A DNA stretch of 64,000 bases from Poseidonibacter ostreae (GCF_009208075.1 NZ_WFKJ01000008.1:1-64000), one strand, 5' to 3'; shown: positions 1 to 64,000, counted from the first letter of the stretch. Numbers and translations are program-made. Notes: generated by a model not told the origin, from the sequence alone.

Positions 1-315
1 TTTATATCCAGGAGAAAGTCCCATGCAAAGCCACATCATCTCAATATTACGTTTAAGTTCACGTTCAAGCTTTCTAGAACTTCTGATACTATTAAGATAT
101 CCATAGAGGTAAATCTTTAAAAGTAGTGCTGGATGATATGCTGGTTGACCTTCAGAACCACCGTTACAAGTAAATACTCCAACAGCAGATAAATCTATAC
201 TATCGACATAGCTGTCAATAGCTCTTACTGGATTATTTTCATCAACATATTCATCTAAACTGGGAGGGAAAAGAAGTTGTTGATTACGGTTTAATCCTTC
301 TTTGTAGTTCGGCAT
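1..315 (-). mobile_element. IS1182-family transposase, N-terminal part (cut by window edge)
   Basis: The open frame of 105 codons starts at the ATG complementary to 313-315 and runs off the left edge with no stop. The translation opens MPNYKEGLNRNQQLLFPPSL and continues with a segment like AYHPALLLKIYLYGYLNSIR and RKLERELKRNIEMMWL. This is the conserved N-terminal domain (DUF772 type) of IS1182/IS5-like DDE transposases. The catalytic DDE domain lies outside the window, so whether the element is intact cannot be told. It is the first sign that the left 3.7 kb is accessory DNA. The family call is confident from the N-terminal signature; the exact IS name is not determined. Confidence 0.85.
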
Positions 316-740
316 GTTAGGCCTTTTTGTTAATCTTTGATATCTATATTTTAGCTAATTTGTTGTTATCAATGGCTTTAGTTCTTTCACAGTCTCTGTA
401 CATTATTGAACATGTTTTAAATTTAATGTTTCTTGAGAGTGTACTTTCTATACATGTGATCTTCATTAATAAATTGTTTTATTTCATTTAATGAAATAAT
501 AGTTGTTAGTTTTTGTAGATTATCTTCATTGTAAAAGATATTAGCATTTAGAATAAGAGAGGATAGTTACACACAAAAGTATTGGAGTTTTAAATATATA
601 ATTGTAAATAACACACATTAGTATGTATTTTATACAAGATAGATAATCATAAAGCAGCAATGTTAGAGTAAAGACTCAGTTTTCATTGTTCCTTTATAAT
701 TTGCTAAAAATATTATATCAAAAAACTTTTTTAAAATCTA
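316..740. other. Intergenic stretch, no gene seen
   Basis: About 425 bases of very AT-rich sequence between the transposase start and a small HTH-like gene. It should contain the terminal inverted repeat of the insertion element, but I could not identify one with only one end visible. No open frame with a plausible start, no RNA gene and no clear terminator was found. Confidence 0.5.
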
Positions 741-983
741 TTATTTATTTTCTAACTCTTTCATAACATCACATATCTCATTTTTTAAATAATCATATTT
801 TTTTGCTTTTTCATAATAATCTAAAAAAGGCTCAACCCAATCTGGAACTGCTATAGCTTTACCATTATCTTTAATAAAACCCCAATTATTAATTGTTGAA
901 TAAGATATATTAGAAATTCTAGAGAATACATTTAATGAAAGTTCTAAGTTTTTTAGTTTTAAATTAAATTGACCTTTTGTCAT
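741..983 (-). CDS. Small helix-turn-helix-like protein
   Basis: An 80-residue protein. The second of two nearby ATGs (complement of 981-983) is preferred because AAGGA lies about 7 bases before it, whereas the first ATG (at 989) overlaps that ribosome site. The core reads SRISNISYSTINNWG, which looks like a helix-turn-helix recognition element, followed by VPDWVEPFLDYYEKAKKYDY and an acidic/basic helical tail. Short proteins of this pattern occur in Campylobacterota plasmids, prophages and islands, usually uncharacterised. DNA binding is inferred from the pattern. It is divergent from the small membrane-protein operon at 1121, so it could regulate that promoter; this is speculation. Confidence 0.6.
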   Translation of the reverse strand: MTKGQFNLKLKNLELSLNVFSRISNISYSTINNWGFIKDNGKAIAVPDWVEPFLDYYEKAKKYDYLKNEICDVMKELENK

Positions 984-1050
984 AAACATCCTTATTTATC
1001 TATATTAGTAGTATTATAGCATAAAATTAACTGATACAGATAATGACTAC

Positions 1051-1080
1051 TTGACAGAACATACTAAATTAGGTTATAAT
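1051..1080 (+). promoter_or_regulatory. Sigma-70 promoter for the small membrane-protein operon
   Basis: TTGACA at 1051-1056 and TATAAT at 1075-1080, both perfect consensus, are separated by 18 bases. The ATG at 1121 follows 40 bases after the -10. Campylobacterota vegetative promoters usually have no conserved -35 box, so a full consensus -35 is unusual here and fits an imported operon. Confidence 0.7.
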
Positions 1081-1120
1081 TTCATTAAATATATCCAATA
1101 TGGATACACTAGGAGCTATA

Positions 1121-1537
1121 ATGAAAGTTTTAACAGTAATCGGAGTTCTACTTTTATGTTATTTATTATTGATGTTTATAAATTATATAAATGAGAAGAC
1201 TTATAAAAAATACAAATTTAAATGTATAGAAATGGACTTCTTTATTGTCTATGCAGTTATTACAGGTATTGCATATTATGGAAATAGTTGGTATTTAAAA
1301 GAATTAGCAATTGATGGTGACATTCTAAATGGAATATTACTAATGATATTTGCTGCAGTTTTATTTATATTTATTTTAGTATTAAATATAAAACGTACAA
1401 CTTTCTTCGTTGGTATAGGAATTACACTACTACAAACAATTATATATGTTCCATTAGCAGTAGTATCATTTTTTGTATTGTTACTTGCCCTGGCTTTCTT
1501 TTCACAAACAAAACCTGTTTATGTAATAAATAAATAA
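1121..1537 (+). CDS. Membrane protein of unknown function (operon gene 1)
   Basis: A 138-residue protein with about four hydrophobic segments. An N-terminal one follows MKVLTVIGVLLLCYLLL, then come a basic/aromatic stretch (NEKTYKKYKFK) and three further segments to the C-terminus. The ATG at 1121 is chosen over the in-frame ATG at 1100 because AGGAG (1111-1115) sits 5 bases before it. It is the first gene of a run of three small hydrophobic proteins transcribed from the consensus promoter at 1051. I do not recognise the family. No secretion, toxin or transport motif is apparent. Confidence 0.6.
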   Translation: MKVLTVIGVLLLCYLLLMFINYINEKTYKKYKFKCIEMDFFIVYAVITGIAYYGNSWYLKELAIDGDILNGILLMIFAAVLFIFILVLNIKRTTFFVGIGITLLQTIIYVPLAVVSFFVLLLALAFFSQTKPVYVINK

Positions 1538-1547
1538 GGAGTGAGTT

Positions 1548-1703
1548 ATGAATAAAGTAAAAGAAGAACAGTATTCATATCTCTCATTTAAACTAAGATT
1601 AAAATTATTGAAGTTATTGCTTTTAATTTTTCTTCCAATAATTACATCATTTTGGATTAGTATTGATTCAGAAATAAGAACTGCAAAAATAAAGGAGAAA
1701 TAA
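1548..1703 (+). CDS. 51-residue membrane-associated protein (operon gene 2)
   Basis: A short frame that starts at an ATG with AGGAG about 8 bases upstream and ends 1 base before the next gene's ATG. The N-terminus is charged (MNKVKEEQYSYLSFKLRLKL). A single hydrophobic helix follows (LLKLLLLIFLPIITSFWI), then a polar tail EIRTAKIKEK. Good ribosome sites on this gene and the next, and near-zero spacing, argue that it is translated. Function unknown. Confidence 0.55.
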   Translation: MNKVKEEQYSYLSFKLRLKLLKLLLLIFLPIITSFWISIDSEIRTAKIKEK

Positions 1704-1704
1704 T

Positions 1705-1977
1705 ATGAGACCATTAGGTTTATTAGATAGATTGATATTTAAACTTTTATATAAGATCAAAGAAAAATTCTTTGAGAAGTTTCTTATGTATATTCTAATT
1801 ATTGATACAATAACTATCGTTATCACCAGTTCATATAATTCATCTATCCTTACTTTATTCATAATCAGTATGGGGCTTTTATTAACTGAGTATTCGTTTA
1901 TAGGTAATGATTTTAAAAATGAGTTTCAAAGATATGAAAAATATTTAGAATTAAAAGAAAAAAGAGCATCATCATAA
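1705..1977 (+). CDS. Small membrane protein of unknown function (operon gene 3)
   Basis: A 90-residue protein whose ribosome site AAAGGAG lies inside the end of the preceding small gene. Two hydrophobic segments are visible (around FLMYILIIDTITIVITS and ILTLFIISMGLLLTEYSF), followed by a strongly charged helical tail (NEFQRYEKYLELKEKRASS). No family is recognised. The three-gene arrangement of tiny membrane proteins beside an HTH-like gene and an IS element suggests a cargo module of a mobile region. Confidence 0.5.
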   Translation: MRPLGLLDRLIFKLLYKIKEKFFEKFLMYILIIDTITIVITSSYNSSILTLFIISMGLLLTEYSFIGNDFKNEFQRYEKYLELKEKRASS

Positions 1978-2170
1978 ATGAATTAAATTATAGAATAGTT
2001 TTCAATAAAATTGAATATTCTATTTATTTTTAGATTGAAAAGTATATTTTTAAAGCTCTAATCAATATTTACTATATAAGAATCAGGAAATTATATATCC
2101 TGAAAACTTATAATTCGTAATTAATTTTGGAATATTACCCAAACACTTGAAACTAAAATATTAAAATCTT

Positions 2171-3298
2171 TTATACTCTAACTAATCTCATTAAAGGCTC
2201 AAAAGAATATAATGCAGATCGAGTTCCTGATGATTCATCTTGAACTTTCAGTAATCCTTCCTCTATTAATATTTTAGGAAATCTTTTTGCTGTTGACTTA
2301 GGAATTCCACTTTCATTAATAAATTTACTATTTCGAAACAAGGGGTTTGTAAAGACAAAGTCTAAGGCATTTAAACTATATTGAGAAGAGAGAACTTCTC
2401 TAAACTTTTCTTTCATCTCATTATATAAATTACTAATACTTTCCGCGATTTCTAAATTTTTTATTGACTGTTCTTCAATTGCTTGAAGGAAAAATATACA
2501 CCAATCAGTCCAATTATTTTCTAGAGATACATTTCTCATTTTTTCTATATATATATCTTTATTTTCCTCAAAATAACCACTTATATAAAAATGTGGTTGA
2601 GATATTACTCCTGACTTCCAAAGCATAAGAGTTATTATCATCCTTCCAATTCGTCCATTTCCATCTTTAAATGGATGTAATGCTTCAAATTCTATATGCG
2701 CTATTGCTGTTTTTAATAGTAATATTTCATCTTCTTCATTTATATATTTAAATAATTGCTCCATTCCATCATTCAATTTTTCTGGACTTATAGGAATAAA
2801 TGAGATATTTTTTTGGGCTTTATCCCCTAAATAATTCTGTGCTGTCTTATATTCTCCAGGAGATTTTTTTGCACCACGACCAAATGATAATAACTCTTGA
2901 TGTGCTGATTTAATTAAATATTCACTTAATGGATATCCTGTATCAATTGCTTCTTGAGCCGATTTTAATGCTTTTTGATATAAATTAGTTTCTATTACAT
3001 CAGATCGAACCATTCCTTTTGTATCTGTTGATCCACCAAAATCTGCCTCGTATTGTAATATCTCATCTACTGTACTAATTGTTCCTTCCATACGAGAGGA
3101 AACTACTGCTTCTTTACTTCTTAAAGGTGCCAATAAGATCTCACTATTATGCATTTCTTTAATCATTTGATCAAATCGTGCGATTGCTTCTGTTGACTTG
3201 ACTAATTGTTTCATTAATTTATGATAATCTAGATTCTCAGGAGGAAATTTATCATAATGGTACTTAACCGCATTTTCTAAATTTAATTCTTTTATCAT
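2171..3298 (-). CDS. Fic family protein, class II (self-inhibited AMPylator/nucleotidyltransferase)
   Basis: A 375-residue Fic/DOC-fold protein that probably transfers AMP (or another phosphate-containing group) from a nucleotide to a hydroxyl side chain. The Fic signature HPFKDGNGRIGR lies near residue 208 with its catalytic His. The N-terminal inhibitory motif (S/T)xxxE(G/N) is present as SSRMEG at residues 67-72 (S67, E71, G72), so the protein belongs to the class whose own N-terminal helix blocks productive ATP binding. The C-terminus (around 295-375) looks like a winged-helix domain (INESGIPKSTAKRFPKILIE). This N-helix/Fic/wHTH layout is common for stand-alone bacterial Fic proteins of unknown target. 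It is encoded singly, with no antitoxin gene beside it, as expected when the inhibitor is built in. Confidence 0.9.
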   Translation of the reverse strand: MIKELNLENAVKYHYDKFPPENLDYHKLMKQLVKSTEAIARFDQMIKEMHNSEILLAPLRSKEAVVSSRMEGTISTVDEILQYEADFGGSTDTKGMVRSDVIETNLYQKALKSAQEAIDTGYPLSEYLIKSAHQELLSFGRGAKKSPGEYKTAQNYLGDKAQKNISFIPISPEKLNDGMEQLFKYINEEDEILLLKTAIAHIEFEALHPFKDGNGRIGRMIITLMLWKSGVISQPHFYISGYFEENKDIYIEKMRNVSLENNWTDWCIFFLQAIEEQSIKNLEIAESISNLYNEMKEKFREVLSSQYSLNALDFVFTNPLFRNSKFINESGIPKSTAKRFPKILIEEGLLKVQDESSGTRSALYSFEPLMRLVRV

Positions 3299-3380
3299 TC
3301 TATACCTTAATCTAATATTTTAGTTGTTAATATTTTAGTAAATAATATCTTAAAGGATCATTGTGTTTAAGATAACTTAT

Positions 3381-3542
3381 TTTATGATCCACAAGATCTC
3401 TTCCGGTGCACCAATGATCTTCTATCTTCTCTGTAGTCTATATTTTTAGATCTATGATCCACAAGATCTCTTCCGGTGCACCAATGATCTTCTATCTTCT
3501 CTGTGGATTATATCTTTAAATCTATGATCCACAAAATCTCTT
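3381..3542. repeat. 70-bp tandem direct repeat, about 2.3 copies
   Basis: Units begin at 3381, 3451 and 3521 with a period of exactly 70 bases. The first two copies are nearly identical. The third keeps only the first ~22 bases (TCTATGATCCACAAAATCTC and so on). Each full unit has several GATC sites, an 8-bp palindrome GGTGCACC and the string TGATCCACA. From the second copy into the third, TGTGGAT and ATCCACA form an inverted pair. It is non-coding, upstream of the Fic gene and close to tRNA-Arg. The function is unknown; it could be a protein-binding array or a duplication scar. Confidence 0.8.
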
Positions 3543-3750
3543 ATCTGAAGGTATAATAAGTTTTTATTATCGTCGATAAAGAAATATTGTAGATTCATGT
3601 TAGATATTGGTATGATCATAATCCAAACAGAACACTTTAGAGATAAAATCTTAAGTATTCAAGTAATAAAGCTAAATTATCTATTATTCATTGAAGAGAA
3701 AAATATTTTTTAAGTTGGAAATAGGTTGGAAAGTATATTTTAATAGACAT

Positions 3751-3800
3751 AAAAAAAGCCCGACCTAAACACTGCAAACAGTGATTAAATCGGGCTTTTA
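3751..3800 (-). terminator. Rho-independent terminator of tRNA-Arg
   Basis: Read on the minus strand, AAAAGCCCGA and TCGGGCTTTT (3790-3799 and 3754-3763) form a 10-bp outer stem running into a T tract. An inner hairpin CACTG/CAGTG lies between them (3770-3774 and 3779-3783). It starts directly after the tRNA 3' end. The A tract on the other side means it could also work on the plus strand. Confidence 0.85.
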
Positions 3801-3802
3801 GA

Positions 3803-3879
3803 TGGTACGCCTGGAGGGATTCGAACCCCCAACCGCCGGGGCCGAAACCCAGTGCTCTATCCAGTTGAGCCACAGACGC
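3803..3879 (-). tRNA. tRNA-Arg (anticodon TCG)
   Basis: The minus strand folds as a complete 77-nt cloverleaf. The acceptor arm is GCGTCTG/CAGGCGT with a G1-U72 wobble, the D stem is GCTC/GAGC, and the anticodon stem is CTGGG/CCCGG with loop TTTCGGC giving anticodon TCG. The T arm is GGGGG TTCGAAT CCCTC, followed by discriminator A and an encoded CCA. A terminator follows immediately. The G1-U72 pair is slightly unusual. The 3' end faces the accessory region on its left, the side on which tRNA-integrating elements insert. Confidence 0.95.
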
Positions 3880-3951
3880 GCTTTAAATAAGGAAAGAATA
3901 TTACCACATAAAAACTTATATACCTTTTAGGTGAGAATATTTCTTTGTTTT

Positions 3952-4812
3952 TTAGTAAAAAATATTATCTAATACAATTAAAATAAAGAAAACTATTCCT
4001 AGATATCCATTTACTGTAAAGAAAGCTTTATCTATTTTTGTAAAATCTTTATTTACTAAATAATGTTCATAACTTAGCATCACTGCACTTATTATTACTG
4101 CTAAATACGCAAAAGCTGAGCTCTCTGAGTTTATTACAAATAGTAACCAAAAGACTACTGTTAAAATATGAAATACTTTTGATATAAGCATTGTCTTTTT
4201 AGCACCAAATTTTGAAGGGATTGAGTGAAGATTTAATTTTTTATCTACTTCGATATCTTGCAAAGAATAAAGTAAATCAAATCCTGCAACCCAAAACATC
4301 ACTCCAATACTTAAAAAAATTGTCCATAAAGGAATAGTCTCTAGAACTGTTACAACGCCAGCAATTGGAGCAAGTCCTAATGATATTCCTAATATTATAT
4401 GTGCAAGATATGAAAATCTTTTAAAGTAGGAATAAGAACCTATTACAAATAAAATTGGTATTGATAAATATAGAGCTAAATCATTTACAAAATACGCAAT
4501 TAATATAAATCCAAAAGCATTTGCTATTGTAAAGACAAGCATTTGAAAAGCTGAAATCCTTCCATCAACATTTGGCCTATTAACTGTTCTTGGATTTAAA
4601 GCATCAATATCTCTATCCATATATCTATTAAATCCCATTGCAAAATTTCTAGCAGTTAGTGCTGCAAAGATTCCTAGAATCATTAGTTTAAATCCAAACC
4701 AACCATTTGCTGCAACAACCATTGCAATAAAAATAAAAGGTAGTGAAAATATAGAATGTTTGAACATTACTAGTTCATTAAAATCATTAAGTTTTTTTAG
4801 CAGTTTTTCCAT
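3952..4812 (-). CDS. mqnP: UbiA-family prenyltransferase, menaquinone pathway (MqnP)
   Basis: A 286-residue polytopic membrane protein that attaches a polyprenyl chain to the aromatic quinone precursor. Both aspartate-rich motifs of the UbiA superfamily are visible: NRYMDRDIDALNPRT near residues 62-76 (the NxxxDxxxD type that binds Mg-pyrophosphate) and DIEVDKKLNLHSIPSKFG near 187-204. In Campylobacterota, which make menaquinone through futalosine, the UbiA homologue acts as MqnP rather than on 4-hydroxybenzoate. That assignment is by taxon, because the sequence does not separate MqnP from UbiA. Transcribed singly, leftward toward the tRNA. Confidence 0.85.
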   Translation of the reverse strand: MEKLLKKLNDFNELVMFKHSIFSLPFIFIAMVVAANGWFGFKLMILGIFAALTARNFAMGFNRYMDRDIDALNPRTVNRPNVDGRISAFQMLVFTIANAFGFILIAYFVNDLALYLSIPILFVIGSYSYFKRFSYLAHIILGISLGLAPIAGVVTVLETIPLWTIFLSIGVMFWVAGFDLLYSLQDIEVDKKLNLHSIPSKFGAKKTMLISKVFHILTVVFWLLFVINSESSAFAYLAVIISAVMLSYEHYLVNKDFTKIDKAFFTVNGYLGIVFFILIVLDNIFY

Positions 4813-4898
4813 GGAAAGGATTTTACCTAAGAATAATAAAAAGGTAAATTAAGATAAAAATAAATAAAGACTAAAATTCGTCTTTATTTATATATGTT

Positions 4899-5378
4899 TT
4901 ATTGCTCTTGATATTTAGTATTAGCAATTCTACTTTTTTGTGTTGCTAAGTAGTTTGATACTTCAGTTGCTGAGTTAAATACTTCACCAATAACTCTTCT
5001 ATTTTGTGCAGCACCTGATTCAGTGTTATTGTTATATAATGGTGTTGATTCACCAAATCCCATAGCTCTTACTTTAGACGGACTTACACCTAATCTAATT
5101 AATTCAGCTCTTACTTTAGTAGCTCTTCTATTTGATAAATCATAATTATATTTAGCACCTGATAAAGAACTTGTATGTCCTTCAATAACTGTATATAAAT
5201 CTGTTTCTTTTAAGAATTGAGCATATTCTCTTATTTCTTTCATTTCTGATGAGTCCGCATATACTGTAGATGCATTTTTAAATTGAACGTTCAAGTCCTT
5301 TACCATAACACAATCAGCAGCACTTAAAGATGCAGCTCCGATAAATCCAACTAATGTTGATACTATAATTTTTTTCAA
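4899..5378 (-). CDS. OmpA-family C-terminal domain protein, periplasmic
   Basis: A 159-residue secreted protein. A Sec signal peptide (MKKIIVSTLVGFIGAASLSA) is followed by an OmpA/Pal-type peptidoglycan-binding domain. The domain shows IEGHTSSLSGAKYNYDLSNR at about residues 85-104, then RRATKVRAELIRLGVSPSKV and MGFGESTPLYNN, ending with NRRVIGEVF. The helix with NxxLSxxRA-type spacing and the final NRRV are the diaminopimelate-contacting hallmarks. There is no beta-barrel and no lipobox, so it is a soluble periplasmic wall-binding protein with only a short N-terminal strand. It is divergent from the repeat lipoprotein at 5492, which also has a wall-binding domain. Confidence 0.85.
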   Translation of the reverse strand: MKKIIVSTLVGFIGAASLSAADCVMVKDLNVQFKNASTVYADSSEMKEIREYAQFLKETDLYTVIEGHTSSLSGAKYNYDLSNRRATKVRAELIRLGVSPSKVRAMGFGESTPLYNNNTESGAAQNRRVIGEVFNSATEVSNYLATQKSRIANTKYQEQ

Positions 5379-5491
5379 ATTTTTCTTCTCAAATTTATAA
5401 TAAATGTAATATTATCATGTTTAAACTTATTTTAAAGTAATATTTTTAATTATTTAGATAGGATTTATAAATTATTTAAAAAAGGATCAAA

Positions 5492-6862
5492 ATGTCAAAA
5501 TATTTAAGAAATTCTGCGATTTTAGCAACTGCTGCTGTTATTGGAATGACTGGTTGTACATCTAAAGATACAATGGGAACTTCTTCTGATAAAGTTATTC
5601 AATTACAAAAAGAAATTGATGCGCAAAATGCAAAAATCTCTCAATTAGAAATGGATAAATCAAAAGCTTTATCTTCAATTAATGCAATGAATGCAGAATC
5701 AAAAGATTCAAATGCTGTAAGTAATTCTCTAGTTCCTGCAAATGCAAAAGCTGGTGAATGTTACGCAAAAGTTTTAGTTCCTGCAAAATATGAAACTAAA
5801 AATATTCAAAAAATGTTAAAAGAAGCTAGAACTAATATATCAATTACTCCTGCAACTTATAAAGTTGTAGAAAAAAAAGTTACTATTAGAGAAGCATCTT
5901 CAAAATTAGTTGCAGTTCCTGCTACATATAAAACTATTACAGAAAAAGTTTTAATTAAACCAGAAACAACTAAATTAGTTGTTGTTCCAGGTACATATAA
6001 AAATGCTTCTCAAAAAGTAATGGCATCTCCTGAATCTTCAAGAATAGTTACAGTTCCAGCTACTTATAAAACTGTAAAAGAAACTATTATGGTTGAACCA
6101 GAAAAAACTAAATTAGTTACAGTTCCTGCTACATATAAAACTGTATCTGAAAAGATTTTAGTAAAACCAGCTTATACTGCATGGAAAAAAGGTAGAGGTG
6201 AAATTGAAAAAGTTGATAACTCTACTGGTGATATTTTATGTTTAGTTGAAATCCCAGCTGTTTATAAAACACTTACTTCAAAAGTAATTGATAAACCAGC
6301 ATCTACAAGAGCTGTTAAAACTCCTGCTGTTTATAAAACTGTAGAAAGAAGAGTTGTTGCAACTCCTGCTACTACTAAAGAGATTAAAATTCCAGCTACT
6401 TATAAATCAGTACCAACTCAAGTTGAAGCAACTCCTGCTACTACTAGAAAAATTGTTATTCCAGCTGTTTACAAAATGGTAACTAAAAAAGTTGTTGCAA
6501 CTCCTGCTACTACTAAAGAAGTTAAAATTCCAGCTGTATGCAAAATGGTTAAAACAAGAGTAGTTGCTACTCCTGCAAAAGAAGTTAAAACTAACATTCC
6601 AGCACTTTATACTAATGTACCAACAAAAGTTAAAGTTGCAGATTCTTACCTTAAATGGCAAGGAATACTTTGTGAAACAAATACAACTGCTAACGTAGTT
6701 TCAGATTTACAAAGAGCATTAAAAGCTAAAAAATTCAACATCACTAAAATTGATGGTGTTTATGGACCAGAAACAAAAGCTGCTGTACAAGCATACCAAA
6801 GAGCAAACAAATTAAATGAAGGTGCTCTTACATTAAAAACTCTTAAATCTTTAGGTTTATAG
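5492..6862 (+). CDS. Lipoprotein with two modules of 21-23-residue PA(T/V)YK repeats and a C-terminal peptidoglycan-binding domain
   Basis: A 456-residue predicted lipoprotein. The lipobox GMTGC has its lipidated Cys at residue 22, and a short coiled coil spans residues 32-65. From 95 to 388 come about eleven units of roughly 23 residues with the pattern P-A-x-Y-K-x-V-x-x-x-V-x-x-x-P. They form two modules: each opens with Cys a few residues before VPAxY or IPAxY (C90, C250) and closes with W...G...ILC (W231 to C250; W389 to C394), so C250 belongs to both. Residues 400-456 are a PG_binding_1 domain (DLQRALKAKKFN, DGVYGPETKAAVQAYQ). It was probably anchored in the outer membrane and bound to the wall, perhaps as a spacer. 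One repeat has Cys350 where Tyr is usual. The repeat is not a family I can name. Confidence 0.8.
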   Translation: MSKYLRNSAILATAAVIGMTGCTSKDTMGTSSDKVIQLQKEIDAQNAKISQLEMDKSKALSSINAMNAESKDSNAVSNSLVPANAKAGECYAKVLVPAKYETKNIQKMLKEARTNISITPATYKVVEKKVTIREASSKLVAVPATYKTITEKVLIKPETTKLVVVPGTYKNASQKVMASPESSRIVTVPATYKTVKETIMVEPEKTKLVTVPATYKTVSEKILVKPAYTAWKKGRGEIEKVDNSTGDILCLVEIPAVYKTLTSKVIDKPASTRAVKTPAVYKTVERRVVATPATTKEIKIPATYKSVPTQVEATPATTRKIVIPAVYKMVTKKVVATPATTKEVKIPAVCKMVKTRVVATPAKEVKTNIPALYTNVPTKVKVADSYLKWQGILCETNTTANVVSDLQRALKAKKFNITKIDGVYGPETKAAVQAYQRANKLNEGALTLKTLKSLGL

Positions 6863-6870
6863 TATAATTA

Positions 6871-6903
6871 AAACAAAAAGCTTAATTGCTTTTTGTTTTT
6901 AAG
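6871..6903 (+). terminator. Rho-independent terminator of the repeat lipoprotein gene
   Basis: AAACAAAAAGC (6871-6881), a 6-base loop, and GCTTTTTGTTT (6888-6898), continuing into further T residues. It begins 8 bases after the stop codon of the lipoprotein gene. Confidence 0.8.
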
Positions 6904-6922
6904 TAAAAAAGAAAGAAAACTC

Positions 6923-7123
6923 ATGAAAATATTAAAACTTACTCTATCTATTCTATTCATCTTTACACTATTTACAGCTTGTGCTTCAAAAACACAAACT
7001 CATGTTGTAGAATCAAATAATGAAGATGTTTCAAACTTATTAAAAACTTTAATTGAAAAAGAAAAAGAAATTAACAAACTAAATCAAACTTTAGAAGATT
7101 GTAAAAATAAGAAGATTCAATAG
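6923..7123 (+). CDS. Small lipoprotein with coiled-coil tail
   Basis: A 66-residue protein starting at the ATG at 6923. A TTG in frame at 6893 lies inside the preceding terminator and is unlikely. The signal MKILKLTLSILFIFTLFTAC ends in a lipobox (LFTAC, Cys20). The mature part is mostly a charged helix (NLLKTLIEKEKEINKLNQTL) with heptad-like spacing, ending in EDCKNKKIQ. It is a tiny Lpp-like or assembly-factor-like lipoprotein whose partner is unknown. It follows the large repeat lipoprotein but is separated by the terminator. Confidence 0.7.
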   Translation: MKILKLTLSILFIFTLFTACASKTQTHVVESNNEDVSNLLKTLIEKEKEINKLNQTLEDCKNKKIQ

Positions 7124-7172
7124 AAAACTAAAAATAAGATTGCTTTCACAAGAGTTTTGCTAAAATCTTTTT

Positions 7173-8045
7173 ATGAAAGAAATCGCAATTATAGGCTCAA
7201 CAGCATCTGGAAAAACAGGTTTATCTTTAGAACTAGCATATAAAACAAACTCAATAATATTATCACTTGATTCATTATCTGTTTACAAAGAAATAGATGT
7301 AGCATCCGCAAAACCTACAAAAGAAGAACGTGGAGATATTATTCATTTTGGAATTAATGAAGTTTTTCCAAATGAAGAGTTTGATGTTATTCAGTTTATT
7401 AATTGTTATAAAAAAGCAAAAAAGTTTGCCCAACAAAATAATAAAAACCTTATAATTGTTGGAGGAACTGGCTTTTATTTAAAAAGCTTAATAGAGGGTA
7501 TTTCAACAGGCGTTGATTTTAAAGTTAAACTTGACTCTAATGTTGGTGAAGTTTATGATTTATTATACTCTTTAGATAAAGAGTATATGTCAAAAATTGA
7601 AAGAAATGATAAGTATAGAGTTGAAAAAGCTTATGCAATTTATAAAAAAACAAATCTAACTCCAAGTGTTTATTTTAAAGAAAATCCAAAAGTTCCAATT
7701 GCGAAAGATTTAAAACTCTTTGAAATACTTTGGGAAAAAGAAGAACTTAAAAAAAGAATTGCTCAAAGAACTTCTATGATGATGAATGATGGAATCATTG
7801 ATGAAGTGATTTATTTAGAAAAAAAATACACTAGAAAGCCCAACTGTATGTCATCAATAGGAATACTAGAAACTTTAGAATTTTTAGATGGAAAGTTAAA
7901 TAAAAAGCAATTAGAAGAAAAAATTGCATTAAATACAATCAAACTTGCAAAAAGACAAAATACTTTTAATAAAGGGCAATTTAAAAGTAATAAAACATCA
8001 AATATTATAACAAACTTAAATTCAGATATTATTAAGTATTTTTAG
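7173..8045 (+). CDS. miaA: tRNA dimethylallyltransferase
   Basis: A 290-residue enzyme that adds a dimethylallyl group to A37 of tRNAs reading UNN codons. The P-loop is GSTASGKT (usual GPTASGKT) at residues 8-15. LSLDSLSVYKEIDVASAKPT follows, corresponding to the family DSMQvY...tAKPt segment, then VGGTGFYLKSLIEG. The C-terminal RQNTFNKGQFKS corresponds to the usual RQxTWF segment but lacks the Trp. The length is near the short end for MiaA. No strong ribosome site precedes the ATG. Confidence 0.9.
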   Translation: MKEIAIIGSTASGKTGLSLELAYKTNSIILSLDSLSVYKEIDVASAKPTKEERGDIIHFGINEVFPNEEFDVIQFINCYKKAKKFAQQNNKNLIIVGGTGFYLKSLIEGISTGVDFKVKLDSNVGEVYDLLYSLDKEYMSKIERNDKYRVEKAYAIYKKTNLTPSVYFKENPKVPIAKDLKLFEILWEKEELKKRIAQRTSMMMNDGIIDEVIYLEKKYTRKPNCMSSIGILETLEFLDGKLNKKQLEEKIALNTIKLAKRQNTFNKGQFKSNKTSNIITNLNSDIIKYF

Positions 8046-8129
8046 ATATAATCCCGCTTCAAAGAGTTTAATAAAGGGCAACATAGACTTGACCTTTTGT
8101 TTTACATTAATTATTATAAGGAATATGGC

Positions 8130-8336
8130 GTGAAAAAAGATATACACCCAGATTACAAAACTTGTACAGTATCTTGTGCTTGTGGTAACTCATTTGAAAC
8201 TAAATCAAATGTTGAAACTATGAGAATAGATATTTGTTCAGAGTGTCACCCGTTCTTTACTGGAGAGCAAAAAATTGTTGATGCTGCTGGTAGAGTTGAG
8301 AAATTCAAAGCTAAATATGCTGCTGCAGCAAAATAG
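8130..8336 (+). CDS. rpmE: 50S ribosomal protein L31 (zinc-binding type)
   Basis: A 68-residue protein from a GTG start at 8130, with AAGGA 7 bases before it. An in-frame upstream ATT/TTG region would add residues foreign to L31. It begins [19 protein letters not shown] and has the C+ zinc ligands: a Cys-x-Cys in SCACGN and [10 protein letters not shown]. It ends in an Ala/Lys-rich tail. A TATAAT at 8047-8052 gives a leader of about 75 bases, long enough for autoregulation, though I see no defined fold. Confidence 0.93.
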
Positions 8337-8345
8337 TTTACTATT

Positions 8346-9161
8346 ATGTTGTGCTTAGTTCCTACTCCAATTGGTAATCTTGAAGACATTTCTAAAAGAT
8401 CTCTTCAACTTTTACTGGAGGCGGAACTAATTTTTTGTGAAGATACACGAGTCACAAAAAAACTACTTTCACTTTTAGGTGAAAAAAATAATCTAGACTT
8501 TAAAGATAAAGAGTACAAATCTTATCACTCTCACAATGAAAAAAAAGTCCTAGAAACATTATCAAAAGAAACTTTTACTAAAAATGTTGTTTATGTAAGT
8601 GATGCAGGAATGCCTTGTGTTTCAGACCCGGGAGCTACGCTTGTTGATTACTGTATAAAAAATGATATAAAATATGATGTATTACCTGGTGCAAATGCTG
8701 TATTAACTGCATATGCAATGAGTGGATTTGTCAGCACAACTTTTTCATTTCATGGTTTTTTAGACCATAAAGGAGCATCAAGAGCTTCTAAATTAAATGC
8801 TATTTTAAATGATGATAAATTAGGAATTCTTTATGAATCACCTCATAGACTAGCAAAACTACTTGAAGAGTTAAAAAAAGAAGCTCCAAATAGAACAATA
8901 TTTTTAGCAAAAGAAATTACAAAACTACACCAAACAACTTATAAAAACACTGCTTCAAATCTTTTTGAAGAGTTTAAAGATATAAATATAAGAGGGGAAT
9001 GGGTTGTAGTTATAGAACCTCTAGAGATAAGTGGTACACATCTTGAATTAAAAGATATTCAAGACCTTGATTTAGCTCCTAAAATTAAAGCAAAACTTAT
9101 TTCAAAACTTACAGGACAATCTACAAAAGAGGTTTATCAACAACTTTTAGATAAAATCTAG
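8346..9161 (+). CDS. rsmI: 16S rRNA 2'-O-ribose C1402 methyltransferase
   Basis: A 271-residue SAM-dependent enzyme of the tetrapyrrole-methylase fold that methylates the 2'-OH of C1402 in the decoding centre. Diagnostic segments are VPTPIGNLEDISKRSLQLL at the N-terminus, CEDTRVTKKLL, YVSDAGMPCVSDPGATLV, LPGANAVLTAYAMSGF and YESPHRLAKLLEEL. The start lies 9 bases after rpmE and the gene ends 2 bases before rlmB, so translation genes are grouped here. Confidence 0.95.
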   Translation: MLCLVPTPIGNLEDISKRSLQLLLEAELIFCEDTRVTKKLLSLLGEKNNLDFKDKEYKSYHSHNEKKVLETLSKETFTKNVVYVSDAGMPCVSDPGATLVDYCIKNDIKYDVLPGANAVLTAYAMSGFVSTTFSFHGFLDHKGASRASKLNAILNDDKLGILYESPHRLAKLLEELKKEAPNRTIFLAKEITKLHQTTYKNTASNLFEEFKDINIRGEWVVVIEPLEISGTHLELKDIQDLDLAPKIKAKLISKLTGQSTKEVYQQLLDKI

Positions 9162-9163
9162 CC

Positions 9164-9853
9164 ATGATAATATATGGAAAACAAATCGTACTATACGTAC
9201 TAGAGAATCACCCAGAATTAATTGAAGAAGTTTTTCTTTCAAAAGAGATAGATAAAAAACTTTTCTCAAAGTTTGCAAGTTTAAAAAAAGTAATCTACAA
9301 AGTAGATAACCAAAAAGCACAAGCGCTTGCAAAAGGTGGAAATCATCAAGGTTTCTTTTTAAAGTTAGTTCAATTTAATTATGCACCAATTAAAGAATTC
9401 AAAGATATGAACTTTATCTTAGTTTTAGATGGAGTTACTGATGTTGGAAATATTGGAGCAATCGCAAGAACTGCTTATTCAATGGGTATTGAAGGGATTA
9501 TTGCTTCAAATATCAAAACTATTAACAACGCTGGAATTGTAAGAACAAGTTCTGGTGCATTACTTGATTTACCATTTATGGTACATCCAAGATCTGCCGA
9601 TTTATCAAGTGAGTTAAGAGATTGTGGCTTTACTTTAATAGGTGCAACAACTGATGGTGTTGACTTAAAAAAATACGGTAAAATCGAAAAAACTGATAAA
9701 GTTGCACTATTTTTAGGAAGTGAGGGAGAAGGTATTTCTCCTAAGGTTGCTAAAAAACTTGATTTAAAAGTATCAATTGCAATGGAACATGAATTTGATT
9801 CGTTAAACGTATCAGTAGCTGCTGGGATTTTAATTTATAATTTAAAAAGATAA
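9164..9853 (+). CDS. rlmB: 23S rRNA (guanosine-2251-2'-O)-methyltransferase (RlmB/TrmH family)
   Basis: A 229-residue SPOUT-class enzyme. The N-terminal substrate-binding part opens IYGKQIVLYVLENHPELIEE. SPOUT motif 1 is LDGVTDVGNIGAIARTAYSM, motif 2 FLGSEGEGISPKVAKKLD and motif 3 EFDSLNVSVAAGILIYN, which form the trefoil-knot SAM site. The product type (RlmB rather than TrmH or another TrmH-like enzyme) rests on the N-terminal domain and overall pattern. Confidence 0.88.
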   Translation: MIIYGKQIVLYVLENHPELIEEVFLSKEIDKKLFSKFASLKKVIYKVDNQKAQALAKGGNHQGFFLKLVQFNYAPIKEFKDMNFILVLDGVTDVGNIGAIARTAYSMGIEGIIASNIKTINNAGIVRTSSGALLDLPFMVHPRSADLSSELRDCGFTLIGATTDGVDLKKYGKIEKTDKVALFLGSEGEGISPKVAKKLDLKVSIAMEHEFDSLNVSVAAGILIYNLKR

Positions 9854-9863
9854 GAGATTTATT

Positions 9864-10658
9864 ATGATAAAAAAATTAATTTTAATAATAGCTTGTAGTA
9901 TAGCTTTAAATGCAAATGTAAATACACAAATTAGGGATATTTTAGGTCCAAGTGCATATAGTACGCATAAGAACCTAATAAACTATATCTTTAAGGGCTC
10001 TTCAGCCTCTGGTAACTATATTGCATTAACAAGTAAATTACAAGCTAATGGATTATTAAAATTAAAATATCGTTCTACAAAATATATAGATGTATCATTT
10101 AAAATAAGTGATACACCTAAAAAATCTTTATTAATTTTAAAAGATGCACTTAGGTCTTTAGGTCACTATTACTATCTTGTTCAAGATGCTAGATATGATG
10201 AAAACAGCTTTATTTGGAATATAAAACTAAAAACTGAAGCCGCCATTAACCCTCTCCGATTAGCAAAAGCACTTGCGAAAAATAATTGTCAAGTAAGCTA
10301 TATTAAAAGAGAGGGAGCTTATAGCTGGAGATATTCAATAAATAGTGATAATTCAAATATTAATAAAGCAGAAGATTTAATAACACAGAATCAATTATCA
10401 CTAAAGAAACCACTTAGACCTTATTTATTAAAAGTTTCAAATACAAACAGTTTGAAAATAACTTCTAATAATGGGAATAGATGGCATCCAGATGTTGTTT
10501 TTTATGATAATGATTTAAATATTATAGAAAACTTTAAAGATGATAGTTTACATCAAACTTTAAAAGTTGATGTACCAAATAATACAACATATATAAAAAT
10601 AAATGATTTGTATTCCCTTGCTAATTTAAAGCGTGGGATTAGTATTACTAAGGAGTAA
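9864..10658 (+). CDS. Secreted protein of unknown function
   Basis: A 264-residue protein with a Sec signal peptide (MIKKLILIIACSIALNA) and a mostly polar mature part. The segment LGPSAYSTHKNLINYIFKGS follows the signal; later parts are rich in Asn, Ser, Leu and Lys and look like mixed alpha/beta. No catalytic motif or known domain is recognised. It lies 10 bases after rlmB and 3 bases before the aminotransferase gene, so it is co-transcribed with them. Periplasmic location is inferred from the signal alone. Confidence 0.65.
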   Translation: MIKKLILIIACSIALNANVNTQIRDILGPSAYSTHKNLINYIFKGSSASGNYIALTSKLQANGLLKLKYRSTKYIDVSFKISDTPKKSLLILKDALRSLGHYYYLVQDARYDENSFIWNIKLKTEAAINPLRLAKALAKNNCQVSYIKREGAYSWRYSINSDNSNINKAEDLITQNQLSLKKPLRPYLLKVSNTNSLKITSNNGNRWHPDVVFYDNDLNIIENFKDDSLHQTLKVDVPNNTTYIKINDLYSLANLKRGISITKE

Positions 10659-10661
10659 TAA

Positions 10662-11876
10662 GTGTTTGATGAAATAGAGTTTGAAAGAATGAAGCGACTT
10701 CCAAACTACGTGTTTGCAGAAGTTAATAATATAAAAATGGAAGCAAGACGTGCTGGTGAAGATATTATAGATTTTTCTATGGGGAATCCTGATGGTCCTG
10801 CACCACAACATATTATTGATAAGTTAAAAGAGACTGCCGATAAAGCAAAGAACCATGGTTACTCTGCAAGTGCTGGTATTTATAAACTAAGACTTGCTAT
10901 TTGTAATTGGTATAAAAGAAAATATGGGGTTGATTATTTAGACCCTGATAAACATGCATGTGCAACAATGGGTTCAAAAGAGGGTTATGTTCACTTAGTT
11001 CAAGCAATTGTAAACGTTGGTGATGTTGCAGTTGTACCTGATCCTACATATCCAATTCACTCATATGCATTTATGTTAAGTGGAGCAGCTATTCATAAGT
11101 TTGAGCTTTCATTTGGAAGTGATTTTAAAGTTGATGAAGATTTATTTTTTAAAAGACTACAAAAAACTTTAGATGAATCAATTCCAAAAGTTAAATATGT
11201 ATTAGTTAACTTCCCACACAATCCAACTTGTGCAACAGTAACAGAAGAGTTTTATCAAAGATTAGTTGATATGGCAAAAAGAGAAAGATTCTATGTAATT
11301 TCAGATATTGCTTATGCAGATATTACTTTTGATGGATATAAAACTCCATCAATCTTTGGGGCAAAAGGCGCTCTTGATGTTGCAGTTGAATCATTTACTT
11401 TATCAAAGTCATACAATATGGCAGGATGGAGAGTTGGATTTATTGTTGGAAATGAGAAACTTGTAGGTGCTTTAAAAAGAATCAAATCATGGCTTGATTA
11501 TGGTATGTTTACACCTATTCAAGTAGCAGCAACTGTTGCTTTAGATGGTCCACAACAATGTGTTGAAGATCATATTGAAAAATATAGATTTAGACGTGAT
11601 GTTATGATTGATGCATTTAAAGATGCAGGTTGGGATATGGATGTTCCAAATGCTTCTATGTTTATTTGGGCAAAAATTCCAAAATGTGCAGAGCATTTAG
11701 GAAGTATGGAATTCTCAAAACAATTAATTACACATGCAAAAGTGGCAGTTAGTCCTGGTATTGGATTTGGTCACTATGGTGATAATTACGTAAGAATTGC
11801 ACTAATTGAAAATGAAAAAAGAATTAGACAAGCAGCAAAAAATATAAAGAAATATTTAAAATCATTAGAAAAATAG
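10662..11876 (+). CDS. Class I/II PLP-dependent aminotransferase (AlaC / LL-DAP aminotransferase-like)
   Basis: A 404-residue fold-type I aminotransferase starting at GTG 10662, with AAGGAG upstream. It begins FDEIEFERMKRLPNYVFAEV and shows IDFSMGNPDGPAPQHI, YSASAGIYKLRLAI, VNFPHNPTCATVTEEFY (substrate/PLP contacts) and FTLSKSYNMAGWRVGF with the Schiff-base Lys. This subfamily in Campylobacterota precedes hom and is variously annotated as alanine transaminase (AlaC), MfnC or LL-diaminopimelate aminotransferase. The exact amino donor cannot be fixed from sequence. Linkage to hom favours a role in aspartate-family or alanine metabolism. Confidence 0.85.
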   Translation: MFDEIEFERMKRLPNYVFAEVNNIKMEARRAGEDIIDFSMGNPDGPAPQHIIDKLKETADKAKNHGYSASAGIYKLRLAICNWYKRKYGVDYLDPDKHACATMGSKEGYVHLVQAIVNVGDVAVVPDPTYPIHSYAFMLSGAAIHKFELSFGSDFKVDEDLFFKRLQKTLDESIPKVKYVLVNFPHNPTCATVTEEFYQRLVDMAKRERFYVISDIAYADITFDGYKTPSIFGAKGALDVAVESFTLSKSYNMAGWRVGFIVGNEKLVGALKRIKSWLDYGMFTPIQVAATVALDGPQQCVEDHIEKYRFRRDVMIDAFKDAGWDMDVPNASMFIWAKIPKCAEHLGSMEFSKQLITHAKVAVSPGIGFGHYGDNYVRIALIENEKRIRQAAKNIKKYLKSLEK

Positions 11877-11889
11877 AATAGGAATAAAA

Positions 11890-13152
11890 ATGTTAAAAGT
11901 AGGAATTATTGGAGTTGGAACTGTAGGAGCTAGTGTTGCAAATATTTTAAGAGATAATAAAAATATTATTACTGCACGTGCTGGTGTTGAGATAGAACCA
12001 GTTCTTGGAGTAGTTTCAAACTTAAACAAACAAAGAGATGTATCTATTAAGCTAACAGACAATATTGATGAAGTTTTAAATGATGATTCAATTGATATTG
12101 TTGTTGAACTTATGGGTGGTATTGAAAAGCCTTATGATGTTGTAAAAAGAGCTTTAGAAAAAGGTAAAGCAGTAGTTACTGCAAATAAAGCCTTACTTGC
12201 TTATCACAGATATGAACTTCAAGAAATTGCAGGAGATACTGCTTTTGAATATGAAGCAGCAGTAGCTGGTGGAATTCCAATTATTAATGCATTAAGAGAT
12301 GGATTAACTGCAAATAATATTGAATCAATTAAAGGTATCATGAATGGTACTTGTAACTATATGCTTACAAAGATGATTGACGAGGGTGTTGATTATGAAA
12401 CTATTTTACAAGAATCTCAAGATTTAGGGTACGCTGAAGCTGATCCAACATTTGATGTTGGTGGTTTTGATGCTGCTCATAAATTACTAATTTTAGGATC
12501 AATCGCTTATGGAATTGATGCAAAACCTGAAGATATCTTAATTGAAGGTATTCAAAATATTTCACCTGAAGATATTGATTTTGCAAATGAGTTTGATTAT
12601 TCAATTAAACTTCTTACAATTGCTAAAAAAATAGGAAAAGAGATTGAACTTAGAGTTCATCCGGTTTTAATTCCAAATAGTGAGATGATTGCTAAAGTTG
12701 ATGGTGTTATGAACGGTGTTTCTGTTATTGGTGATAAAGTTGGTGAAACAATGTATTATGGACCAGGAGCAGGAGGTGATGCTACAGCATCTGCTGTTAT
12801 TGCAAATATAGTTGATATTGCAAGACGAGGTAAAGGTTCTCCTATGCTTGGTTTTGAAACTTCTTATGGTGAAGATTTAAAACTGATGAGTAAAGATGAT
12901 ATTAAAACAAAATACTATTTAAGACTTAGAGTTGAAGATAAAGCAGGAGTTTTAGCAAAAATTGCAACTATTTTAAGTGAATATGATATTTCAATTGAAA
13001 AAATGATTCAAAAACCACTTAATAAAACTTGTGCTCACCTTTTACTTTCAACTCACACGTGTATTGAAAGTGATATAAATAAAGCATTAGCTAAAATTGA
13101 AGCAACAAGCTTTGTTACAGCTAAACCTGCAATGATTAGAATAGAAGACTAA
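11890..13152 (+). CDS. hom: Homoserine dehydrogenase with ACT domain
   Basis: A 420-residue enzyme converting aspartate semialdehyde to homoserine with NAD(P)H for threonine and methionine synthesis. The Rossmann motif GIIGVGTVGASVANIL is at the N-terminus. The catalytic-domain signatures ANKALLAYHRYELQ, FEYEAAVAGGIPIINALRDG, IKGIMNGTCNYMLTKM and LGYAEADPTFDVGGFDAAHK are present. The C-terminal 75 residues (RLRVEDKAGVLAKIATILSE and on) form an ACT domain, the usual site of threonine feedback. Confidence 0.95.
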   Translation: MLKVGIIGVGTVGASVANILRDNKNIITARAGVEIEPVLGVVSNLNKQRDVSIKLTDNIDEVLNDDSIDIVVELMGGIEKPYDVVKRALEKGKAVVTANKALLAYHRYELQEIAGDTAFEYEAAVAGGIPIINALRDGLTANNIESIKGIMNGTCNYMLTKMIDEGVDYETILQESQDLGYAEADPTFDVGGFDAAHKLLILGSIAYGIDAKPEDILIEGIQNISPEDIDFANEFDYSIKLLTIAKKIGKEIELRVHPVLIPNSEMIAKVDGVMNGVSVIGDKVGETMYYGPGAGGDATASAVIANIVDIARRGKGSPMLGFETSYGEDLKLMSKDDIKTKYYLRLRVEDKAGVLAKIATILSEYDISIEKMIQKPLNKTCAHLLLSTHTCIESDINKALAKIEATSFVTAKPAMIRIED

Positions 13153-13261
13153 ACTCTTCTTTTCTAATTCTTTTAAATAATTTAACTACATAAAGTTCTA
13201 ACTCTTACTTTTTACACTATAATCATTTTTTAAATAAACTAATATAAATACGGATTCAATT

Positions 13262-14617
13262 TTGAGAAAATCAGCACACTTAACAACACAAGATATACCA
13301 ACTTTAATAAAACAGCTTGCAATTCCAGCTAGTGTTGGAATGTTTTTTAATACTATGTATAATGTAGTAGATACATTCTACGCAGGACTTATATCAACCC
13401 AAGCAATTGCAGCTTTATCTCTTTCTTTTATGATATTCTTTGTAATCATTGGCCTTGGATATGGTTTTTCCTCTGCAATTACAGCACTATTAGGAAATGC
13501 ATTTGGGAAGAAAAAATATAAACTAGCTTCAATTTATGCACATAAGGGTTTATTTTTTATACCTTTACTTGGTATATTTTTAAGTATCATTGGATATTTT
13601 ACAGCGCCATCGTTATTCATTTTACTAGGTGCAAGTGAGCAATATTTAGAAACTTCAATCGAGTATATAAATCCAATTTTATTTGGTACCGTATTTTTTA
13701 TGTTTAACTTTTCACTAAACTCAGTGCTTGTTGCACAAGGTGATACAAAAACATATAGAAATACTTTAATATTTGGATTCTTTGCAAACCTTGTTTTAAA
13801 TCCTTTATTTATTTATGGATTCTTATTTATACCTGCTATGGGAATACAAGGTATTGCAATAGCAACTGTTTTAATTCAAGTAATCAATATGTTATTCATG
13901 TTATATAAAGTACTTCAAACAAAAGTTATACATTTTAAAAAGCTTGAATACTTTCTTCCAAATATAAGAGTATACAAACTATTTATGAACCAAGGCTTAC
14001 CTATTAGTTTAAGTATGTTAACTATGGCATTTGGTTCACTAATTCTCACATACTTTGTATCTCACTACGGTATGCAAGCAGTTGCGGGATATGGTATTGG
14101 ATATAGAGTTGAGCAACTGATGCTTTTACCTGCTCTTGGACTTAATACTGCTGTTTTAACACTAGTATCAAATAACTATGGTGCAAAAAAATATGATAGA
14201 GTTATTGAGACATTAAAAGTTGCACTTAAATATGGTTTCATAATTTCTACAGTCGGAATAATCATATTAACAGTTCTTGGTAGATTTTTTATCTCACAAT
14301 TTGATTCAAATGAAACGGTTGTAAACTTTGGAGTTGATTATTTACTTGTTGAGATTTGGATTTTCTATGCTTACATTGTTTTATTTATTTGTGTATCGAC
14401 ATTACAAGGTATAAAAAAACCTAAGATGATTTTATTTATTAGTTTATATAGACAGATATTTGCAAAACTAATTATTGCATGGGTAATAGTAAAATATTTT
14501 GAATTAGATTATATTTATTTATGGTTTGGGATTTTATTTATGATTTATTCTGCAGCTATATTTGCATATTTTTATACAAATAGAATATTAAAAGAAGTTT
14601 GTAACAAAACTATTTAA
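13262..14617 (+). CDS. MATE-family multidrug/cation antiporter
   Basis: A 451-residue protein with 12 predicted membrane helices. The N-terminal HLTTQDIPTLIKQLAIPASV, then MFFNTMYNVVDTFYAGLIST, and the matching second half (MNQGLPISLSMLTMAFGSLI, GIGYRVEQLMLLPALGLNTA) are typical of NorM/DinF-like MATE exporters. The start is TTG at 13262, chosen because it gives the standard N-terminus; the ribosome site is weak. Substrate unknown. Convergent with the RiPP cluster to its right. Confidence 0.85.
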   Translation: MRKSAHLTTQDIPTLIKQLAIPASVGMFFNTMYNVVDTFYAGLISTQAIAALSLSFMIFFVIIGLGYGFSSAITALLGNAFGKKKYKLASIYAHKGLFFIPLLGIFLSIIGYFTAPSLFILLGASEQYLETSIEYINPILFGTVFFMFNFSLNSVLVAQGDTKTYRNTLIFGFFANLVLNPLFIYGFLFIPAMGIQGIAIATVLIQVINMLFMLYKVLQTKVIHFKKLEYFLPNIRVYKLFMNQGLPISLSMLTMAFGSLILTYFVSHYGMQAVAGYGIGYRVEQLMLLPALGLNTAVLTLVSNNYGAKKYDRVIETLKVALKYGFIISTVGIIILTVLGRFFISQFDSNETVVNFGVDYLLVEIWIFYAYIVLFICVSTLQGIKKPKMILFISLYRQIFAKLIIAWVIVKYFELDYIYLWFGILFMIYSAAIFAYFYTNRILKEVCNKTI

Positions 14618-14635
14618 AAGTTAAAGATAAAAGTT

Positions 14636-15355
14636 TTAAGCTTTATAAATTGCCTTTGAAAGAATTAACTCTTTTAAAGGCTCTTCTAAAACCTCTTTGG
14701 CTTCAACAAAATCAATCTCATTTTCTTTACATAAAAGCTCTAAAGTATCAGAAATACTCTGCTTTTTATTTGCTCTTTTAATTAGTGCAAATATAAATTG
14801 ATTTATTTCTCGAAATAAAACATCATCACTTTTATAATCATAGTATATTATTAAAAAGTTTTCTCTTTTTGTTTCATAGTCTTTATTTATAATGTCAAAT
14901 TTACATTTTTTTACTCTACTCCAAGGAGATAAAAGGTAAGAATTTTCCCATGAGAAATCACTCTTTTTAATCTTTTTATACTCTTTCATATATATTTCAA
15001 CTTCAATCCAGTCAAAATATAAAAGTTCATATAAGTATTTTTGCTTATGAAAAAGTTTCTGTTTTTTTACAAACTTTCTATAGTCATTTGCAATCTGCCA
15101 TACAAAAGGTGTACTAGGAGGATTTTTCAAAAATTCATAAATGCTTTTTTCTAGTTTATCTTCACTAATATATTTAGAAAACTCCATAAATGTAGTTTTT
15201 ATAATTTCTTCAAATCTATAAAAAACCAGTTTTTGATAAACACCATATGCAGAACTATTAGGATTATTTTTTTGATCACTTATAATATCAAAGAATCTGT
15301 CTTGAACGTCTCTTTCTATACTATTTTCTGATTTTTTGATTTTCTTATTTGTCAT
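14636..15355 (-). CDS. hvfC: HvfC/BufC-like partner protein (DUF2063-type putative DNA-binding domain)
   Basis: A 239-residue protein; the ATG at 15355 overlaps the hvfB stop by 11 bases and is preferred to an in-frame upstream start at 15403. The N-terminal region has DRFFDIISD, then SAYGVYQKLVFYRFEEIIKT and a helical segment with YLYELLYFDWIEVEIYMKEY. These match in outline the DUF2063 / BufC N-terminal domain that accompanies DUF692 enzymes. Partner proteins of this kind bind the precursor peptide and deliver it to the MNIO enzyme; the DNA-binding name is historical. The second half (residues ~130-239) is likely the winged-helix-like part. Assignment depends strongly on position immediately after hvfB. 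Confidence 0.75.
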   Translation of the reverse strand: MTNKKIKKSENSIERDVQDRFFDIISDQKNNPNSSAYGVYQKLVFYRFEEIIKTTFMEFSKYISEDKLEKSIYEFLKNPPSTPFVWQIANDYRKFVKKQKLFHKQKYLYELLYFDWIEVEIYMKEYKKIKKSDFSWENSYLLSPWSRVKKCKFDIINKDYETKRENFLIIYYDYKSDDVLFREINQFIFALIKRANKKQSISDTLELLCKENEIDFVEAKEVLEEPLKELILSKAIYKA

Positions 15356-16169
15356 TACGAACTGCCTTACAAATACTTTCCATTCTCTTATACTCAACTG
15401 CAAGTTCTTTTAAAGGAGGTACATTATTATCTCGTTCAATCATTACAGGTGCATCAATTTGTTTTAATGTATAATCTAAAAGTTTCCAAACACCAGAACA
15501 AATTGGCATTCCATGTGAATCGATTTTTAAACTAGATTCTTCATCAAAATAATGTCCTGCCATGTGCATATAAGCTACTTTACTTTTATCTATTTCATCA
15601 ATGAATTTTCTAGCTTTAAAAGAGTGATTTACAGAGTTTACAAAGACATTATTTACATCTAAAAGCATTTGAGCACCTGATTTTTCCATTACTTCATTTA
15701 TAAAATCAACTTCTCTCATTTCTGAGTATGGAACTAAATAATATGTAGCATTTTCAAGTATTAAATTTCTTTGAATTATATCCTCAACCTCTTTTACTCT
15801 ATCAGCTATAATATTTACCATTTTTTTTGTCATTGGCACGGGTAATAGCTCGTAAGATTGTTTATTATCTATTGATGAGAAAGAAAGATGTTCAGAATAA
15901 AATTCGATATTGTATCTATCTAGGAAGGTTTTGATCTGCTTAACAAACTTTCTATTAAGTTTGTCAGCAGATCCGATTGATAATGATAAACCATGTGCAA
16001 CAGTAGGTCTTGAAAACACTGCTTCTTCAAAAAATTTTTCAAAGATTTTAGGCATATGCATCCAGTTTTCAGGAGTTACCTCCCACCAATCTGGTTGAAA
16101 TTTACTCTTTTTTATATCAAGTAAAAAATCACTTCTTAAGCCTAGTCCACATCCATTTAAATTTATCAT
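15345..16169 (-). CDS. hvfB: DUF692 / MNIO enzyme (HvfB/BufB-like), multinuclear iron peptide-modifying oxidase
   Basis: A 274-residue TIM-barrel protein of the multinuclear non-heme iron-dependent oxidative enzyme family. The opening GCGLGLRSDFLLDI and WEVTPENWM are typical of DUF692. Candidate iron ligands are visible: H59 (AHGLSLSIG), E93/H94 (YSEHLSF), E139/N140 (LENATYY), D171/N173 (LLDVNNVFVN), H202 and H206 (YMHMAGH), D217/H219 (IDSHGMP) and E245 (IERDNNVP). Characterised members convert Cys in GKCG-type motifs to oxazolone/thioamide. The gene lies 27 bases after the precursor hvfA and overlaps hvfC, so the natural substrate is almost certainly the neighbouring peptide. The exact chemistry on this variant core is inference. 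Confidence 0.9.
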   Translation of the reverse strand: MINLNGCGLGLRSDFLLDIKKSKFQPDWWEVTPENWMHMPKIFEKFFEEAVFSRPTVAHGLSLSIGSADKLNRKFVKQIKTFLDRYNIEFYSEHLSFSSIDNKQSYELLPVPMTKKMVNIIADRVKEVEDIIQRNLILENATYYLVPYSEMREVDFINEVMEKSGAQMLLDVNNVFVNSVNHSFKARKFIDEIDKSKVAYMHMAGHYFDEESSLKIDSHGMPICSGVWKLLDYTLKQIDAPVMIERDNNVPPLKELAVEYKRMESICKAVRNDK

Positions 16170-16196
16170 TATTTATCTTTTCAAATAGTTGAAAAA

Positions 16197-16487
16197 CTAT
16201 TTGCTACCACACTTACCAGCTCCACAAGAACCAGCTTTTTTCTCAGTTTTCTTCATATCGCCACCACATTTACCAGCTCCACAAGAACCAGCTTTTTTCT
16301 CAGCTTTTTCTTTCATTTCACCACCACATTTACCAGCACCACATGAACCTTTTTTGTCCATTTTTTCAGTTTTCTTCATATCTCCACCACATTTACCAGC
16401 ACCACATGAACCATTTCCTGCAAATGCAGTTGTAGTAGTTAAAGCAGCTCCTAACATAATTCCAGCTAATTTCATTTTAGTATTCAT
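16197..16487 (-). CDS. hvfA: HvfA/bufferin-like RiPP precursor with four SCGAGKCG repeats
   Basis: A 96-residue secreted peptide. The ATG at 16487 has AAGGA 7 bases upstream and gives a proper Sec signal (MNTKMKLAGIMLGAALTTTT, cleavage near AFAG). An in-frame ATG at 16532 would add 15 non-signal residues. The mature part has four units SCGAGKCG with Cys pairs at 28/33, 49/54, 69/74 and 88/93 and unit periods of 21, 20 and 19, separated by Lys/Glu linkers such as DMKKTEKMDKK. Precursors of characterised MNIO systems carry EGKCG motifs; here each core has Ala instead of Glu (AGKCG). Eight cysteines and the copper-efflux neighbourhood point to a periplasmic copper-binding modified peptide. It is followed directly by hvfB and hvfC. 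Confidence 0.9.
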   Translation of the reverse strand: MNTKMKLAGIMLGAALTTTTAFAGNGSCGAGKCGGDMKKTEKMDKKGSCGAGKCGGEMKEKAEKKAGSCGAGKCGGDMKKTEKKAGSCGAGKCGSK

Positions 16488-16616
16488 AATATTTCCTTTT
16501 ATTTTTTGGTAATTTAAGTTTACCATTTTCATTATTTACTTTCAAATAAAGAAAGCGACTTCACTTTTTATTTATTTCATTTTTATCAAATATTCAGTGG
16601 TATTCTATATTATTAT

Positions 16617-16634
16617 TGTGTAGTAAGTGTGTAG
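16617..16634 (-). promoter_or_regulatory. Putative response-regulator operator upstream of hvfABC
   Basis: On the plus strand TGTGTAG occurs twice at exactly 11-bp spacing (16617 and 16628), the layout of OmpR/PhoB-family direct half-sites. The whole 18-mer differs at only three positions from the element at 22405-22422 upstream of the efflux operon. It lies in the 157-base gap between the pump gene and hvfA, 130 bases before the hvfA ATG. Binding by the regulator encoded at 23568-24227 is inference. Confidence 0.6.
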
Positions 16635-16644
16635 ATTATTAAAT

Positions 16645-19600
16645 TTAATGACTTAAGTCACAATCTTCCATTCTTCCACCTTTTTTTATAGCTAATATAT
16701 AAAAAATTGATGGTATTACTATCAATGTTAAAAATGCTGAAGAGACCATCCCACCAATCATTGGGGCTGCAATTCTTTGCATCACTTCACTTCCTACTCC
16801 ATTTATATACATAATAGGAATAAGTCCTCCTAATATTGCAAATAAAGTCATAAGTTTAGGACGTAACCTAAGCACCGCACCTTTATATATAGCATTATAA
16901 ATATCTTCTTTTTCTATTTTTTTGCACTTTTGTTTTAACTCTATCATTGCTTCATGTAAATAAACAATCATAACAATAGAAGTTTCAGCAGCAACACCAA
17001 GTAAAGCTAGAAAACCAACAATTACTGCAATTGAGATATTAAAATCCAAGAAATCTAAATAAAATATTCCACCAGTTAATGCAAAAGGTAGTGTAAAGAA
17101 AATAATCATCGTATATGTAATATTTTTTAGTGCAAAATATATAAGTATAAAAATAAGAATAAAAGTCAAAGGAATAATATAAGCTAATCGCTGCATTGCT
17201 GATTCTAAATATTCACTCTGCCCTGCCCATTCATAATAAAAACCAGATGGAAGTTTTATATCTTCTAACAAAGTTTTTGCTTCATCTTTATATTGTTTTG
17301 CAGATATTCCACTTTTAGGTGTAATGTATATAAAGTTTACATTTAATGCTTTTTCAGATTTAATAATAGAAGGACCTTCTTCATACTTAAGCTCGGCAAA
17401 CATTTCAAGAGGCTGAAAACCAAGTTTTGTCTTAATCTGTAAATTACGTAAACTTGTAATATCTTCTCTTTGAGTTGTTTCAAATCTTAAAGTCATAGGA
17501 TAACGCTCTAAACCATCTAAGAAAGTTGATACTTTTGCACCTGCAACTCCAAGCGATATAGTTGATAAAATATCATTTTTATTAATCCCATATCGTGATA
17601 TCATCTCTTCATCTATATTGATATTTAAATAATATCCTGAATTAATCTTATCTGTTGAAACAGAAAGTGTTTTATCAAATTTTTTTAGTTTTTGCTCTAT
17701 TATTCCTGCTGTCTCTTCTAGTTTTTGATGGTTATTTCCATATAGTTTTATTCCAAGAGGAGTTCTAATACCTGTTAAAAGCATATCAATTCTACCTCTA
17801 ATTGGATATGTCCAAGAATTTATAAGTCCTGCAACTTGTAGTTTCTTATCCATCTCTTCCATTAGTTTTTTATATGTCATTCCAGGACGCCACTCATTCT
17901 CTGGTTTAAATGTAACTATTGTCTCAATCATAGCTAGTGGAGCTGGATCTGTTGCAGTATCAGCTCGACCTGCTTTTCCAAATACAGTTTGTACTTCAGG
18001 AAAAGATTTTAGAATCTTATCAGTTTTAAATGTTAGCTCTCTTGCTAAATCAATACCTAAACCATAAGGAGTTACAGGCATATACATAAATACTGTTTCA
18101 TTCATCATTGGCATAAATTCCCAATTTTGTTTTTTATAAACTGGATATGCTAAAACTATCGTTGCAACAAATGCTACAACAACAAAATATCTTAATTTTA
18201 AAGATAGTTTTAAAAGTGGAGAATAAAGGAAAATAAAAAACTTATTTAACCAGTTTTTATTTTCACTCATTATTTTTCCCTTTATAAAGAAGACCATTAA
18301 AATAGGCACTATTGTAATAGAAAGAATTGCTCCAGAAATCATTGCAAAAGATTTAGTAAAAGCTAGAGGAGTAAAAAGTCTTCCCTCTTGCCCTGTTAAA
18401 GCAAAAATTGGTAAAAAAGAGACTACAACCAAAATAAGAGCAAAAAAGATAGGTCGCCCTACTTGTTTTGCCGATTTAATTATAATAGAAACTCTTTCTT
18501 CATTTGAAATATTCTCTTTTCCTTGAAGATATTTATGAGCATTTTCAACCATTACAATTGTTGCATCTACCATCGCTCCAATAGCAATTGCAATTCCACC
18601 TAAACTCATGATATTTGACCCCATACCAAAAGCTTTCATAAGTAAAAATGTAATTAACACTGTAAGTGGTAAAGTAATGATAATAATAAGTGCTGATCTA
18701 AAATGGAATAAAAATAGTCCTGTTATAATCATAACAATAATAGACTCTTCAAGTAAGGTATTTGTTAAAGTATCTATTGCTTTATCAATTAGTGTTGTTC
18801 TATCATAAGTTTCAACTACTTCAACACCATCTACACTCAAAGTTTTTAACTTTTGCTTTACAGCTTTTATAACAGCATAAGGATTCTCTCCATATCGAAC
18901 TACTACAATACCACCAACAGTATCACCTTCACCATTTAAATCAGCCATACCACGTCTATTTGAAGAAGTTATATTAACCTCAGCAATGTCACTAATTTTT
19001 AAAGGAATGGAATTTGTAGTTTTTACTGTAATATTTTCAATATCAACAACACTTTGTAAATAACCTTTAGCTTGAATCATATGTTCAAAACCATTTTCTA
19101 AAATTATTCTTCCACCTTTTTCATCATTGTTTTTACTTAGTGCATTTTTGACATCTTTAATACTTAAGTCATACTGCACTAATTTATCTTGATTTAGTGT
19201 GATTTCGTAGTTTTTTATAAAACCACCAATAGATGCAATTTCACTAACTCCATCAACACCAAGTAAGGCATACTTATAATAATAGTCTTGTAATGTTCGC
19301 AATTCATCTAAAGATTTAGTATCTGATTTTAAAGCATATTCATAAGCCCAACCAACACCAGTTGCATCAGGACCAATTGCTACATCTACCCCTTGTGGAA
19401 ATGTACCTTGTAGTTGAGATAACTGCTCTAAAATTCTATTTCTTGAATCATATAAATCAGTTCCATCTTTAAAGATAATATATATAAGTGCATTTTGAAA
19501 AGAACTCATAGCTCGTACTGTATCTATATTAGGTAAAGACATAAGATTTGAAATCAATGGATAGGATACTTGTTCTTCAATAGTTTTAGGACTCTGCCCT

Positions 19601-19761
19601 GCCCACTTAACTTCTACAATTACTTGAGGAGGTGATAAGTCAGGTAAGGCATCTAAGGCTGTATTCTTAACAGCCCAAATAGATGCAAAAGTTAAAATGA
19701 TTACTGAAAATAGTATTAAAAACTTATTTCTAATACTATATGATATTACACTCTCTACCAT
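16645..19761 (-). CDS. cusA: CusA/CzcA-type heavy-metal RND efflux pump
   Basis: A 1038-residue inner-membrane proton/metal antiporter, full family length. The proton-relay residues of HME-RND pumps are seen: Asp in TM4 (IGAMVDATIVMVENAHK), Glu in GVAAETSIVMIVYLHEA and Lys in RLRPKLMTLFAILGGL. From memory of E. coli CusA, the copper-relay Met of LEMVE is kept (LAMIETIV) and so is that of RIDML (RIDMLLTGIRTPLG), while the third (AEML) appears to be Leu (RELTF). This favours Cu(I)/Ag(I) over Zn/Co. It is the last gene of the YtkA-like, OMF, adaptor, RND series, the same order as the H. pylori crdAB-czcBA operon. Confidence 0.9.
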   Translation of the reverse strand: MVESVISYSIRNKFLILFSVIILTFASIWAVKNTALDALPDLSPPQVIVEVKWAGQSPKTIEEQVSYPLISNLMSLPNIDTVRAMSSFQNALIYIIFKDGTDLYDSRNRILEQLSQLQGTFPQGVDVAIGPDATGVGWAYEYALKSDTKSLDELRTLQDYYYKYALLGVDGVSEIASIGGFIKNYEITLNQDKLVQYDLSIKDVKNALSKNNDEKGGRIILENGFEHMIQAKGYLQSVVDIENITVKTTNSIPLKISDIAEVNITSSNRRGMADLNGEGDTVGGIVVVRYGENPYAVIKAVKQKLKTLSVDGVEVVETYDRTTLIDKAIDTLTNTLLEESIIVMIITGLFLFHFRSALIIIITLPLTVLITFLLMKAFGMGSNIMSLGGIAIAIGAMVDATIVMVENAHKYLQGKENISNEERVSIIIKSAKQVGRPIFFALILVVVSFLPIFALTGQEGRLFTPLAFTKSFAMISGAILSITIVPILMVFFIKGKIMSENKNWLNKFFIFLYSPLLKLSLKLRYFVVVAFVATIVLAYPVYKKQNWEFMPMMNETVFMYMPVTPYGLGIDLARELTFKTDKILKSFPEVQTVFGKAGRADTATDPAPLAMIETIVTFKPENEWRPGMTYKKLMEEMDKKLQVAGLINSWTYPIRGRIDMLLTGIRTPLGIKLYGNNHQKLEETAGIIEQKLKKFDKTLSVSTDKINSGYYLNINIDEEMISRYGINKNDILSTISLGVAGAKVSTFLDGLERYPMTLRFETTQREDITSLRNLQIKTKLGFQPLEMFAELKYEEGPSIIKSEKALNVNFIYITPKSGISAKQYKDEAKTLLEDIKLPSGFYYEWAGQSEYLESAMQRLAYIIPLTFILIFILIYFALKNITYTMIIFFTLPFALTGGIFYLDFLDFNISIAVIVGFLALLGVAAETSIVMIVYLHEAMIELKQKCKKIEKEDIYNAIYKGAVLRLRPKLMTLFAILGGLIPIMYINGVGSEVMQRIAAPMIGGMVSSAFLTLIVIPSIFYILAIKKGGRMEDCDLSH

Positions 19762-19770
19762 AGCTATTTC

Positions 19771-20781
19771 CTACCAGTCATCATCAGAGTCAGAGTTATA
19801 AAGTGCATTTGTAATAGCATCTGAGTCAAGTAGGAATAAAGCATTATTTATAACTTTATCACCTTTTTCTAAACCATCTGATATTTCATATTTATTTGAA
19901 GAAATTCTTTTAGCTTCAACTTTTATAGGTTCAAACTCTCTATTGGATATTGGTTTAAATACATAGTGATTACTTCCTTTAGTTAATACTGCCGTTTTTG
20001 GTAGTGTTAATATTGTTTTATTAAGTGATTTGATTTTTACACTTGCAAACATATTTGGATAAAGGTTTAAGTCTTTATTATCAATTATAAAACGGACATC
20101 TATAGTTTTTGTTTTTTCATTTACCATAGGATAGATAAAATCAACTTTTGATTTAATAGCTTGTGTTAAACCATCAATATAAATATAAGCACTCATATCA
20201 TTTTTTATAAAAGTCAAATCTTTTTGATAAACCTGAGCTATAAACCATAACTTATTTATGTCTGCTAGTTGTAAAAGAAGTTTTCCTTTTTTAACTGCAC
20301 TTTTATTATTGATATTCTTCTTTATTACTATTGAATTTATTGGAGATAATATTTTTATTCCATCAATTGAACTTTTATTCTTTTTAATTTTATTAATCTC
20401 TTCCTTAGCTAAATCTAATACTTTTAGTTTCTCTAGTGAACTTCTATAAAGATTTTTATTTATACTTCTTGCTACTTGTATCTCTTTTTGTATACTTAAG
20501 ATATCATCACTATATATAGAAAATAAAGGCTCACCTTTTTTTACATACATAAAGTTTTTATTAGCATTTAGTTTCGTTATAAAACCATCAAATCTTGTAA
20601 CTATATCTACTACATTTGATTCATCAATTTTTGTTTTTCCATAAAAGCTTTTAGTAATTCCAATTTTTTCTTCTTTTACCAAAGTTGTTTTTTTATTAAA
20701 TAGTTGTTCTACTTCTATTATCTTTGCATTCATTACACTTATTGTAAGAATACTTAAGAATGTGGCTTTTATTATATTCAT
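19771..20781 (-). CDS. cusB: CusB/CzcB-like periplasmic adaptor (membrane fusion protein)
   Basis: A 336-residue adaptor linking the RND pump to the outer-membrane channel. It has an N-terminal signal (MNIIKATFLSILTISVMNA), then the lipoyl/barrel segment FDGFITKLNANKNFMYVKKG and EPLFSIYSDDILSIQKEI, matching the CusB GYVxKL...VKKGQPLFxIYSPEL pattern. A short coiled hairpin, the second lipoyl half (IKILSPINSIVIKKNI) and C-terminal barrel domains follow. It lacks the N-terminal Met cluster and heavy-metal-binding extension of E. coli CusB, so direct metal transfer may rely on the YtkA-like protein or the RiPP. It overlaps the OMF gene by 4 bases. Confidence 0.88.
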   Translation of the reverse strand: MNIIKATFLSILTISVMNAKIIEVEQLFNKKTTLVKEEKIGITKSFYGKTKIDESNVVDIVTRFDGFITKLNANKNFMYVKKGEPLFSIYSDDILSIQKEIQVARSINKNLYRSSLEKLKVLDLAKEEINKIKKNKSSIDGIKILSPINSIVIKKNINNKSAVKKGKLLLQLADINKLWFIAQVYQKDLTFIKNDMSAYIYIDGLTQAIKSKVDFIYPMVNEKTKTIDVRFIIDNKDLNLYPNMFASVKIKSLNKTILTLPKTAVLTKGSNHYVFKPISNREFEPIKVEAKRISSNKYEISDGLEKGDKVINNALFLLDSDAITNALYNSDSDDDW

Positions 20782-21974
20782 TTAAGTGCCTTATATCTAT
20801 AGTATTTTGATTTTGAGTAGTTTGAATAATACTTTTCTAATTGTTCATAAGATTTAAGTTCATAAGAGATTAACTCATTTAAATTCTGTATTATCATTTG
20901 AGGTTTAATAGAAGAAAAGCTATTGTAATTTTCAAGATTTTTCTGCATTTTTTGTTTTAGAGGAATAATAGTTTCATGTATCATTGAATAGTTTTTATAT
21001 GCACTATTAATATTATTTTCTAAAGACATAAGTTCTATTTTAAAGTTCTGTTTTATATCTTCTAATCTATTACGCTCTTCTTTAGCTTTAATTTTTTGTT
21101 TTAAAGCTTTTACTTTTTCTGTTTTATAAATAGATAAGGGAATATTTACTGAGATATTTGCATAATCTTTAAACTTAGAATCTCTATTAAAATAAGCAAC
21201 ATTTACTTTTATATCACCTTTTTGTTTTTCTAGTTCTAGTTTTGAAAGTTCATTAAATTTACCTATTTTTTCTTCTTGTATTTTTATCTTTGGATGATTT
21301 TGTATATCCATATTTAAAACTAATTTTCCTACTTCTAAAGAAGCATCAATAGTATCAATTTTTTTATATGAAATTTGCTCTAGTTTTAAATATAGATTAT
21401 CTATCATATTTTTTAGATTTTGCTTTTGAATTTGCACATTTGAATATGCAATTTTTGCACTTAGTATTTCATTTTGACTTGATTTACCAAGAGAATATAA
21501 TCCTTGAGATAATTTTTCTATTTTTTTAATATTTTGTTCGTATTTTTTTAAAAGTTCTAATTTTCTTTCTAATATTAAAATATTATATGAAATCTCATAT
21601 ATTTTAGATTTTAGTATTAGTTTTGTATCTTCTAATTGTAAAGCAGCAATAGTTTTATCTTTTTGTGAAATCTCTTCTTTAATATCTAGCTTATTTCCAA
21701 CAGGAATAACTTGAGAAAAACCAATATATTGTGCTTGCATTGCTTCTTGATCTCTTTTAAAAGGTTCGTCAAAATGAATGTCATTTACACCAAGAGTTAA
21801 AGTTGGATTCATCCATTTTCTTGAAAGATTGATATTCTCATCTGCTACATTTATTGAAGATTGAATACTTTTTAAGTTTTGATTATTTTTTAAAGCAGTA
21901 TCTACAATTTCATCAAGACTTAATGCAAAGCTTGATGAAATAGCAAAAGATAAAGCTATAGCTACTTTTTTCAT
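20778..21974 (-). CDS. TolC-like outer-membrane efflux protein (CrdB/CusC-like)
   Basis: A 398-residue protein with signal peptide (MKKVAIALSFAISSSFALSL) and two outer-membrane-efflux repeats made of long helices, rich in Lys, Gln, Leu and Asn, e.g. LDEIVDTALKNNQNLKSIQS at the N-terminus, a standard opening for this family. It forms the trans-envelope duct for the pump downstream. Its start overlaps the preceding stop by one base (TAATG). By position it corresponds to H. pylori CrdB. Confidence 0.87.
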   Translation of the reverse strand: MKKVAIALSFAISSSFALSLDEIVDTALKNNQNLKSIQSSINVADENINLSRKWMNPTLTLGVNDIHFDEPFKRDQEAMQAQYIGFSQVIPVGNKLDIKEEISQKDKTIAALQLEDTKLILKSKIYEISYNILILERKLELLKKYEQNIKKIEKLSQGLYSLGKSSQNEILSAKIAYSNVQIQKQNLKNMIDNLYLKLEQISYKKIDTIDASLEVGKLVLNMDIQNHPKIKIQEEKIGKFNELSKLELEKQKGDIKVNVAYFNRDSKFKDYANISVNIPLSIYKTEKVKALKQKIKAKEERNRLEDIKQNFKIELMSLENNINSAYKNYSMIHETIIPLKQKMQKNLENYNSFSSIKPQMIIQNLNELISYELKSYEQLEKYYSNYSKSKYYRYKALK

Positions 21975-22357
21975 TAGATATTCACACTTCCTCTTACTGT
22001 ATGAATCTTTCCATCTTTATCTTTAAACTTTAAGTGATACTGCCATGTTCCACCCATTGAAAAGTTAACCATCATCTTATATTTTCCATCTACTAATTTA
22101 GCTTTCGCTTTATATTCCATATATGGCATACCTGGCATCTCTGGCATAAATACTTTTATTTTTACTTTTACATCTGTAACACCATTTCCATCTTTGCTTA
22201 ATTGTGCATAAATATCATTATTCCCAACAATAAGAGATTTTTCAGATGTTAATACAACTTCATAACCATTTTTTTCACCTGTTTGAGATAAGGCTTGGGC
22301 ATTTAAAATTCCAATACTTAAGAGCATTGCAACTATTACTTTGAATAAATTTTTCAT
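21974..22357 (-). CDS. Secreted YtkA/FixH-like Met-rich protein (CrdA-like by position)
   Basis: A 127-residue periplasmic protein with signal MKNLFKVIVAMLLSIGILNA and an immunoglobulin-like YtkA-type domain. The segment KVFMPEMPGMPYMEYKAK carries four Met in a dozen residues, and further Met occur in KYKMMVNFSMGGTWQYHLKF. Thioether-rich sites of this type bind Cu(I) in the periplasm. It is the first gene of the efflux operon, preceded by the operator at 22405. In H. pylori the operon of the same layout starts with crdA, encoding a small secreted protein needed for copper resistance. Chaperone-like delivery of copper to the pump is inference. Confidence 0.8.
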   Translation of the reverse strand: MKNLFKVIVAMLLSIGILNAQALSQTGEKNGYEVVLTSEKSLIVGNNDIYAQLSKDGNGVTDVKVKIKVFMPEMPGMPYMEYKAKAKLVDGKYKMMVNFSMGGTWQYHLKFKDKDGKIHTVRGSVNI

Positions 22358-22404
22358 TTGTGAAACTCCATTTTTAATTTTATAAGAGAAGTTTATCGAT
22401 TTTA

Positions 22405-22422
22405 TGTGGAGTATGTGTGGAG
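22405..22422 (-). promoter_or_regulatory. Putative response-regulator operator upstream of the copper-efflux operon
   Basis: TGTGGAG on the plus strand at 22405 and 22416, an 11-bp direct repeat (CTCCACA on the gene strand). It lies 10 bases after the kinase stop codon and 48 bases before the YtkA-like ATG. A TATAAA-like -10 sits about 20 bases downstream on the gene strand. It is the near-twin of the element before hvfA (15 of 18 positions). Confidence 0.6.
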
Positions 22423-22432
22423 AGATTAAATA

Positions 22433-23590
22433 TTAAAAAGAGAGAAAGAAAGTTGTTCCTATATTTTTTTTAGATTCTACATCTATTTTGATATTATATT
22501 TAGCACAAATATGACTTACAATATTTAGCCCTATTCCAAAGCCACCCTGCTCTTTTGTAGCTCTATAGTATCTTCTGTAAATATCTTTTAATTTATCTTC
22601 TTCTATACCAATACCCGTATCAGAGATTTCTAGTATTCTATTTTTTAAAGATATATTTATTTGCCCGCTTATTTTGTTGTATTTAATTGCATTTGAGATT
22701 AGATTGTTTATCACTCTAATTGCATCATCTTTGTTTATTAAATATTCAAAGTTTTCTAGTGTAGTATTTATTTTTATTTTTTTCTTTGAAGCTAGAGGTT
22801 CTAGATATTCTAACTGCTCTAAGATTAAACTATTAAGATATATCTTTTCAGTACTTTTATTTTCATCACTTCCTTGTAAAAAAATATAAATTAAATCTTT
22901 GTATATTTCAGATACCCTTTTTGCACTAAGTCTTACTCTTTGGATTTGTTTTTCATTTAAGTTTTCTTTTTCTGTAGACATTAAAATTGCAGTTATTGGA
23001 GTATTTAACTCATGGGTTGTATCTCTAATAAAATTATTTAGTTTTTCTCTCTCTTCTTTGATTGGTTTTAAAAATAGTTTTGCTAAATAAAATCCTATTA
23101 AGGATATTAAAGAGTATAAAATAAGAAAAAAGAGTATGATATTTACTTTTAACTCTTTTATTTTATCAAAGTAACTATTCTCTTCAATAGCTATATAATA
23201 TACTCCTAAATGACCTAAAGTTGATTTGTCTATTAATATAAATTGTTTTTTATCATCTTTTATTATGTCTTTTGAAAAGTCTATTTTAGACTCAAGGTTC
23301 CCATATATTTTTTCTTTTTTTTCATTATAAAAAGATATCTTATATTTATTTGTATCTAATATCTTTGTTCTATCAAAAGGTGTATCTGTCATATGTGAAA
23401 AAATTATCTTTGAAGATATTTTTGAAACTTTATTTTGCATATTTGATTTTGCTAAATCAAAATATAATCTTTTTTCATTTTCAAAATAAAAAAATGCTAC
23501 AAGTAACATTAAAATAAAAGAAGAGCCTAAAAAAAGGCTAAGAAATCTTATAAAGGTTCTTTTTTCACTAAGCGTTAAATCTATAACCAA
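22433..23590 (-). CDS. Sensor histidine kinase (CusS/CrdS-like)
   Basis: A 385-residue membrane kinase. TM1 (FIRFLSLFLGSSFILMLLVA) is followed by a periplasmic sensor of about 110 residues, then TM2 (LKVNIILFFLILYSLISLIG). The HisKA domain has H-box RDTTHELNTPITAILMSTE (phosphoaccepting His). The ATPase has its N box in RVINNLISNAIKYNK, the G1 box DTGIGIEED and the G2 box GFGIGLNIV. It overlaps the upstream response-regulator gene by 23 bases. Sensing of periplasmic copper is inferred from the operon behind it. Confidence 0.88.
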   Translation of the reverse strand: MVIDLTLSEKRTFIRFLSLFLGSSFILMLLVAFFYFENEKRLYFDLAKSNMQNKVSKISSKIIFSHMTDTPFDRTKILDTNKYKISFYNEKKEKIYGNLESKIDFSKDIIKDDKKQFILIDKSTLGHLGVYYIAIEENSYFDKIKELKVNIILFFLILYSLISLIGFYLAKLFLKPIKEEREKLNNFIRDTTHELNTPITAILMSTEKENLNEKQIQRVRLSAKRVSEIYKDLIYIFLQGSDENKSTEKIYLNSLILEQLEYLEPLASKKKIKINTTLENFEYLINKDDAIRVINNLISNAIKYNKISGQINISLKNRILEISDTGIGIEEDKLKDIYRRYYRATKEQGGFGIGLNIVSHICAKYNIKIDVESKKNIGTTFFLSF

Positions 23591-24227
23591 CCCCTCTTGT
23601 ATTTATTATGCACTCTTCTCCAAGTATTTTTCGTAAACTCTTTATATATGTTCGTATAGTTGATGCAAGCGGTGCATCTTCATAAGACCAAACATTTAAA
23701 CTCAGTTCTTCAATACTTACATTTTTATTTTTATTCTTATTTAAATAAAGTAATACATCACTCTCTTTTTGTGTAATGTGAATTTGCTTATTATCTTTTT
23801 GAATATATAAGTTTTTTGTATCTAAGTATGTATTATTTGATAATTCTATTTTAGAACTAGGAGAAATATTATGTAATCTTCTAATATTATTAATACGTAA
23901 ATCTAACTCTTTTAACTCAAAAGGTTTTTTTATATAGTCATCACAACCAACTTTAAAACCCTCTTCTATATCTTCAAGCATATTTGCAGAAGTAATAAAA
24001 ATAGCAGGAGTTTTTATCTCTTTATTTCTTATATCCTCTAATAATTCAAAGCCTGATAAGTTTGGAACATTAACATCCAAAAGTAATAAGTCAAATGTTT
24101 GTGAATAAATTTTTTCTTGAGCTTCTTCTCCATTGAATACTGAAACTATTTCATAGTTATTCTCTTCTAGGTGCTCTGTAATGATTTCATTTAGGATTAA
24201 ATCATCTTCCATTAGTAGTATTTTCAT
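23568..24227 (-). CDS. OmpR-family response regulator (CusR/CrdR-like)
   Basis: A 219-residue regulator starting MKILLMEDDLILNEIITEHL at the ATG 24227, with AGGTGG before it. An in-frame ATG at 24257 lies inside the inverted repeat and is unlikely. The receiver domain has the acidic pair in MEDD, the phospho-Asp in LLLLDVNVPNLSGF, and Thr/Lys in FITSAN and YIKKPF. The C-terminal winged-helix (residues ~125-219) has TIRTYIKSLRKILGEECI and ends TRGVGYRFNA. Such regulators bind direct repeats at ~10-11 bp, matching the elements at 22405 and 16617. Confidence 0.9.
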   Translation of the reverse strand: MKILLMEDDLILNEIITEHLEENNYEIVSVFNGEEAQEKIYSQTFDLLLLDVNVPNLSGFELLEDIRNKEIKTPAIFITSANMLEDIEEGFKVGCDDYIKKPFELKELDLRINNIRRLHNISPSSKIELSNNTYLDTKNLYIQKDNKQIHITQKESDVLLYLNKNKNKNVSIEELSLNVWSYEDAPLASTIRTYIKSLRKILGEECIINTRGVGYRFNA

Positions 24228-24255
24228 GCTATCCACCTTAAAAATATTAGTAACC

Positions 24256-24283
24256 ATTTTAGGTACCCAGTGGTACCTAAAAT
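24256..24283. promoter_or_regulatory. Perfect inverted repeat between gltX and the response regulator
   Basis: ATTTTAGGTACC (24256-24267), four-base loop CAGT, and GGTACCTAAAAT (24272-24283): 12 perfect pairs. It is placed 20 bases after gltX ends and 29 bases before the regulator ATG. No T tract follows on the gene strand, so termination would be weak. An operator or a mixed terminator/UTR structure is possible. Confidence 0.6.
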
Positions 24284-24303
24284 TTAAAATGAAAACTTAA
24301 GAT

Positions 24304-25728
24304 TTATTCTTTGTTAAAGTTCTTTTCAATTGCAGTATTTAGTCTTGATTTTGTTTCATCAAAGCCTAAAACAGAAATAATATCATAAACTGAAGGTGCT
24401 TGTGTTCCACCTGTTAATGCAATTCTAATTGGTTGGAACAATTGTGGAAATTTTAAACCATTACTTTCAATAAATGGTTTTGTAATTGCTTCAACATTTT
24501 CAACAGAATATAATTCATCTTTATTCTCTTCTAGTAAAGCTAAGTACTTATTTAACATCTCAATAGTACCCTCTTTTACAAACTTCTTACTTCCTTTTGC
24601 TTCATATGAAGTTGGTACTTCTAAAATAGTATTAACAGCTGTTTTTAATTCAAGTAAAGTTTGTGCTCTTTGTTTTGATAAATCTAAGATTTCCATTTTT
24701 TTAGAATAATCGTGTAAATCTAAATCAAAAGCTTTTAACTCTTCAACTAATCTATCATTTGAAACTGCTTTTATATATTCAGAGTTTAACCATAAAAGTT
24801 TTTCTGCATTATAAGAAGATGCTGATTTATTAATATTATTTGGATCAAATAGTTCTAACATTTCATCCATTGAAAATACTTCTTGATCACCATTTGACCA
24901 ACCAAGTCTTACTAAGAAATTTAAAAGTGCTTCAGGTAAATATCCATCAGCTTTATATTGCATTACATCCATAGCTCCATCTCTTTTAGATAGTTTCTTA
25001 CCCTGTGGATTATTAATCATTGGCATATGATAAAACTTTGGAACATCAAAACCTAAAGCATTGTAGATTACAATTTGTTTAGGAGTATTTGTAAGGTGGT
25101 CATCACCTCTTAAAACATCAGTCATTCCCATTAAATGATCATCAATAGCTACAACAAAGTTATATATAGGCATTCCATTTGCACGTGCAATTACAAAATC
25201 ATCAACTTGGTTTGCATCAAATTTCATAGAACCTTTTACACCATCTTCAAAAGTAATAGCACCTTCTTTTGGAGCTTTAATTCTAATAACAGGTTCAATA
25301 TCTGCTGGAATCTCTGGTAGTACTTTACCATCTTCTGGTCTCCAAGTTCCATCATATCTAGGATTTTCTTTAGCAGCTTCTTGTGAAGCTCTTAAAGCAT
25401 CAAGTTCATCTCTACTCATATAACACTTATATGCTTTACCCTCTTCTAAAAGTTGATTAATATATTTTTTATAAATATCAACTCTTTTTGATTGGTATTC
25501 GATTTCACAGTCACTTGGCATTCCAACCCAATCAAAAGCTTCTAAAATTGCTCTTACGGCATCTTCATTATTTCTAGCATTATCTGTATCTTCTATTCTT
25601 AGTTTAAACTCACCCTTTGTTTTCTTTGCCCAAAGATAACTATAAAGTGCAGTTCGTAGACCTCCAATATGTAAATATCCAGTTGGACTTGGTGCAAATC
25701 TTGTAATTGCCCCGCTTGTAATTGACAT
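24304..25728 (-). CDS. gltX: Glutamate--tRNA ligase
   Basis: A 474-residue class I aminoacyl-tRNA synthetase. The HIGH-type motif is APSPTGYLHIGGLRTALYS, the KMSKS-type motif is GKKLSKRDGAMD, and RIEDTDNARN binds glutamate/ATP. Many Campylobacterota carry two GltX enzymes, one charging tRNA-Glu and one mischarging tRNA-Gln for GatCAB. Which one this is cannot be told here. gatB begins at the right end of the window but is far away. It starts 3 bases after a tiny upstream gene whose end contains its AGGAG site. Confidence 0.95.
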   Translation of the reverse strand: MSITSGAITRFAPSPTGYLHIGGLRTALYSYLWAKKTKGEFKLRIEDTDNARNNEDAVRAILEAFDWVGMPSDCEIEYQSKRVDIYKKYINQLLEEGKAYKCYMSRDELDALRASQEAAKENPRYDGTWRPEDGKVLPEIPADIEPVIRIKAPKEGAITFEDGVKGSMKFDANQVDDFVIARANGMPIYNFVVAIDDHLMGMTDVLRGDDHLTNTPKQIVIYNALGFDVPKFYHMPMINNPQGKKLSKRDGAMDVMQYKADGYLPEALLNFLVRLGWSNGDQEVFSMDEMLELFDPNNINKSASSYNAEKLLWLNSEYIKAVSNDRLVEELKAFDLDLHDYSKKMEILDLSKQRAQTLLELKTAVNTILEVPTSYEAKGSKKFVKEGTIEMLNKYLALLEENKDELYSVENVEAITKPFIESNGLKFPQLFQPIRIALTGGTQAPSVYDIISVLGFDETKSRLNTAIEKNFNKE

Positions 25729-25731
25729 TGT

Positions 25732-25830
25732 TTACTTCTCCTCTTTCTTATTATAAATATAAAATCCTACGCCTGATACTATTGCTACAATTGCAATGAA
25801 AATTAGCATTGCTATCTCAAGTAAGCCCAT
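25732..25830 (-). CDS. 32-residue single-span membrane protein
   Basis: The frame reads MGLLEIAMLIFIAIVAIVSG then VGFYIYNKKEEK: one hydrophobic helix with a basic/acidic C-terminal tail, the layout of bacterial membrane miniproteins. AAGGA lies 6 bases before the ATG. The start overlaps the end of rlmN by 14 bases and the stop is 3 bases before gltX, so coding fills the only gap in an otherwise packed operon. Translation is likely; function unknown. Confidence 0.6.
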   Translation of the reverse strand: MGLLEIAMLIFIAIVAIVSGVGFYIYNKKEEK

Positions 25831-26899
25831 TTGCGTCCTTCTCTTTTAATTGTCCACAAGCAGCTGAGATATCAATTCCTTTTGATTCTCTAATAGTACA
25901 AATAAGACCTCTATCATTTAAATAATCTTTAAATCTAATCATATCTTCCACTTCTGGTCTTTCATAATCAGTTCCTGGGTATGGATTAAAGAAAATTAAA
26001 TTTACTTTTGCATTTATACCATTTAATAGTTTAATTAATTTAGCAGCTGCTTCAATACTGTCATTTTTACCCTTGATTACTAGGTATTCGAACATTACTT
26101 TTTTTCTTGTATCAACTGGGAATTTTTTAACAGCATCAATAATTGTTTGAATATTATATGCTTTATTCATAGGAATTAATTCAGACCTTAACTCATCATC
26201 AACAGCATGAAGTGAAATCGCAAGTTGAATTCCTAAGTCAAACTCTCCTAGTTTTTCAATCTTTGAAGCAACTCCTGAAGTTGAAACTGTTTGTCTTCTT
26301 TTATTGATTGATAAACCTTCCTCTTCTGCAAATACATTAACTGCACGTGTAAAGTTTTTAAAGTTATCAAGTGGCTCACCCATTCCCATATATACTATGT
26401 TTACAGATTTATTTGCAGGAATGTCATTGTCTCTTTTAATATTTACAATTTGAGCTATATATTCTCCAACTGTAAGGTTTCTAACAAAACCACCTTTTGC
26501 AGTTAAACAGAAAGTACAACCTACTTTACATCCAACTTGAGAAGAAACACATACAGTATATTTTTCACTACGAACAATTACACCTTCTTCATTCTTCTTT
26601 TTTTCTTTCATAAGTAAAAGTACAGCTTCAACTGTTAAATTATCTCTTAATTTAAAAAGATATTTAATACTTCCATCACTACTTACTTCTTTTTTTAGAA
26701 TACTCATTACATCAATAGGGTACTTTTCTTCTAGTTCTTCTTTCAAATCTTTTGGTATGTTTTTCATCTCATCATATGAAGATGCATACTGTTTATATAA
26801 CCAATTATATACCTGCTTTGCTCTAAATGATGGTTTTAAAGTTTCCTTTAATTCATCAAGTGAAAAGTCATATATAGAGGGTGTTCCTTCTTTTGCCAT
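25817..26899 (-). CDS. rlmN: Dual-specificity 23S rRNA/tRNA adenine-C2 methyltransferase
   Basis: A 360-residue radical SAM enzyme methylating C2 of A2503 in 23S rRNA and A37 of some tRNAs. The CxxxCxxC cluster motif is CKVGCTFCLTAKGG. MGMGEPLDNF, STSGVASKIEKLGEFDLGIQ and AISLHAVDDELRSELIPMNK are diagnostic. The C-terminal CTIRESKGIDISAACGQL contains the catalytic Cys of the methyl-carrier mechanism. Confidence 0.95.
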   Translation of the reverse strand: MAKEGTPSIYDFSLDELKETLKPSFRAKQVYNWLYKQYASSYDEMKNIPKDLKEELEEKYPIDVMSILKKEVSSDGSIKYLFKLRDNLTVEAVLLLMKEKKKNEEGVIVRSEKYTVCVSSQVGCKVGCTFCLTAKGGFVRNLTVGEYIAQIVNIKRDNDIPANKSVNIVYMGMGEPLDNFKNFTRAVNVFAEEEGLSINKRRQTVSTSGVASKIEKLGEFDLGIQLAISLHAVDDELRSELIPMNKAYNIQTIIDAVKKFPVDTRKKVMFEYLVIKGKNDSIEAAAKLIKLLNGINAKVNLIFFNPYPGTDYERPEVEDMIRFKDYLNDRGLICTIRESKGIDISAACGQLKEKDANGLT

Positions 26900-26932
26900 T
26901 ATTCTTCCATTTCTTTTATTTATTATTTCTTA

Positions 26933-27469
26933 CTATTTTATGATATTTTTATCAACTAAATATTCAGTCAATTTTTTCATTGCTTCTTGATGATTCTTTA
27001 AAAAATCTTCATGAGCATTTTCATTTGTATAATTTGTTACTATAAATATTCCAGCAACAGGTATTTCAAATTCACGAGCTACTTGTAAAACTGAAAAATA
27101 CTCCATATTTTCAATACCAATACCATATTCATTATATTGTTTTGCTAACTCTTCATTTGTTGATATATAATTTGACGAGTTTACAATTGTGTCATTTTTT
27201 ACCATTTTATTATCAGATTCTAATACATTATCTAAAGGAGTATATGAGCTATTTGTTAAAAAAGATAGCTCAATATTAGCAGCTCTTCTTGATTCTATAA
27301 TATCAAATACCTCATGATTACCATAAGAACCAGCACTTCCAATAAAAAGTATAAAATCTGGTTTATTAAATAAGCAAATTCTAGTTAGATTAATTGCTGA
27401 TTCTATTAAACCAACACCAATTGCTTCTGCAAATTTAAAAGTTTCATTTCTTCCAGCACATACAATCAT
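26933..27469 (-). CDS. Purine/nucleoside phosphorylase-fold protein
   Basis: A 178-residue protein of the PNP/MTAN superfamily, clearly shorter than typical members (about 230-240). FILFIGSAGSYGNHEVFDII is the phosphate/nucleoside loop. GIGIENMEYFSVLQVAREFE carries the ribose-binding Met-Glu pair, and VTNYTNENAHEDF the segment usually holding the catalytic Asp, here replaced in part by Asn. It could be a reduced nucleosidase or a nucleoside-binding relative. It overlaps the upstream gene by 4 bases. Confidence 0.75.
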   Translation of the reverse strand: MIVCAGRNETFKFAEAIGVGLIESAINLTRICLFNKPDFILFIGSAGSYGNHEVFDIIESRRAANIELSFLTNSSYTPLDNVLESDNKMVKNDTIVNSSNYISTNEELAKQYNEYGIGIENMEYFSVLQVAREFEIPVAGIFIVTNYTNENAHEDFLKNHQEAMKKLTEYLVDKNIIK

Positions 27470-28161
27470 TTACACTCCAATAAAAAAACAGCATCTATTT
27501 TAATCTCTTTTGTAGAATTATCAGGAGCTATATTTGAAACTCTTTTAGATGAATATGTTTCCATATTTATATTTTTTGTAAATTTTTTACTTGTTTTATC
27601 TATATCAATACTTTTAACTTCACAATCTTTTAATAAAATATTTTTTAATGAAGCAGAATATTTTTCAATCCAAGTCATTGCATTAATTCTTAAAGCATCT
27701 AAACTATTATCATAAAGTTTTGTACTAGTTGTCCATGAAACATTTGATATATTAATTTTTATATTTTGTCTATTATACTTACTTTCCATTTCAATCAAAT
27801 CATTTATAAATTTATTTAAACTACTAGCATTTTTTGATTTTATTATGTATCTTAAGTTTCCAACATAGCCAATAAACTCTTGAGTATTTTTAAAATACTT
27901 ATATTTTGGACTAAGAGTAAAACTTCCATCATATTTATTTACATCATCATTGTTTTTTATATATTTATTAAATATTTCAATATGCTTATTTATAAATTTT
28001 TCAGACTTATCTTCTACAGAAATAGAGATATATGTACTTAGTAAATCTGGTGTTACTGATTTTGAAAACTTTTTACTAAAACTAATCTCATAAGAGAATA
28101 GGGACATTGGTAAAAGTAGGGCAAGTAAAAATAAAGCTAAGGTTTTGACTTTTAATTTCAT
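27466..28161 (-). CDS. Periplasmic SIMPL-like (DUF541-type) protein
   Basis: A 231-residue secreted protein with signal MKLKVKTLALFLLALLLPMS. The layout (an initial strand FSKSVTPDLLSTYISISVED, then DGSFTLSPKYKYFKNTQEFIG and a later INAMTWIEKYSASLKNIL helix) resembles the SIMPL/DUF541 fold, whose members are of unclear function. Assignment is from pattern only. It lies 2 bases after hisF and is translationally coupled to the phosphorylase-like gene. Confidence 0.5.
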   Translation of the reverse strand: MKLKVKTLALFLLALLLPMSLFSYEISFSKKFSKSVTPDLLSTYISISVEDKSEKFINKHIEIFNKYIKNNDDVNKYDGSFTLSPKYKYFKNTQEFIGYVGNLRYIIKSKNASSLNKFINDLIEMESKYNRQNIKINISNVSWTTSTKLYDNSLDALRINAMTWIEKYSASLKNILLKDCEVKSIDIDKTSKKFTKNINMETYSSKRVSNIAPDNSTKEIKIDAVFLLECK

Positions 28162-28163
28162 TT

Positions 28164-28925
28164 TTATATCCTAACTGGAATATTATTTGCTCTTAAATAT
28201 CTTTTTAAGTCCATAATATCTATTTCTTTAAAGTGGAAAATAGATGCTGCTAATGCAGCACTTGCACCATGTTCAAAAGCCTCTTTCATATGTGCCATAG
28301 TTCCAGCTCCACCACTTGCAATTACGGGAATATCAATAATTGATGATATTTGTTCTGTAATATTAAGCTCAAAACCTGTCTTTGCTCCATCTGTATCCAT
28401 AGATGTAAGTAAAATCTCACCTGCACCTCTGTTATATACTTCTTTTGCCCAAGCAACAGCATCAAGTCCAGTATCTTCTCTACCACCTTTTACAAAAACG
28501 TGATAAGAACCATCTGCTACTTTTTTAACATCAATTGCAGTAACAATACACTGTGAACCAAATCTTTTAGCACTTTCATTTATTAAATCAGGATTAGTTA
28601 CAGCTGAAGAATTGATTGATACTTTGTCACAACCAACATTTAGTAAACTGTATATATCTTCAAGTTTTCTAATACCTCCACCAACTGTTAATGGAATAAA
28701 AACTTCTTTTGCAACTTCTTTTACAATATCTACAATAGTTCCTCTATTTTCATGACTTGCAGTAATATCCAAAAAAGTTATTTCATCAGCACCTTCATTA
28801 TTGTATCTCTTTGCAACTTCTACAGGATCACCTGCATCTCGAAGTCCAACAAAGTTAATTCCTTTTACTACTCTTCCGTTATCAACATCCAAACAAGGTA
28901 TAATTCTTTTTGCAAAACTACTCAA
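28164..28925 (-). CDS. hisF: Imidazole glycerol phosphate synthase cyclase subunit
   Basis: A 253-residue TIM barrel. With HisH it converts PRFAR plus ammonia to imidazole glycerol phosphate and AICAR. Catalytic Asp in [18 protein letters not shown] (near residue 12) and the second Asp in VTAIDVKK (near 131) are present, with [12 protein letters not shown] and [15 protein letters not shown] phosphate-binding loops. hisH is not adjacent, as is usual in scattered his genes of this group. It is the first gene of the leftward run to gltX. Confidence 0.95.
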
Positions 28926-28998
28926 ATAAATTCCTTAATTATTATTAGTTATTATCTTATCTAAATGTAAGTTAAAAGCAGTTATACTCCTTGCAATT

Positions 28999-29793
28999 AT
29001 GGAAAATATAAAAGCAAAAAAGAAATACGGACAAAATTTTTTAAAAGATACTACGGTTTTGGATAAGATCATCCAATCGATGCCCAACAATAACAACTAC
29101 CTAGTGGAAATTGGGCCTGGATTAGGTGATTTGACTAAAAATCTAGTCAAGTACAAAGAGATGACTGCTTATGAAGTAGATACTGATTTAATCAGTATTT
29201 TAGAGTCAAAATTTGCAATAGAAATAGAAGAGAATAGACTAAAACTGATCCACACTGATGTTTTAGAAGCTTGGGATAAACAAGAAACTCTGCATAATGG
29301 TAAATACGACTTAATCGCAAACTTACCATACTATATTGCAACGAATATTATATTAAGAGCCTTTGAAGACGATAACTGTGAAAGTATCATAGTAATGATT
29401 CAAAAAGAAGTAGCTTTAAAATTCTCGGCAAAGCCTAAGGATAAAGAGTTTTCATCTTTAGGAGTTATTGCTGATTTAGTTTCAATTGAATCACGAATAT
29501 TATTTGATGTTCCTCCTGAATCATTTGATCCTCGACCAAAAGTTATGTCTTCAATTCTTTATATTAGAAAAGATATGAATAAATCAATTGATAGAGATTT
29601 TAATAAATTTCTTAAGGCATGTTTTGTACAGCCTAGAAAGAAGTTATCTAAAAATCTATCTTCAATTATAAGTAAAGATTTAGTATCCAAGTATTATGAA
29701 GAATTAGACCTTAGTGATAATATAAGACCTCATGAAGTTAGTTCATCTTTGTATAGCCAATTGTATACAAAGGTAAAAGATGGAAGAAATTAA
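28999..29793 (+). CDS. rsmA: 16S rRNA dimethyladenosine transferase
   Basis: A 264-residue SAM enzyme (KsgA) that dimethylates A1518 and A1519. KKKYGQNFLKDTTVLDKI at the N-terminus, the SAM loop VEIGPGLGDLTKNLV and the NLPY motif in IANLPYYIATNIILRAFE are diagnostic. It is divergent from hisF and overlaps the RNase J gene by 14 bases. Confidence 0.95.
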   Translation: MENIKAKKKYGQNFLKDTTVLDKIIQSMPNNNNYLVEIGPGLGDLTKNLVKYKEMTAYEVDTDLISILESKFAIEIEENRLKLIHTDVLEAWDKQETLHNGKYDLIANLPYYIATNIILRAFEDDNCESIIVMIQKEVALKFSAKPKDKEFSSLGVIADLVSIESRILFDVPPESFDPRPKVMSSILYIRKDMNKSIDRDFNKFLKACFVQPRKKLSKNLSSIISKDLVSKYYEELDLSDNIRPHEVSSSLYSQLYTKVKDGRN

Positions 29794-31756
29794 AAACGAA
29801 GAAATAAAACAAAAAGAAACTCCTGTTAATACAGAAGCTGTTGCAAAACCTGTGGAAAATACTCCAACAGAAAAAAAGCAAAATAATACGCAAGAAGCAA
29901 AACCAACTTCTGAAAAGGTACAAAAACCTAATCCTAATCAAAATAGGAGACCAAATCAAAATAAAAGACCAAAAGCTAAACTACCTACAGAAATGACAGG
30001 TGAGGGTTGGATGAATGATCTTAAAAAAGCTCATTTAGTTAATGAAAAAATTCAAAAAGATAGATTAAATCCACACTACAAATTAAACTTAAACACATCT
30101 GCAAAAATTAGAATTACTCCATTAGGTGGACTAGGTGAAATTGGTGGAAACATGATGATTATTGAGACTGATAAGTCTGCAATTATTGTTGATGTTGGTA
30201 TGAACTTCCCTGATGAGACTATGCATGGTGTTGATATATTAATTCCTGATTTTACTTACTTAAGAGAAATCAAACATAAAATTGAAGCAATTATTATTAC
30301 TCATGGACATGAAGATCATATTGGTGCAATGCCATATTTATTTAAAGAAATGCAATTCCCAGTTTATGGAACTTCATTACCATTAGAAATGATTGGTTCA
30401 AAATTTGATGAACATAAAATGAGAGAATATAGAAAATTCTTTAGAGCTGTTGAGAAGAGAAAACCTATTAAAATTGGTGAATTTGAAGTTGAATGGATGC
30501 ACGTAACTCACTCAATTATTGATTCATCTGCAATTGCTGTTACTACTGAAGCTGGAACAATGATTCACACAGGTGACTTTAAAATTGACCATACTCCAAT
30601 TGATGGATATCCTACAGATTTACATAGACTTGCATATTATGGAGAAAAAGGTGTTTTATTATTAACATCAGATTCAACAAATTCTCACTCACCAGGATTT
30701 ACAAGAACAGAAAAAACAGTAGGGCCTACATTTGATAGAATTTTTGCACAAGCAAAAGGTAGAGTTATTATGTCTACTTTCTCATCGAACATTCACAGAG
30801 TTGCACAGGCAATTGATAGAGGAATTTCAAGTGGAAGAAAAGTATGTGTAATTGGTAGATCAATGGAAAAAAACTTAGACTTAGCAATGGGTCTTGGATA
30901 TGTTAAGTTTCCAAAAGACTCTTTTATTGATGCACATGAAGTAAATAAATATAAAGATGAAGAAGTTTTAATTGTAACAACTGGTTCTCAAGGAGAATCA
31001 ATGTCAGCACTTTATAGAATGGCAATTCATGAGCATAGACATATTAAAATTAAACCAACAGATCAAATCGTATTATCAGCAAAAGCAATTCCTGGAAACG
31101 AGGGTAGTGTATCTGGTATTATTAATCACTTATTAAAAGCTGGAGCAAAAGTAGCATATCAAGATTATCCAGATATTCACGTATCAGGACATGCTGCACA
31201 AGAAGAGCAAAAACTAATGCTTAGACTTGTTAAACCTAAATTCTTTATGCCAGTTCACGGTGAATATAATCATGCTTTAAAACATGGTAAAACGGGTATG
31301 GATTGTGGGATTTTAGAAAGAAATCTTTATATTATGAATGCAGGAGAGCAAATTGAAGTAACTCCTAAATACATGAAAAAAGTAAAAACTGTAAAATCTG
31401 GAAAAGTATATATTGACAATCAATTAAACCACAAAATTTCTGATGATATTGTAATTGATAGACAAACAATGGCAAATGAAGGTGTTGTTATGATTGTTGC
31501 TCAAGTAAATGAAGATGATAGAACATTAGCACAAAGAGCAAAAGTTACTTCATTTGGTTTAGTTCCAGATAAACAAGATAAATTCTTTGCAAAAGAGATT
31601 GAAGATTTACTTGCAACATTCTTAGCAAATGTTAAACCAGGTATTTTCAAAAATTCTAGAATATTAGAAGATGAATTAAGAAAAGTTGTAAGAAAACACT
31701 GTATTAGAAAATATAAAAAATACCCAATGATTGTACCTACTGTATTTGTACAATAA
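29780..31756 (+). CDS. rnj: Ribonuclease J
   Basis: A 658-residue metallo-beta-lactamase/beta-CASP RNase with 5'-exo and endonuclease activity, the main mRNA-decay enzyme in this phylum. The first ~75 residues are a low-complexity Asn/Gln/Pro/Lys tail (e.g. NPNQNRRPNQNKRPKAKLP), as seen in H. pylori RNase J. ITPLGGLGEIGGNMMIIETD opens the catalytic domain, ITHGHEDHIGAMPYLF is the zinc HxHxDH motif, HTGDFKIDHTP provides the later ligands, and FMPVHGEYNHALKH is from the beta-CASP/C-terminal part. Confidence 0.95.
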   Translation: MEEIKNEEIKQKETPVNTEAVAKPVENTPTEKKQNNTQEAKPTSEKVQKPNPNQNRRPNQNKRPKAKLPTEMTGEGWMNDLKKAHLVNEKIQKDRLNPHYKLNLNTSAKIRITPLGGLGEIGGNMMIIETDKSAIIVDVGMNFPDETMHGVDILIPDFTYLREIKHKIEAIIITHGHEDHIGAMPYLFKEMQFPVYGTSLPLEMIGSKFDEHKMREYRKFFRAVEKRKPIKIGEFEVEWMHVTHSIIDSSAIAVTTEAGTMIHTGDFKIDHTPIDGYPTDLHRLAYYGEKGVLLLTSDSTNSHSPGFTRTEKTVGPTFDRIFAQAKGRVIMSTFSSNIHRVAQAIDRGISSGRKVCVIGRSMEKNLDLAMGLGYVKFPKDSFIDAHEVNKYKDEEVLIVTTGSQGESMSALYRMAIHEHRHIKIKPTDQIVLSAKAIPGNEGSVSGIINHLLKAGAKVAYQDYPDIHVSGHAAQEEQKLMLRLVKPKFFMPVHGEYNHALKHGKTGMDCGILERNLYIMNAGEQIEVTPKYMKKVKTVKSGKVYIDNQLNHKISDDIVIDRQTMANEGVVMIVAQVNEDDRTLAQRAKVTSFGLVPDKQDKFFAKEIEDLLATFLANVKPGIFKNSRILEDELRKVVRKHCIRKYKKYPMIVPTVFVQ

Positions 31757-31765
31757 GGAGTTATA

Positions 31766-32728
31766 ATGGATTTTAAGCAAATAGTTAAAGATCTTCTGTT
31801 AACAGAAGCTAAGGAATTAGAAAAAGCAGCGCAGAAGATATCTTTCGATATAGAAAAAGCTATTGATTTAATCACAAAGTCTAAAGGTAAACTAATTATT
31901 ACAGGTGTTGGTAAATCAGGACTTGTAGGAACAAAAATTGCTGCAACACTTGCAAGTACTGGTACTAGTTCTTTTTTCCTTCATCCTACTGAAGCCATGC
32001 ATGGTGATTTAGGTATGATAGGAAAAGAAGATATTGTTCTTGGTATTTCATATTCAGGGGAGAGTGAAGAATTAGTTCAAATTCTTCCTCATCTTAAAAG
32101 ATTTAATATTCCATTAATTGCAATGGCAAGAAATGAAAACTCTACATTAGCAAAATATTCAGATGTATTTATTAATATAAATGTTGAAAAAGAAGGTTGT
32201 CCTTTAGATGTTGCTCCAATGTCATCAACAACTCTTACAATGGCAATGGGTGATGCCTTAGCTGTTTGTTTAATGAAAAAAAGAGATTTCCAAAAGAAAG
32301 ATTTTGCATCATTCCACCCAGGTGGAAGTTTAGGGAAACAACTATTTATTAAAGTAGATGACTTACTAAGACGGGAGAATCTTCCTATCGTTTCACGTGA
32401 AACAAAACTTAAAGATGCCATTTTACAAATGAGTGAAGGTAGACTTGGAAGTGTAATCATTACAGATGAAGAGAATAAAGTTGTTGGATTATTAAGTGAT
32501 GGAGATTTAAGAAGAGCGTTAATGAATAAAGACTTTACAATTGATTGTAAAGTAGAAACATTAGCTTCAAAAAACCCTAAGATGTTAAAAAACAAAGACT
32601 TATTAGCAAGTGATGCCTTACAAGTAATAGAAGATTATAAAATACAATTATTGATTGTAACAGATGAAGAAGACAAATTAATTGGCGTTCTTCATATACA
32701 TGACTTAATAGAAGCTGGTATAAAATGA
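31766..32728 (+). CDS. kdsD: D-arabinose 5-phosphate isomerase (KpsF/GutQ family)
   Basis: A 320-residue enzyme making arabinose 5-phosphate for Kdo and lipopolysaccharide. The SIS domain (residues ~30-175) has ITGVGKSGLVGTKIAATLAS and STGTSSFFLHPTEAMHGDLG. FHPGGSLGKQLFIKV follows, then two CBS domains (about 205-320) with VVGLLSDGDLRRALMNKDF and GVLHIHDLIEAG. It overlaps the next gene by ATGA. Confidence 0.93.
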   Translation: MDFKQIVKDLLLTEAKELEKAAQKISFDIEKAIDLITKSKGKLIITGVGKSGLVGTKIAATLASTGTSSFFLHPTEAMHGDLGMIGKEDIVLGISYSGESEELVQILPHLKRFNIPLIAMARNENSTLAKYSDVFININVEKEGCPLDVAPMSSTTLTMAMGDALAVCLMKKRDFQKKDFASFHPGGSLGKQLFIKVDDLLRRENLPIVSRETKLKDAILQMSEGRLGSVIITDEENKVVGLLSDGDLRRALMNKDFTIDCKVETLASKNPKMLKNKDLLASDALQVIEDYKIQLLIVTDEEDKLIGVLHIHDLIEAGIK

Positions 32729-33528
32729 AACACGAAGAAGAATTAGAAGAGACTAGATTAAATAAATTCTTATCTCATAATAGTAAATACTCAAGAAGAG
32801 AAGCTGATAGATTAATAGAAGAGGGTAAAGTAAAAGTTAATGGTAAAGTTGTTGATAACTTAGCAACTAAAGTTACTATTAATGATGAAGTACATATCAA
32901 TAAAACTTTAATCAAAGAAGATAAAAATAAAATGCCTACGGTTATTATTTATAATAAACCAAAGGGTGAAATAGTATCTAAAAAAGACCCTCAAGGTCGA
33001 AAAACTATTTATGATTCATTAGATAAAAGATATCAACACTTTATGTCTGTTGGACGTTTAGATTATGCTAGTGAAGGTTTATTACTATTATCAGATTCTG
33101 TTAAAATTGTTGATGCATTAATGCACTCAAATTTAGAAAGAAAGTATAAGTTAAAAGTAAATGGAACTATTGGACCAAAAGTTGAATCTGCAATGATGCA
33201 AGGTTTAGAGCTTGAAGATGCAACAGATGGAGCATTTAAAACAAGTAAAATTAAATCTATGACATTTGCACCTTTTATAGGTTATAGTATTCAATCAAAC
33301 AATGAAAACTTTTCTAAAATAAAAGTAGCAATTGTTGAAGGTAAAAACAGAGAATTAAGAAGATTCTTTGCTCACTTTGGACTTGATATTATGGATCTTA
33401 AAAGATATGAATTTGGTGGAATTTCACTAAATAATTTACCTACAGGTAAAAGTAGATTTCTTTCAAAAGAAGAGTATAGAAACTTAAGAAGCTTTTTAAA
33501 TGAAAGTGAAGATGACAGATCTTTCTAA
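32725..33528 (+). CDS. rRNA pseudouridine synthase, RsuA/RluB family
   Basis: A 267-residue enzyme with an N-terminal S4 RNA-binding domain (RLNKFLSHNSKYSRREADRL, then EGKVKVNGKV) and a catalytic domain. IYNKPKGEIVSKKDPQGRKT and SVGRLDYASEGLLLLSD carry the catalytic Asp, and VEGKNRELRRFFAHFG the C-terminal motif. RluB (23S U2605) is likely, but RsuA/RluE/RluF cannot be excluded. It is coupled to kdsD and overlaps rarA. Confidence 0.88.
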   Translation: MKHEEELEETRLNKFLSHNSKYSRREADRLIEEGKVKVNGKVVDNLATKVTINDEVHINKTLIKEDKNKMPTVIIYNKPKGEIVSKKDPQGRKTIYDSLDKRYQHFMSVGRLDYASEGLLLLSDSVKIVDALMHSNLERKYKLKVNGTIGPKVESAMMQGLELEDATDGAFKTSKIKSMTFAPFIGYSIQSNNENFSKIKVAIVEGKNRELRRFFAHFGLDIMDLKRYEFGGISLNNLPTGKSRFLSKEEYRNLRSFLNESEDDRSF

Positions 33529-34699
33529 CAAACTTAGACCAACAAATTTAGATAACTTTGTTGGTCAATCCCATATAATCTCAAAAGACAAAGCCCTTTA
33601 TAAACTTATCAAACAAAAAGATATTCCACATCTATTTTTTTATGGAAAACCTGGAACTGGAAAAACTACCCTAGCTAAGATTATTGCTAAAGAAATAAAT
33701 ACAGATTATTACTATTTTAATGCTACTAGTATTAAAGTTGAAGATTTACGTAAAGTATTTGAAAGATACAAAAATGCTTTAATTAAACCTTTAATCTTTA
33801 TTGATGAAGTTCATAGGCTATCAAAAAACCAACAAGAAGTATTACTTCCAATAATGGAAAATTATGATGCTACCATTATAGGAGCTAGTACTGAAAATCC
33901 TTTTTTCACTTTAACAAATGCAATTCGTTCTAGGTCTTTTCTTTATGAATTTAAAGCTTTTACAAAAGAAGAAATGCAAAAAATTCTATGCATTGCTTTA
34001 AATGATGTTGATGCAAATATTACTCAAGAAGCTAAAGAGCATTTAATACATTCAAGCTCAGGAGATGCAAGAGCTATGCTTACACTTTTAAATTTTGCAT
34101 ATAAAGTATCAAAAGATATTGATATTACTTTAGTAAAAGAGTTAAGAGAGAATGTAATAGGGGATGGAGTTTCTTCATCAGATACACACTATGATTTAGC
34201 AAGTGCAATGATTAAATCTATTCGTGGATCAAATGTTGATGCAGCCTTATATTATATGAGTAGATTAATAAACGCAGGAGAGAGTGTAGATTTTATCACT
34301 AGACGATTAGTAATTTTTGCAAGCGAAGATATTGGAAATGCAAATCCTCATGCTTTTAATTTAAGTGTAAATACAATGACTGCTTGTAATAAAATAGGCT
34401 ATCCAGAATCTAGAATCATGTTAGCTCAATGTATAATTTATCTTACATCAAGTCCAAAATCTAACAGTGCTTATAAAGCTATCAATAAAGCTCTACAAGA
34501 CATAAAAGATGGTGAACTACTCAATATACCAAAACATCTTGATTCGCAGCATATAGGCTATTTATATCCTCATGATTTTGGTGGATATGTTAAACAAGAG
34601 TATTTAGAAAAAGATTTAAAATTTTATGAGAGTAAAAATATAGGCTATGAAAAAACTTTAAATGATTGGCTTAAAAAAATCAAACACAAGGATTCATAA
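33512..34699 (+). CDS. rarA: Replication-associated recombination protein A
   Basis: A 395-residue AAA+ ATPase (MgsA/RarA) acting at stalled forks. The ATG at 33512 gives MTDLSNKLRPTNLDNFVGQS, the standard N-terminus; an ATG 12 bases earlier is also in frame. Walker A is FYGKPGTGKTTLAKII, Walker B LIFIDEVHRLSK, and GASTENPFFTLTNAIRSRS is the sensor 1 region. The C-terminal part carries the tetramerisation domain with ASEDIGNANPHAF and HIGYLYPHDFGGYVKQEYL. Confidence 0.93.
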   Translation: MTDLSNKLRPTNLDNFVGQSHIISKDKALYKLIKQKDIPHLFFYGKPGTGKTTLAKIIAKEINTDYYYFNATSIKVEDLRKVFERYKNALIKPLIFIDEVHRLSKNQQEVLLPIMENYDATIIGASTENPFFTLTNAIRSRSFLYEFKAFTKEEMQKILCIALNDVDANITQEAKEHLIHSSSGDARAMLTLLNFAYKVSKDIDITLVKELRENVIGDGVSSSDTHYDLASAMIKSIRGSNVDAALYYMSRLINAGESVDFITRRLVIFASEDIGNANPHAFNLSVNTMTACNKIGYPESRIMLAQCIIYLTSSPKSNSAYKAINKALQDIKDGELLNIPKHLDSQHIGYLYPHDFGGYVKQEYLEKDLKFYESKNIGYEKTLNDWLKKIKHKDS

Positions 34700-35214
34700 T
34701 GCAATACTACACTTGGATATTAACTTTTCATGTGATGGCTTTTATGTCATGGATGGCAATGCTTTTTTATCAACCAAGACTTTATGTATATCATACAGAG
34801 AATAAAGATAAAAAAGATTTTGTTGATGTTGTAAAAATACAAGAATTAAAGATGTATAAATATATTGGAATTCCAGCTATGTGGGCTGCAATTATTAGTG
34901 GAGCTGTAATGCTTTATTTAAATCCATATTTATTATCAGGCCAAGCTGGAGGATGGATGCATGCAAAACTATTTTTTGCTTTACTTCTTGTAATCTATTC
35001 TTATTCATTAGGCTATTATAGAAAGAAACTAGAAAGAGATGACTATGAAAGAAGTGGAAGTTTTTTTAGAGCATATAATGAAGTTCCAACAATTCTATCA
35101 CTATTAATAGTTGGATATGTAATTACAAAAACTTTTTCAATATCATTTACACTAATTACATTAGTTGTAGGTTCATATATAGTATATAAAGTTTTTAAAC
35201 AGAAAGAGAAATAA
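34699..35214 (+). CDS. hemJ: Protoporphyrinogen IX oxidase HemJ
   Basis: A 171-residue four-helix membrane protein that oxidises protoporphyrinogen in the haem pathway. TFHVMAFMSWMAMLFYQPRL with the conserved His in TM1, YVYHTENKDKK, and GGWMHAKLFFALLLVIYSYS with a further His and Lys match the UPF0093/HemJ family. Its start and end each overlap neighbours by one base (TAATG), tying it to rarA and the PhoH gene. Confidence 0.9.
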   Translation: MQYYTWILTFHVMAFMSWMAMLFYQPRLYVYHTENKDKKDFVDVVKIQELKMYKYIGIPAMWAAIISGAVMLYLNPYLLSGQAGGWMHAKLFFALLLVIYSYSLGYYRKKLERDDYERSGSFFRAYNEVPTILSLLIVGYVITKTFSISFTLITLVVGSYIVYKVFKQKEK

Positions 35215-36617
35215 TGAATTTTGATAAATACTATGTCCTTGACACAAATATATTACTAGAAGATGCAACAAATATTTTTAAACTATCACAAGACAGTAAG
35301 AATTTAATCATTCTTCCTGAAACAGTTTTAGATGAAATTGATAGTAAAAAATCTGGTTTTGATGAGATAAATTTTCAAGCAAGAGAGTTTGCTAGAATAT
35401 TAGAAAACTCTGAAATAAAAAGTTCTTTAAAAAAAGAAAACTACAAAATAATTAGACTTGAAATAAAAACTTCACAAAGTGCAATTATAGATATTATCTC
35501 AAAAGATGAATATGATATAAATACAAAAAATGTTTCTTTAAATATTATCAATGATAGAAAAATTCTTGAGATTGCAGATTTTTCAAAAGTATATTATAAA
35601 AAAGAGATAGAGTTTTTGTCTTTAGACATAATGGCAAGAACAAGAGCAGTATCACTTGATATAAAAACACAATCACTTCTTGGATCAAATAAAGATGACT
35701 TCAACTACGAGTTTATCAAAGATGTTGAGATAAATTTTGAAGACTTAGAAGATTTTGATAATAAAGATATAGCAATATTTGATAAAGAGTATAAACCTTA
35801 TAATTATTCATACTGTTTTAAAGTAAAAGATTCAGATCAAGTAATATTAGCAAATATTCAAAATAAAAGAATCAAAGTTTTAGATGAAACGGAGATAAGA
35901 AATCAAATAATAACACCATTAAATAAAGAACAATTATTCTTTTCAAATGCAATTATCTCTCATATATTTAATGTTTTAATAATTGAAGCAAAAGCTGGTT
36001 CAGGAAAAACTCTTCTTGCATTAAGTGGAGCATTAAAACTTGTAAGACAAAAGAAATATCAAAAAATTATCTATATTAGAAACTCTGTAGAATCATTAGA
36101 TAAAGGTGAAGATATTGGATATTTACCAGGATTTGAAGAAAAATTTAAAATCTATAATCATCCTTTAATGGATAGTTTAGAGTACATAATAAGAAGTGAA
36201 CATAAAAAAAGAAACTCTAAGAAAAATATTGAAAATATAAGTGAATTAGATGATAGTGAAGTAACAGCAAGAGTTGAACAAATGATTCAAAACTATAGTA
36301 TAGAAACTATGTGGGTTGGAGAAATGAGAGGAAGAACAATTTCTAATTCATTTATCATAATAGATGAAGCACAAAACATGTCCAATAAAACAATGCAAAT
36401 GGTATTGTCAAGAATAGATAATACATCAAAAGTTGTAATACTAGGTTCAAATAAGCAAATAGATAACTTCTATGTAAATAAATATACAAACTCACTAACA
36501 ACACTGTTAAAATCTACAAAAAACGAAAGTACTTTAGTAAATACATTCGCAATAAAATTACAGAAAGTATTAAGAGGTCCTATTACAGAATGGGCTGAAT
36601 TAATATTTTCTAAATAA
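35214..36617 (+). CDS. PIN-PhoH fusion ATPase
   Basis: A 467-residue protein. An N-terminal PIN RNase-like domain opens YVLDTNILLEDATNIFKL, with acidic residues continuing in TVLDEIDSKKSG. The C-terminal PhoH ATPase/helicase-like domain has Walker A in IEAKAGSGKTLLALSG and Walker B in SFIIIDEAQNMSNKTMQM, with YIRNSVESLDKGEDIGYLPG between. PIN-PhoH (PhoH2) proteins act as RNA-unwinding ribonucleases in studied cases. The PIN acidic triad seems retained, so nuclease activity is plausible. Confidence 0.88.
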   Translation: MNFDKYYVLDTNILLEDATNIFKLSQDSKNLIILPETVLDEIDSKKSGFDEINFQAREFARILENSEIKSSLKKENYKIIRLEIKTSQSAIIDIISKDEYDINTKNVSLNIINDRKILEIADFSKVYYKKEIEFLSLDIMARTRAVSLDIKTQSLLGSNKDDFNYEFIKDVEINFEDLEDFDNKDIAIFDKEYKPYNYSYCFKVKDSDQVILANIQNKRIKVLDETEIRNQIITPLNKEQLFFSNAIISHIFNVLIIEAKAGSGKTLLALSGALKLVRQKKYQKIIYIRNSVESLDKGEDIGYLPGFEEKFKIYNHPLMDSLEYIIRSEHKKRNSKKNIENISELDDSEVTARVEQMIQNYSIETMWVGEMRGRTISNSFIIIDEAQNMSNKTMQMVLSRIDNTSKVVILGSNKQIDNFYVNKYTNSLTTLLKSTKNESTLVNTFAIKLQKVLRGPITEWAELIFSK

Positions 36618-36626
36618 CTCTATACG

Positions 36627-36662
36627 CATATAATTACATATAAAATAATATGTAATTATATG
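36627..36662. repeat. Perfect AT-rich inverted repeat after the PhoH gene
   Basis: CATATAATTACATAT (36627-36641), a 6-base spacer, and ATATGTAATTATATG (36648-36662). All 15 pairs match. It is placed 10 bases past the PhoH stop and about 120 bases before the Phd-like gene. The absence of GC pairs and of a T tract makes a classical terminator unlikely. An operator or decay-blocking hairpin is possible. Confidence 0.6.
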
Positions 36663-36748
36663 TTTGATCTCTATTAATAGCAAAATAAACTAATCAAATT
36701 TTTACAAAAAATATAATTTCTTCTACTAAAATATTTTTATTTTTGTGT

Positions 36749-36754
36749 TATAAT
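36749..36754 (+). promoter_or_regulatory. -10 box of the Phd-like/flavoprotein operon
   Basis: TATAAT at 36749-36754, preceded by a T-rich tract and no -35 box, is the normal vegetative promoter layout of Campylobacterota. Directly after it lies TACATATACTAATACGTATA, overlapping the expected transcript start, a place where an autoregulating antitoxin-like protein could bind. AGGAG and the ATG at 36783 follow. Confidence 0.5.
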
Positions 36755-36782
36755 ACATATACTAATACGTATAGGAGTTTAA

Positions 36783-37157
36783 ATGGATTTACTACAATAC
36801 AGATCAAATGAAATGTTTTCTTCAACAGAATTAATCAGGAAAAGTAAAATGGTTTTTGATAAAATATCTAAAAAAGAGATTGATAAAGCTGTTATTTTAC
36901 GAGATGGAAAGCCTAGTTTTATTCTTATGGATTTTAAAATGTATGAAGAATTAATATCTGAATACCTAATATTAAAAGAACAGATGAAAAATAAACCAAA
37001 AGCAAAAATAGAAAAAAAAGAAATAAAAGAGCAATTTGATGAGATAAATAGTGATGATTTTGAAGATGCACTTGCACAAATTGAACAATTAGATTTAGAA
37101 ATACAAAAGCAACCCATGACACAAAAAGATGAACAATTAAAAGATTTTTGGGAATAA
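36783..37157 (+). CDS. Phd/YefM-like antitoxin-fold protein without a toxin gene
   Basis: A 124-residue protein. The first ~55 residues (MFSSTELIRKSKMVFDKISK then DKAVILRDGKPSFILMDFKM) match the Phd/YefM DNA-binding fold. The rest is a highly charged coil (KNKPKAKIEKKEIKEQFDE) and an acidic tail that would normally wrap a toxin. The gene that follows after one base is a flavoprotein, not a toxin, so this is either an orphan antitoxin or an adopted regulator of the operon. AGGAG lies 5 bases before the ATG. Confidence 0.7.
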   Translation: MDLLQYRSNEMFSSTELIRKSKMVFDKISKKEIDKAVILRDGKPSFILMDFKMYEELISEYLILKEQMKNKPKAKIEKKEIKEQFDEINSDDFEDALAQIEQLDLEIQKQPMTQKDEQLKDFWE

Positions 37158-37158
37158 C

Positions 37159-38763
37159 ATGTATGATGTATTAATTATTGGCTCAGGAGCTGCAGGACTA
37201 AGTGCTGCTTTAAACGCAAAAGAAAATGGATCAACAGTTGCCGTTCTTTCAAAGACTTATCCAACACACTCGCAAACTGTACAAGCTCAAGGTGGAATAA
37301 ATGCAGTTTTATATGAAGATGATGATAGTGTTGATATACATGTAAATGACACATATACAGCTTCTAGAGGTTTAGCAAATAAAGAGAATATAAACTTCAT
37401 GTGTAAAAATGCTAAAGAGACTATTTTATGGCTTGATAAAGTTGGAGTACCTTTCACAAAAAATGAAAATAGTAATATTGCTCAAAGAAAATTTGGAGGT
37501 ACGAAGAAAATTCGAACATGTTATTCAAGTGATTATACAGGTTTGAAAATTGTTCATACTTTATTTGACCAGTGTATTAAGAATGATATAGAATTTATTA
37601 ATGAACATATCTTATTAGACTTTATAATTGAAAACGATATATGTGCTGGAGTAATTGCTCTTGACATTATTAGTGGTGTGGTAAAAGAATTCAAAGCCAA
37701 AAGTACCATAATAGCCAGTGGTGGTTATGCTGGAATTTACACAAACTTTACTACAAATTCATTTTCTAATACAGCCGATGGCTTAGCAGTATCATTAAAT
37801 GCTAATGTTAACTTGTCAAATATTGAGTTTGTTCAATTTCATCCAACTGCACTTGTTAATAGTAATATTTTAGTAAGTGAAAGTGCCAGAGGAGAGGGTG
37901 GATATTTATTAAATCAAGATGGACAACGATTTATAGATGAGCTAAAACCAAGAGACGAAGTAGCACGTGCCATTTATGAAAAAATTAAAGCTAATGAAAA
38001 AGTATACTTAGACTTAAGACATTTAGGACTTGAAAAAATAAATGAAGTAATGCCACAAGAAAAAAGATTAGCTTTAGAATTCTCTGGAATAAAAATTGAA
38101 GAAGAACTTTTACCTATAAATCCAGCAGCTCATTATTCAATGGGTGGAGTAAAAACTGATATAAACACAAATACTAATATAAAATCTTTATATGCATGTG
38201 GTGAAGTTGCACAAACTTCTATACATGGAGCGAATAGGCTAGGTGGCAATTCACTACTTGAAATAGTTACTTTTGGAAAAGTTGCAGGAATAAATGCATC
38301 AAAAAATGCTAAAGAAATAAAGAGTTTAGAAGATATTGAAAGCAAAGAATTATCAAAACAAATACAATATATAAAAGAGATATATTCATATCCAAATGAA
38401 ATAAACTTTTATGAAAGTAAAGAGTATTTAGGGAAACTATTTTTTGATAATGTAGGACTATTTAGAAATAAAAAAAATCTTGAGTTTGCAATAAAAGAGT
38501 TAGAGATAATTAAAAGTAAAATTCCTAAGATGGGAGTTTTAGATAAATCTACTGAGTACAATAAAAACTTAGTTGAATTTTTAGAGTTTATAAATATGAT
38601 AGAAATTGCTGAAGTAATTGCCAAAACAGCACTAAATAGAGAAGAGAGTCGAGGTGCTCATTATAGAAATGATTATCCAGAAGAATCAAAATCTTATCAA
38701 AAAAATTCTCTAATAAAAAAGATTGATAATAACTTAGTTTTATCTTTTGAGGATGTATTATGA
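37159..38763 (+). CDS. Fumarate reductase/succinate dehydrogenase-like flavoprotein
   Basis: A 534-residue FAD protein. The Rossmann motif is LIIGSGAAGLSAALNA. VQAQGGINAV follows, the substrate-site segment VQFHPTALVNSN and SARGEGGYLLNQDGQRFIDE carry the usual catalytic His and Arg region, and ACGEVAQTSIHGANRLGGNS is the FAD/capping segment. In covalent SdhA/FrdA the motif is SHTVxAQGG. Here it is SQTVQAQGG (Gln39), with a His two residues earlier (H37), so FAD attachment may be absent or different. There is no Tat signal, so it faces the cytoplasm. It is paired with the Fe-S gene next door; no membrane anchor gene is nearby. L-aspartate oxidase is a less likely alternative because of the Fe-S partner. 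Confidence 0.8.
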   Translation: MYDVLIIGSGAAGLSAALNAKENGSTVAVLSKTYPTHSQTVQAQGGINAVLYEDDDSVDIHVNDTYTASRGLANKENINFMCKNAKETILWLDKVGVPFTKNENSNIAQRKFGGTKKIRTCYSSDYTGLKIVHTLFDQCIKNDIEFINEHILLDFIIENDICAGVIALDIISGVVKEFKAKSTIIASGGYAGIYTNFTTNSFSNTADGLAVSLNANVNLSNIEFVQFHPTALVNSNILVSESARGEGGYLLNQDGQRFIDELKPRDEVARAIYEKIKANEKVYLDLRHLGLEKINEVMPQEKRLALEFSGIKIEEELLPINPAAHYSMGGVKTDINTNTNIKSLYACGEVAQTSIHGANRLGGNSLLEIVTFGKVAGINASKNAKEIKSLEDIESKELSKQIQYIKEIYSYPNEINFYESKEYLGKLFFDNVGLFRNKKNLEFAIKELEIIKSKIPKMGVLDKSTEYNKNLVEFLEFINMIEIAEVIAKTALNREESRGAHYRNDYPEESKSYQKNSLIKKIDNNLVLSFEDVL

Positions 38764-39494
38764 ATATAAATATAAAAAGATTTAGTAAACAAAATAATCA
38801 AAACGCTATTGATACTTTTACTGTAAGTAAAACAAATCTCTTACAAGCTCTTACTGAAATAAAAGCTACAAGTGATGCAAGTTTAACTTTTAGATGTGGT
38901 TGTAAAAGTGGTGTTTGTGGTTCATGTGCCGTTAGGGTAAATGGGGTAGAGCAACTTGCTTGTAAAACTGTAATAAATGAAAATGATTTAATTGAACCTT
39001 TAAAAAATAGAGCAGTTATAAAAGATTTAGTTGTAGATGTTTCACATGAAACATTGTTAATAAAAAACTCTAAAGCTTTTCTTCAAACAAATAGTGAAAT
39101 TAAAATATCAGAAAATGATGTAAAATTAATTGATGCTCAAAGTAACTGTATTCTTTGTAATGCATGTTATAGTTCTTGTCCTGTGTATGAAGTAAATAAA
39201 GAGTTCCTAGGACCCTTCGCACTAACAAGAGCATTAAGATATGTAAATGATAAAAAAGTGCTTGATAGCTCTGCTATAATCGATTCAATACAAGATAAAG
39301 GAATATGGGATTGTACTTTATGTTCTGCATGTACTTTTGTATGTCCTCAAGGAATTGATCCAAAAGCTGATATATTGCAATTACAGAATATATCTGTACA
39401 AAAAGGTTATGAAAATCCTAACTTTGCTAATTTTGATTCTGGTATGGATTTTGGAATGCAAGATATGGGTTTTGATCCAAATGGAGGATTTTAA
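38760..39494 (+). CDS. Fumarate reductase/succinate dehydrogenase-like iron-sulphur protein
   Basis: A 244-residue SdhB/FrdB-like subunit. The plant-type [2Fe-2S] motif is RCGCKSGVCGSCAV near residues 44-57 with a later Cys in LACKT. The first cluster motif of the ferredoxin domain is CILCNACYSSCP near 130. The third site reads CTLCSACTFVCPQGIDP near 185. Classical enzymes have only three Cys there and bind [3Fe-4S]; the extra Cys predicts [4Fe-4S], a feature described for SdhE-class enzymes. The C-terminus ends in a Gly/Met/Asp-rich tail and lacks a fused CCG domain. It overlaps the flavoprotein gene by 4 bases (ATGA). Confidence 0.85.
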   Translation: MNINIKRFSKQNNQNAIDTFTVSKTNLLQALTEIKATSDASLTFRCGCKSGVCGSCAVRVNGVEQLACKTVINENDLIEPLKNRAVIKDLVVDVSHETLLIKNSKAFLQTNSEIKISENDVKLIDAQSNCILCNACYSSCPVYEVNKEFLGPFALTRALRYVNDKKVLDSSAIIDSIQDKGIWDCTLCSACTFVCPQGIDPKADILQLQNISVQKGYENPNFANFDSGMDFGMQDMGFDPNGGF

Positions 39495-39521
39495 TTAAGA
39501 GCTTAAAGGCTCTTAATTAAA
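39490..39521. terminator. Bidirectional terminator between the Fe-S gene and the orphan TRAP gene
   Basis: TTTAATTAAGAGC, a 6-base loop (TTAAAG), and GCTCTTAATTAAA form a 13-bp stem that includes the Fe-S stop codon. It lies between two convergent genes. The T-rich ends on both strands fit use in both directions. Confidence 0.65.
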
Positions 39522-39534
39522 TGTAGAATAAATA

Positions 39535-40602
39535 TTACAGATTATCTTTTAAGTATAAATAATCTGACATTTTAGTCCACTCTCTAGCTTTTTTCATGTA
39601 AGCTTCTTGTGAATCTAAAACTTCTTTTAATACAGGACTTTTATTTCCAAGTTCAACTCTTAACTCATTATTTGCTTTTTTCATTGCATTCATTACAGGA
39701 GTTGGGAAAGTTTTAATTTTAATATTTGGCTGTTCTTTTTTCATTTTATCCCAAGCTTGAGCACTCATGTCATAATGTTGAATATACATATCATAAGCAG
39801 ATACTCTCATTGCTACAATCATAACTTGTTGTAAATCTTTTGGTAATTTATTAAACTTCTTTTCATTAATTAAAAACTGCATTTCAGAAGCTGGTTCATG
39901 CCATCCTGTGTAATAAAATGGTGCAATTTTATGGAATCCCATTTTAATATCCATTGCAGGTCCAACCCATTCTAAAGCATCAATAGTATTTCGCTCTAAA
40001 GTAGTATAAAGTTCACCAGGAGCAATATTTGTAACTTTAACTCCAAGTTTTGCCATAATTTCACCTGCAAATCCTGGGATTCTCATTCTTAAACCTTTTA
40101 GGTCATCAAGTGTTTTGATTTCATTTCTAAACCATCCACCCATTTGAACACCAGTACTTCCACCAGGGAAAGATAAAACTCCATGTTTAGAATAAACTTT
40201 TTGCATTAACTCCATTCCCCCACCATGATAAAACCATGCATATTGTTCAGGTGCAGTTAATCCAAAAGGCATAGATGTAAAAGGTAAAGTATCAATATCT
40301 TTACCTTTCCAATAATACGATGCACTGTGACCCATGTCATACTGTCCACCTTTTACCATATCAAGAATTCCTAAAGGAGCTTTATGTTTATTTGAAGTAT
40401 CAACTCTAATTTTTAATCTTCCATTTGACATCTCTTCTGCAAGTCTTGCCATATTTGTAGCAGAGTCAATTAAAGGTGTTGTAGATTTTCCCCAAGTTGT
40501 TGCCATTTTTAATTTATATACTTTCTCTTTTGCATTAAGACTCATGCTCATTGCAATCAAAAGAACAGAAGTAACTCCAAGTTTACCAATCATTTTTTTC
40601 AT
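39535..40602 (-). CDS. TRAP transporter solute-binding protein (orphan DctP/TakP-like)
   Basis: A 355-residue periplasmic binding protein with signal peptide (GVTSVLLIAMSMSLNA). MATTWGKSTTP, MRIPGFAGEIMAKLG and DALEWVGPAMDIKMGFHKIA are the ligand-site segments of the 2-oxoacid/lactate-like branch of DctP. It is closely similar along its whole length to the DctP at 56796 (by eye well over two thirds identical) but has no DctQ or DctM beside it. It is translationally coupled to bluB (ATGA overlap). It may feed the DctQM encoded at 58012-59969, or bind a different acid. Confidence 0.9.
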   Translation of the reverse strand: MKKMIGKLGVTSVLLIAMSMSLNAKEKVYKLKMATTWGKSTTPLIDSATNMARLAEEMSNGRLKIRVDTSNKHKAPLGILDMVKGGQYDMGHSASYYWKGKDIDTLPFTSMPFGLTAPEQYAWFYHGGGMELMQKVYSKHGVLSFPGGSTGVQMGGWFRNEIKTLDDLKGLRMRIPGFAGEIMAKLGVKVTNIAPGELYTTLERNTIDALEWVGPAMDIKMGFHKIAPFYYTGWHEPASEMQFLINEKKFNKLPKDLQQVMIVAMRVSAYDMYIQHYDMSAQAWDKMKKEQPNIKIKTFPTPVMNAMKKANNELRVELGNKSPVLKEVLDSQEAYMKKAREWTKMSDYLYLKDNL

Positions 40603-41231
40603 TTATTTTCCTTTTTTAATATAAGATTTTTAATCTTCTTTTTCTTTTCCCAACCGAGTTTTTTTAATTCAGGTTCATCAAAAAACTCTTTTGTATATCC
40701 AAAACATAAATATGCAATAAATTTATAATCTTCACTTTTAATATCAAAAATTTTATTTATCTTTTTTGGTTTTAAGATAGAAACCCAACCCATACCTATA
40801 TTTAAAGCACGTGCTGTTAACCACATATTTAAAATTGCACATACAACAGAGTATTCTCCTGTTCTTTTCATATATGTTTGACCCAAAATATTACTTTTAC
40901 TTTTTTTATAATAAACAGCAATATTTATATTTGATTCTTTTATTCCCTCAAGTTTTAGTGAGTTATATAATTTTCTCTCTTTAAACTTTTTCTTACTTTT
41001 ATTATAAGATTTTTTAAAATGATCATAAACTAACTCTTTTTTATTTTCATCAACAATTACAAAACGCCAAGGCTGTGAGTATCCAACTGAGGGTGCATTT
41101 TGTGCAGAGTTTAAAATCTTTAAAAGTTTCTTTTGTGATATTTTTTTATTTATAAAATTATTACCTCTAACATCACGTCTTGAGGTAATAATTTTATCTA
41201 AAGTAGTTTGATCTTTTTTTGTAAAAATCAT
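40599..41231 (-). CDS. bluB: 5,6-dimethylbenzimidazole synthase (BluB, nitroreductase fold)
   Basis: A 210-residue FMN enzyme that fragments reduced FMN with oxygen to make the lower ligand of vitamin B12. The signature SRRDVRGNNF near residues 17-26, NAPSVGYSQPWRFVIVDE, the Leu-Lys-Leu-Glu-Gly segment (LKLEGIKESN), MWLTARALNIGMGWVSIL and the C-terminal PELKKLGWEKKK match BluB better than general nitroreductases. Downstream it is coupled to the orphan TRAP protein; upstream it directly abuts a 100-residue gene. No other cobalamin genes are in view. Confidence 0.82.
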   Translation of the reverse strand: MIFTKKDQTTLDKIITSRRDVRGNNFINKKISQKKLLKILNSAQNAPSVGYSQPWRFVIVDENKKELVYDHFKKSYNKSKKKFKERKLYNSLKLEGIKESNINIAVYYKKSKSNILGQTYMKRTGEYSVVCAILNMWLTARALNIGMGWVSILKPKKINKIFDIKSEDYKFIAYLCFGYTKEFFDEPELKKLGWEKKKKIKNLILKKENK

Positions 41232-41534
41232 TTATACTGAGAAGTCGTGTAGATCTTTGAATAAAAAAGCTTCAATAATTTCATCAATGCTTTTTTGAGT
41301 AGGAGCAACTAAAGCAATTATTCCCTCATCCATAAATGGCCAAACATATTCTTGATCATTTATTACAACTACTGCGTCAATCCATTCTAATATATCTTCT
41401 CTTCTATCTACAAATTCGATACTAGCTATTTTACCACCATCTAATTTTACAAAAGCCCAAGATTTATTCTCTTCAATTGAAGCAATAACACATTCATCTC
41501 TAGAAGTTGAATCAACTGGTATTAATACTGTCAT
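41232..41534 (-). CDS. Small protein, possibly NifX/NafY-like fold
   Basis: A 100-residue acidic protein (start MTVLIPVDSTSRDECVIASI, then WAFVKLDGGKIASIEFVDRR and WPFMDEGIIALVAPTQKSID). The pattern of a short strand, variable loop and final VAPTQKSIDEIIEAFLFKDL helix is reminiscent of the dinitrogenase iron-molybdenum-cofactor/NifX fold, but similarity is weak and no metal motif stands out. It has no gap to bluB. Treat as hypothetical. Confidence 0.6.
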   Translation of the reverse strand: MTVLIPVDSTSRDECVIASIEENKSWAFVKLDGGKIASIEFVDRREDILEWIDAVVVINDQEYVWPFMDEGIIALVAPTQKSIDEIIEAFLFKDLHDFSV

Positions 41535-41591
41535 ATAGTCCTCTTTAAAATATTATAAGTTATATAAAAATTCATTTTACAATTTTGTTTC

Positions 41592-43382
41592 TTAAGAAAT
41601 ATACTCTTTTTTAAACCATAAAGAAAATATAAATAAAGAATAAAAATGTTGCTTAAATTTTCTATTTAAAGAAAGTTCATATATGTGTCTAATATATGCT
41701 TCATTAAATAGTTTAGTTGTATTATTTACATCAATAATAGTATCAAACATTGATTTTCCATATTCTTCATTTAACCATTCATTAAAAGGTGAATTAAATC
41801 CTTTTTTCGTTCTATTTATAATAGTCTGAGGTATATATTTTCCTGCAATTTGTTTTAACAAATGCTTATTTGTGTTTCCAACTTTTATAGAAGATTCTAT
41901 AGAAAACATATAATTAACTAAATTAAAATCTAAAAAAGGAGTTCGAACTTCAAGTGAGTTTCTCATAGAAATTCTATCGACTTTTGATAAAAGAGATTCT
42001 CCTAACCATATTTTTAAATCAATATAACTCATCCAGTCAACAGGATCATTTTTTGGTTTTTCTGCTTTGTAAGTTGGCACTTTATTAAAAAGTTTTTTTC
42101 TTTGAATATCAGTATAAATTTCTCCAAATGAGTTGTATAAAGTTTGCTTTTTTACAATTCTTCTTAAGTATTCACTCTCTTTTGTATTATTTTGTAAAGC
42201 AGAAATTATAGTATTTAAAAACTCACCTTGGCCTTGAGACAATGATTTTTCAAACTCATAATATTTTAAAAATTTAGAGTAGTTATCATAACCTAAAAAG
42301 ATTTCATCACTACCTTCACCTGATAAAACAGTTTTAATTCCACTTTGATGAATCTTTTGTGTTAGTATATTCAAAGGAATAGCAGCAGAATCTCCATGAG
42401 GCTCTTCTAGAGCATCTAAAGTATCATGAAAGTTATCTATATACTCTTTTTTACCTATTATTACAGGGTGATGATTTGAATTAATATGTTTTGCAGTTAT
42501 TTTTGCATAATCTAACTCACAATAGTTTTTATATTCATCATAACCTACAGAAAAAGTGTTTATTCTCTTTCCAGATATTTTTGTATAAAGTGCAGATATT
42601 AGTGAGCTATCAATTCCACCACTTAAAAGTGATGCAACTTCAACATCTCCTACTAATCTACTTTCAACACTTTTAAATAAAAGTTCTTCAATATCTTTTA
42701 AAGCTGTCGGTTCATCTTTTATTTTCTTATATGTATTAATTTTATAAAATCTTTTTTTTACTAATTCTTTTGACTTTTTTGGCTCATAAGTAAAATAAGT
42801 TGCAGCTTCAAGTTTTAATATATTTTGATAAAAAGTATCTTCCCCATATGAAACAAAATATTGCAAGTATTTATTTACTGCTACTTTATTTAAATTTGGT
42901 TTCTTATCAAGTAGTTTTAATACAGACTTAATAGAAGAAGCAAAAATAAATTTATTATCTTTAAAATAGTAAAAAAATGGTTTCTTACCATATCTATCAC
43001 GAGCGCAAAAGTATTTTTCTTTTTTCATATCATAAAGACAAAAAGAGAACATTCCATTTAATTTATTTAAAAAATCTGTTTGATATTTTTGATAAAGTCT
43101 TATTAATACTTCAGTATCAGATGCAGTAACACATTCTAATTGTTCATCAATAATCAACTCTTTATAATTATAAATCTCCCCATTAAATACAATTAAAATA
43201 TCATCAAAAACCATAGGTTGATTTGCTTCTTGGTTTAAATCAATAATTGCTAATCTGTTATGACCAAATTGTTTACCTTCAACTTTTATACTATTTTGAT
43301 AGTCTGGACCACGATTATTTTGTATTTGCAAAGCTTGCTCAAAATTAGCAGATAAAAAATTTGTACCTAGTATTCCACACAT
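41592..43382 (-). CDS. asnB: Glutamine-hydrolysing asparagine synthetase
   Basis: A 596-residue enzyme making asparagine from aspartate, glutamine and ATP. The glutaminase domain starts MCGILGTNFLS with the nucleophile Cys2 exposed after Met removal, followed by QNNRGPDYQNS, GHNRLAIIDLN and the glutamine-binding FNGEIYNYKEL. The synthetase domain has the ATP loop SLLSGGIDSSLISALYTK and VLSGEGSDEIFLGYDNYSKF. It is 8 bases after the AEC transporter gene. A surface-glycan amidotransferase role cannot be excluded without context. Confidence 0.9.
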   Translation of the reverse strand: MCGILGTNFLSANFEQALQIQNNRGPDYQNSIKVEGKQFGHNRLAIIDLNQEANQPMVFDDILIVFNGEIYNYKELIIDEQLECVTASDTEVLIRLYQKYQTDFLNKLNGMFSFCLYDMKKEKYFCARDRYGKKPFFYYFKDNKFIFASSIKSVLKLLDKKPNLNKVAVNKYLQYFVSYGEDTFYQNILKLEAATYFTYEPKKSKELVKKRFYKINTYKKIKDEPTALKDIEELLFKSVESRLVGDVEVASLLSGGIDSSLISALYTKISGKRINTFSVGYDEYKNYCELDYAKITAKHINSNHHPVIIGKKEYIDNFHDTLDALEEPHGDSAAIPLNILTQKIHQSGIKTVLSGEGSDEIFLGYDNYSKFLKYYEFEKSLSQGQGEFLNTIISALQNNTKESEYLRRIVKKQTLYNSFGEIYTDIQRKKLFNKVPTYKAEKPKNDPVDWMSYIDLKIWLGESLLSKVDRISMRNSLEVRTPFLDFNLVNYMFSIESSIKVGNTNKHLLKQIAGKYIPQTIINRTKKGFNSPFNEWLNEEYGKSMFDTIIDVNNTTKLFNEAYIRHIYELSLNRKFKQHFYSLFIFSLWFKKEYIS

Positions 43383-43390
43383 AAATAGTC

Positions 43391-44305
43391 CTATTTAATA
43401 AAATATTCAATAATTTGAATATAAGGATATAAGAAAACAACAAAGATTACAGATGATATTAAAATCGAAGCAGTAACATCATAGGGTTTACAGTTATATA
43501 AAGCTGCTAAATTCACATTATTAACAGCAAGTGGTACCATTAGCTCCATAATTAAAATAGACGCTACATAAGCGTTTAAATCTGTAAAGTAAAGAATTAT
43601 AAAAATACCAAATAGTGGCAGAAAAATATGCTTAACAAAACTTATATGTAAAGACGAATACCAAGGCATTGCTTTTATTTTTATTTTTGATAAATACATT
43701 CCAAAAATTAATAGCTGAATTACCATAGAAGTATATGCACCCATTTCAAGTGCAGTATATATATTCTTATTGATTCCCACAGCACTATAATTAACCAATA
43801 AAGCTAAAAAAGCAAACCAAATTCCAGGTATCTTTAGAATTGAATAAATTGCTTCTTTTAGTGAAAACTGTTCCCTTGCAAAAAAGTAAACAGAGAATAT
43901 ATAAATAAAGAAGATATTTGCAATATTAATAATACTAGTATAAGGAACTGAAGCAATCCCAAAAAGAGCAATTCCTAAAGGAATACCTAAATTACCCGTA
44001 TTTCCAACTAAGGCAGTTGCTAAATAGATTGATTGATCTTGTCTAGTTCTAAATATCTTTTTATTAACTAAAAGAAGTATTACTAAAGCAATTAAAACAA
44101 TTGCTAAATAAACTAAAGGTGAAGCTATAAATGCATAATCAATTGGAGCTTTTGTTAATCCCCAAAAGATTAATATAGGTTGGAAAAAATAAAGTGATAT
44201 TAGAACTAAAGTTCTTTCATTAATTTCATCATTAAAAACTTTTTTAGCTGTAAAGCCTAATAAAATGAAAAAATAAATTGGAAGAACGGATAAGATAGCT
44301 TCGAT
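43391..44305 (-). CDS. AEC-family transporter with no ATG/GTG/TTG start near its N-terminus
   Basis: About 304 residues, ten predicted helices of the auxin efflux carrier fold, e.g. EAILSVLPIYFFILLGF at the start and ALVGNTGNLGIPLGIALFG in the middle. The frame is open back to an in-frame TAG at 44315-44317. There is no canonical start codon in frame until TTG at 43796, which would remove more than half of the protein. The best candidate is ATC at 44303-44305, with AGGA 7 bases upstream, at the place where homologues begin. An in-frame ATG at 44338 is separated by that TAG (MIKSPKK then stop). Possible explanations are a rare ATC start, a point mutation or a sequence error. Confidence 0.7.
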   Translation of the reverse strand: MEAILSVLPIYFFILLGFTAKKVFNDEINERTLVLISLYFFQPILIFWGLTKAPIDYAFIASPLVYLAIVLIALVILLLVNKKIFRTRQDQSIYLATALVGNTGNLGIPLGIALFGIASVPYTSIINIANIFFIYIFSVYFFAREQFSLKEAIYSILKIPGIWFAFLALLVNYSAVGINKNIYTALEMGAYTSMVIQLLIFGMYLSKIKIKAMPWYSSLHISFVKHIFLPLFGIFIILYFTDLNAYVASILIMELMVPLAVNNVNLAALYNCKPYDVTASILISSVIFVVFLYPYIQIIEYFIK

Positions 44306-44402
44306 TTTAAAATCCTATTTTTTTGGTGATTTTATCATAAAATAATAAAATCTTTCAAATAGAACCAAGTGTAAGTGTATATGAATAAGTAGGAAGTCCT
44401 AC

Positions 44403-45983
44403 TTATCCCATAATACCTTTAATCATAAAGAATACAGCAGCTGATAAAATAGCAGCAGCAGGTACAGTAATAACCCATGCAGCAACAATTTTTTTAACAG
44501 CGTCTCTTTTTACATATTTAACACTTTTTGCTTCTTTAACATCTTTTTTCTCTTGTTTAACAATTTCTTGTTTTTCATCAATATCTTTATAAAGTTCAAC
44601 AATCCTTACATAGTTAGATTTAGATTTTTTCTCTAATGCTTCAAGTTCATCAAGCTCTTTAGTCATAGAATCTAACTCTTTTTTATGTTTTTTAAACTTT
44701 TTTCTTAAACCTTGTAAAAATCTAGCTTCATTAGAATCTAAATATTCTCGTAAAAATCCAACTCCAAATACTCCACCAACTGCAATATGTGTAGAAGATA
44801 CAGGTAAACCTAATTGAGATGCAATAATAACTGTAATAGATGCAGCCATTGCAATAGAATAAGCTCTCATTTGATCTAATTCAGTAATTTCAGAACCAAC
44901 TGTTTTAATAAGCTTTGGTCCATATAAAGCAAGACCAACAGCAATACCAATAGCACCAACAGCCATTACCCAAAATGGAATATCAACTTTTGAATGAATT
45001 TCACTATTCATAACAGCATCATTAATAGCTGCTAATGGTCCAATTGCATTTGCAACATCGTTTGCACCGTGAGCAAATGATAAAAGTGCAGCTGCAAAAA
45101 TTAAAGGAACTGTAAATAGTGTATTAACACTAACTCTTGTATTTTCAAGCTTAACTGCAGCTTTTGCAATTAATGGTTTTACTAGTATATATGCTATTAC
45201 TGCAATTATTAAAGCAATTCCAGCAGCAGTAAAGAAGTCTAATTTTATTAATCTTTTAATACCTTTTAAAATTAAATAAGTAGAAAATGCCCAAGTCATA
45301 ACAGCTATTAAATAAGGAACAATTATTTTTGCGGAACTTACCATATCCTTTTTATAAACAATCTTAGTTTTAATAAGATAAAGAAAAGCTGCAGCAATAA
45401 TTCCACCTAAAACAGGAGATATAACCCAAGAAGCGGCAATTTTTCCCATTGTTCCCCAATCTACAATAGAAAAACCAGCTGCTGCAATACCTGCACCCAT
45501 AACACCACCAACAATTGAGTGAGTTGTTGAAACTGGAGCTCCAACAGATGTTGCAAAGTTAAGCCATAAAGCAGCTGATAAAAGTGCTGCAGTCATTGCC
45601 CAAATAAAGATTTGAGGATCTGAGATTAAAGCAGGATCAATAATACCTTTTTTAATAGTTTTAACAACATCACCACCAGCGACAAAAGCACCTAGAGCTT
45701 CAAATGTAGCAGCGATTATAATAGCCCACATTAAAGTCATTGCTTTTGAACCAACAGCAGGTCCAACATTATTTGCTACATCATTAGCACCAATGTTCAT
45801 CGCCATATATGCACCAAAAACAGCACCAATAACTAAAAATGTATTATTAGGAACATCTCCGTGTGAAGTATATGACCATAAAAATACAACTACCATAAAA
45901 AGTAGAGCAAGTGAAAGTTTAGCAAAGCTTGAAACAGATTTTTCAGTAGCCTTATCTAATGAATCGAAAGTTTTAATATCCAA
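44403..45983 (-). CDS. Inorganic phosphate transporter, PiT family
   Basis: A 526-residue phosphate/cation symporter. The duplicated PiT signature is present twice: MNIGANDVANNVGPAVGSKA near residues 61-80 and FAHGANDVANAIGPLAAIND in the second half, with GAPVSTTHSIVGGVMGAG and LPVSSTHIAVGGVFGVG matching one another. About ten membrane helices, with a charged, coiled cytoplasmic segment (KKHKKELDSMTKELDELEAL and on) between the last two, the typical place of a regulatory loop. No pho regulatory gene is adjacent. Confidence 0.93.
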   Translation of the reverse strand: MDIKTFDSLDKATEKSVSSFAKLSLALLFMVVVFLWSYTSHGDVPNNTFLVIGAVFGAYMAMNIGANDVANNVGPAVGSKAMTLMWAIIIAATFEALGAFVAGGDVVKTIKKGIIDPALISDPQIFIWAMTAALLSAALWLNFATSVGAPVSTTHSIVGGVMGAGIAAAGFSIVDWGTMGKIAASWVISPVLGGIIAAAFLYLIKTKIVYKKDMVSSAKIIVPYLIAVMTWAFSTYLILKGIKRLIKLDFFTAAGIALIIAVIAYILVKPLIAKAAVKLENTRVSVNTLFTVPLIFAAALLSFAHGANDVANAIGPLAAINDAVMNSEIHSKVDIPFWVMAVGAIGIAVGLALYGPKLIKTVGSEITELDQMRAYSIAMAASITVIIASQLGLPVSSTHIAVGGVFGVGFLREYLDSNEARFLQGLRKKFKKHKKELDSMTKELDELEALEKKSKSNYVRIVELYKDIDEKQEIVKQEKKDVKEAKSVKYVKRDAVKKIVAAWVITVPAAAILSAAVFFMIKGIMG

Positions 45984-46244
45984 AGGAACCCTTTTGTAAT
46001 CAATATGTAATTTTTTGTGGGTAGTATTTTAGTGGAAACTTACTTACTAAACCTTTAAAAGAGCTTAAACTATTTATAGATAAACTATTTAATATATGAA
46101 AAATATCTATAATTTATGGCAAAAGAATTTGTAAATTTAAATAGAAAAAAAACTATATAGATGTAAAGATATGGAAATAATTGAAGAAAAAAGTAGATTG
46201 TTTATTTAAATACAGAGAATATTTATAGAAAATAGAAAAAGAGA

Positions 46245-47807
46245 TTAATCTCTTCTTCTATTTCTATCACCTGATCTACCACCAGATGATCTAGAACCTT
46301 CAGATCTTCCACCTGAACGCCCATCAGATCTTCCACCACCTGATCTACCATCTCGATTTCCACCAGAACGACCATCAGATCTACCACCGCCAGATCTTCC
46401 GCCTCTTGAGCCACCTCTATTTCCGCCTCGGTATCCACCACCTCGACCACCTCTGTGACCTCTATCATCTCCACCGCCTCTTTGAGCGTTTTCGATTAAT
46501 CTTTTAATATCACTTTCAGATTTACCAATAGTGTTGTTACCTTTTACATAAGTAGAAGATGCAACCATTGAAGCTAATTTGAATGCAATTGTAGAAATAT
46601 CAAACTCTTCTTTTAATTCTTCAACTAATTCTAAAGCATAATCTTTAATGTCTTGCTCTGTAATTTTATCTTTTAAATCAGCAACTTTTTTTATTTTAAC
46701 TGAATCAATATTTGGAACAATCTTACCTTCAAGTTTTGTACCAATATTTTTCTCAATTTTTTGAAGCATTCTAAATTCATGTGGAGTTACAATAGAAACA
46801 GCAACACCTTCTTTACCTGCACGTCCAGTTCTACCAATTCTATGTACATAAGATTCAGAATCAAATGGTAAGTGGTAGTTAAATACGTGAGAAACATCAT
46901 TTACATCTAAACCACGAGCAGCTACATCTGTTGCAATTAAGATTTCTAACTTAGATGATTTAAAAGCTCTAATTGCTTCTTCTCTTTGTCTTTGCTCCAT
47001 ATCACCATGAAGACCTTTTGCCATAAATCCTTGAGAAACTAAGAAAGTAGATAATCTATCAACTTCTTTTTTTGTTCTACAGAAAATAATTGATTTTGTA
47101 GGGTTTTTGAAATCGTATAATCTAATTAAAGCATCATCTCTTTCTCTTTCATCTACAACATAATATGTTTGTGTAATTTTTGAGTTTGTAACATCTTTTT
47201 TAGTTAATGTAACAAATTCTGGTTCTTTTAAAATTGTTTGTGCAAGTTTTTTAATAGCCATTGGCATAGTTGCAGAGAATAATAAAGTTTGTCTTTCTTT
47301 TGGTAAGAAAGTAAAGATTTCTTTAATATCATCTAAGAATCCCATGTCAAGCATTTCATCAGCTTCATCTAAAATTACATAAGATGGTTTAATATTAATT
47401 TTTCCACCTCTTAATAAATCTAAAAATCTACCTGGAGTTGCAACAATAATTGAAGATCTATCAATATTTCTTAATTGCATAGAGTAAGATTGTCCACCGT
47501 ATACAGTTGCTGTATTAAAGTTTAAGTTCTTACCAAATCTAAATAATTCGTCAGAAACTTGCATTGCAAGTTCTCTTGTAGGAACAATAACAACTGCTTC
47601 AACACCTTGTTGTCCTTTCATCATATTAATAACAGGAAGACCAAATGCAGCAGTTTTACCTGTACCTGTATGTGCTTGTCCTACCATATCTTTACCCTGT
47701 AGAACAATAGGAATTGCTTCTGCTTGAATAGGACTTGGTTCTTTGAAACCTGCGTGATCGATTGCTTTTTGTAACTGTTCTTTAAAATTAAAATCGTTAA
47801 AAGTCAT
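46245..47807 (-). CDS. DEAD-box RNA helicase with Arg/Gly-rich tail
   Basis: A 520-residue helicase. Q motif FKEPSPIQAEAIPIVLQG, motif I AHTGTGKT, Ia PTRELAMQV, II VLDEADEMLD, III FSATMP, V DVAARGLDV and VI HRIGRTGRAG are all intact. A C-terminal tail of about 75 residues rich in Arg, Gly, Ser and Asp (GGGYRGGNRGGSRGGRSGGG type) replaces the usual DbpA RNA-binding domain and probably aids RNA binding and condensation. It is CsdA/RhlE-like, likely in ribosome assembly or cold adaptation with RNase J. The ATG is preceded by about 240 non-coding bases, possibly a regulated leader. Confidence 0.92.
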   Translation of the reverse strand: MTFNDFNFKEQLQKAIDHAGFKEPSPIQAEAIPIVLQGKDMVGQAHTGTGKTAAFGLPVINMMKGQQGVEAVVIVPTRELAMQVSDELFRFGKNLNFNTATVYGGQSYSMQLRNIDRSSIIVATPGRFLDLLRGGKINIKPSYVILDEADEMLDMGFLDDIKEIFTFLPKERQTLLFSATMPMAIKKLAQTILKEPEFVTLTKKDVTNSKITQTYYVVDERERDDALIRLYDFKNPTKSIIFCRTKKEVDRLSTFLVSQGFMAKGLHGDMEQRQREEAIRAFKSSKLEILIATDVAARGLDVNDVSHVFNYHLPFDSESYVHRIGRTGRAGKEGVAVSIVTPHEFRMLQKIEKNIGTKLEGKIVPNIDSVKIKKVADLKDKITEQDIKDYALELVEELKEEFDISTIAFKLASMVASSTYVKGNNTIGKSESDIKRLIENAQRGGGDDRGHRGGRGGGYRGGNRGGSRGGRSGGGRSDGRSGGNRDGRSGGGRSDGRSGGRSEGSRSSGGRSGDRNRRRD

Positions 47808-48047
47808 TTTTTACCTTAGTATGTATTTATAAAATTGATACACACGTTTATATAAGTTGGATTTAATCCCATTAATGCACGAATAACGTACTTCTAATCT
47901 TGTAAAATTTAGTTAGATTATCAAAAGTAAATCTTTGAGGTTATATTATCAAAGTTGAATGGGTATATATATGTGTATAATTTTGCGGATTATAGCTAGT
48001 TTAATATAAATTTAAGCTTTAAGAAGAAGGGCTTTTGCCCTTAATTC

Positions 48048-49400
48048 TTAAATATCATCAAGTGATTTGTAGTTTTCTAAGTATTTTGTATCATAATTAT
48101 TTGAAATAAAGTCTTCATTTTCCATCATTTTTTTATGGAAAGGAATAGTTGTTCTAATTCCCTCAACTTCAAACTCGTTTAAAGCTCTTTTCATAATATT
48201 AATAGCTTTATTTCTATCTCTACCCCAAACAATTAGTTTTCCAACCATTGAATCATAATAAGGAGGAACAACATAACCTGCATACAAATGAGAGTCAACT
48301 CTTACATTTCTTCCACCAGGAACCATCCATTGTGTTACTTTTCCAGGACTTGGTAAAAATGAATTAGGATCTTCTGCTGTAATTCTTACTTCAATAGCAT
48401 GACCTCTAAATTTAATTTTTTCTTGTGGTGGTAACTCTTCACCTTGAGCAACTTTAATCATTAATTCAACAATATCAATTCCACTTACCATTTCAGAAAC
48501 TGGATGCTCAACTTGAAGTCTTGTATTCATTTCCATAAAGTAAATATTTTGTTTATCATCTGCTAAGAATTCAAAAGTACCTGCACCCTCATATTTAAGG
48601 AATTTTGTAGCTTTTACTGCAACATCATGTAAATGTGCTCTAGTTTCATCATTTAATAAAATTGCAGGTGATTCTTCAATAACTTTTTGATGTCTTCTTT
48701 GTAAAGAACAATCTCGCTCCCCTATGTGAATAGCATTACCATGAGAATCTCCAATAACTTGAACTTCAATATGTCTTGGGTTATTGATAAATCTTTCTAA
48801 ATACATAGTACCATCACCAAAAGCAGCTAATGCTTCAGAAGAGGCAGCCATAAATAATTGATCAAAATCTTCAGCAGTGTTAACAAGTCTCATTCCTCGA
48901 CCACCACCACCAGCAGATGCTTTAGCCATAATTGGATAACCAATTTCTTCTGCAACTTTTCTACCTTCTTCTAGTGAATGAACTGCTCCATTAGAACCAG
49001 GAACAACAGGAACACCAGCTTTAATCATTTCATCTTTTGCTTTAGATTTATCAGCCATTTTTTCCATTACTTCAACAGATGGACCAATAAACTTAATATT
49101 ATGAAGTCTACAAATTTCTACAAAGTCTTGATTTTCAGATAAAAATCCATAACCTGGAAAAATTGCATCACAACCTGTCATTTCAGCAGCTGTTATTAAA
49201 GCAGGAATATTTAAATATGAATCAATAGATTTAACTCCACCAATACATACAGCTTCATCTGCATGTTTTAAATATGATGCGTTTTTATCACCAGCAGAAT
49301 AAACTGCTACTGATTTTTTGCCCATTTCTCTAATAGTTCGAATAGCTCTTTGAACTATCTCTCCTCTATTAGCAATTAGAATTTTTTTAATTTCAGCCAT
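48048..49400 (-). CDS. accC: Acetyl-CoA carboxylase, biotin carboxylase subunit
   Basis: A 450-residue ATP-grasp enzyme carboxylating biotin on AccB. KKILIANRGEIVQRAIRTIR at the N-terminus, the glycine-rich ATP loop KASAGGGGRGMRLV, GERDCSLQRRHQKVIEESPA and the active-site MEMNTRLQVEHPVSEMVSG are present. It is 12 bases after accB, the classic accBC pair for fatty-acid initiation. Confidence 0.95.
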   Translation of the reverse strand: MAEIKKILIANRGEIVQRAIRTIREMGKKSVAVYSAGDKNASYLKHADEAVCIGGVKSIDSYLNIPALITAAEMTGCDAIFPGYGFLSENQDFVEICRLHNIKFIGPSVEVMEKMADKSKAKDEMIKAGVPVVPGSNGAVHSLEEGRKVAEEIGYPIMAKASAGGGGRGMRLVNTAEDFDQLFMAASSEALAAFGDGTMYLERFINNPRHIEVQVIGDSHGNAIHIGERDCSLQRRHQKVIEESPAILLNDETRAHLHDVAVKATKFLKYEGAGTFEFLADDKQNIYFMEMNTRLQVEHPVSEMVSGIDIVELMIKVAQGEELPPQEKIKFRGHAIEVRITAEDPNSFLPSPGKVTQWMVPGGRNVRVDSHLYAGYVVPPYYDSMVGKLIVWGRDRNKAINIMKRALNEFEVEGIRTTIPFHKKMMENEDFISNNYDTKYLENYKSLDDI

Positions 49401-49412
49401 ATTCAGCTTCTC

Positions 49413-49877
49413 TTATATTTTTTCTATAGTAAAAATAGGCATATCAAACTCAACTGGATCACCATCTTTTACTAATATTTCAACAATTTTACAATCAAAT
49501 TCAGCTTCAACTTCATTCATAATTTTCATTGCTTCTAAAATACATAAAGTTTGACCTTTCTTAACTGTATCCCCAACTTTAATAAATGCAGGTGCTTCAG
49601 GTGATGGAGAAGAGTAGTATGTTCCTACCATTGGAGAATCAATTGTATCAGCAGCAATTGCAGCAGCAGGAGCAACAGGTGCTACTGTATCAACAGCCGC
49701 AACAGGTGCAGCAGCAACAGCAGGTGCAGCAACAGGTGCTGCAGTAGTAGTTACAACAGTACCACCTTCAAATCCAGTTTGCATAGATATTTCAAATTCA
49801 CCATCTTTAACTTTTAGTTTGTTTAATTCACTCTTGTCAAATACTCTTATTAATTCTTTGATTTCTTTAAAATCCAT
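49413..49877 (-). CDS. accB: Acetyl-CoA carboxylase biotin carboxyl carrier protein
   Basis: A 154-residue protein from the ATG at 49877 (MDFKEIKELIRVFDKSELNK), the standard N-terminus with AAGG upstream. An upstream in-frame start would add a 13-residue non-homologous extension. An Ala/Pro/Val-rich flexible linker (about residues 42-80) leads to the biotinyl domain, with the target Lys in LEAMKIMNEVEAEFDC and MVGTYYSSPSPEAPAFIKVG before it. Confidence 0.93.
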   Translation of the reverse strand: MDFKEIKELIRVFDKSELNKLKVKDGEFEISMQTGFEGGTVVTTTAAPVAAPAVAAAPVAAVDTVAPVAPAAAIAADTIDSPMVGTYYSSPSPEAPAFIKVGDTVKKGQTLCILEAMKIMNEVEAEFDCKIVEILVKDGDPVEFDMPIFTIEKI

Positions 49878-50066
49878 AGTCAGCCTTTTCTTATCGTTTG
49901 TTAAAATTTTTAACATATTATCACAAGTTTAATTATAATTTTATTTTTAGTAAAATAAATCAGCTCAATTTAAGTTAATATGAATAATTTTTATCCACTA
50001 AGAGTATTAAATACCAAAATAAATCATCTTTAGCTATAATCTTATAAAATTTACTAAGGGCAAAAA

Positions 50067-50507
50067 ATGTTAAAAGACAGAACATTTATAAATATTGCAA
50101 AAGAGATAGCAAGTGCTTCAAAATGTGTATCAAAACAAGTTGGTGCTGTAATTGTAAAAGATGGAAGAATACTTTCAACAGGATACAATGGAACTCCAGC
50201 AGGATTTACAAATTGTAGTGATCACTGGAATGAAGAGTATACAAAAGATCATCATGATTGGTCAAAAACTTATGAAATACATGCTGAAATGAATGCAATT
50301 ATTTGGGCAGCTAGAAAGGGAATAAGCATAGAGGATGCAACTATTTATGTAACATTAGAACCTTGTAGTGAGTGTTCAAAAAACTTAATAGCAAGTGGAA
50401 TAAAAAGAATTGTATATGATAAAGCTTATGAACATACAAACTCAGAAATAATTACAAAATTCTTAAAAGACAATAATGTAATAATTGAACAAATTGATAA
50501 CTGTTAA
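50067..50507 (+). CDS. dCMP deaminase (ComEB-like)
   Basis: A 146-residue zinc deaminase. EIHAEMNAIIWAAR carries the zinc His and catalytic Glu, and VTLEPCSECSKNLIASG the two zinc Cys. VGAVIVKDGRILSTGYNGTP is the substrate-binding segment. It deaminates dCMP (or related) to dUMP for thymidylate synthesis. It ends 3 bases before the methyltransferase gene. Confidence 0.9.
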   Translation: MLKDRTFINIAKEIASASKCVSKQVGAVIVKDGRILSTGYNGTPAGFTNCSDHWNEEYTKDHHDWSKTYEIHAEMNAIIWAARKGISIEDATIYVTLEPCSECSKNLIASGIKRIVYDKAYEHTNSEIITKFLKDNNVIIEQIDNC

Positions 50508-50510
50508 ACT

Positions 50511-51089
50511 ATGGCAAATATTGGATATAAAAACAACACTCAATTTTATAAAAGAGTTATAAAAAGATATGGAATAAGTGCAAGAGGTGTTCATTGGAAT
50601 TGTGAAGAAACTCAATATCTTCGATTTAAAATATTAACAGAGTTTATAGAAGATGAAATAAAAGATTGTCAGATTGTAGATGCAGGATGTGGTTTTGGAG
50701 AGTATTATAACTATTTATTTGACAAAGATTTAAAACCTAAAAACTATCTTGGTATTGATTGTGAAGAAGAGATGATAAACGAAGCTGTAAAAAGATTCTT
50801 AGATACAAAATTCGTTTTGAAAAATATACTTGAAGACAAGCTTCCTAGTGCAGATTATTATATATGTAGTGGAGCTATGAATACGTTAAATGAAGATGAA
50901 GTTTTAACTTTTATAAAGCGCTCATATAAAGCTTCTAAAAAGGGTTTCGTTTTTAATTTCTTAAAAGAAGATTCTTTAACGAATGTCTCTATAAATACAG
51001 TACTTAAATTTTGTAAAAGTATCTGCTCACAAATAAAAATAAAAGATGATTACCTCGAAAATGACATATCAATTTTTTTAAAAAAATAA
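50511..51089 (+). CDS. Class I SAM-dependent methyltransferase
   Basis: A 192-residue protein. SAM loop I in IVDAGCGFGEYYNYLF, an acidic residue after the second strand (LGIDCEEEMINEAVK), and YICSGAMNTLNEDEVLTFIK. Rossmann-fold methyltransferase of unknown substrate. The start YGISARGVHWNCEETQYLRF is distinctive but not one I can name. It is coupled to the dCMP deaminase gene. Confidence 0.75.
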   Translation: MANIGYKNNTQFYKRVIKRYGISARGVHWNCEETQYLRFKILTEFIEDEIKDCQIVDAGCGFGEYYNYLFDKDLKPKNYLGIDCEEEMINEAVKRFLDTKFVLKNILEDKLPSADYYICSGAMNTLNEDEVLTFIKRSYKASKKGFVFNFLKEDSLTNVSINTVLKFCKSICSQIKIKDDYLENDISIFLKK

Positions 51090-51150
51090 AATATCATACC
51101 TATTTCATATATTAAGAATAAAATTATTTAACTAGTTTAAAGGAGTTTAT

Positions 51151-51900
51151 ATGAAAATAGGTCTATTTATCCCCTGTTTTATGAATGAGCTATACCCTGA
51201 TATTTGTAAATCAACTTATAAAATATTAAAGCAACAAGGTTTGGATATTGATTATCCTTTAAATCAAACATGTTGTGGTCAACCAATGGCAAATTCAGGA
51301 TGTTCTAAAGATGTTGAAGTCTTAGCAAAACAATTTGTTAAAACTTTTAAAGAGTATGATTATATAGTTGCACCTAGTGGTTCTTGTGTATCAATGGTAA
51401 AAGAACACTATGCAACTTTTTTCAATAATGATAAAGATTATAATAAAGTAAAAGCTTCTATTTATGAAGTATGTGAATTTCTACATGATGTAGTAAAAGT
51501 TGAAAATTTAAACTTTGATAAGCCCTTTGCTCATAAAGTAGGTTTACATAATTCATGTCATGGTCATAGAGTTTTAAAACTAGCAACTGCTAGTGAACTT
51601 AATATTCCATATAACTCTAAATTAAAAAACTTACTAAATAAAGTACCACAAATTGAACTTGTAACTTTAAAAAGAGAAGATGAGTGTTGTGGTTTTGGTG
51701 GAACATTCTCAGTTGCTGAAGAAGATCTTTCAATTGCAATGGGAAAAGATAGAATAAAAGATCATTTAGATTCAGAGGCAGCTGTAATGACAGGTGCAGA
51801 TATGTCATGCCTTATGCATATGGATGGAATTATAAATAGAAATAATCATCCAATAAAAGTAAAACATATTGTTCAAATCCTATTAGGAGAAGAAGTATGA
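51151..51900 (+). CDS. lutA: L-lactate oxidation protein LutA (CCG-domain Fe-S protein)
   Basis: A 249-residue protein of two CCG domains, each ending in a CCGxxG type motif: NQTCCGQPMANSG near residues 38-50 and DECCGFGGTFSVAE near 177-190. Together with LutB and LutC it forms the flavin-independent L-lactate dehydrogenase complex feeding electrons to the quinone pool. First gene of lutABC, with a good AAGGAG site and a 4-base overlap with lutB. Confidence 0.92.
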   Translation: MKIGLFIPCFMNELYPDICKSTYKILKQQGLDIDYPLNQTCCGQPMANSGCSKDVEVLAKQFVKTFKEYDYIVAPSGSCVSMVKEHYATFFNNDKDYNKVKASIYEVCEFLHDVVKVENLNFDKPFAHKVGLHNSCHGHRVLKLATASELNIPYNSKLKNLLNKVPQIELVTLKREDECCGFGGTFSVAEEDLSIAMGKDRIKDHLDSEAAVMTGADMSCLMHMDGIINRNNHPIKVKHIVQILLGEEV

Positions 51901-53270
51901 GTACAAAACATCCACAAAATGCAAAAGAGTTTGTAGCAGATGATGAGAGAATGCATTGGCATGACCAAGCTTTATGGTTTGTTAGAGAAAAAAGAGATAT
52001 AGCAAGTAAAACAATTCCTGAATGGGAACAATTAAGAGAGTTTGCAAATAGAATTAAATCTCATACTATGGCAAATTTAGATACATATCTTTTAGAATTT
52101 GAAAAAAATGCAAATGCCAAAGGTATCACTGTTCATTATGCAGCAGATGCTAAAGAGCATAATGAAATAGCTTATAAACTTTTAAAAGAAAAAAATGTAA
52201 AAAAACTAGTTAAATCAAAATCTATGTTAACAGAAGAGTGTCATTTAAATCCTTTTTTAGAAGATAGAGGTATTGAAGTAATTGATACAGATTTAGGTGA
52301 AAGAATTGTTCAATTAAGAAATGAACCCCCATCTCATATTGTACTTCCTGCAATTCATCTTAAAAAAATGGATGTTTCGGATACTTTTGTAAAACACTTA
52401 GGAACAGAACCTGGAAATGATGATCCAACTTATCTTACACGTGCTGCACGTGCTAGTTTAAGAGAAGATTTTTTAACAGCAGAAGCTGGAATGACGGGAG
52501 TAAACTTTGCAATTGCCGAAACTGGAGGAGTTGTTGTTTGTACAAATGAAGGAAATGCAGATATGGGAGCTTCTGTTCCTAAACTTCATATAGCTTCAAT
52601 GGGAATTGAGAAAGTAATTCCAAGATTAAAAGACTTATCTGTATTTACAAGACTATTAGCAAGATCAGCTACAGGTCAACCAATTACATCTTATACTTCA
52701 CATTTTCATGCACCAATTGAAGGTGGAGAAATGCATATTATTATTGTTGATAATAAAAGAAGTGAATTTTTATCATCTCCTAAATACAAAAAGGCATTAA
52801 ATTGTATTAGATGTGGAGCTTGTATGAATACATGTCCTGTTTATAGAAGATCAGGAGGTCATTCGTATGAATATGTAATTCCAGGACCAATTGGTTCTAT
52901 TTTAGGATCCGTTAAAGAGCCTGAAAAACACAATACTTTACCATTTGCTTGTACTTTATGTGGTTCTTGTACAAATGTATGTCCTGTAAAAATCGATTTA
53001 GATTCACAATTATATGCAAGAAGACAAGATTTAAGTGAATTAAATTTAATTGATTCAAAAAAGAAAATGGCTATGAAAGTAACTGCATGGTTAATGACTA
53101 AACCAAAACTATTTGATTTTGCAGGAAAAATGGCTAGAAAAATTGTTCCTAAACTTCCTGATTCTATTGTTTATAACAAAGCAAATGCATGGGGAAAACA
53201 AAGAGATATGCCAAAAATGGCAGAGAAAAGTTTTAAAGAAATGTTTGAACAAGGAGACTTAGATGACTAG
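51897..53270 (+). CDS. lutB: L-lactate oxidation protein LutB (LUD domain, ferredoxin-type)
   Basis: A 457-residue iron-sulphur protein. An N-terminal LUD domain with KKLVKSKSMLTEECHLNPFL and TGVNFAIAETGGVVVCTNEG is followed by two [4Fe-4S] motifs, CIRCGACMNTCPVYRRSGGH near residue 303 and CTLCGSCTNVCPVKIDL near 352. The C-terminal basic domain follows. Middle gene of the lutABC operon. Confidence 0.93.
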   Translation: MSTKHPQNAKEFVADDERMHWHDQALWFVREKRDIASKTIPEWEQLREFANRIKSHTMANLDTYLLEFEKNANAKGITVHYAADAKEHNEIAYKLLKEKNVKKLVKSKSMLTEECHLNPFLEDRGIEVIDTDLGERIVQLRNEPPSHIVLPAIHLKKMDVSDTFVKHLGTEPGNDDPTYLTRAARASLREDFLTAEAGMTGVNFAIAETGGVVVCTNEGNADMGASVPKLHIASMGIEKVIPRLKDLSVFTRLLARSATGQPITSYTSHFHAPIEGGEMHIIIVDNKRSEFLSSPKYKKALNCIRCGACMNTCPVYRRSGGHSYEYVIPGPIGSILGSVKEPEKHNTLPFACTLCGSCTNVCPVKIDLDSQLYARRQDLSELNLIDSKKKMAMKVTAWLMTKPKLFDFAGKMARKIVPKLPDSIVYNKANAWGKQRDMPKMAEKSFKEMFEQGDLDD

Positions 53271-53850
53271 TAAAGAAAAAATATTAGAAAACATCAAGAA
53301 AAATAATGCAGTTGTAGATGTAGAACTTCCTTCTTATGAAAACTTTGGGATTACTTACGAAGATAAATTCGAGAAATTCGCAACAATGATTGAAAGTGTT
53401 GGAGGGAAAGCTCTAAGAATTGATAAAAAAGATTTAGATAAAACTATTAATGAATTATATAAAGATGAAAAAATAATTGCTTCTAATGTAGATGGTTTTA
53501 CTTTAGGTAATTTAGATTCAAATGAAGAAGAAGATCCATATAATTTAAAAGATATTGATTTAGCAGTTGTAAAAGGTAATTTTGCAGTTGCAGAAAATGG
53601 CGCTATCTGGATGAAAAATGAAGAGAATAGACATAGGTCTTTATATTTTATTGCACAAAATATTGTAATTGTAATTGATGAAAAAGAAATTATTTCAAAT
53701 ATGCATGAAGCATATGAAAAAATAAATTTTGAAAATAGTGGCTATGGAGTGTTTATATCAGGACCTTCAAAAACAGCTGATATTGAGCAATCACTTGTAA
53801 TTGGTGCTCATGGTCCAAAATCTGGTTATGTAATTTTTACAAAATCTTGA
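53263..53850 (+). CDS. lutC: L-lactate oxidation protein LutC (LUD domain)
   Basis: A 195-residue LUD-domain protein (KEKILENIKKNNAVVDVELP at the start, later VVKGNFAVAENGAIWMKNEE, FIAQNIVIVIDEKEII and GPSKTADIEQSLVIGAHGPK). Its last motif is the conserved LUD end segment. It overlaps lutB by 8 bases and is followed after 25 bases by the sensor kinase gene. Confidence 0.92.
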   Translation: MTSKEKILENIKKNNAVVDVELPSYENFGITYEDKFEKFATMIESVGGKALRIDKKDLDKTINELYKDEKIIASNVDGFTLGNLDSNEEEDPYNLKDIDLAVVKGNFAVAENGAIWMKNEENRHRSLYFIAQNIVIVIDEKEIISNMHEAYEKINFENSGYGVFISGPSKTADIEQSLVIGAHGPKSGYVIFTKS

Positions 53851-53875
53851 TATAATAGCTAAATAGAGGACTTAA

Positions 53876-56068
53876 ATGAAAAAAATAATACTATTTAGCT
53901 TACTTTTTATCACCTTTCTTTTTGCAAATAAACCTAAAGAGGTCTTATTACTTCATTCATATCATAAAGGATATATTTGGAGTGATGACATCTCTAAAAC
54001 TATTGAGAAAGAATTAAAAAATTTTGAAGATATTGAACTAACAACTGTTTATATGGATACTAAAAGAGTTGCAGACCCAATATATCTAGATCAGTTAGCG
54101 AAACTTTATAAACAACAATTCCAAAAAAGAAATTTTGACTTAATAATTGCAAGTGATAATAATGCTTTTGATTTTGCTATAAACTACCATACTTATCTTT
54201 TTGAAGACCTACCTGTACTTTTTTGTGGTATAAATAATTTTGATAAAGCTTTTTTAGAACAAAATTATATGAAAAAATATATGACAGGAGTTGTAGAACA
54301 AGTTGATTTAGAAAAAAACTTCGAACTAATAAAAGATTTACATCCAAACTTAAAAAAACTACTTATTATAAATGACACCTCTAAAACAGGTTATGCTGTA
54401 AAAAGGGATTTAAGACCAATAATTAAAAAATATGAAAAAGATTTTGAAATAGAGTATATTGATAACTTAGAGATTGATAGAATTACTAAAAAAGTCTCAA
54501 ATTTAGATGAAAATAGTGCTGTTTTATTTGTACTTCTTTTTAAAGATACTACTGGAAAATATTTCACATATAAACAGAGTTTCAAACAAATAAGAAAATC
54601 AAGTACTTCTCCAATTTACGGGCTTTGGGATTTTTATCTTAATTATGGAATTGTAGGTGGACTTTTAACTTCTGCAATTGGTCAAGGGGAAGCTGTTTCA
54701 AAGATGGCTATTGAAGTGCTAAATGGCAAAAAAATATCTGAAATTCCTATCTTAGAAAAATCTCCTAATGAGTATATTTTTGATTACAATGAACTACAAA
54801 GATTTAATCTAGATGTTTCTAAATATCTTAATGATTATACTATTATAAATGAACCTAGTTCTCAGTACAAAGAAGTTACAAAATTCCTTATACTTGCAAT
54901 ACTTATAATTTTAATTTTAAGTATTATAGTAGTAACTTTAAGAGCAAATATTCAAAGAAGATTAAAAGTTGAATTAGCTTTATCTAATAGGTTAGAATTT
55001 GATAAAGTTTTACTAGATACTATACCAAATCCCATATATTACAAAAATATTGAAGGAAAGTTTTTAGGATGTAATTTAGGTTTTGCAAACTTAGTAAATG
55101 AAAATAGAGATCAAATTATTGGGAAAACTGCCTTTGATTTTTTTACAAATGAAGTTGCATCAAAAAATACAACAATTGATAAAGAACTATTAAAAACTTT
55201 TTCAACATCAACATCAGAATTTACTTTTTATACTCCATCAAATCAAATGAAACATATTATTTTAAACAAAGCCGTTTATAAAAATATTGACGGAACTGTT
55301 GGGGGTATTGTTTGTATTATGGATGATATTAGTGAGCGTGTTCAACAAAAACAATTTCTAATTCAACAAAGTAAATTAGCAGAAATGGGTGATATGATTG
55401 CAGCAATTGCTCATCAATGGAATGAGCCTTTAGTTGAATTATCAGCTCTTGTACAAGATATTCAAACATCATATATACTAAATGAATTAAAAGATATTGA
55501 GGTTAATGACTTTGTAAAAGACTCTATGGTTCAGATAAAATATATGTCTAGAACACTAAATGATTTTAGAAACTTTTTAAAACCATCAACTAAGAAAAAA
55601 CTATTCTCAATTTCAAAATCATTAAGTGAAATTAATGAAATTATTGGAAAACAGGTATTTTATTCTAATATAAAAATGAATTTTAACTATAAAAATGAAA
55701 ATGAAGAACTGTTAATTTATGGTTATGAAAACGAATTTAAACAGGTTTTATTAAACCTAATTAATAATGCAAAAAATAAAATTATTGAAAAGCAATTAGT
55801 AGATAATAAAAAAGGAACAATTGATATTAATATTCAAAGATGTGTAAACTTTAACACAATTGAAATTATAGACGATGCAGGAAAAATAGATGAAAAGATT
55901 ATCCACTCTATTTTTCAGCCATACTTTACAACTAAAAATGATGGAACAGGATTAGGTCTTTATATGGCAAAAGTAATTATTGAAGATAAAATGAGAGGAA
56001 CAATAACTGTTCGAAATGAAGAAGAAAAGGTAATCTTTTCAATAAAACTACCTCATAAAAAGGTTTAA
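53876..56068 (+). CDS. Sensor histidine kinase with periplasmic ABC-type binding domain and PAS domain
   Basis: A 730-residue membrane kinase. Residues ~20-310 after a short signal form a periplasmic binding-protein fold of the ABC_sub_bind type (EVLLLHSYHKGYIWSDDISK, YLDQLAKLYKQQF, DLPVLFCGINNFD). One membrane helix near 338-356 (LILAILIILILSIIVVTLRA) is followed by a PAS domain (~374-485; VLLDTIPNPIYYKNIEGKFL). The H box is IAHQWNEPLVELS near 513 and the ATPase has NLINNAKN and GTGLGLYMAKVI. HQWNEPL is a variant of the frequent HQWRQPL. Position between lutABC and the TRAP genes suggests it senses lactate or another small acid. Confidence 0.88.
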   Translation: MKKIILFSLLFITFLFANKPKEVLLLHSYHKGYIWSDDISKTIEKELKNFEDIELTTVYMDTKRVADPIYLDQLAKLYKQQFQKRNFDLIIASDNNAFDFAINYHTYLFEDLPVLFCGINNFDKAFLEQNYMKKYMTGVVEQVDLEKNFELIKDLHPNLKKLLIINDTSKTGYAVKRDLRPIIKKYEKDFEIEYIDNLEIDRITKKVSNLDENSAVLFVLLFKDTTGKYFTYKQSFKQIRKSSTSPIYGLWDFYLNYGIVGGLLTSAIGQGEAVSKMAIEVLNGKKISEIPILEKSPNEYIFDYNELQRFNLDVSKYLNDYTIINEPSSQYKEVTKFLILAILIILILSIIVVTLRANIQRRLKVELALSNRLEFDKVLLDTIPNPIYYKNIEGKFLGCNLGFANLVNENRDQIIGKTAFDFFTNEVASKNTTIDKELLKTFSTSTSEFTFYTPSNQMKHIILNKAVYKNIDGTVGGIVCIMDDISERVQQKQFLIQQSKLAEMGDMIAAIAHQWNEPLVELSALVQDIQTSYILNELKDIEVNDFVKDSMVQIKYMSRTLNDFRNFLKPSTKKKLFSISKSLSEINEIIGKQVFYSNIKMNFNYKNENEELLIYGYENEFKQVLLNLINNAKNKIIEKQLVDNKKGTIDINIQRCVNFNTIEIIDDAGKIDEKIIHSIFQPYFTTKNDGTGLGLYMAKVIIEDKMRGTITVRNEEEKVIFSIKLPHKKV

Positions 56069-56069
56069 C

Positions 56070-56714
56070 ATGAATATTCTACTTTTAGAAGATAATAAAA
56101 AACTAAATGAAACTATTACAAAAAGATTAAAAATAAAAGGTTATAAAGTTGAATCATGTATAGATGGATCAGATGCAATTGAAAAAATTGGTGATGGTTT
56201 TTCTTGTTTTGTTTTGGATATAAATGTTCCAAATATTGATGGAATTAAAGTATTGAAAAAAATTAGAGAATATTATAGGGAGATACCTGTAATTATTATT
56301 TCTGCAAGTGTTGAACTTGATGATATTAAACAATCCTATGATTTTGGCTGTAATGACTACTTAAAAAAACCATTTTTTATAGATGAGTTAGAAATAAAAA
56401 TAGAAAAATTGTGCAAAATACAAGATGATTTAATTCATTTTGATAAAGATTGCCACTTTGATTATAAATCATCTTTACTTGTAATAAATAAAAAAGAGCA
56501 AAGACTTACTAAAAAAGAAAGACTACTTATGAATCTCTTTTTAACTAAAAGAAATCAAGTTTTATCATATGAAGCAATTGAAAATTACGTTTGGGAAGGA
56601 AAGTTTGCTTCTTTAGAATCAATAAGAAGTTTAATACGACGCCTAAGAAAGGTACTTGTACACGATTATATTCAAACTGTAGTAGATACTGGGTATATAT
56701 TCAAAACAAAGTAA
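56070..56714 (+). CDS. OmpR-family response regulator of the lactate/TRAP locus
   Basis: A 214-residue regulator starting 1 base after the kinase stop. Receiver: LLLEDNKKLNETITKRLKIK, phospho-Asp in FVLDINVPNIDGIKVL, switch residues in IIISASVELDD and YLKKPFF. The winged-helix DNA-binding domain ends SIRSLIRRLRKVLVHDYIQT and VVDTGYIFKTK. Likely controls dctPQM that follow, and perhaps lutABC. Confidence 0.9.
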   Translation: MNILLLEDNKKLNETITKRLKIKGYKVESCIDGSDAIEKIGDGFSCFVLDINVPNIDGIKVLKKIREYYREIPVIIISASVELDDIKQSYDFGCNDYLKKPFFIDELEIKIEKLCKIQDDLIHFDKDCHFDYKSSLLVINKKEQRLTKKERLLMNLFLTKRNQVLSYEAIENYVWEGKFASLESIRSLIRRLRKVLVHDYIQTVVDTGYIFKTK

Positions 56715-56721
56715 ATTTTAT

Positions 56722-56748
56722 ATAATATGATATAAAATATCATATTAT
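56722..56748. promoter_or_regulatory. Perfect inverted repeat upstream of dctP
   Basis: ATAATATGATAT (56722-56733), three As, and ATATCATATTAT (56737-56748): 12 perfect pairs. It starts 7 bases after the response-regulator stop and lies about 48 bases before the dctP ATG. No T tract, so an operator is at least as likely as a terminator. Confidence 0.6.
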
Positions 56749-56795
56749 TATCATTTCGTATCGTTAGAATTGATAATAACAAATCTAAGGAGAAA

Positions 56796-57872
56796 ATGAT
56801 GATGTTAAAAACAACGACTAAATTACTTGTTGCTTCAGCTTTAATTGCAGGATTAAGTACAGCTTCAATGGCAAAAGACAAAGTTTATAAATGGAAACTA
56901 GCTACAACTTGGGGATCAACTCTAAGTCCATTCTTTGATGCACCAACAAATATGGCTAAAATGGTTGAAGAAATGTCTAATGGACAACTAAAAATTAGAG
57001 TTGACGCTTCAAATAAACATAAAGCACCATTTGGAGTTTTAGATATGGTTAAGGGTGGTCAGTATGACATGGGTCATAGTGCATCTTATTACTGGAAAGG
57101 TAAAGATATTAATACTCTACCATTTAGTACAATGCCATTTGGTATGACTACTCCTGAGCAATATTCTTGGTTCTATCACGGTGGTGGAATGCAACTTATG
57201 GAAAAAGTTTATAAAAAGCATAAAGTTCTATCATTTCCTGGTGGAAGTAGTGGAAGTCAAATGGGTGGATGGTTTAGAGAAGAAATCAAAACTCTTGATG
57301 ATTTAAAAGGTCTTAAAATGAGAATTCCAGGATTTGCTGGTGAAATTATGGCAAAACTAGGTCTTACAGTTACTAATATTCCATCAGGAGAGTTATATAC
57401 TTCACTTGAAAGAGGAACTGTTGATGCACTAGAATGGGTTGGACCTGGTATGGATATTAAAATGGGATTTCATAAAATTGCATCAAACTATTATACAGGA
57501 TGGCATGAACCTGGATTAGATTTACAATTTTTAGTAAATGAAAGAAAATTCAAAAAATTACCAAAAAACTTACAACAAATTTTAATAACAGCTATGAGAG
57601 TAAGTGCTTATGATATGTATATTCAAAATTATCACATGAGTTCTGAAGCATGGGCTAAAATGGAAAAAGAATATCCAAATATTCAAGTTAAAACTTTCCC
57701 TAAACCTGTAATGGATGCTATGAAAGAAGCAAATACAGAACTTAGAAAAGAGATTGTAAAAGGTAAACCTTTATTAAAAGAGATTTTAGACTCTCAAGAA
57801 GCTTACCAAAAGAAAGTTAGAAAATGGACTGAAATGTCTGATTACTTATACTTAAAAGACAACTTAAAATAG
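56796..57872 (+). CDS. dctP: TRAP transporter solute-binding protein (TakP/lactate-type DctP)
   Basis: A 358-residue periplasmic receptor. The start has three successive ATGs (56796, 56799, 56802) after AAGGAG. A signal peptide (LLVASALIAGLSTASMA) is followed by the DctP fold with KLATTWGSTLSPFF, MRIPGFAGEIMAKLG and DALEWVGPGMDIKMGF, corresponding to the carboxylate Arg and the Trp/Glu ligand region of the 2-oxoacid/lactate branch. Context (lut genes and the dehydrogenase at 60202) makes lactate the leading ligand. Confidence 0.92.
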   Translation: MMMLKTTTKLLVASALIAGLSTASMAKDKVYKWKLATTWGSTLSPFFDAPTNMAKMVEEMSNGQLKIRVDASNKHKAPFGVLDMVKGGQYDMGHSASYYWKGKDINTLPFSTMPFGMTTPEQYSWFYHGGGMQLMEKVYKKHKVLSFPGGSSGSQMGGWFREEIKTLDDLKGLKMRIPGFAGEIMAKLGLTVTNIPSGELYTSLERGTVDALEWVGPGMDIKMGFHKIASNYYTGWHEPGLDLQFLVNERKFKKLPKNLQQILITAMRVSAYDMYIQNYHMSSEAWAKMEKEYPNIQVKTFPKPVMDAMKEANTELRKEIVKGKPLLKEILDSQEAYQKKVRKWTEMSDYLYLKDNLK

Positions 57873-57890
57873 TTATAATACAACGACGAA

Positions 57891-57921
57891 ATTTCAACCC
57901 TTTTATTACAAGGGTTGAAAT
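57891..57921 (+). other. Intercistronic hairpin between dctP and dctQ
   Basis: ATTTCAACCCTT (57891-57902), a 7-base loop and AAGGGTTGAAAT (57910-57921). No T tract follows. Such hairpins after binding-protein genes usually protect the upstream mRNA so that the receptor is made in excess over the membrane subunits. Confidence 0.6.
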
Positions 57922-58011
57922 ACTTATCTTAGACAAAAGAATAAGTGTTATAAATATATATTATATATTTATATTTATTCGACTTATTAATAATTTCAAA
58001 AGGATTTTGTA

Positions 58012-58602
58012 ATGTTAAAACTAGAAAAAGGTTTTGATAAATTTGCCAATTTTATAGGATATATTACTGCTATTGTAATGGTACTTATGATACTAAATGT
58101 ATTTTATGACGTTGTTATGAGATATTTCTTTAGATCAGGAAGTATTGCTATGCAAGAGATGGAATGGCATTTATTTTCTGTAATTATTCTTTTAGGTATT
58201 TCATATACGCTTAAAGAAGATGGTCATGTTAGAGTGGATTTAATCTATGATACATTAAAAGATAAGAAAAAAGCAATGATCAACATGATTGGTGTTGTAC
58301 TTTTTATTTTACCAATTTCACTATTAATTGGCTTTGGTTCAATTGATTATGTAATTGAAGCATATCAATCAGGTGAACAAAGTGGAGATCCAGGAGGGCT
58401 TACAAATAGATGGTTAGTTAAATCACTAATTCCTATTTCATTTTTCTTACTTATTATTACATCAATTGGTTTTTTCATAAAAAACTTAAATGTATATAGA
58501 GGCTTACATCCAGTAGCACCTCATATGGTAAAAGGCGAGATTGATACTATTGTAAATGACGTACACAAATCTGAAGATAATTTACATAAAGGAGATAAAT
58601 AA
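58012..58602 (+). CDS. dctQ: TRAP transporter small permease subunit
   Basis: A 196-residue protein with four membrane helices (e.g. FIGYITAIVMVLMILNVFYD and FSVIILLGISYTLKEDGHVR). The segment MQEMEWHLFSVIILLGISYT with Trp-His and DGHVRVDLIYD is the DctQ hallmark. It overlaps dctM by one base. The C-terminal tail is hydrophilic and His/Lys-rich. Confidence 0.9.
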   Translation: MLKLEKGFDKFANFIGYITAIVMVLMILNVFYDVVMRYFFRSGSIAMQEMEWHLFSVIILLGISYTLKEDGHVRVDLIYDTLKDKKKAMINMIGVVLFILPISLLIGFGSIDYVIEAYQSGEQSGDPGGLTNRWLVKSLIPISFFLLIITSIGFFIKNLNVYRGLHPVAPHMVKGEIDTIVNDVHKSEDNLHKGDK

Positions 58603-59969
58603 TGGTAGGAATTATAATGTTTTTTGCTGCACTAATAATGCTACTATTTGGTTTCCCTGTAGCATTTACTTTTGCAGCTGTTTCTGTTTTATTTGGAATA
58701 ATAGCTGGAATTATAGAAATTGGTTTTGAAGATGGAATTGATGTTGCTTTAATAGATGGTTTTGAAGAGGGTCTATTAATGTTCGACTTTATGCCATTTA
58801 GAATTATGTCTATTATGCAAAATACTATTTTAATGGCAGTTCCTATGTTTATTTTTATGGGTATTGTTTTACAAAAAACTGGACTTGCTGAGAGACTTTT
58901 AGAATCTATGGGATTCTTATTTGGTGAAATTAGAGGTGGAGTTGCAATTTCAACTGTTTTAGTTGGTGCTTTACTAGCAGCTTCAACTGGTGTTGTTGGT
59001 GCTTCTGTAGTTGCTATGGGTGTTATTTCACTTCCTGTTATGATGAAATATAAATATAATACTCCATTAGCTTGTGGTACTATTTGTGCCTCAGGAACAT
59101 TAGGACAAATAATTCCTCCTTCAATTGTTTTAATTATCTTAGGTGATGTATTCCAAGTTCCAGTAGGTGATTTATTTAAAGCAGCAATTGGACCAGGATT
59201 AGCACTTGTTGGTGCATATATTTTATATATTGTAATTGTTTCATTTTTCAATAAAGACATGGCACCAGCAATTCCATCAGATCCATCACGTGGTTCAAAA
59301 GGCAAACAAGTCGTTCGAGCTTTAATTGATATTATTCCGTCACTTACTCTAATTTTATTAGTTTTAGGGTCGATTTTTGCAGGTGTTGCAACACCAACTG
59401 AATCATCTGCTGTTGGATGTTTAGGAGCAATTGGATTAGCATTTGTTTATAAATCATTTTCAATTCAAATGGTAAAAGAAGCATCATTAGAATCTGTTAA
59501 AATTACATCTATGGTATTTGGTATCTTAATTGGGGCAACTGCTTTTTCTATGGTATTTACATATACAGGTGGAGATGAAATTGTTGAGCACTTTATGATG
59601 AGTTTACCTGGTGATGAGAAATGGGGATTCATTATCTTTACAATGTTAGCAATTTTAGTATTAGGATTCTTTATTGACTTCGTTGAGATTTCATATATTA
59701 TTGTTCCTATTTTAGTTCCAATTGCAATGAATTTAGATATCAATCCAGTATGGTTTGCTATTTTAATTGCAATGAACTTACAAACGTCGTTCTTAACTCC
59801 ACCATTTGGATTCTCCTTGTTCTATTTAAAAGGGGTTGTTCCAGCAACGGTTAGAACAATACAAATTTATAAAGGTGTATTACCATTTATTGCTATTCAA
59901 ATAGTAGTATTAATGTTAATTGCATTCTATCCAGAGTTCTTCGGTATTAATCCAAGTACTGCTGGGTAA
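58602..59969 (+). CDS. dctM: TRAP transporter large permease subunit
   Basis: A 455-residue ion-coupled permease with about 12 helices. The DctM signatures FPVAFTFAAVSVLFG, PMFIFMGIVLQKTGLAERLL, ASGTLGQIIPPSIVLIILGD and LQTSFLTPPFGFSLFYLKGV are present. With DctQ it imports the acid bound by DctP using a Na+ (or H+) gradient. Confidence 0.93.
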   Translation: MVGIIMFFAALIMLLFGFPVAFTFAAVSVLFGIIAGIIEIGFEDGIDVALIDGFEEGLLMFDFMPFRIMSIMQNTILMAVPMFIFMGIVLQKTGLAERLLESMGFLFGEIRGGVAISTVLVGALLAASTGVVGASVVAMGVISLPVMMKYKYNTPLACGTICASGTLGQIIPPSIVLIILGDVFQVPVGDLFKAAIGPGLALVGAYILYIVIVSFFNKDMAPAIPSDPSRGSKGKQVVRALIDIIPSLTLILLVLGSIFAGVATPTESSAVGCLGAIGLAFVYKSFSIQMVKEASLESVKITSMVFGILIGATAFSMVFTYTGGDEIVEHFMMSLPGDEKWGFIIFTMLAILVLGFFIDFVEISYIIVPILVPIAMNLDINPVWFAILIAMNLQTSFLTPPFGFSLFYLKGVVPATVRTIQIYKGVLPFIAIQIVVLMLIAFYPEFFGINPSTAG

Positions 59970-60008
59970 TATTTAAAAAGTAAAAGGTTTTCCTTTTACT
60001 TAAATATT
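59968..60008 (+). terminator. Hairpin after dctM
   Basis: AAGTAAAAGG (59978-59987) pairs with CCTTTTACTT (59992-60001) around TTTT, extended after a three-A bulge by AATATTT/AAATATT. It overlaps the dctM stop codon. There is no long T tract, so it is a weak terminator or a protective hairpin. Confidence 0.5.
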
Positions 60009-60023
60009 GAAGGGAATTATCCT

Positions 60024-60140
60024 ATGAATTTTTCAATAAGAAAACTACCTACAAATATCATATATAAAAGTAAAGATAGAATGTTTGCTTTTATATACGA
60101 TCCTCAACAAAGAATATATACAGTACCTCGCTTAGAGTAA
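60024..60140 (+). CDS. 38-residue basic small protein
   Basis: An open frame of 38 codons, beginning MNFSIRKLPTNIIYKSKDRM and ending PQQRIYTVPRLE, with AGGGA 8 bases before the ATG. It fills the gap between dctM and the dehydrogenase gene. It is rich in Arg, Lys, Tyr and Ile and has no membrane segment. No family recognised. Translation is plausible, not proven. Confidence 0.45.
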   Translation: MNFSIRKLPTNIIYKSKDRMFAFIYDPQQRIYTVPRLE

Positions 60141-60201
60141 TAACTATCCTTTTAAAAAGAAAATAAATACATAATAAATAATGAAAACAAAAGGATTCAA
60201 A

Positions 60202-63042
60202 ATGTTAGATGGTAAATACCTAGATTTTTATAATCAAATTTCAAAAAAAGTTCCACTTACAAATATTTTTACAGATAAGTTACATACATTAGCGTATGGT
60301 ACAGATGCATCGTTTTATAGATTAATTCCAAAGATTGTAATTAAAACTGATAATGCAAAAGAGGTTCAAGAGATTATAGAATTATCAAATGAATTAGAAT
60401 TAAGTATTACATTTAGAGCAGCTGGAACATCACTTTCAGGACAAGCTATAAGTGATTCTATTTTAATAGTAACTTCTAGAAAATTCACAGATTTTAAAAT
60501 TTCAGATGATAAAAGTTATATCTCACTACAACCAGCCCTAACTGGACAACAAGTAAATAACTTACTTTCACCATACTCTAAAAAAATAGGTCCTGATCCA
60601 GCTAGTATAAATGCAGCTATGATTGGTGGAATTGCTGCAAATAATGCATCTGGAATGTGTTGTGGTATTTCACAAAACTCTTATAAAACTTTAAAATCAA
60701 TGAAATTGATTTTTGCAGATGGAACAAAATTAGATACAGCATGTATGGAAAGTAAAAAAGCATTTATTCAAACACATGGTAAATTCTTAGATGAATTAAA
60801 AGAGTTTTCACAAAGTACAATAAAAAATGAAGATTTACGAGCAAAAATTGAAAGAAAATTTAAAATCAAAAATACATGTGGTTATGCTTTAAATGCTTTA
60901 ATTGATTTTCAAGATGAATTTGAAATCTTACAACATTTAATTATAGGTTCAGAGGGAACTTTAGCATTTATTGAAGAAATTACATACTATACAGTTGAAG
61001 ATTTAAAAGATAAAGCAAGTGCATTAATATACTTTAAAAATATAGAAGAAGCATGTTCTGCTGTTACAAAACTAAAGCTTGCTCGTGATGATAAAACAAT
61101 TACAGTAGATGCAGTTGAATTAATGGATAGAGCAGGTTTAAGAAGTATTGAAAACGATCCAGCAATGCCAGAATTTATCAAAGATTTTGATGATAATGTA
61201 ACTGCACTGTTAATTGAAACAAGAGCAAAATCAAATGAAGAACTTGATATTCAAACTTCGCAAATTGAAAAATTATTAGAAGAGTTTACTCTTAAAAGAG
61301 AGCTTTACTTTACAAAAGATGTTGCAGAATATACTTTATATTGGAAAATTAGAAAAGGTTTATTTCCAGCTGTTGGAGCAGTAAGAGAAACAGGAACTAC
61401 AGTTATTATTGAAGATGTTGCATATCCAATTGAATGTTTAGCAGAAGCAACTTTAGAGTTACAAGATTTATTTAAAAAACATAACTATAGCGAAGCTTTA
61501 ATCTTTGGACATGCCTTAGAAGGAAACTTCCACTTTGTATTCACTCAAGATTTTTCAGATCCTAAAGAAGTGAAAAGATATGATGCCTTTATGAATGATG
61601 TAGTTCATTCTGTTGCTGTTAAATATCAAGGAAGCTTAAAAGCAGAGCATGGTACTGGACGAAATATGGCTGCTTTTATTGAAGTTGAATGGGGTAATGA
61701 TGCTTATGTAATGATGAAAAAAATCAAATCATTATTTGATCCAAAAGGATTACTAAATCCTGGTGTTATTATAAATGATGATGCAGAAGCTCACTTGAAA
61801 AATCTAAAAGGAATGCCTGCAACTAATGAAATAGTTGATAAGTGTATTGAGTGTGGTTTTTGTGAACCATCATGTCCATCAAATGACCTTTCTTTAACTC
61901 CTAGACAAAGAATTGTAATTAACAGAGAAATATCTAGACTTGAAAGACTTGGGAAAGAAGATGAAGCAAAAGAGTATAGAGACCTTTACCAATATGATGG
62001 AATTGAAACTTGTGCCACATGTTCTTTATGTTCATCTGCATGTCCTGTAAATATTGATACAGGAAGCTTAACTAAACATTTACGAGCAGAACAACTAAGT
62101 CCTACCGCAAAGAAAACAGCAAACTTTATAGCAAATAATTTCTCAATGACTTTAAAAGGAATGAAATTTGGATTAGGTAGCGCAAATGCTGTTCATAAAT
62201 TACTAGGAACTGCTAGTATGGAAACAGTAACTGCAACAATGAGAGACTTCTCAAAAGGAAAAATTGCAAAATGGGATGCAACTTTACCAAAACCAATTAC
62301 AATCAATACAAACTTTGAACAAAAAGTTTCAAATAAAAAAGTAGTTTACTTCCCGTCTTGTATTAATAGAACAATGGGATTAAGTGATGTAAGTGTTGAA
62401 GAAAAACAACTTTTTGATGTAACTGTTGAACTGTTACAAAAAGCTGGTTACCAAATTATCTTCCCTGAGAATTTACCAAATCTTTGTTGTGGAATGCCAT
62501 TTTCATCAAAAGGATTTAATGAAGCTGGAAATACTAAATCTACACAACTGGAAAAGGCCTTAATTAAAGCTACAAATAATGGTGAATATCCAGTATTATG
62601 TGATACAAGTCCTTGTACAAAAACAATGATTGAAAAGTTTAAAAGTGATTTAAAACTTTATGAACCAATTGAGTTTGCACTTGATTATCTATCAAAAGAT
62701 TTAGAGTTTACACCAATAGATGAGCCTATTACAATTCATACAACATGTAGCTCAAGAAAAATGGGTCTTGAAGATAAGTTTAAAACTTTAGCACAAATGT
62801 GTTCAAATGAAGTTATTGTTCCAGCAGATGTAAAATGTTGTGGATTTGCAGGAGATAGAGGTTTTAATTTCCCTGAGTTAAATAAGTCAGCTCTTCGAGA
62901 ATTACCAAAAAGTATAAAAAATGCAAAATATGCATTTTCAACTTCAAAAACTTGCGAAATTGGATTGTCTGAACATTCAGGTTTAGATTATAATTCAATC
63001 TTCTATTTAATAAACAAGTGTACTAAAGCAAAAAATATTTAA
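60202..63042 (+). CDS. dld: D-lactate dehydrogenase-type FAD/Fe-S oxidoreductase (GlcD-GlcF-like fusion)
   Basis: A 946-residue enzyme from the ATG at 60202 (AAGGA before it); the ATG at 60181 has no ribosome site. The N-terminal FAD_binding_4 domain has TFRAAGTSLSGQAISD and GPDPASINAAMIGGIAANNA; the FAD-oxidase C-domain contains GHALEGNFHFVF and LKAEHGTGRNMAAFIE. Then come two [4Fe-4S] motifs, CIECGFCEPSCPSNDLSL near 547 and CATCSLCSSACPVNIDTG near 603, and two CCG motifs, LCCGMPFSSKGFNEAG near 762 and CCGFAGDRGFNFPELN near 878. Oxidises D-lactate (or another 2-hydroxyacid) to the oxo acid and passes electrons to quinone, complementing LutABC for the L form. Glycolate is an alternative substrate. 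Confidence 0.9.
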   Translation: MLDGKYLDFYNQISKKVPLTNIFTDKLHTLAYGTDASFYRLIPKIVIKTDNAKEVQEIIELSNELELSITFRAAGTSLSGQAISDSILIVTSRKFTDFKISDDKSYISLQPALTGQQVNNLLSPYSKKIGPDPASINAAMIGGIAANNASGMCCGISQNSYKTLKSMKLIFADGTKLDTACMESKKAFIQTHGKFLDELKEFSQSTIKNEDLRAKIERKFKIKNTCGYALNALIDFQDEFEILQHLIIGSEGTLAFIEEITYYTVEDLKDKASALIYFKNIEEACSAVTKLKLARDDKTITVDAVELMDRAGLRSIENDPAMPEFIKDFDDNVTALLIETRAKSNEELDIQTSQIEKLLEEFTLKRELYFTKDVAEYTLYWKIRKGLFPAVGAVRETGTTVIIEDVAYPIECLAEATLELQDLFKKHNYSEALIFGHALEGNFHFVFTQDFSDPKEVKRYDAFMNDVVHSVAVKYQGSLKAEHGTGRNMAAFIEVEWGNDAYVMMKKIKSLFDPKGLLNPGVIINDDAEAHLKNLKGMPATNEIVDKCIECGFCEPSCPSNDLSLTPRQRIVINREISRLERLGKEDEAKEYRDLYQYDGIETCATCSLCSSACPVNIDTGSLTKHLRAEQLSPTAKKTANFIANNFSMTLKGMKFGLGSANAVHKLLGTASMETVTATMRDFSKGKIAKWDATLPKPITINTNFEQKVSNKKVVYFPSCINRTMGLSDVSVEEKQLFDVTVELLQKAGYQIIFPENLPNLCCGMPFSSKGFNEAGNTKSTQLEKALIKATNNGEYPVLCDTSPCTKTMIEKFKSDLKLYEPIEFALDYLSKDLEFTPIDEPITIHTTCSSRKMGLEDKFKTLAQMCSNEVIVPADVKCCGFAGDRGFNFPELNKSALRELPKSIKNAKYAFSTSKTCEIGLSEHSGLDYNSIFYLINKCTKAKNI

Positions 63043-63055
63043 TTCTTTTTTTGTC

Positions 63056-63096
63056 AAAACAGATATTTACCATTATTTAGGTAAAATATCTGTTTT
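63056..63096 (+). terminator. Terminator of the dehydrogenase gene
   Basis: AAAACAGATATTTACC and GGTAAAATATCTGTTTT form a long hairpin with one bulged A and an 8-base loop, ending in TTTTAATA. It begins 13 bases past the stop. Confidence 0.7.
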
Positions 63097-63115
63097 AATA
63101 AATGAAGGAATTATA

Positions 63116-63940
63116 ATGTATAAATTATTTTTAGCATTTCTACTATGTTCAAGTATATCATTTGCTGGTGTAATCAATGGTGTTGCACTTACTGTAAATG
63201 ATGATCCAATTACTCTATATGATATTGACCAATTAATGGTTGCAAAAAAAATTGACAAAAACCAAGCAGTAAGCTTACTTGTTGATAAAATTTTATATGA
63301 GCAACTGCTTCAAAAGAATAATGTAACAGCTGATATTTTCGATGTCAATGATTATGTTGAGAAACTAGCAAAATCTAATAATATGGATGTTTTCGCTTTT
63401 AAATCAATTGTAAGACAAAAATATCCAGATTATTCAGTATTTGAAGAAGAAACAAAAAATGTAGTTACAAGACAAAAACTAATTAGAAAACTAGTTCAAG
63501 GTCAATTAAAAATAGCTACTGATGAAGATATGAGATTACATTATGAAAATAATAAAAACAACTATAGTACTTCAAAGACTGTAGAAGTTGTACAATATTT
63601 AGCAAATAAAAAATCATCTCTATTAGCTGTAGTAAAAAGTCCATTGTTAGTTCCACAAGATGTTCAAAGAAATCCTTTAACTCTTGAAGTTAAACAATTA
63701 GATCCACAAATGCAATATCTTCTAAATAATACAGATGAAAATAGCTTTACACCAGTTTTTACTTCAAATAAAATGTACAATGCACTTTTTATTCTTAAAA
63801 AAGAAGGAACTGATACATTAGATTTTGAAGTTGTAAAAAATAAAGTATTTAATGAAGTTATGGCATTAAGAGAAAAAAAATATTTAAAAGATTTTTTTGA
63901 AAAACAAAAATTAACAGCTGATATAAAAATAATAAGATAA
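63116..63940 (+). CDS. SurA-like periplasmic chaperone (N-terminal domain type)
   Basis: A 274-residue secreted protein: signal MYKLFLAFLLCSSISFAG, then GVALTVNDDPITLYDIDQLM, the classic SurA/PpiD opening (NDxxITxxDI), and the helical NavSLLVDKILYEQLLQK segment. A central region (STSKTVEVVQYLANKKSSLL) is in the place of a parvulin domain but is too short and lacks a clear catalytic core, so it is probably a chaperone rather than an active isomerase. Functions in outer-membrane protein folding. Directly upstream of gatB. Confidence 0.8.
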   Translation: MYKLFLAFLLCSSISFAGVINGVALTVNDDPITLYDIDQLMVAKKIDKNQAVSLLVDKILYEQLLQKNNVTADIFDVNDYVEKLAKSNNMDVFAFKSIVRQKYPDYSVFEEETKNVVTRQKLIRKLVQGQLKIATDEDMRLHYENNKNNYSTSKTVEVVQYLANKKSSLLAVVKSPLLVPQDVQRNPLTLEVKQLDPQMQYLLNNTDENSFTPVFTSNKMYNALFILKKEGTDTLDFEVVKNKVFNEVMALREKKYLKDFFEKQKLTADIKIIR

Positions 63941-63956
63941 GTAAGAAAGGAAATAG

Positions 63957-64000
63957 ATGTTTGAAGTAATTATAGGTTTAGAAGTTCATGTTCAATTAAA
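63957..64000 (+). CDS. gatB: Asp/Glu-tRNA amidotransferase subunit B, start only
   Basis: The frame begins MFEVIIGLEVHVQL at the ATG 63957, with AAGGAA upstream, and runs off the window. The GLEVHVQL segment is diagnostic of GatB. It amidates Glu-tRNA-Gln (and Asp-tRNA-Asn), needed when GltX mischarges tRNA-Gln. Confidence 0.9.
   Translation, partial: MFEVIIGLEVHVQL

Follow-up and report, generated by a model that had tools for sequence, protein, structure and literature searches.

The window, a 64,000-nucleotide stretch of Poseidonibacter ostreae DNA, carries nine open reading frames on the minus strand between positions 14636 and 24227. They encode a response regulator, a histidine kinase, CrdA, an outer-membrane channel, an adaptor, an RND pump, HvfA, HvfB, and HvfC (Table 1). 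Open reading frame and domain searches bear out the order, domains, common strand, and tight overlaps given in a preliminary description of the locus. The regulator and kinase frames overlap by 23 nt, crdA and the channel gene by 1 nt, the channel and adaptor genes by 4 nt, and hvfB and hvfC by 11 nt. The adaptor and pump genes are separated by 9 nt, and hvfA and hvfB by 27 nt. The larger gaps in the array lie between the kinase gene and crdA (75 nt) and between the pump gene and hvfA (157 nt), and a common putative operator is located in both. The 3' neighbor of hvfC is a convergent MATE gene. From a comparison of starts in relatives and from the ribosome site, the conserved start of hvfA is the ATG at 16487 (96 aa) rather than 16532. 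The start of hvfC is most likely the ATG at 15355, not the TTG at 15403.

Table 1. Genes and putative operators of the locus, in order of transcription.
Feature	Position	Strand	Evidence
Response regulator, OmpR family, CrdR/CusR-like	23568..24227	-	Response_reg + Trans_reg_C
Sensor histidine kinase, CrdS/CusS-like	22433..23590	-	HisKA, HATPase_c
Putative operator 5' of crdA: two CTCCACA half-sites, 11-bp period, N9, -10-like TAAACT	22390..22422	-	39.7 bits; exact core match
CrdA/YtkA-like secreted Met-rich copper protein	21974..22357	-	YtkA E=2e-22
Outer-membrane channel, CrdB/CusC-like	20778..21974	-	OEP E=2e-28
Periplasmic adaptor, CusB/CzcB-like	19771..20781	-	HlyD_D23 E=4e-48
RND pump, CusA/CzcA family	16645..19761	-	TIGR00914 above cut-off
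Putative operator 5' of hvfA: two CTACACA half-sites, N9, -10-like TAGAAT	16602..16634	-	31.1 bits; block conserved in relatives
HvfA-type precursor, 96 aa	16197..16487	-	NF050137 above cut-off
HvfB, MNIO-type maturase	15345..16169	-	PF05114 E=6e-87
HvfC partner protein, start most likely ATG 15355	14636..15355	-	NF050145 E=3e-19

The pump scores 1016 bits against TIGR00914, the CusA/CzcA model, where the cut-off is 701. Among solved structures, its best match is Escherichia coli CusA, and M561, M611, and M660 of the pump align with the CusA methionine triad. In the E. coli protein, the three methionines of this triad bind Cu(I). The window CrdA matches PDB 9ll2, a 'Copper resistance protein' (E=3e-14), and carries the sequence MPEMPGMPYM, which fits the Helicobacter pylori CrdA methionine motif, MMXEMPGMXXMXEM (PMC9182242). 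Possessing the gene order crdA-crdB-czcB-czcA, the CrdA motif, and a CusA-family pump with a methionine triad, the locus has the features of a Crd/Cus system, and the match to the H. pylori order drawn in the preliminary description holds. In H. pylori, copper induces CrdAB-CzcBA via CrdRS (PMC12319023). Orthologues of the window response regulator adjoin both crd pumps and hvfABC. In all ten genomes of the pump-linked Arcobacteraceae clade, as well as four more, no protein of the genome matches the window regulator better than the hvf-linked one does.

Behind its signal peptide, the HvfA precursor carries the (S)CGAGKCG unit four times (8 Cys), and both its start and its units are the same in relatives. 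It scores 31.4 bits against the NF050137 KCGExKCG domain (cut-off 19.5) and 24.5 bits against the full-length HvfA equivalog model, short of the cut-off of 95. A domain search found no Pfam family in the precursor. HvfB is the best NCBIfam model for the maturase, yet the score of 314 bits is below the equivalog cut-off of 360. At H59, H94, E139, D171, N173, N174, H202, H206, D217, H219, and E245, the same residue is kept by 97% or more of 101 homologues, and the near-invariant Asn, Asp, and His residues include equivalents of those required in Haemophilus influenzae HvfB. Judged by its sequence, the window HvfC is a divergent family member: it scores 70 bits against the HvfC equivalog NF050145 (E=3e-19; cut-off 142), and DUF2063 and NGO1945_C are borderline. 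DUF2063 is found in 13/13 homologues, and the HvfC profile matches PDB 3dee (E=3e-6).

A secreted precursor with GKCG-type repeats, an MNIO with its ligands, and an HvfC/RRE-type partner are features of HvfABC/Buf_EGKCG clusters. The core of these clusters is composed of RiPP, MNIO, DUF2063, and DoxX genes, of which DoxX is optional, occurring in 'various combinations' (PMC12452194). No DoxX (HvfX) gene adjoins hvfABC at the window locus; one is present in some relatives. Among the bufferins, Buf1 clusters have a DUF2282 precursor and sigma/anti-sigma genes, and Buf2 has a Buf_6/12Cys precursor. Membership of the Buf1/Buf2 bufferins was rejected, as the precursor lacks DUF2282 or any Pfam family and the array lacks sigma/anti-sigma domains. 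Of the original label, HvfABC/bufferin-type, the Buf_EGKCG/oxazolin (Hvf) branch is retained, and 'bufferin-type' is loose for a locus that lacks DUF2282, has no sigma/anti-sigma genes, and has no DoxX gene next to it. The oxazolone/thioamide chemistry originally named is out of date. HvfBC makes copper-binding 5-thiooxazoles, and this assignment replaces the older one for the HvfA modification (PMC13419390).

The putative operator common to crdA and hvfA has the form CTmCACA-N4-CTmCACA-N9-TANNNT. Its direct repeats have an 11-bp period and read CTCCACAcataCTCCACA in the kinase-crdA gap and CTACACActtaCTACACA in the pump-hvfA gap, each followed by 9 nt and TANNNT. Across the 2.96-Mb genome, the 18-bp core is matched exactly at two places only, the sites at crdA and hvfA. 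Promoters activated by OmpR-family regulators typically use one-turn direct repeats in place of a -35 element. In a sigma-70 scan, no hexamer pair employs either operator-linked -10. Across 397 Campylobacterota genomes, the pattern with its -10 is matched 55 times, versus once in a reversed control. Genes downstream of CT[AC]CACA boxes are crdA, hvfA, YceI-hvfABC, a DUF411-like protein (named by reading the sequence), a DoxX protein, and a regulator gene. Boxes of the CTTCACA type precede PepSY-like and other genes and were set aside as probably belonging to a different regulator.

Scored with an operator matrix built from 21 training sites, all of them in other genera, the sites at crdA (39.7 bits) and hvfA (31.1 bits) come out on top in the window; the third-ranked site scores 10.4 and the control 12.0. 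A pump-only matrix, trained on 20 crdA promoters, was then used to score hvf promoters in 26 genomes. With a search range of 300 nt, 12/26 hvf promoters score above the 99th percentile of the controls (6,240 pieces). With a range of 900 nt, chosen since a YceI gene may precede hvfA, 13/26 exceed the control maximum and the other 13 do not. The window hvfA site scores 25.0 with this matrix, against a control maximum of 16.9. Genomes with predicted hvf operators include ones whose hvfABC is far from any Cus-type pump. In an alignment of seven pump-hvfA intergenic sequences, conservation is found mainly at the box and the -10. Because the pump-trained matrix predicts hvf promoters, including those of pump-distant hvfABC, the conserved unit is likely a regulon, with the pump and hvfABC under one putative operator and a separate promoter for hvf. 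The single copper regulon proposed in the preliminary description is thus likely, in an amended form: with its own putative operator and promoter, hvfABC does not have to depend on read-through from the pump genes.

Full-length MNIO is found in 26 of the 397 genomes, with one copy per genome. Nineteen of these also encode a TIGR00914 pump over the cut-off. The pump lies within 15 kb in 10/19, versus 0.27 expected under random placement, although the ten linked genomes share ancestry (three from g1, one from g11, one from g12, four from g10, and one from g35). Chance adjacency of hvfABC and the pump is therefore rejected. The preliminary description had called for such a survey and had named random placement as the outcome that would count against it; this is not the outcome observed. 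The isolate Poseidonibacter lekithochrous and four further genomes of the sample share the window arrangement.

Three arrangements are observed. In the first, seen in the window and in P. lekithochrous, the regulator, kinase, pump, and hvfABC follow one another on one strand. In the second, found in g10, Halarcobacter, and Malaciobacter, a YceI gene usually precedes hvfABC, which is divergent from its own regulator-kinase pair and mostly lies beside the pump operon. In the third, found in other families, hvfABC is followed by a regulator-kinase pair. HvfB of the window's Arcobacteraceae group forms a single clade of 24 rows (support 100/99). Two other Arcobacteraceae, G299 and G330, have a different HvfB lineage located away from the pump. 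Among Pseudomonadota, an RND/adaptor relative is near hvfB in only 2/50 loci, and the operator box is found in 0/50.

Six Arcobacteraceae (G315, G337, G291, G370, G122, and G241) carry the precursor alone before the same MATE gene that flanks the window hvfC. In G241, the pump points in the opposite direction, beyond two regulator-kinase sets. In locus L203, only ~27 bp separate the precursor from the MATE gene. No MNIO or HvfC match is found genome-wide in the six, and five of five precursors scanned (of six) score above the cut-off for the NCBIfam HvfA domain. Genome incompleteness was rejected as the cause, given the short spacing in L203 and the fact that these genomes are 99-100% complete and three are single-contig. 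Modification is thus not a fixed part of the pump-peptide arrangement, in view of the six relatives that have the peptide at the locus but no MNIO or HvfC, and it may be dispensable. Precursors without MNIO are also on record elsewhere: among fully assembled genomes with Buf_EGKCG precursors, 67/2,583 are without MNIO (PMC12452194).

A minimum of three state changes is required to account for the precursor-only rows on the pump tree, and a single clade is rejected (p-AU 1e-5). G241 is sister to the hvfBC-bearing Malaciobacter halophilus (100/100), and four g2 precursor-only rows are sister to an hvfBC-bearing MAG (100/99). Repeated loss of hvfBC with hvfA kept is the preferred reading because HvfB itself forms one clade; the counts alone fit gain too.

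The repeat unit differs between the two groups. CGAGKCG is exact in 86/90 units with hvfBC versus 16/23 without (Fisher p=0.001, relatedness ignored), and of the Cys residues, 180/180 lie inside units with hvfBC versus 46/52 without. The unit being nearly invariant with hvfBC and looser without, the enzyme seems to constrain and act on it, yet the peptide persists without the enzyme. The G315 precursor has additional metallothionein-like CxC stretches. The CGAGKCG motif is also observed in lipoproteins linked to the pump, at the N-terminus of an adaptor, and in a membrane protein of the DsbD_2 type. As a coding motif, it occurs in 59 sampled Campylobacterota genomes, of which 38 have no MNIO, compared with only 67/2,583 in the published Buf_EGKCG count, although not all 38 have an HvfA-type peptide. 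Kept without a maturase in at least three lineages and shared with these other proteins, CGAGKCG could tentatively be read as an element that serves Campylobacterota Cus/Crd pumps generally in Cu(I) hand-off, acting as a plain thiolate ligand.

The genes, their order, the shared operator, the cross-prediction of pump and hvf operators, and the non-random linkage are read directly from the DNA. The locus is probably a two-promoter periplasmic copper regulon that joins an efflux pump to a modified copper peptide. Copper would be the signal: the kinase would sense an excess of it in the periplasm and phosphorylate the CrdR-like regulator. The regulator would then bind the 11-bp-period direct repeat in place of a -35 element at both promoters. 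From the first promoter, crdA and the channel, adaptor, and pump genes would be expressed, and Cu(I) would be exported across the envelope. The second promoter would drive hvfABC. HvfB and HvfC would convert the Cys of the HvfA CGAGKCG units, probably to 5-thiooxazoles. Once exported by Sec, the HvfA peptide would bind periplasmic Cu(I) next to the pump, either buffering it or handing it off.

The precursor-only genomes bear on a different account, in which HvfA mainly carries Cu(I) for the pump as an unmodified, Cys-rich peptide in the manner of a metallothionein, and MNIO modification is optional and repeatedly lost or gained. The same locus without MNIO or HvfC in six genomes, the three or more changes on the pump tree with one clade rejected, the retention of unit Cys, the CxC stretches gained in G315, and the recurrence of the motif in lipoproteins and the adaptor N-terminus all fit this account. 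It is nevertheless considered unlikely, given the stricter unit where hvfBC is present, on which the enzyme seems to act, and the intact window hvfB and hvfC with conserved ligands. Moreover, the orphan peptides could be modified by an unrelated enzyme.

Other alternatives concern transcription and the signal. That hvfABC is the distal end of a single long pump operon, its internal operator unused, is very improbable. The 157-nt gap holds an operator as strong as any and conserved across relatives, and hvfABC of other families bears the box without an adjacent pump and is divergent in g10. These observations are set against the shared strand, a pump-hvfA gap with no terminator-like site on that strand, and the short RND-YceI-hvfA gaps of several precursor-only genomes. 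The two-component system might instead respond to another signal, e.g., nitric oxide or envelope stress, with copper secondary. H. pylori CrdRS also mediates nitric oxide responses, and crdA was missing from the CrdRS regulon as drawn up by one RNA-seq study (PMC9927306). The CrdA motif, the CusA methionine triad, and the copper-binding oxazolin family all point to copper, however, as does the copper induction of the H. pylori pump via CrdRS (PMC12319023), and a primary signal other than copper is distinctly unlikely. The two-promoter copper regulon is the preferred reading.

This locus bears on the link between MNIO-made copper peptides and copper export. In these sea-dwelling Campylobacter relatives, one locus and one predicted operator unite the peptide cluster, pump, and two-component system, which makes it possible to test buffering and efflux together as a single circuit. 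Relatives with the precursor alone, which keep the peptide without the presumed maturation enzymes, are a natural control for the need of thiooxazole modification and make the need for chemical activation testable. The preliminary description knew of no such case in Campylobacterota, and no precedent for the linkage was found in the papers searched, among which few subscription journals were represented. The main text of PMC12452194 makes no mention of efflux, RND, two-component, Campylobacter, or Arcobacter.

Four known systems are comparable. The HvfABC/oxazolin (Buf_EGKCG) cluster of nontypeable H. influenzae has, like the window, a Sec-exported KCGxGKCG-type precursor, an MNIO, and an RRE-type partner in the order A-B-C. 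The units differ, being (S)CGAGKCG in a longer repeat in the window and AEGKCGEGKCG in H. influenzae HvfA. Unlike that cluster, the window cluster has no adjacent DoxX (HvfX), follows the genes for a copper pump and a two-component system, and bears their putative operator.

Cupriavidus metallidurans gigPABT has a precursor of another class than HvfA. This copper-induced MNIO cluster aids copper resistance together with CusCBA (PMC10304878). It is divergent from rpoQ, which encodes an ECF sigma factor, and the cus genes form a determinant of their own.

The H. pylori CrdAB-CzcBA/CrdRS system has the four-gene order, the CrdA methionine motif, and a copper two-component system in common with the window. 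In H. pylori, CrdRS (HP1364/HP1365) is encoded apart from the pump (HP1326-1329), whereas in the window all are found in one locus. The described H. pylori Crd system is without HvfABC, which the window locus includes. E. coli CusCBA/CusRS shares the CusA-type pump with its methionine triad and the OmpR-type regulator; in contrast, the window has a CrdA/YtkA protein instead of CusF, plus the peptide cluster. The window locus is a variant of the HvfABC/oxazolin copper RiPP combined with Crd/Cus efflux.

KCGAGKCG orphan precursors are present in genomes that lack an MNIO, the HvfB-type maturase; the loci (L209-L213, L215, L217, and L220) come mainly from f7 g21 genomes. Their neighbors are genes for DoxX, a Glu_synthase-domain protein, Gluconate_2-dh3, and a GMC oxidoreductase, and part of the loci carry the CTACACA box, the putative operator. 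These loci may represent a copper cluster without an MNIO.

The Arcobacteraceae genome G330 encodes an orphan precursor that is rich in Met and His, ends at its C-terminus in CGAGKCGAGKCGG, and has a box of its own. The gene is divergent to a complete crd operon, and the hvfABC genes of this genome sit elsewhere.

MKCGAGKCG or a near variant also occurs in other proteins. These are lipoproteins encoded immediately behind CusA-type pumps, one CusB-type adaptor, where the motif is N-terminal, and a DsbD_2 membrane protein, where it is C-terminal, encoded close to cbb3 oxidase-like genes.

Coordinates of additional features (L, locus; G, genome; G000, P. ostreae)
Feature	Location	Strand	Description
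Lipoprotein-like ORF	window 5492-6862	+	456 aa, mostly VPATYKTV-type repeat units
Predicted hvfA leader	window 16487-16601	-	~110 nt
Second regulator-kinase pair	G000:C2:47097-48891 (= L106:7098-8892)		
Met/His-rich orphan precursor	G330:C23:30596-30932 (L070, L108)		
MKCGAGKCG-type motif in lipoproteins, CusB-type adaptor, and DsbD_2 protein, jointly	L219:4754-5065; L221:4642-5037; L222:7916-8269 and 3688-4791; L218:2800-3594		

The P. ostreae genome has a second regulator-kinase pair, with 84% and 81% identity to the regulator and kinase of the window, respectively. The pair adjoins transposase-like genes, and no pump immediately follows it at that locus.

The predicted hvfA leader contains a short inverted repeat, CTTTC-TTTATTT-GAAAG, which close relatives keep in part. 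In other Campylobacterota, a CTTCACA repeat resembles the box, with T in the third place (L078, L081, L083-L085, and L089-L093). The genes that follow it encode PepSY-like membrane proteins or small proteins that are secreted, and it is probably the operator of a different regulator.
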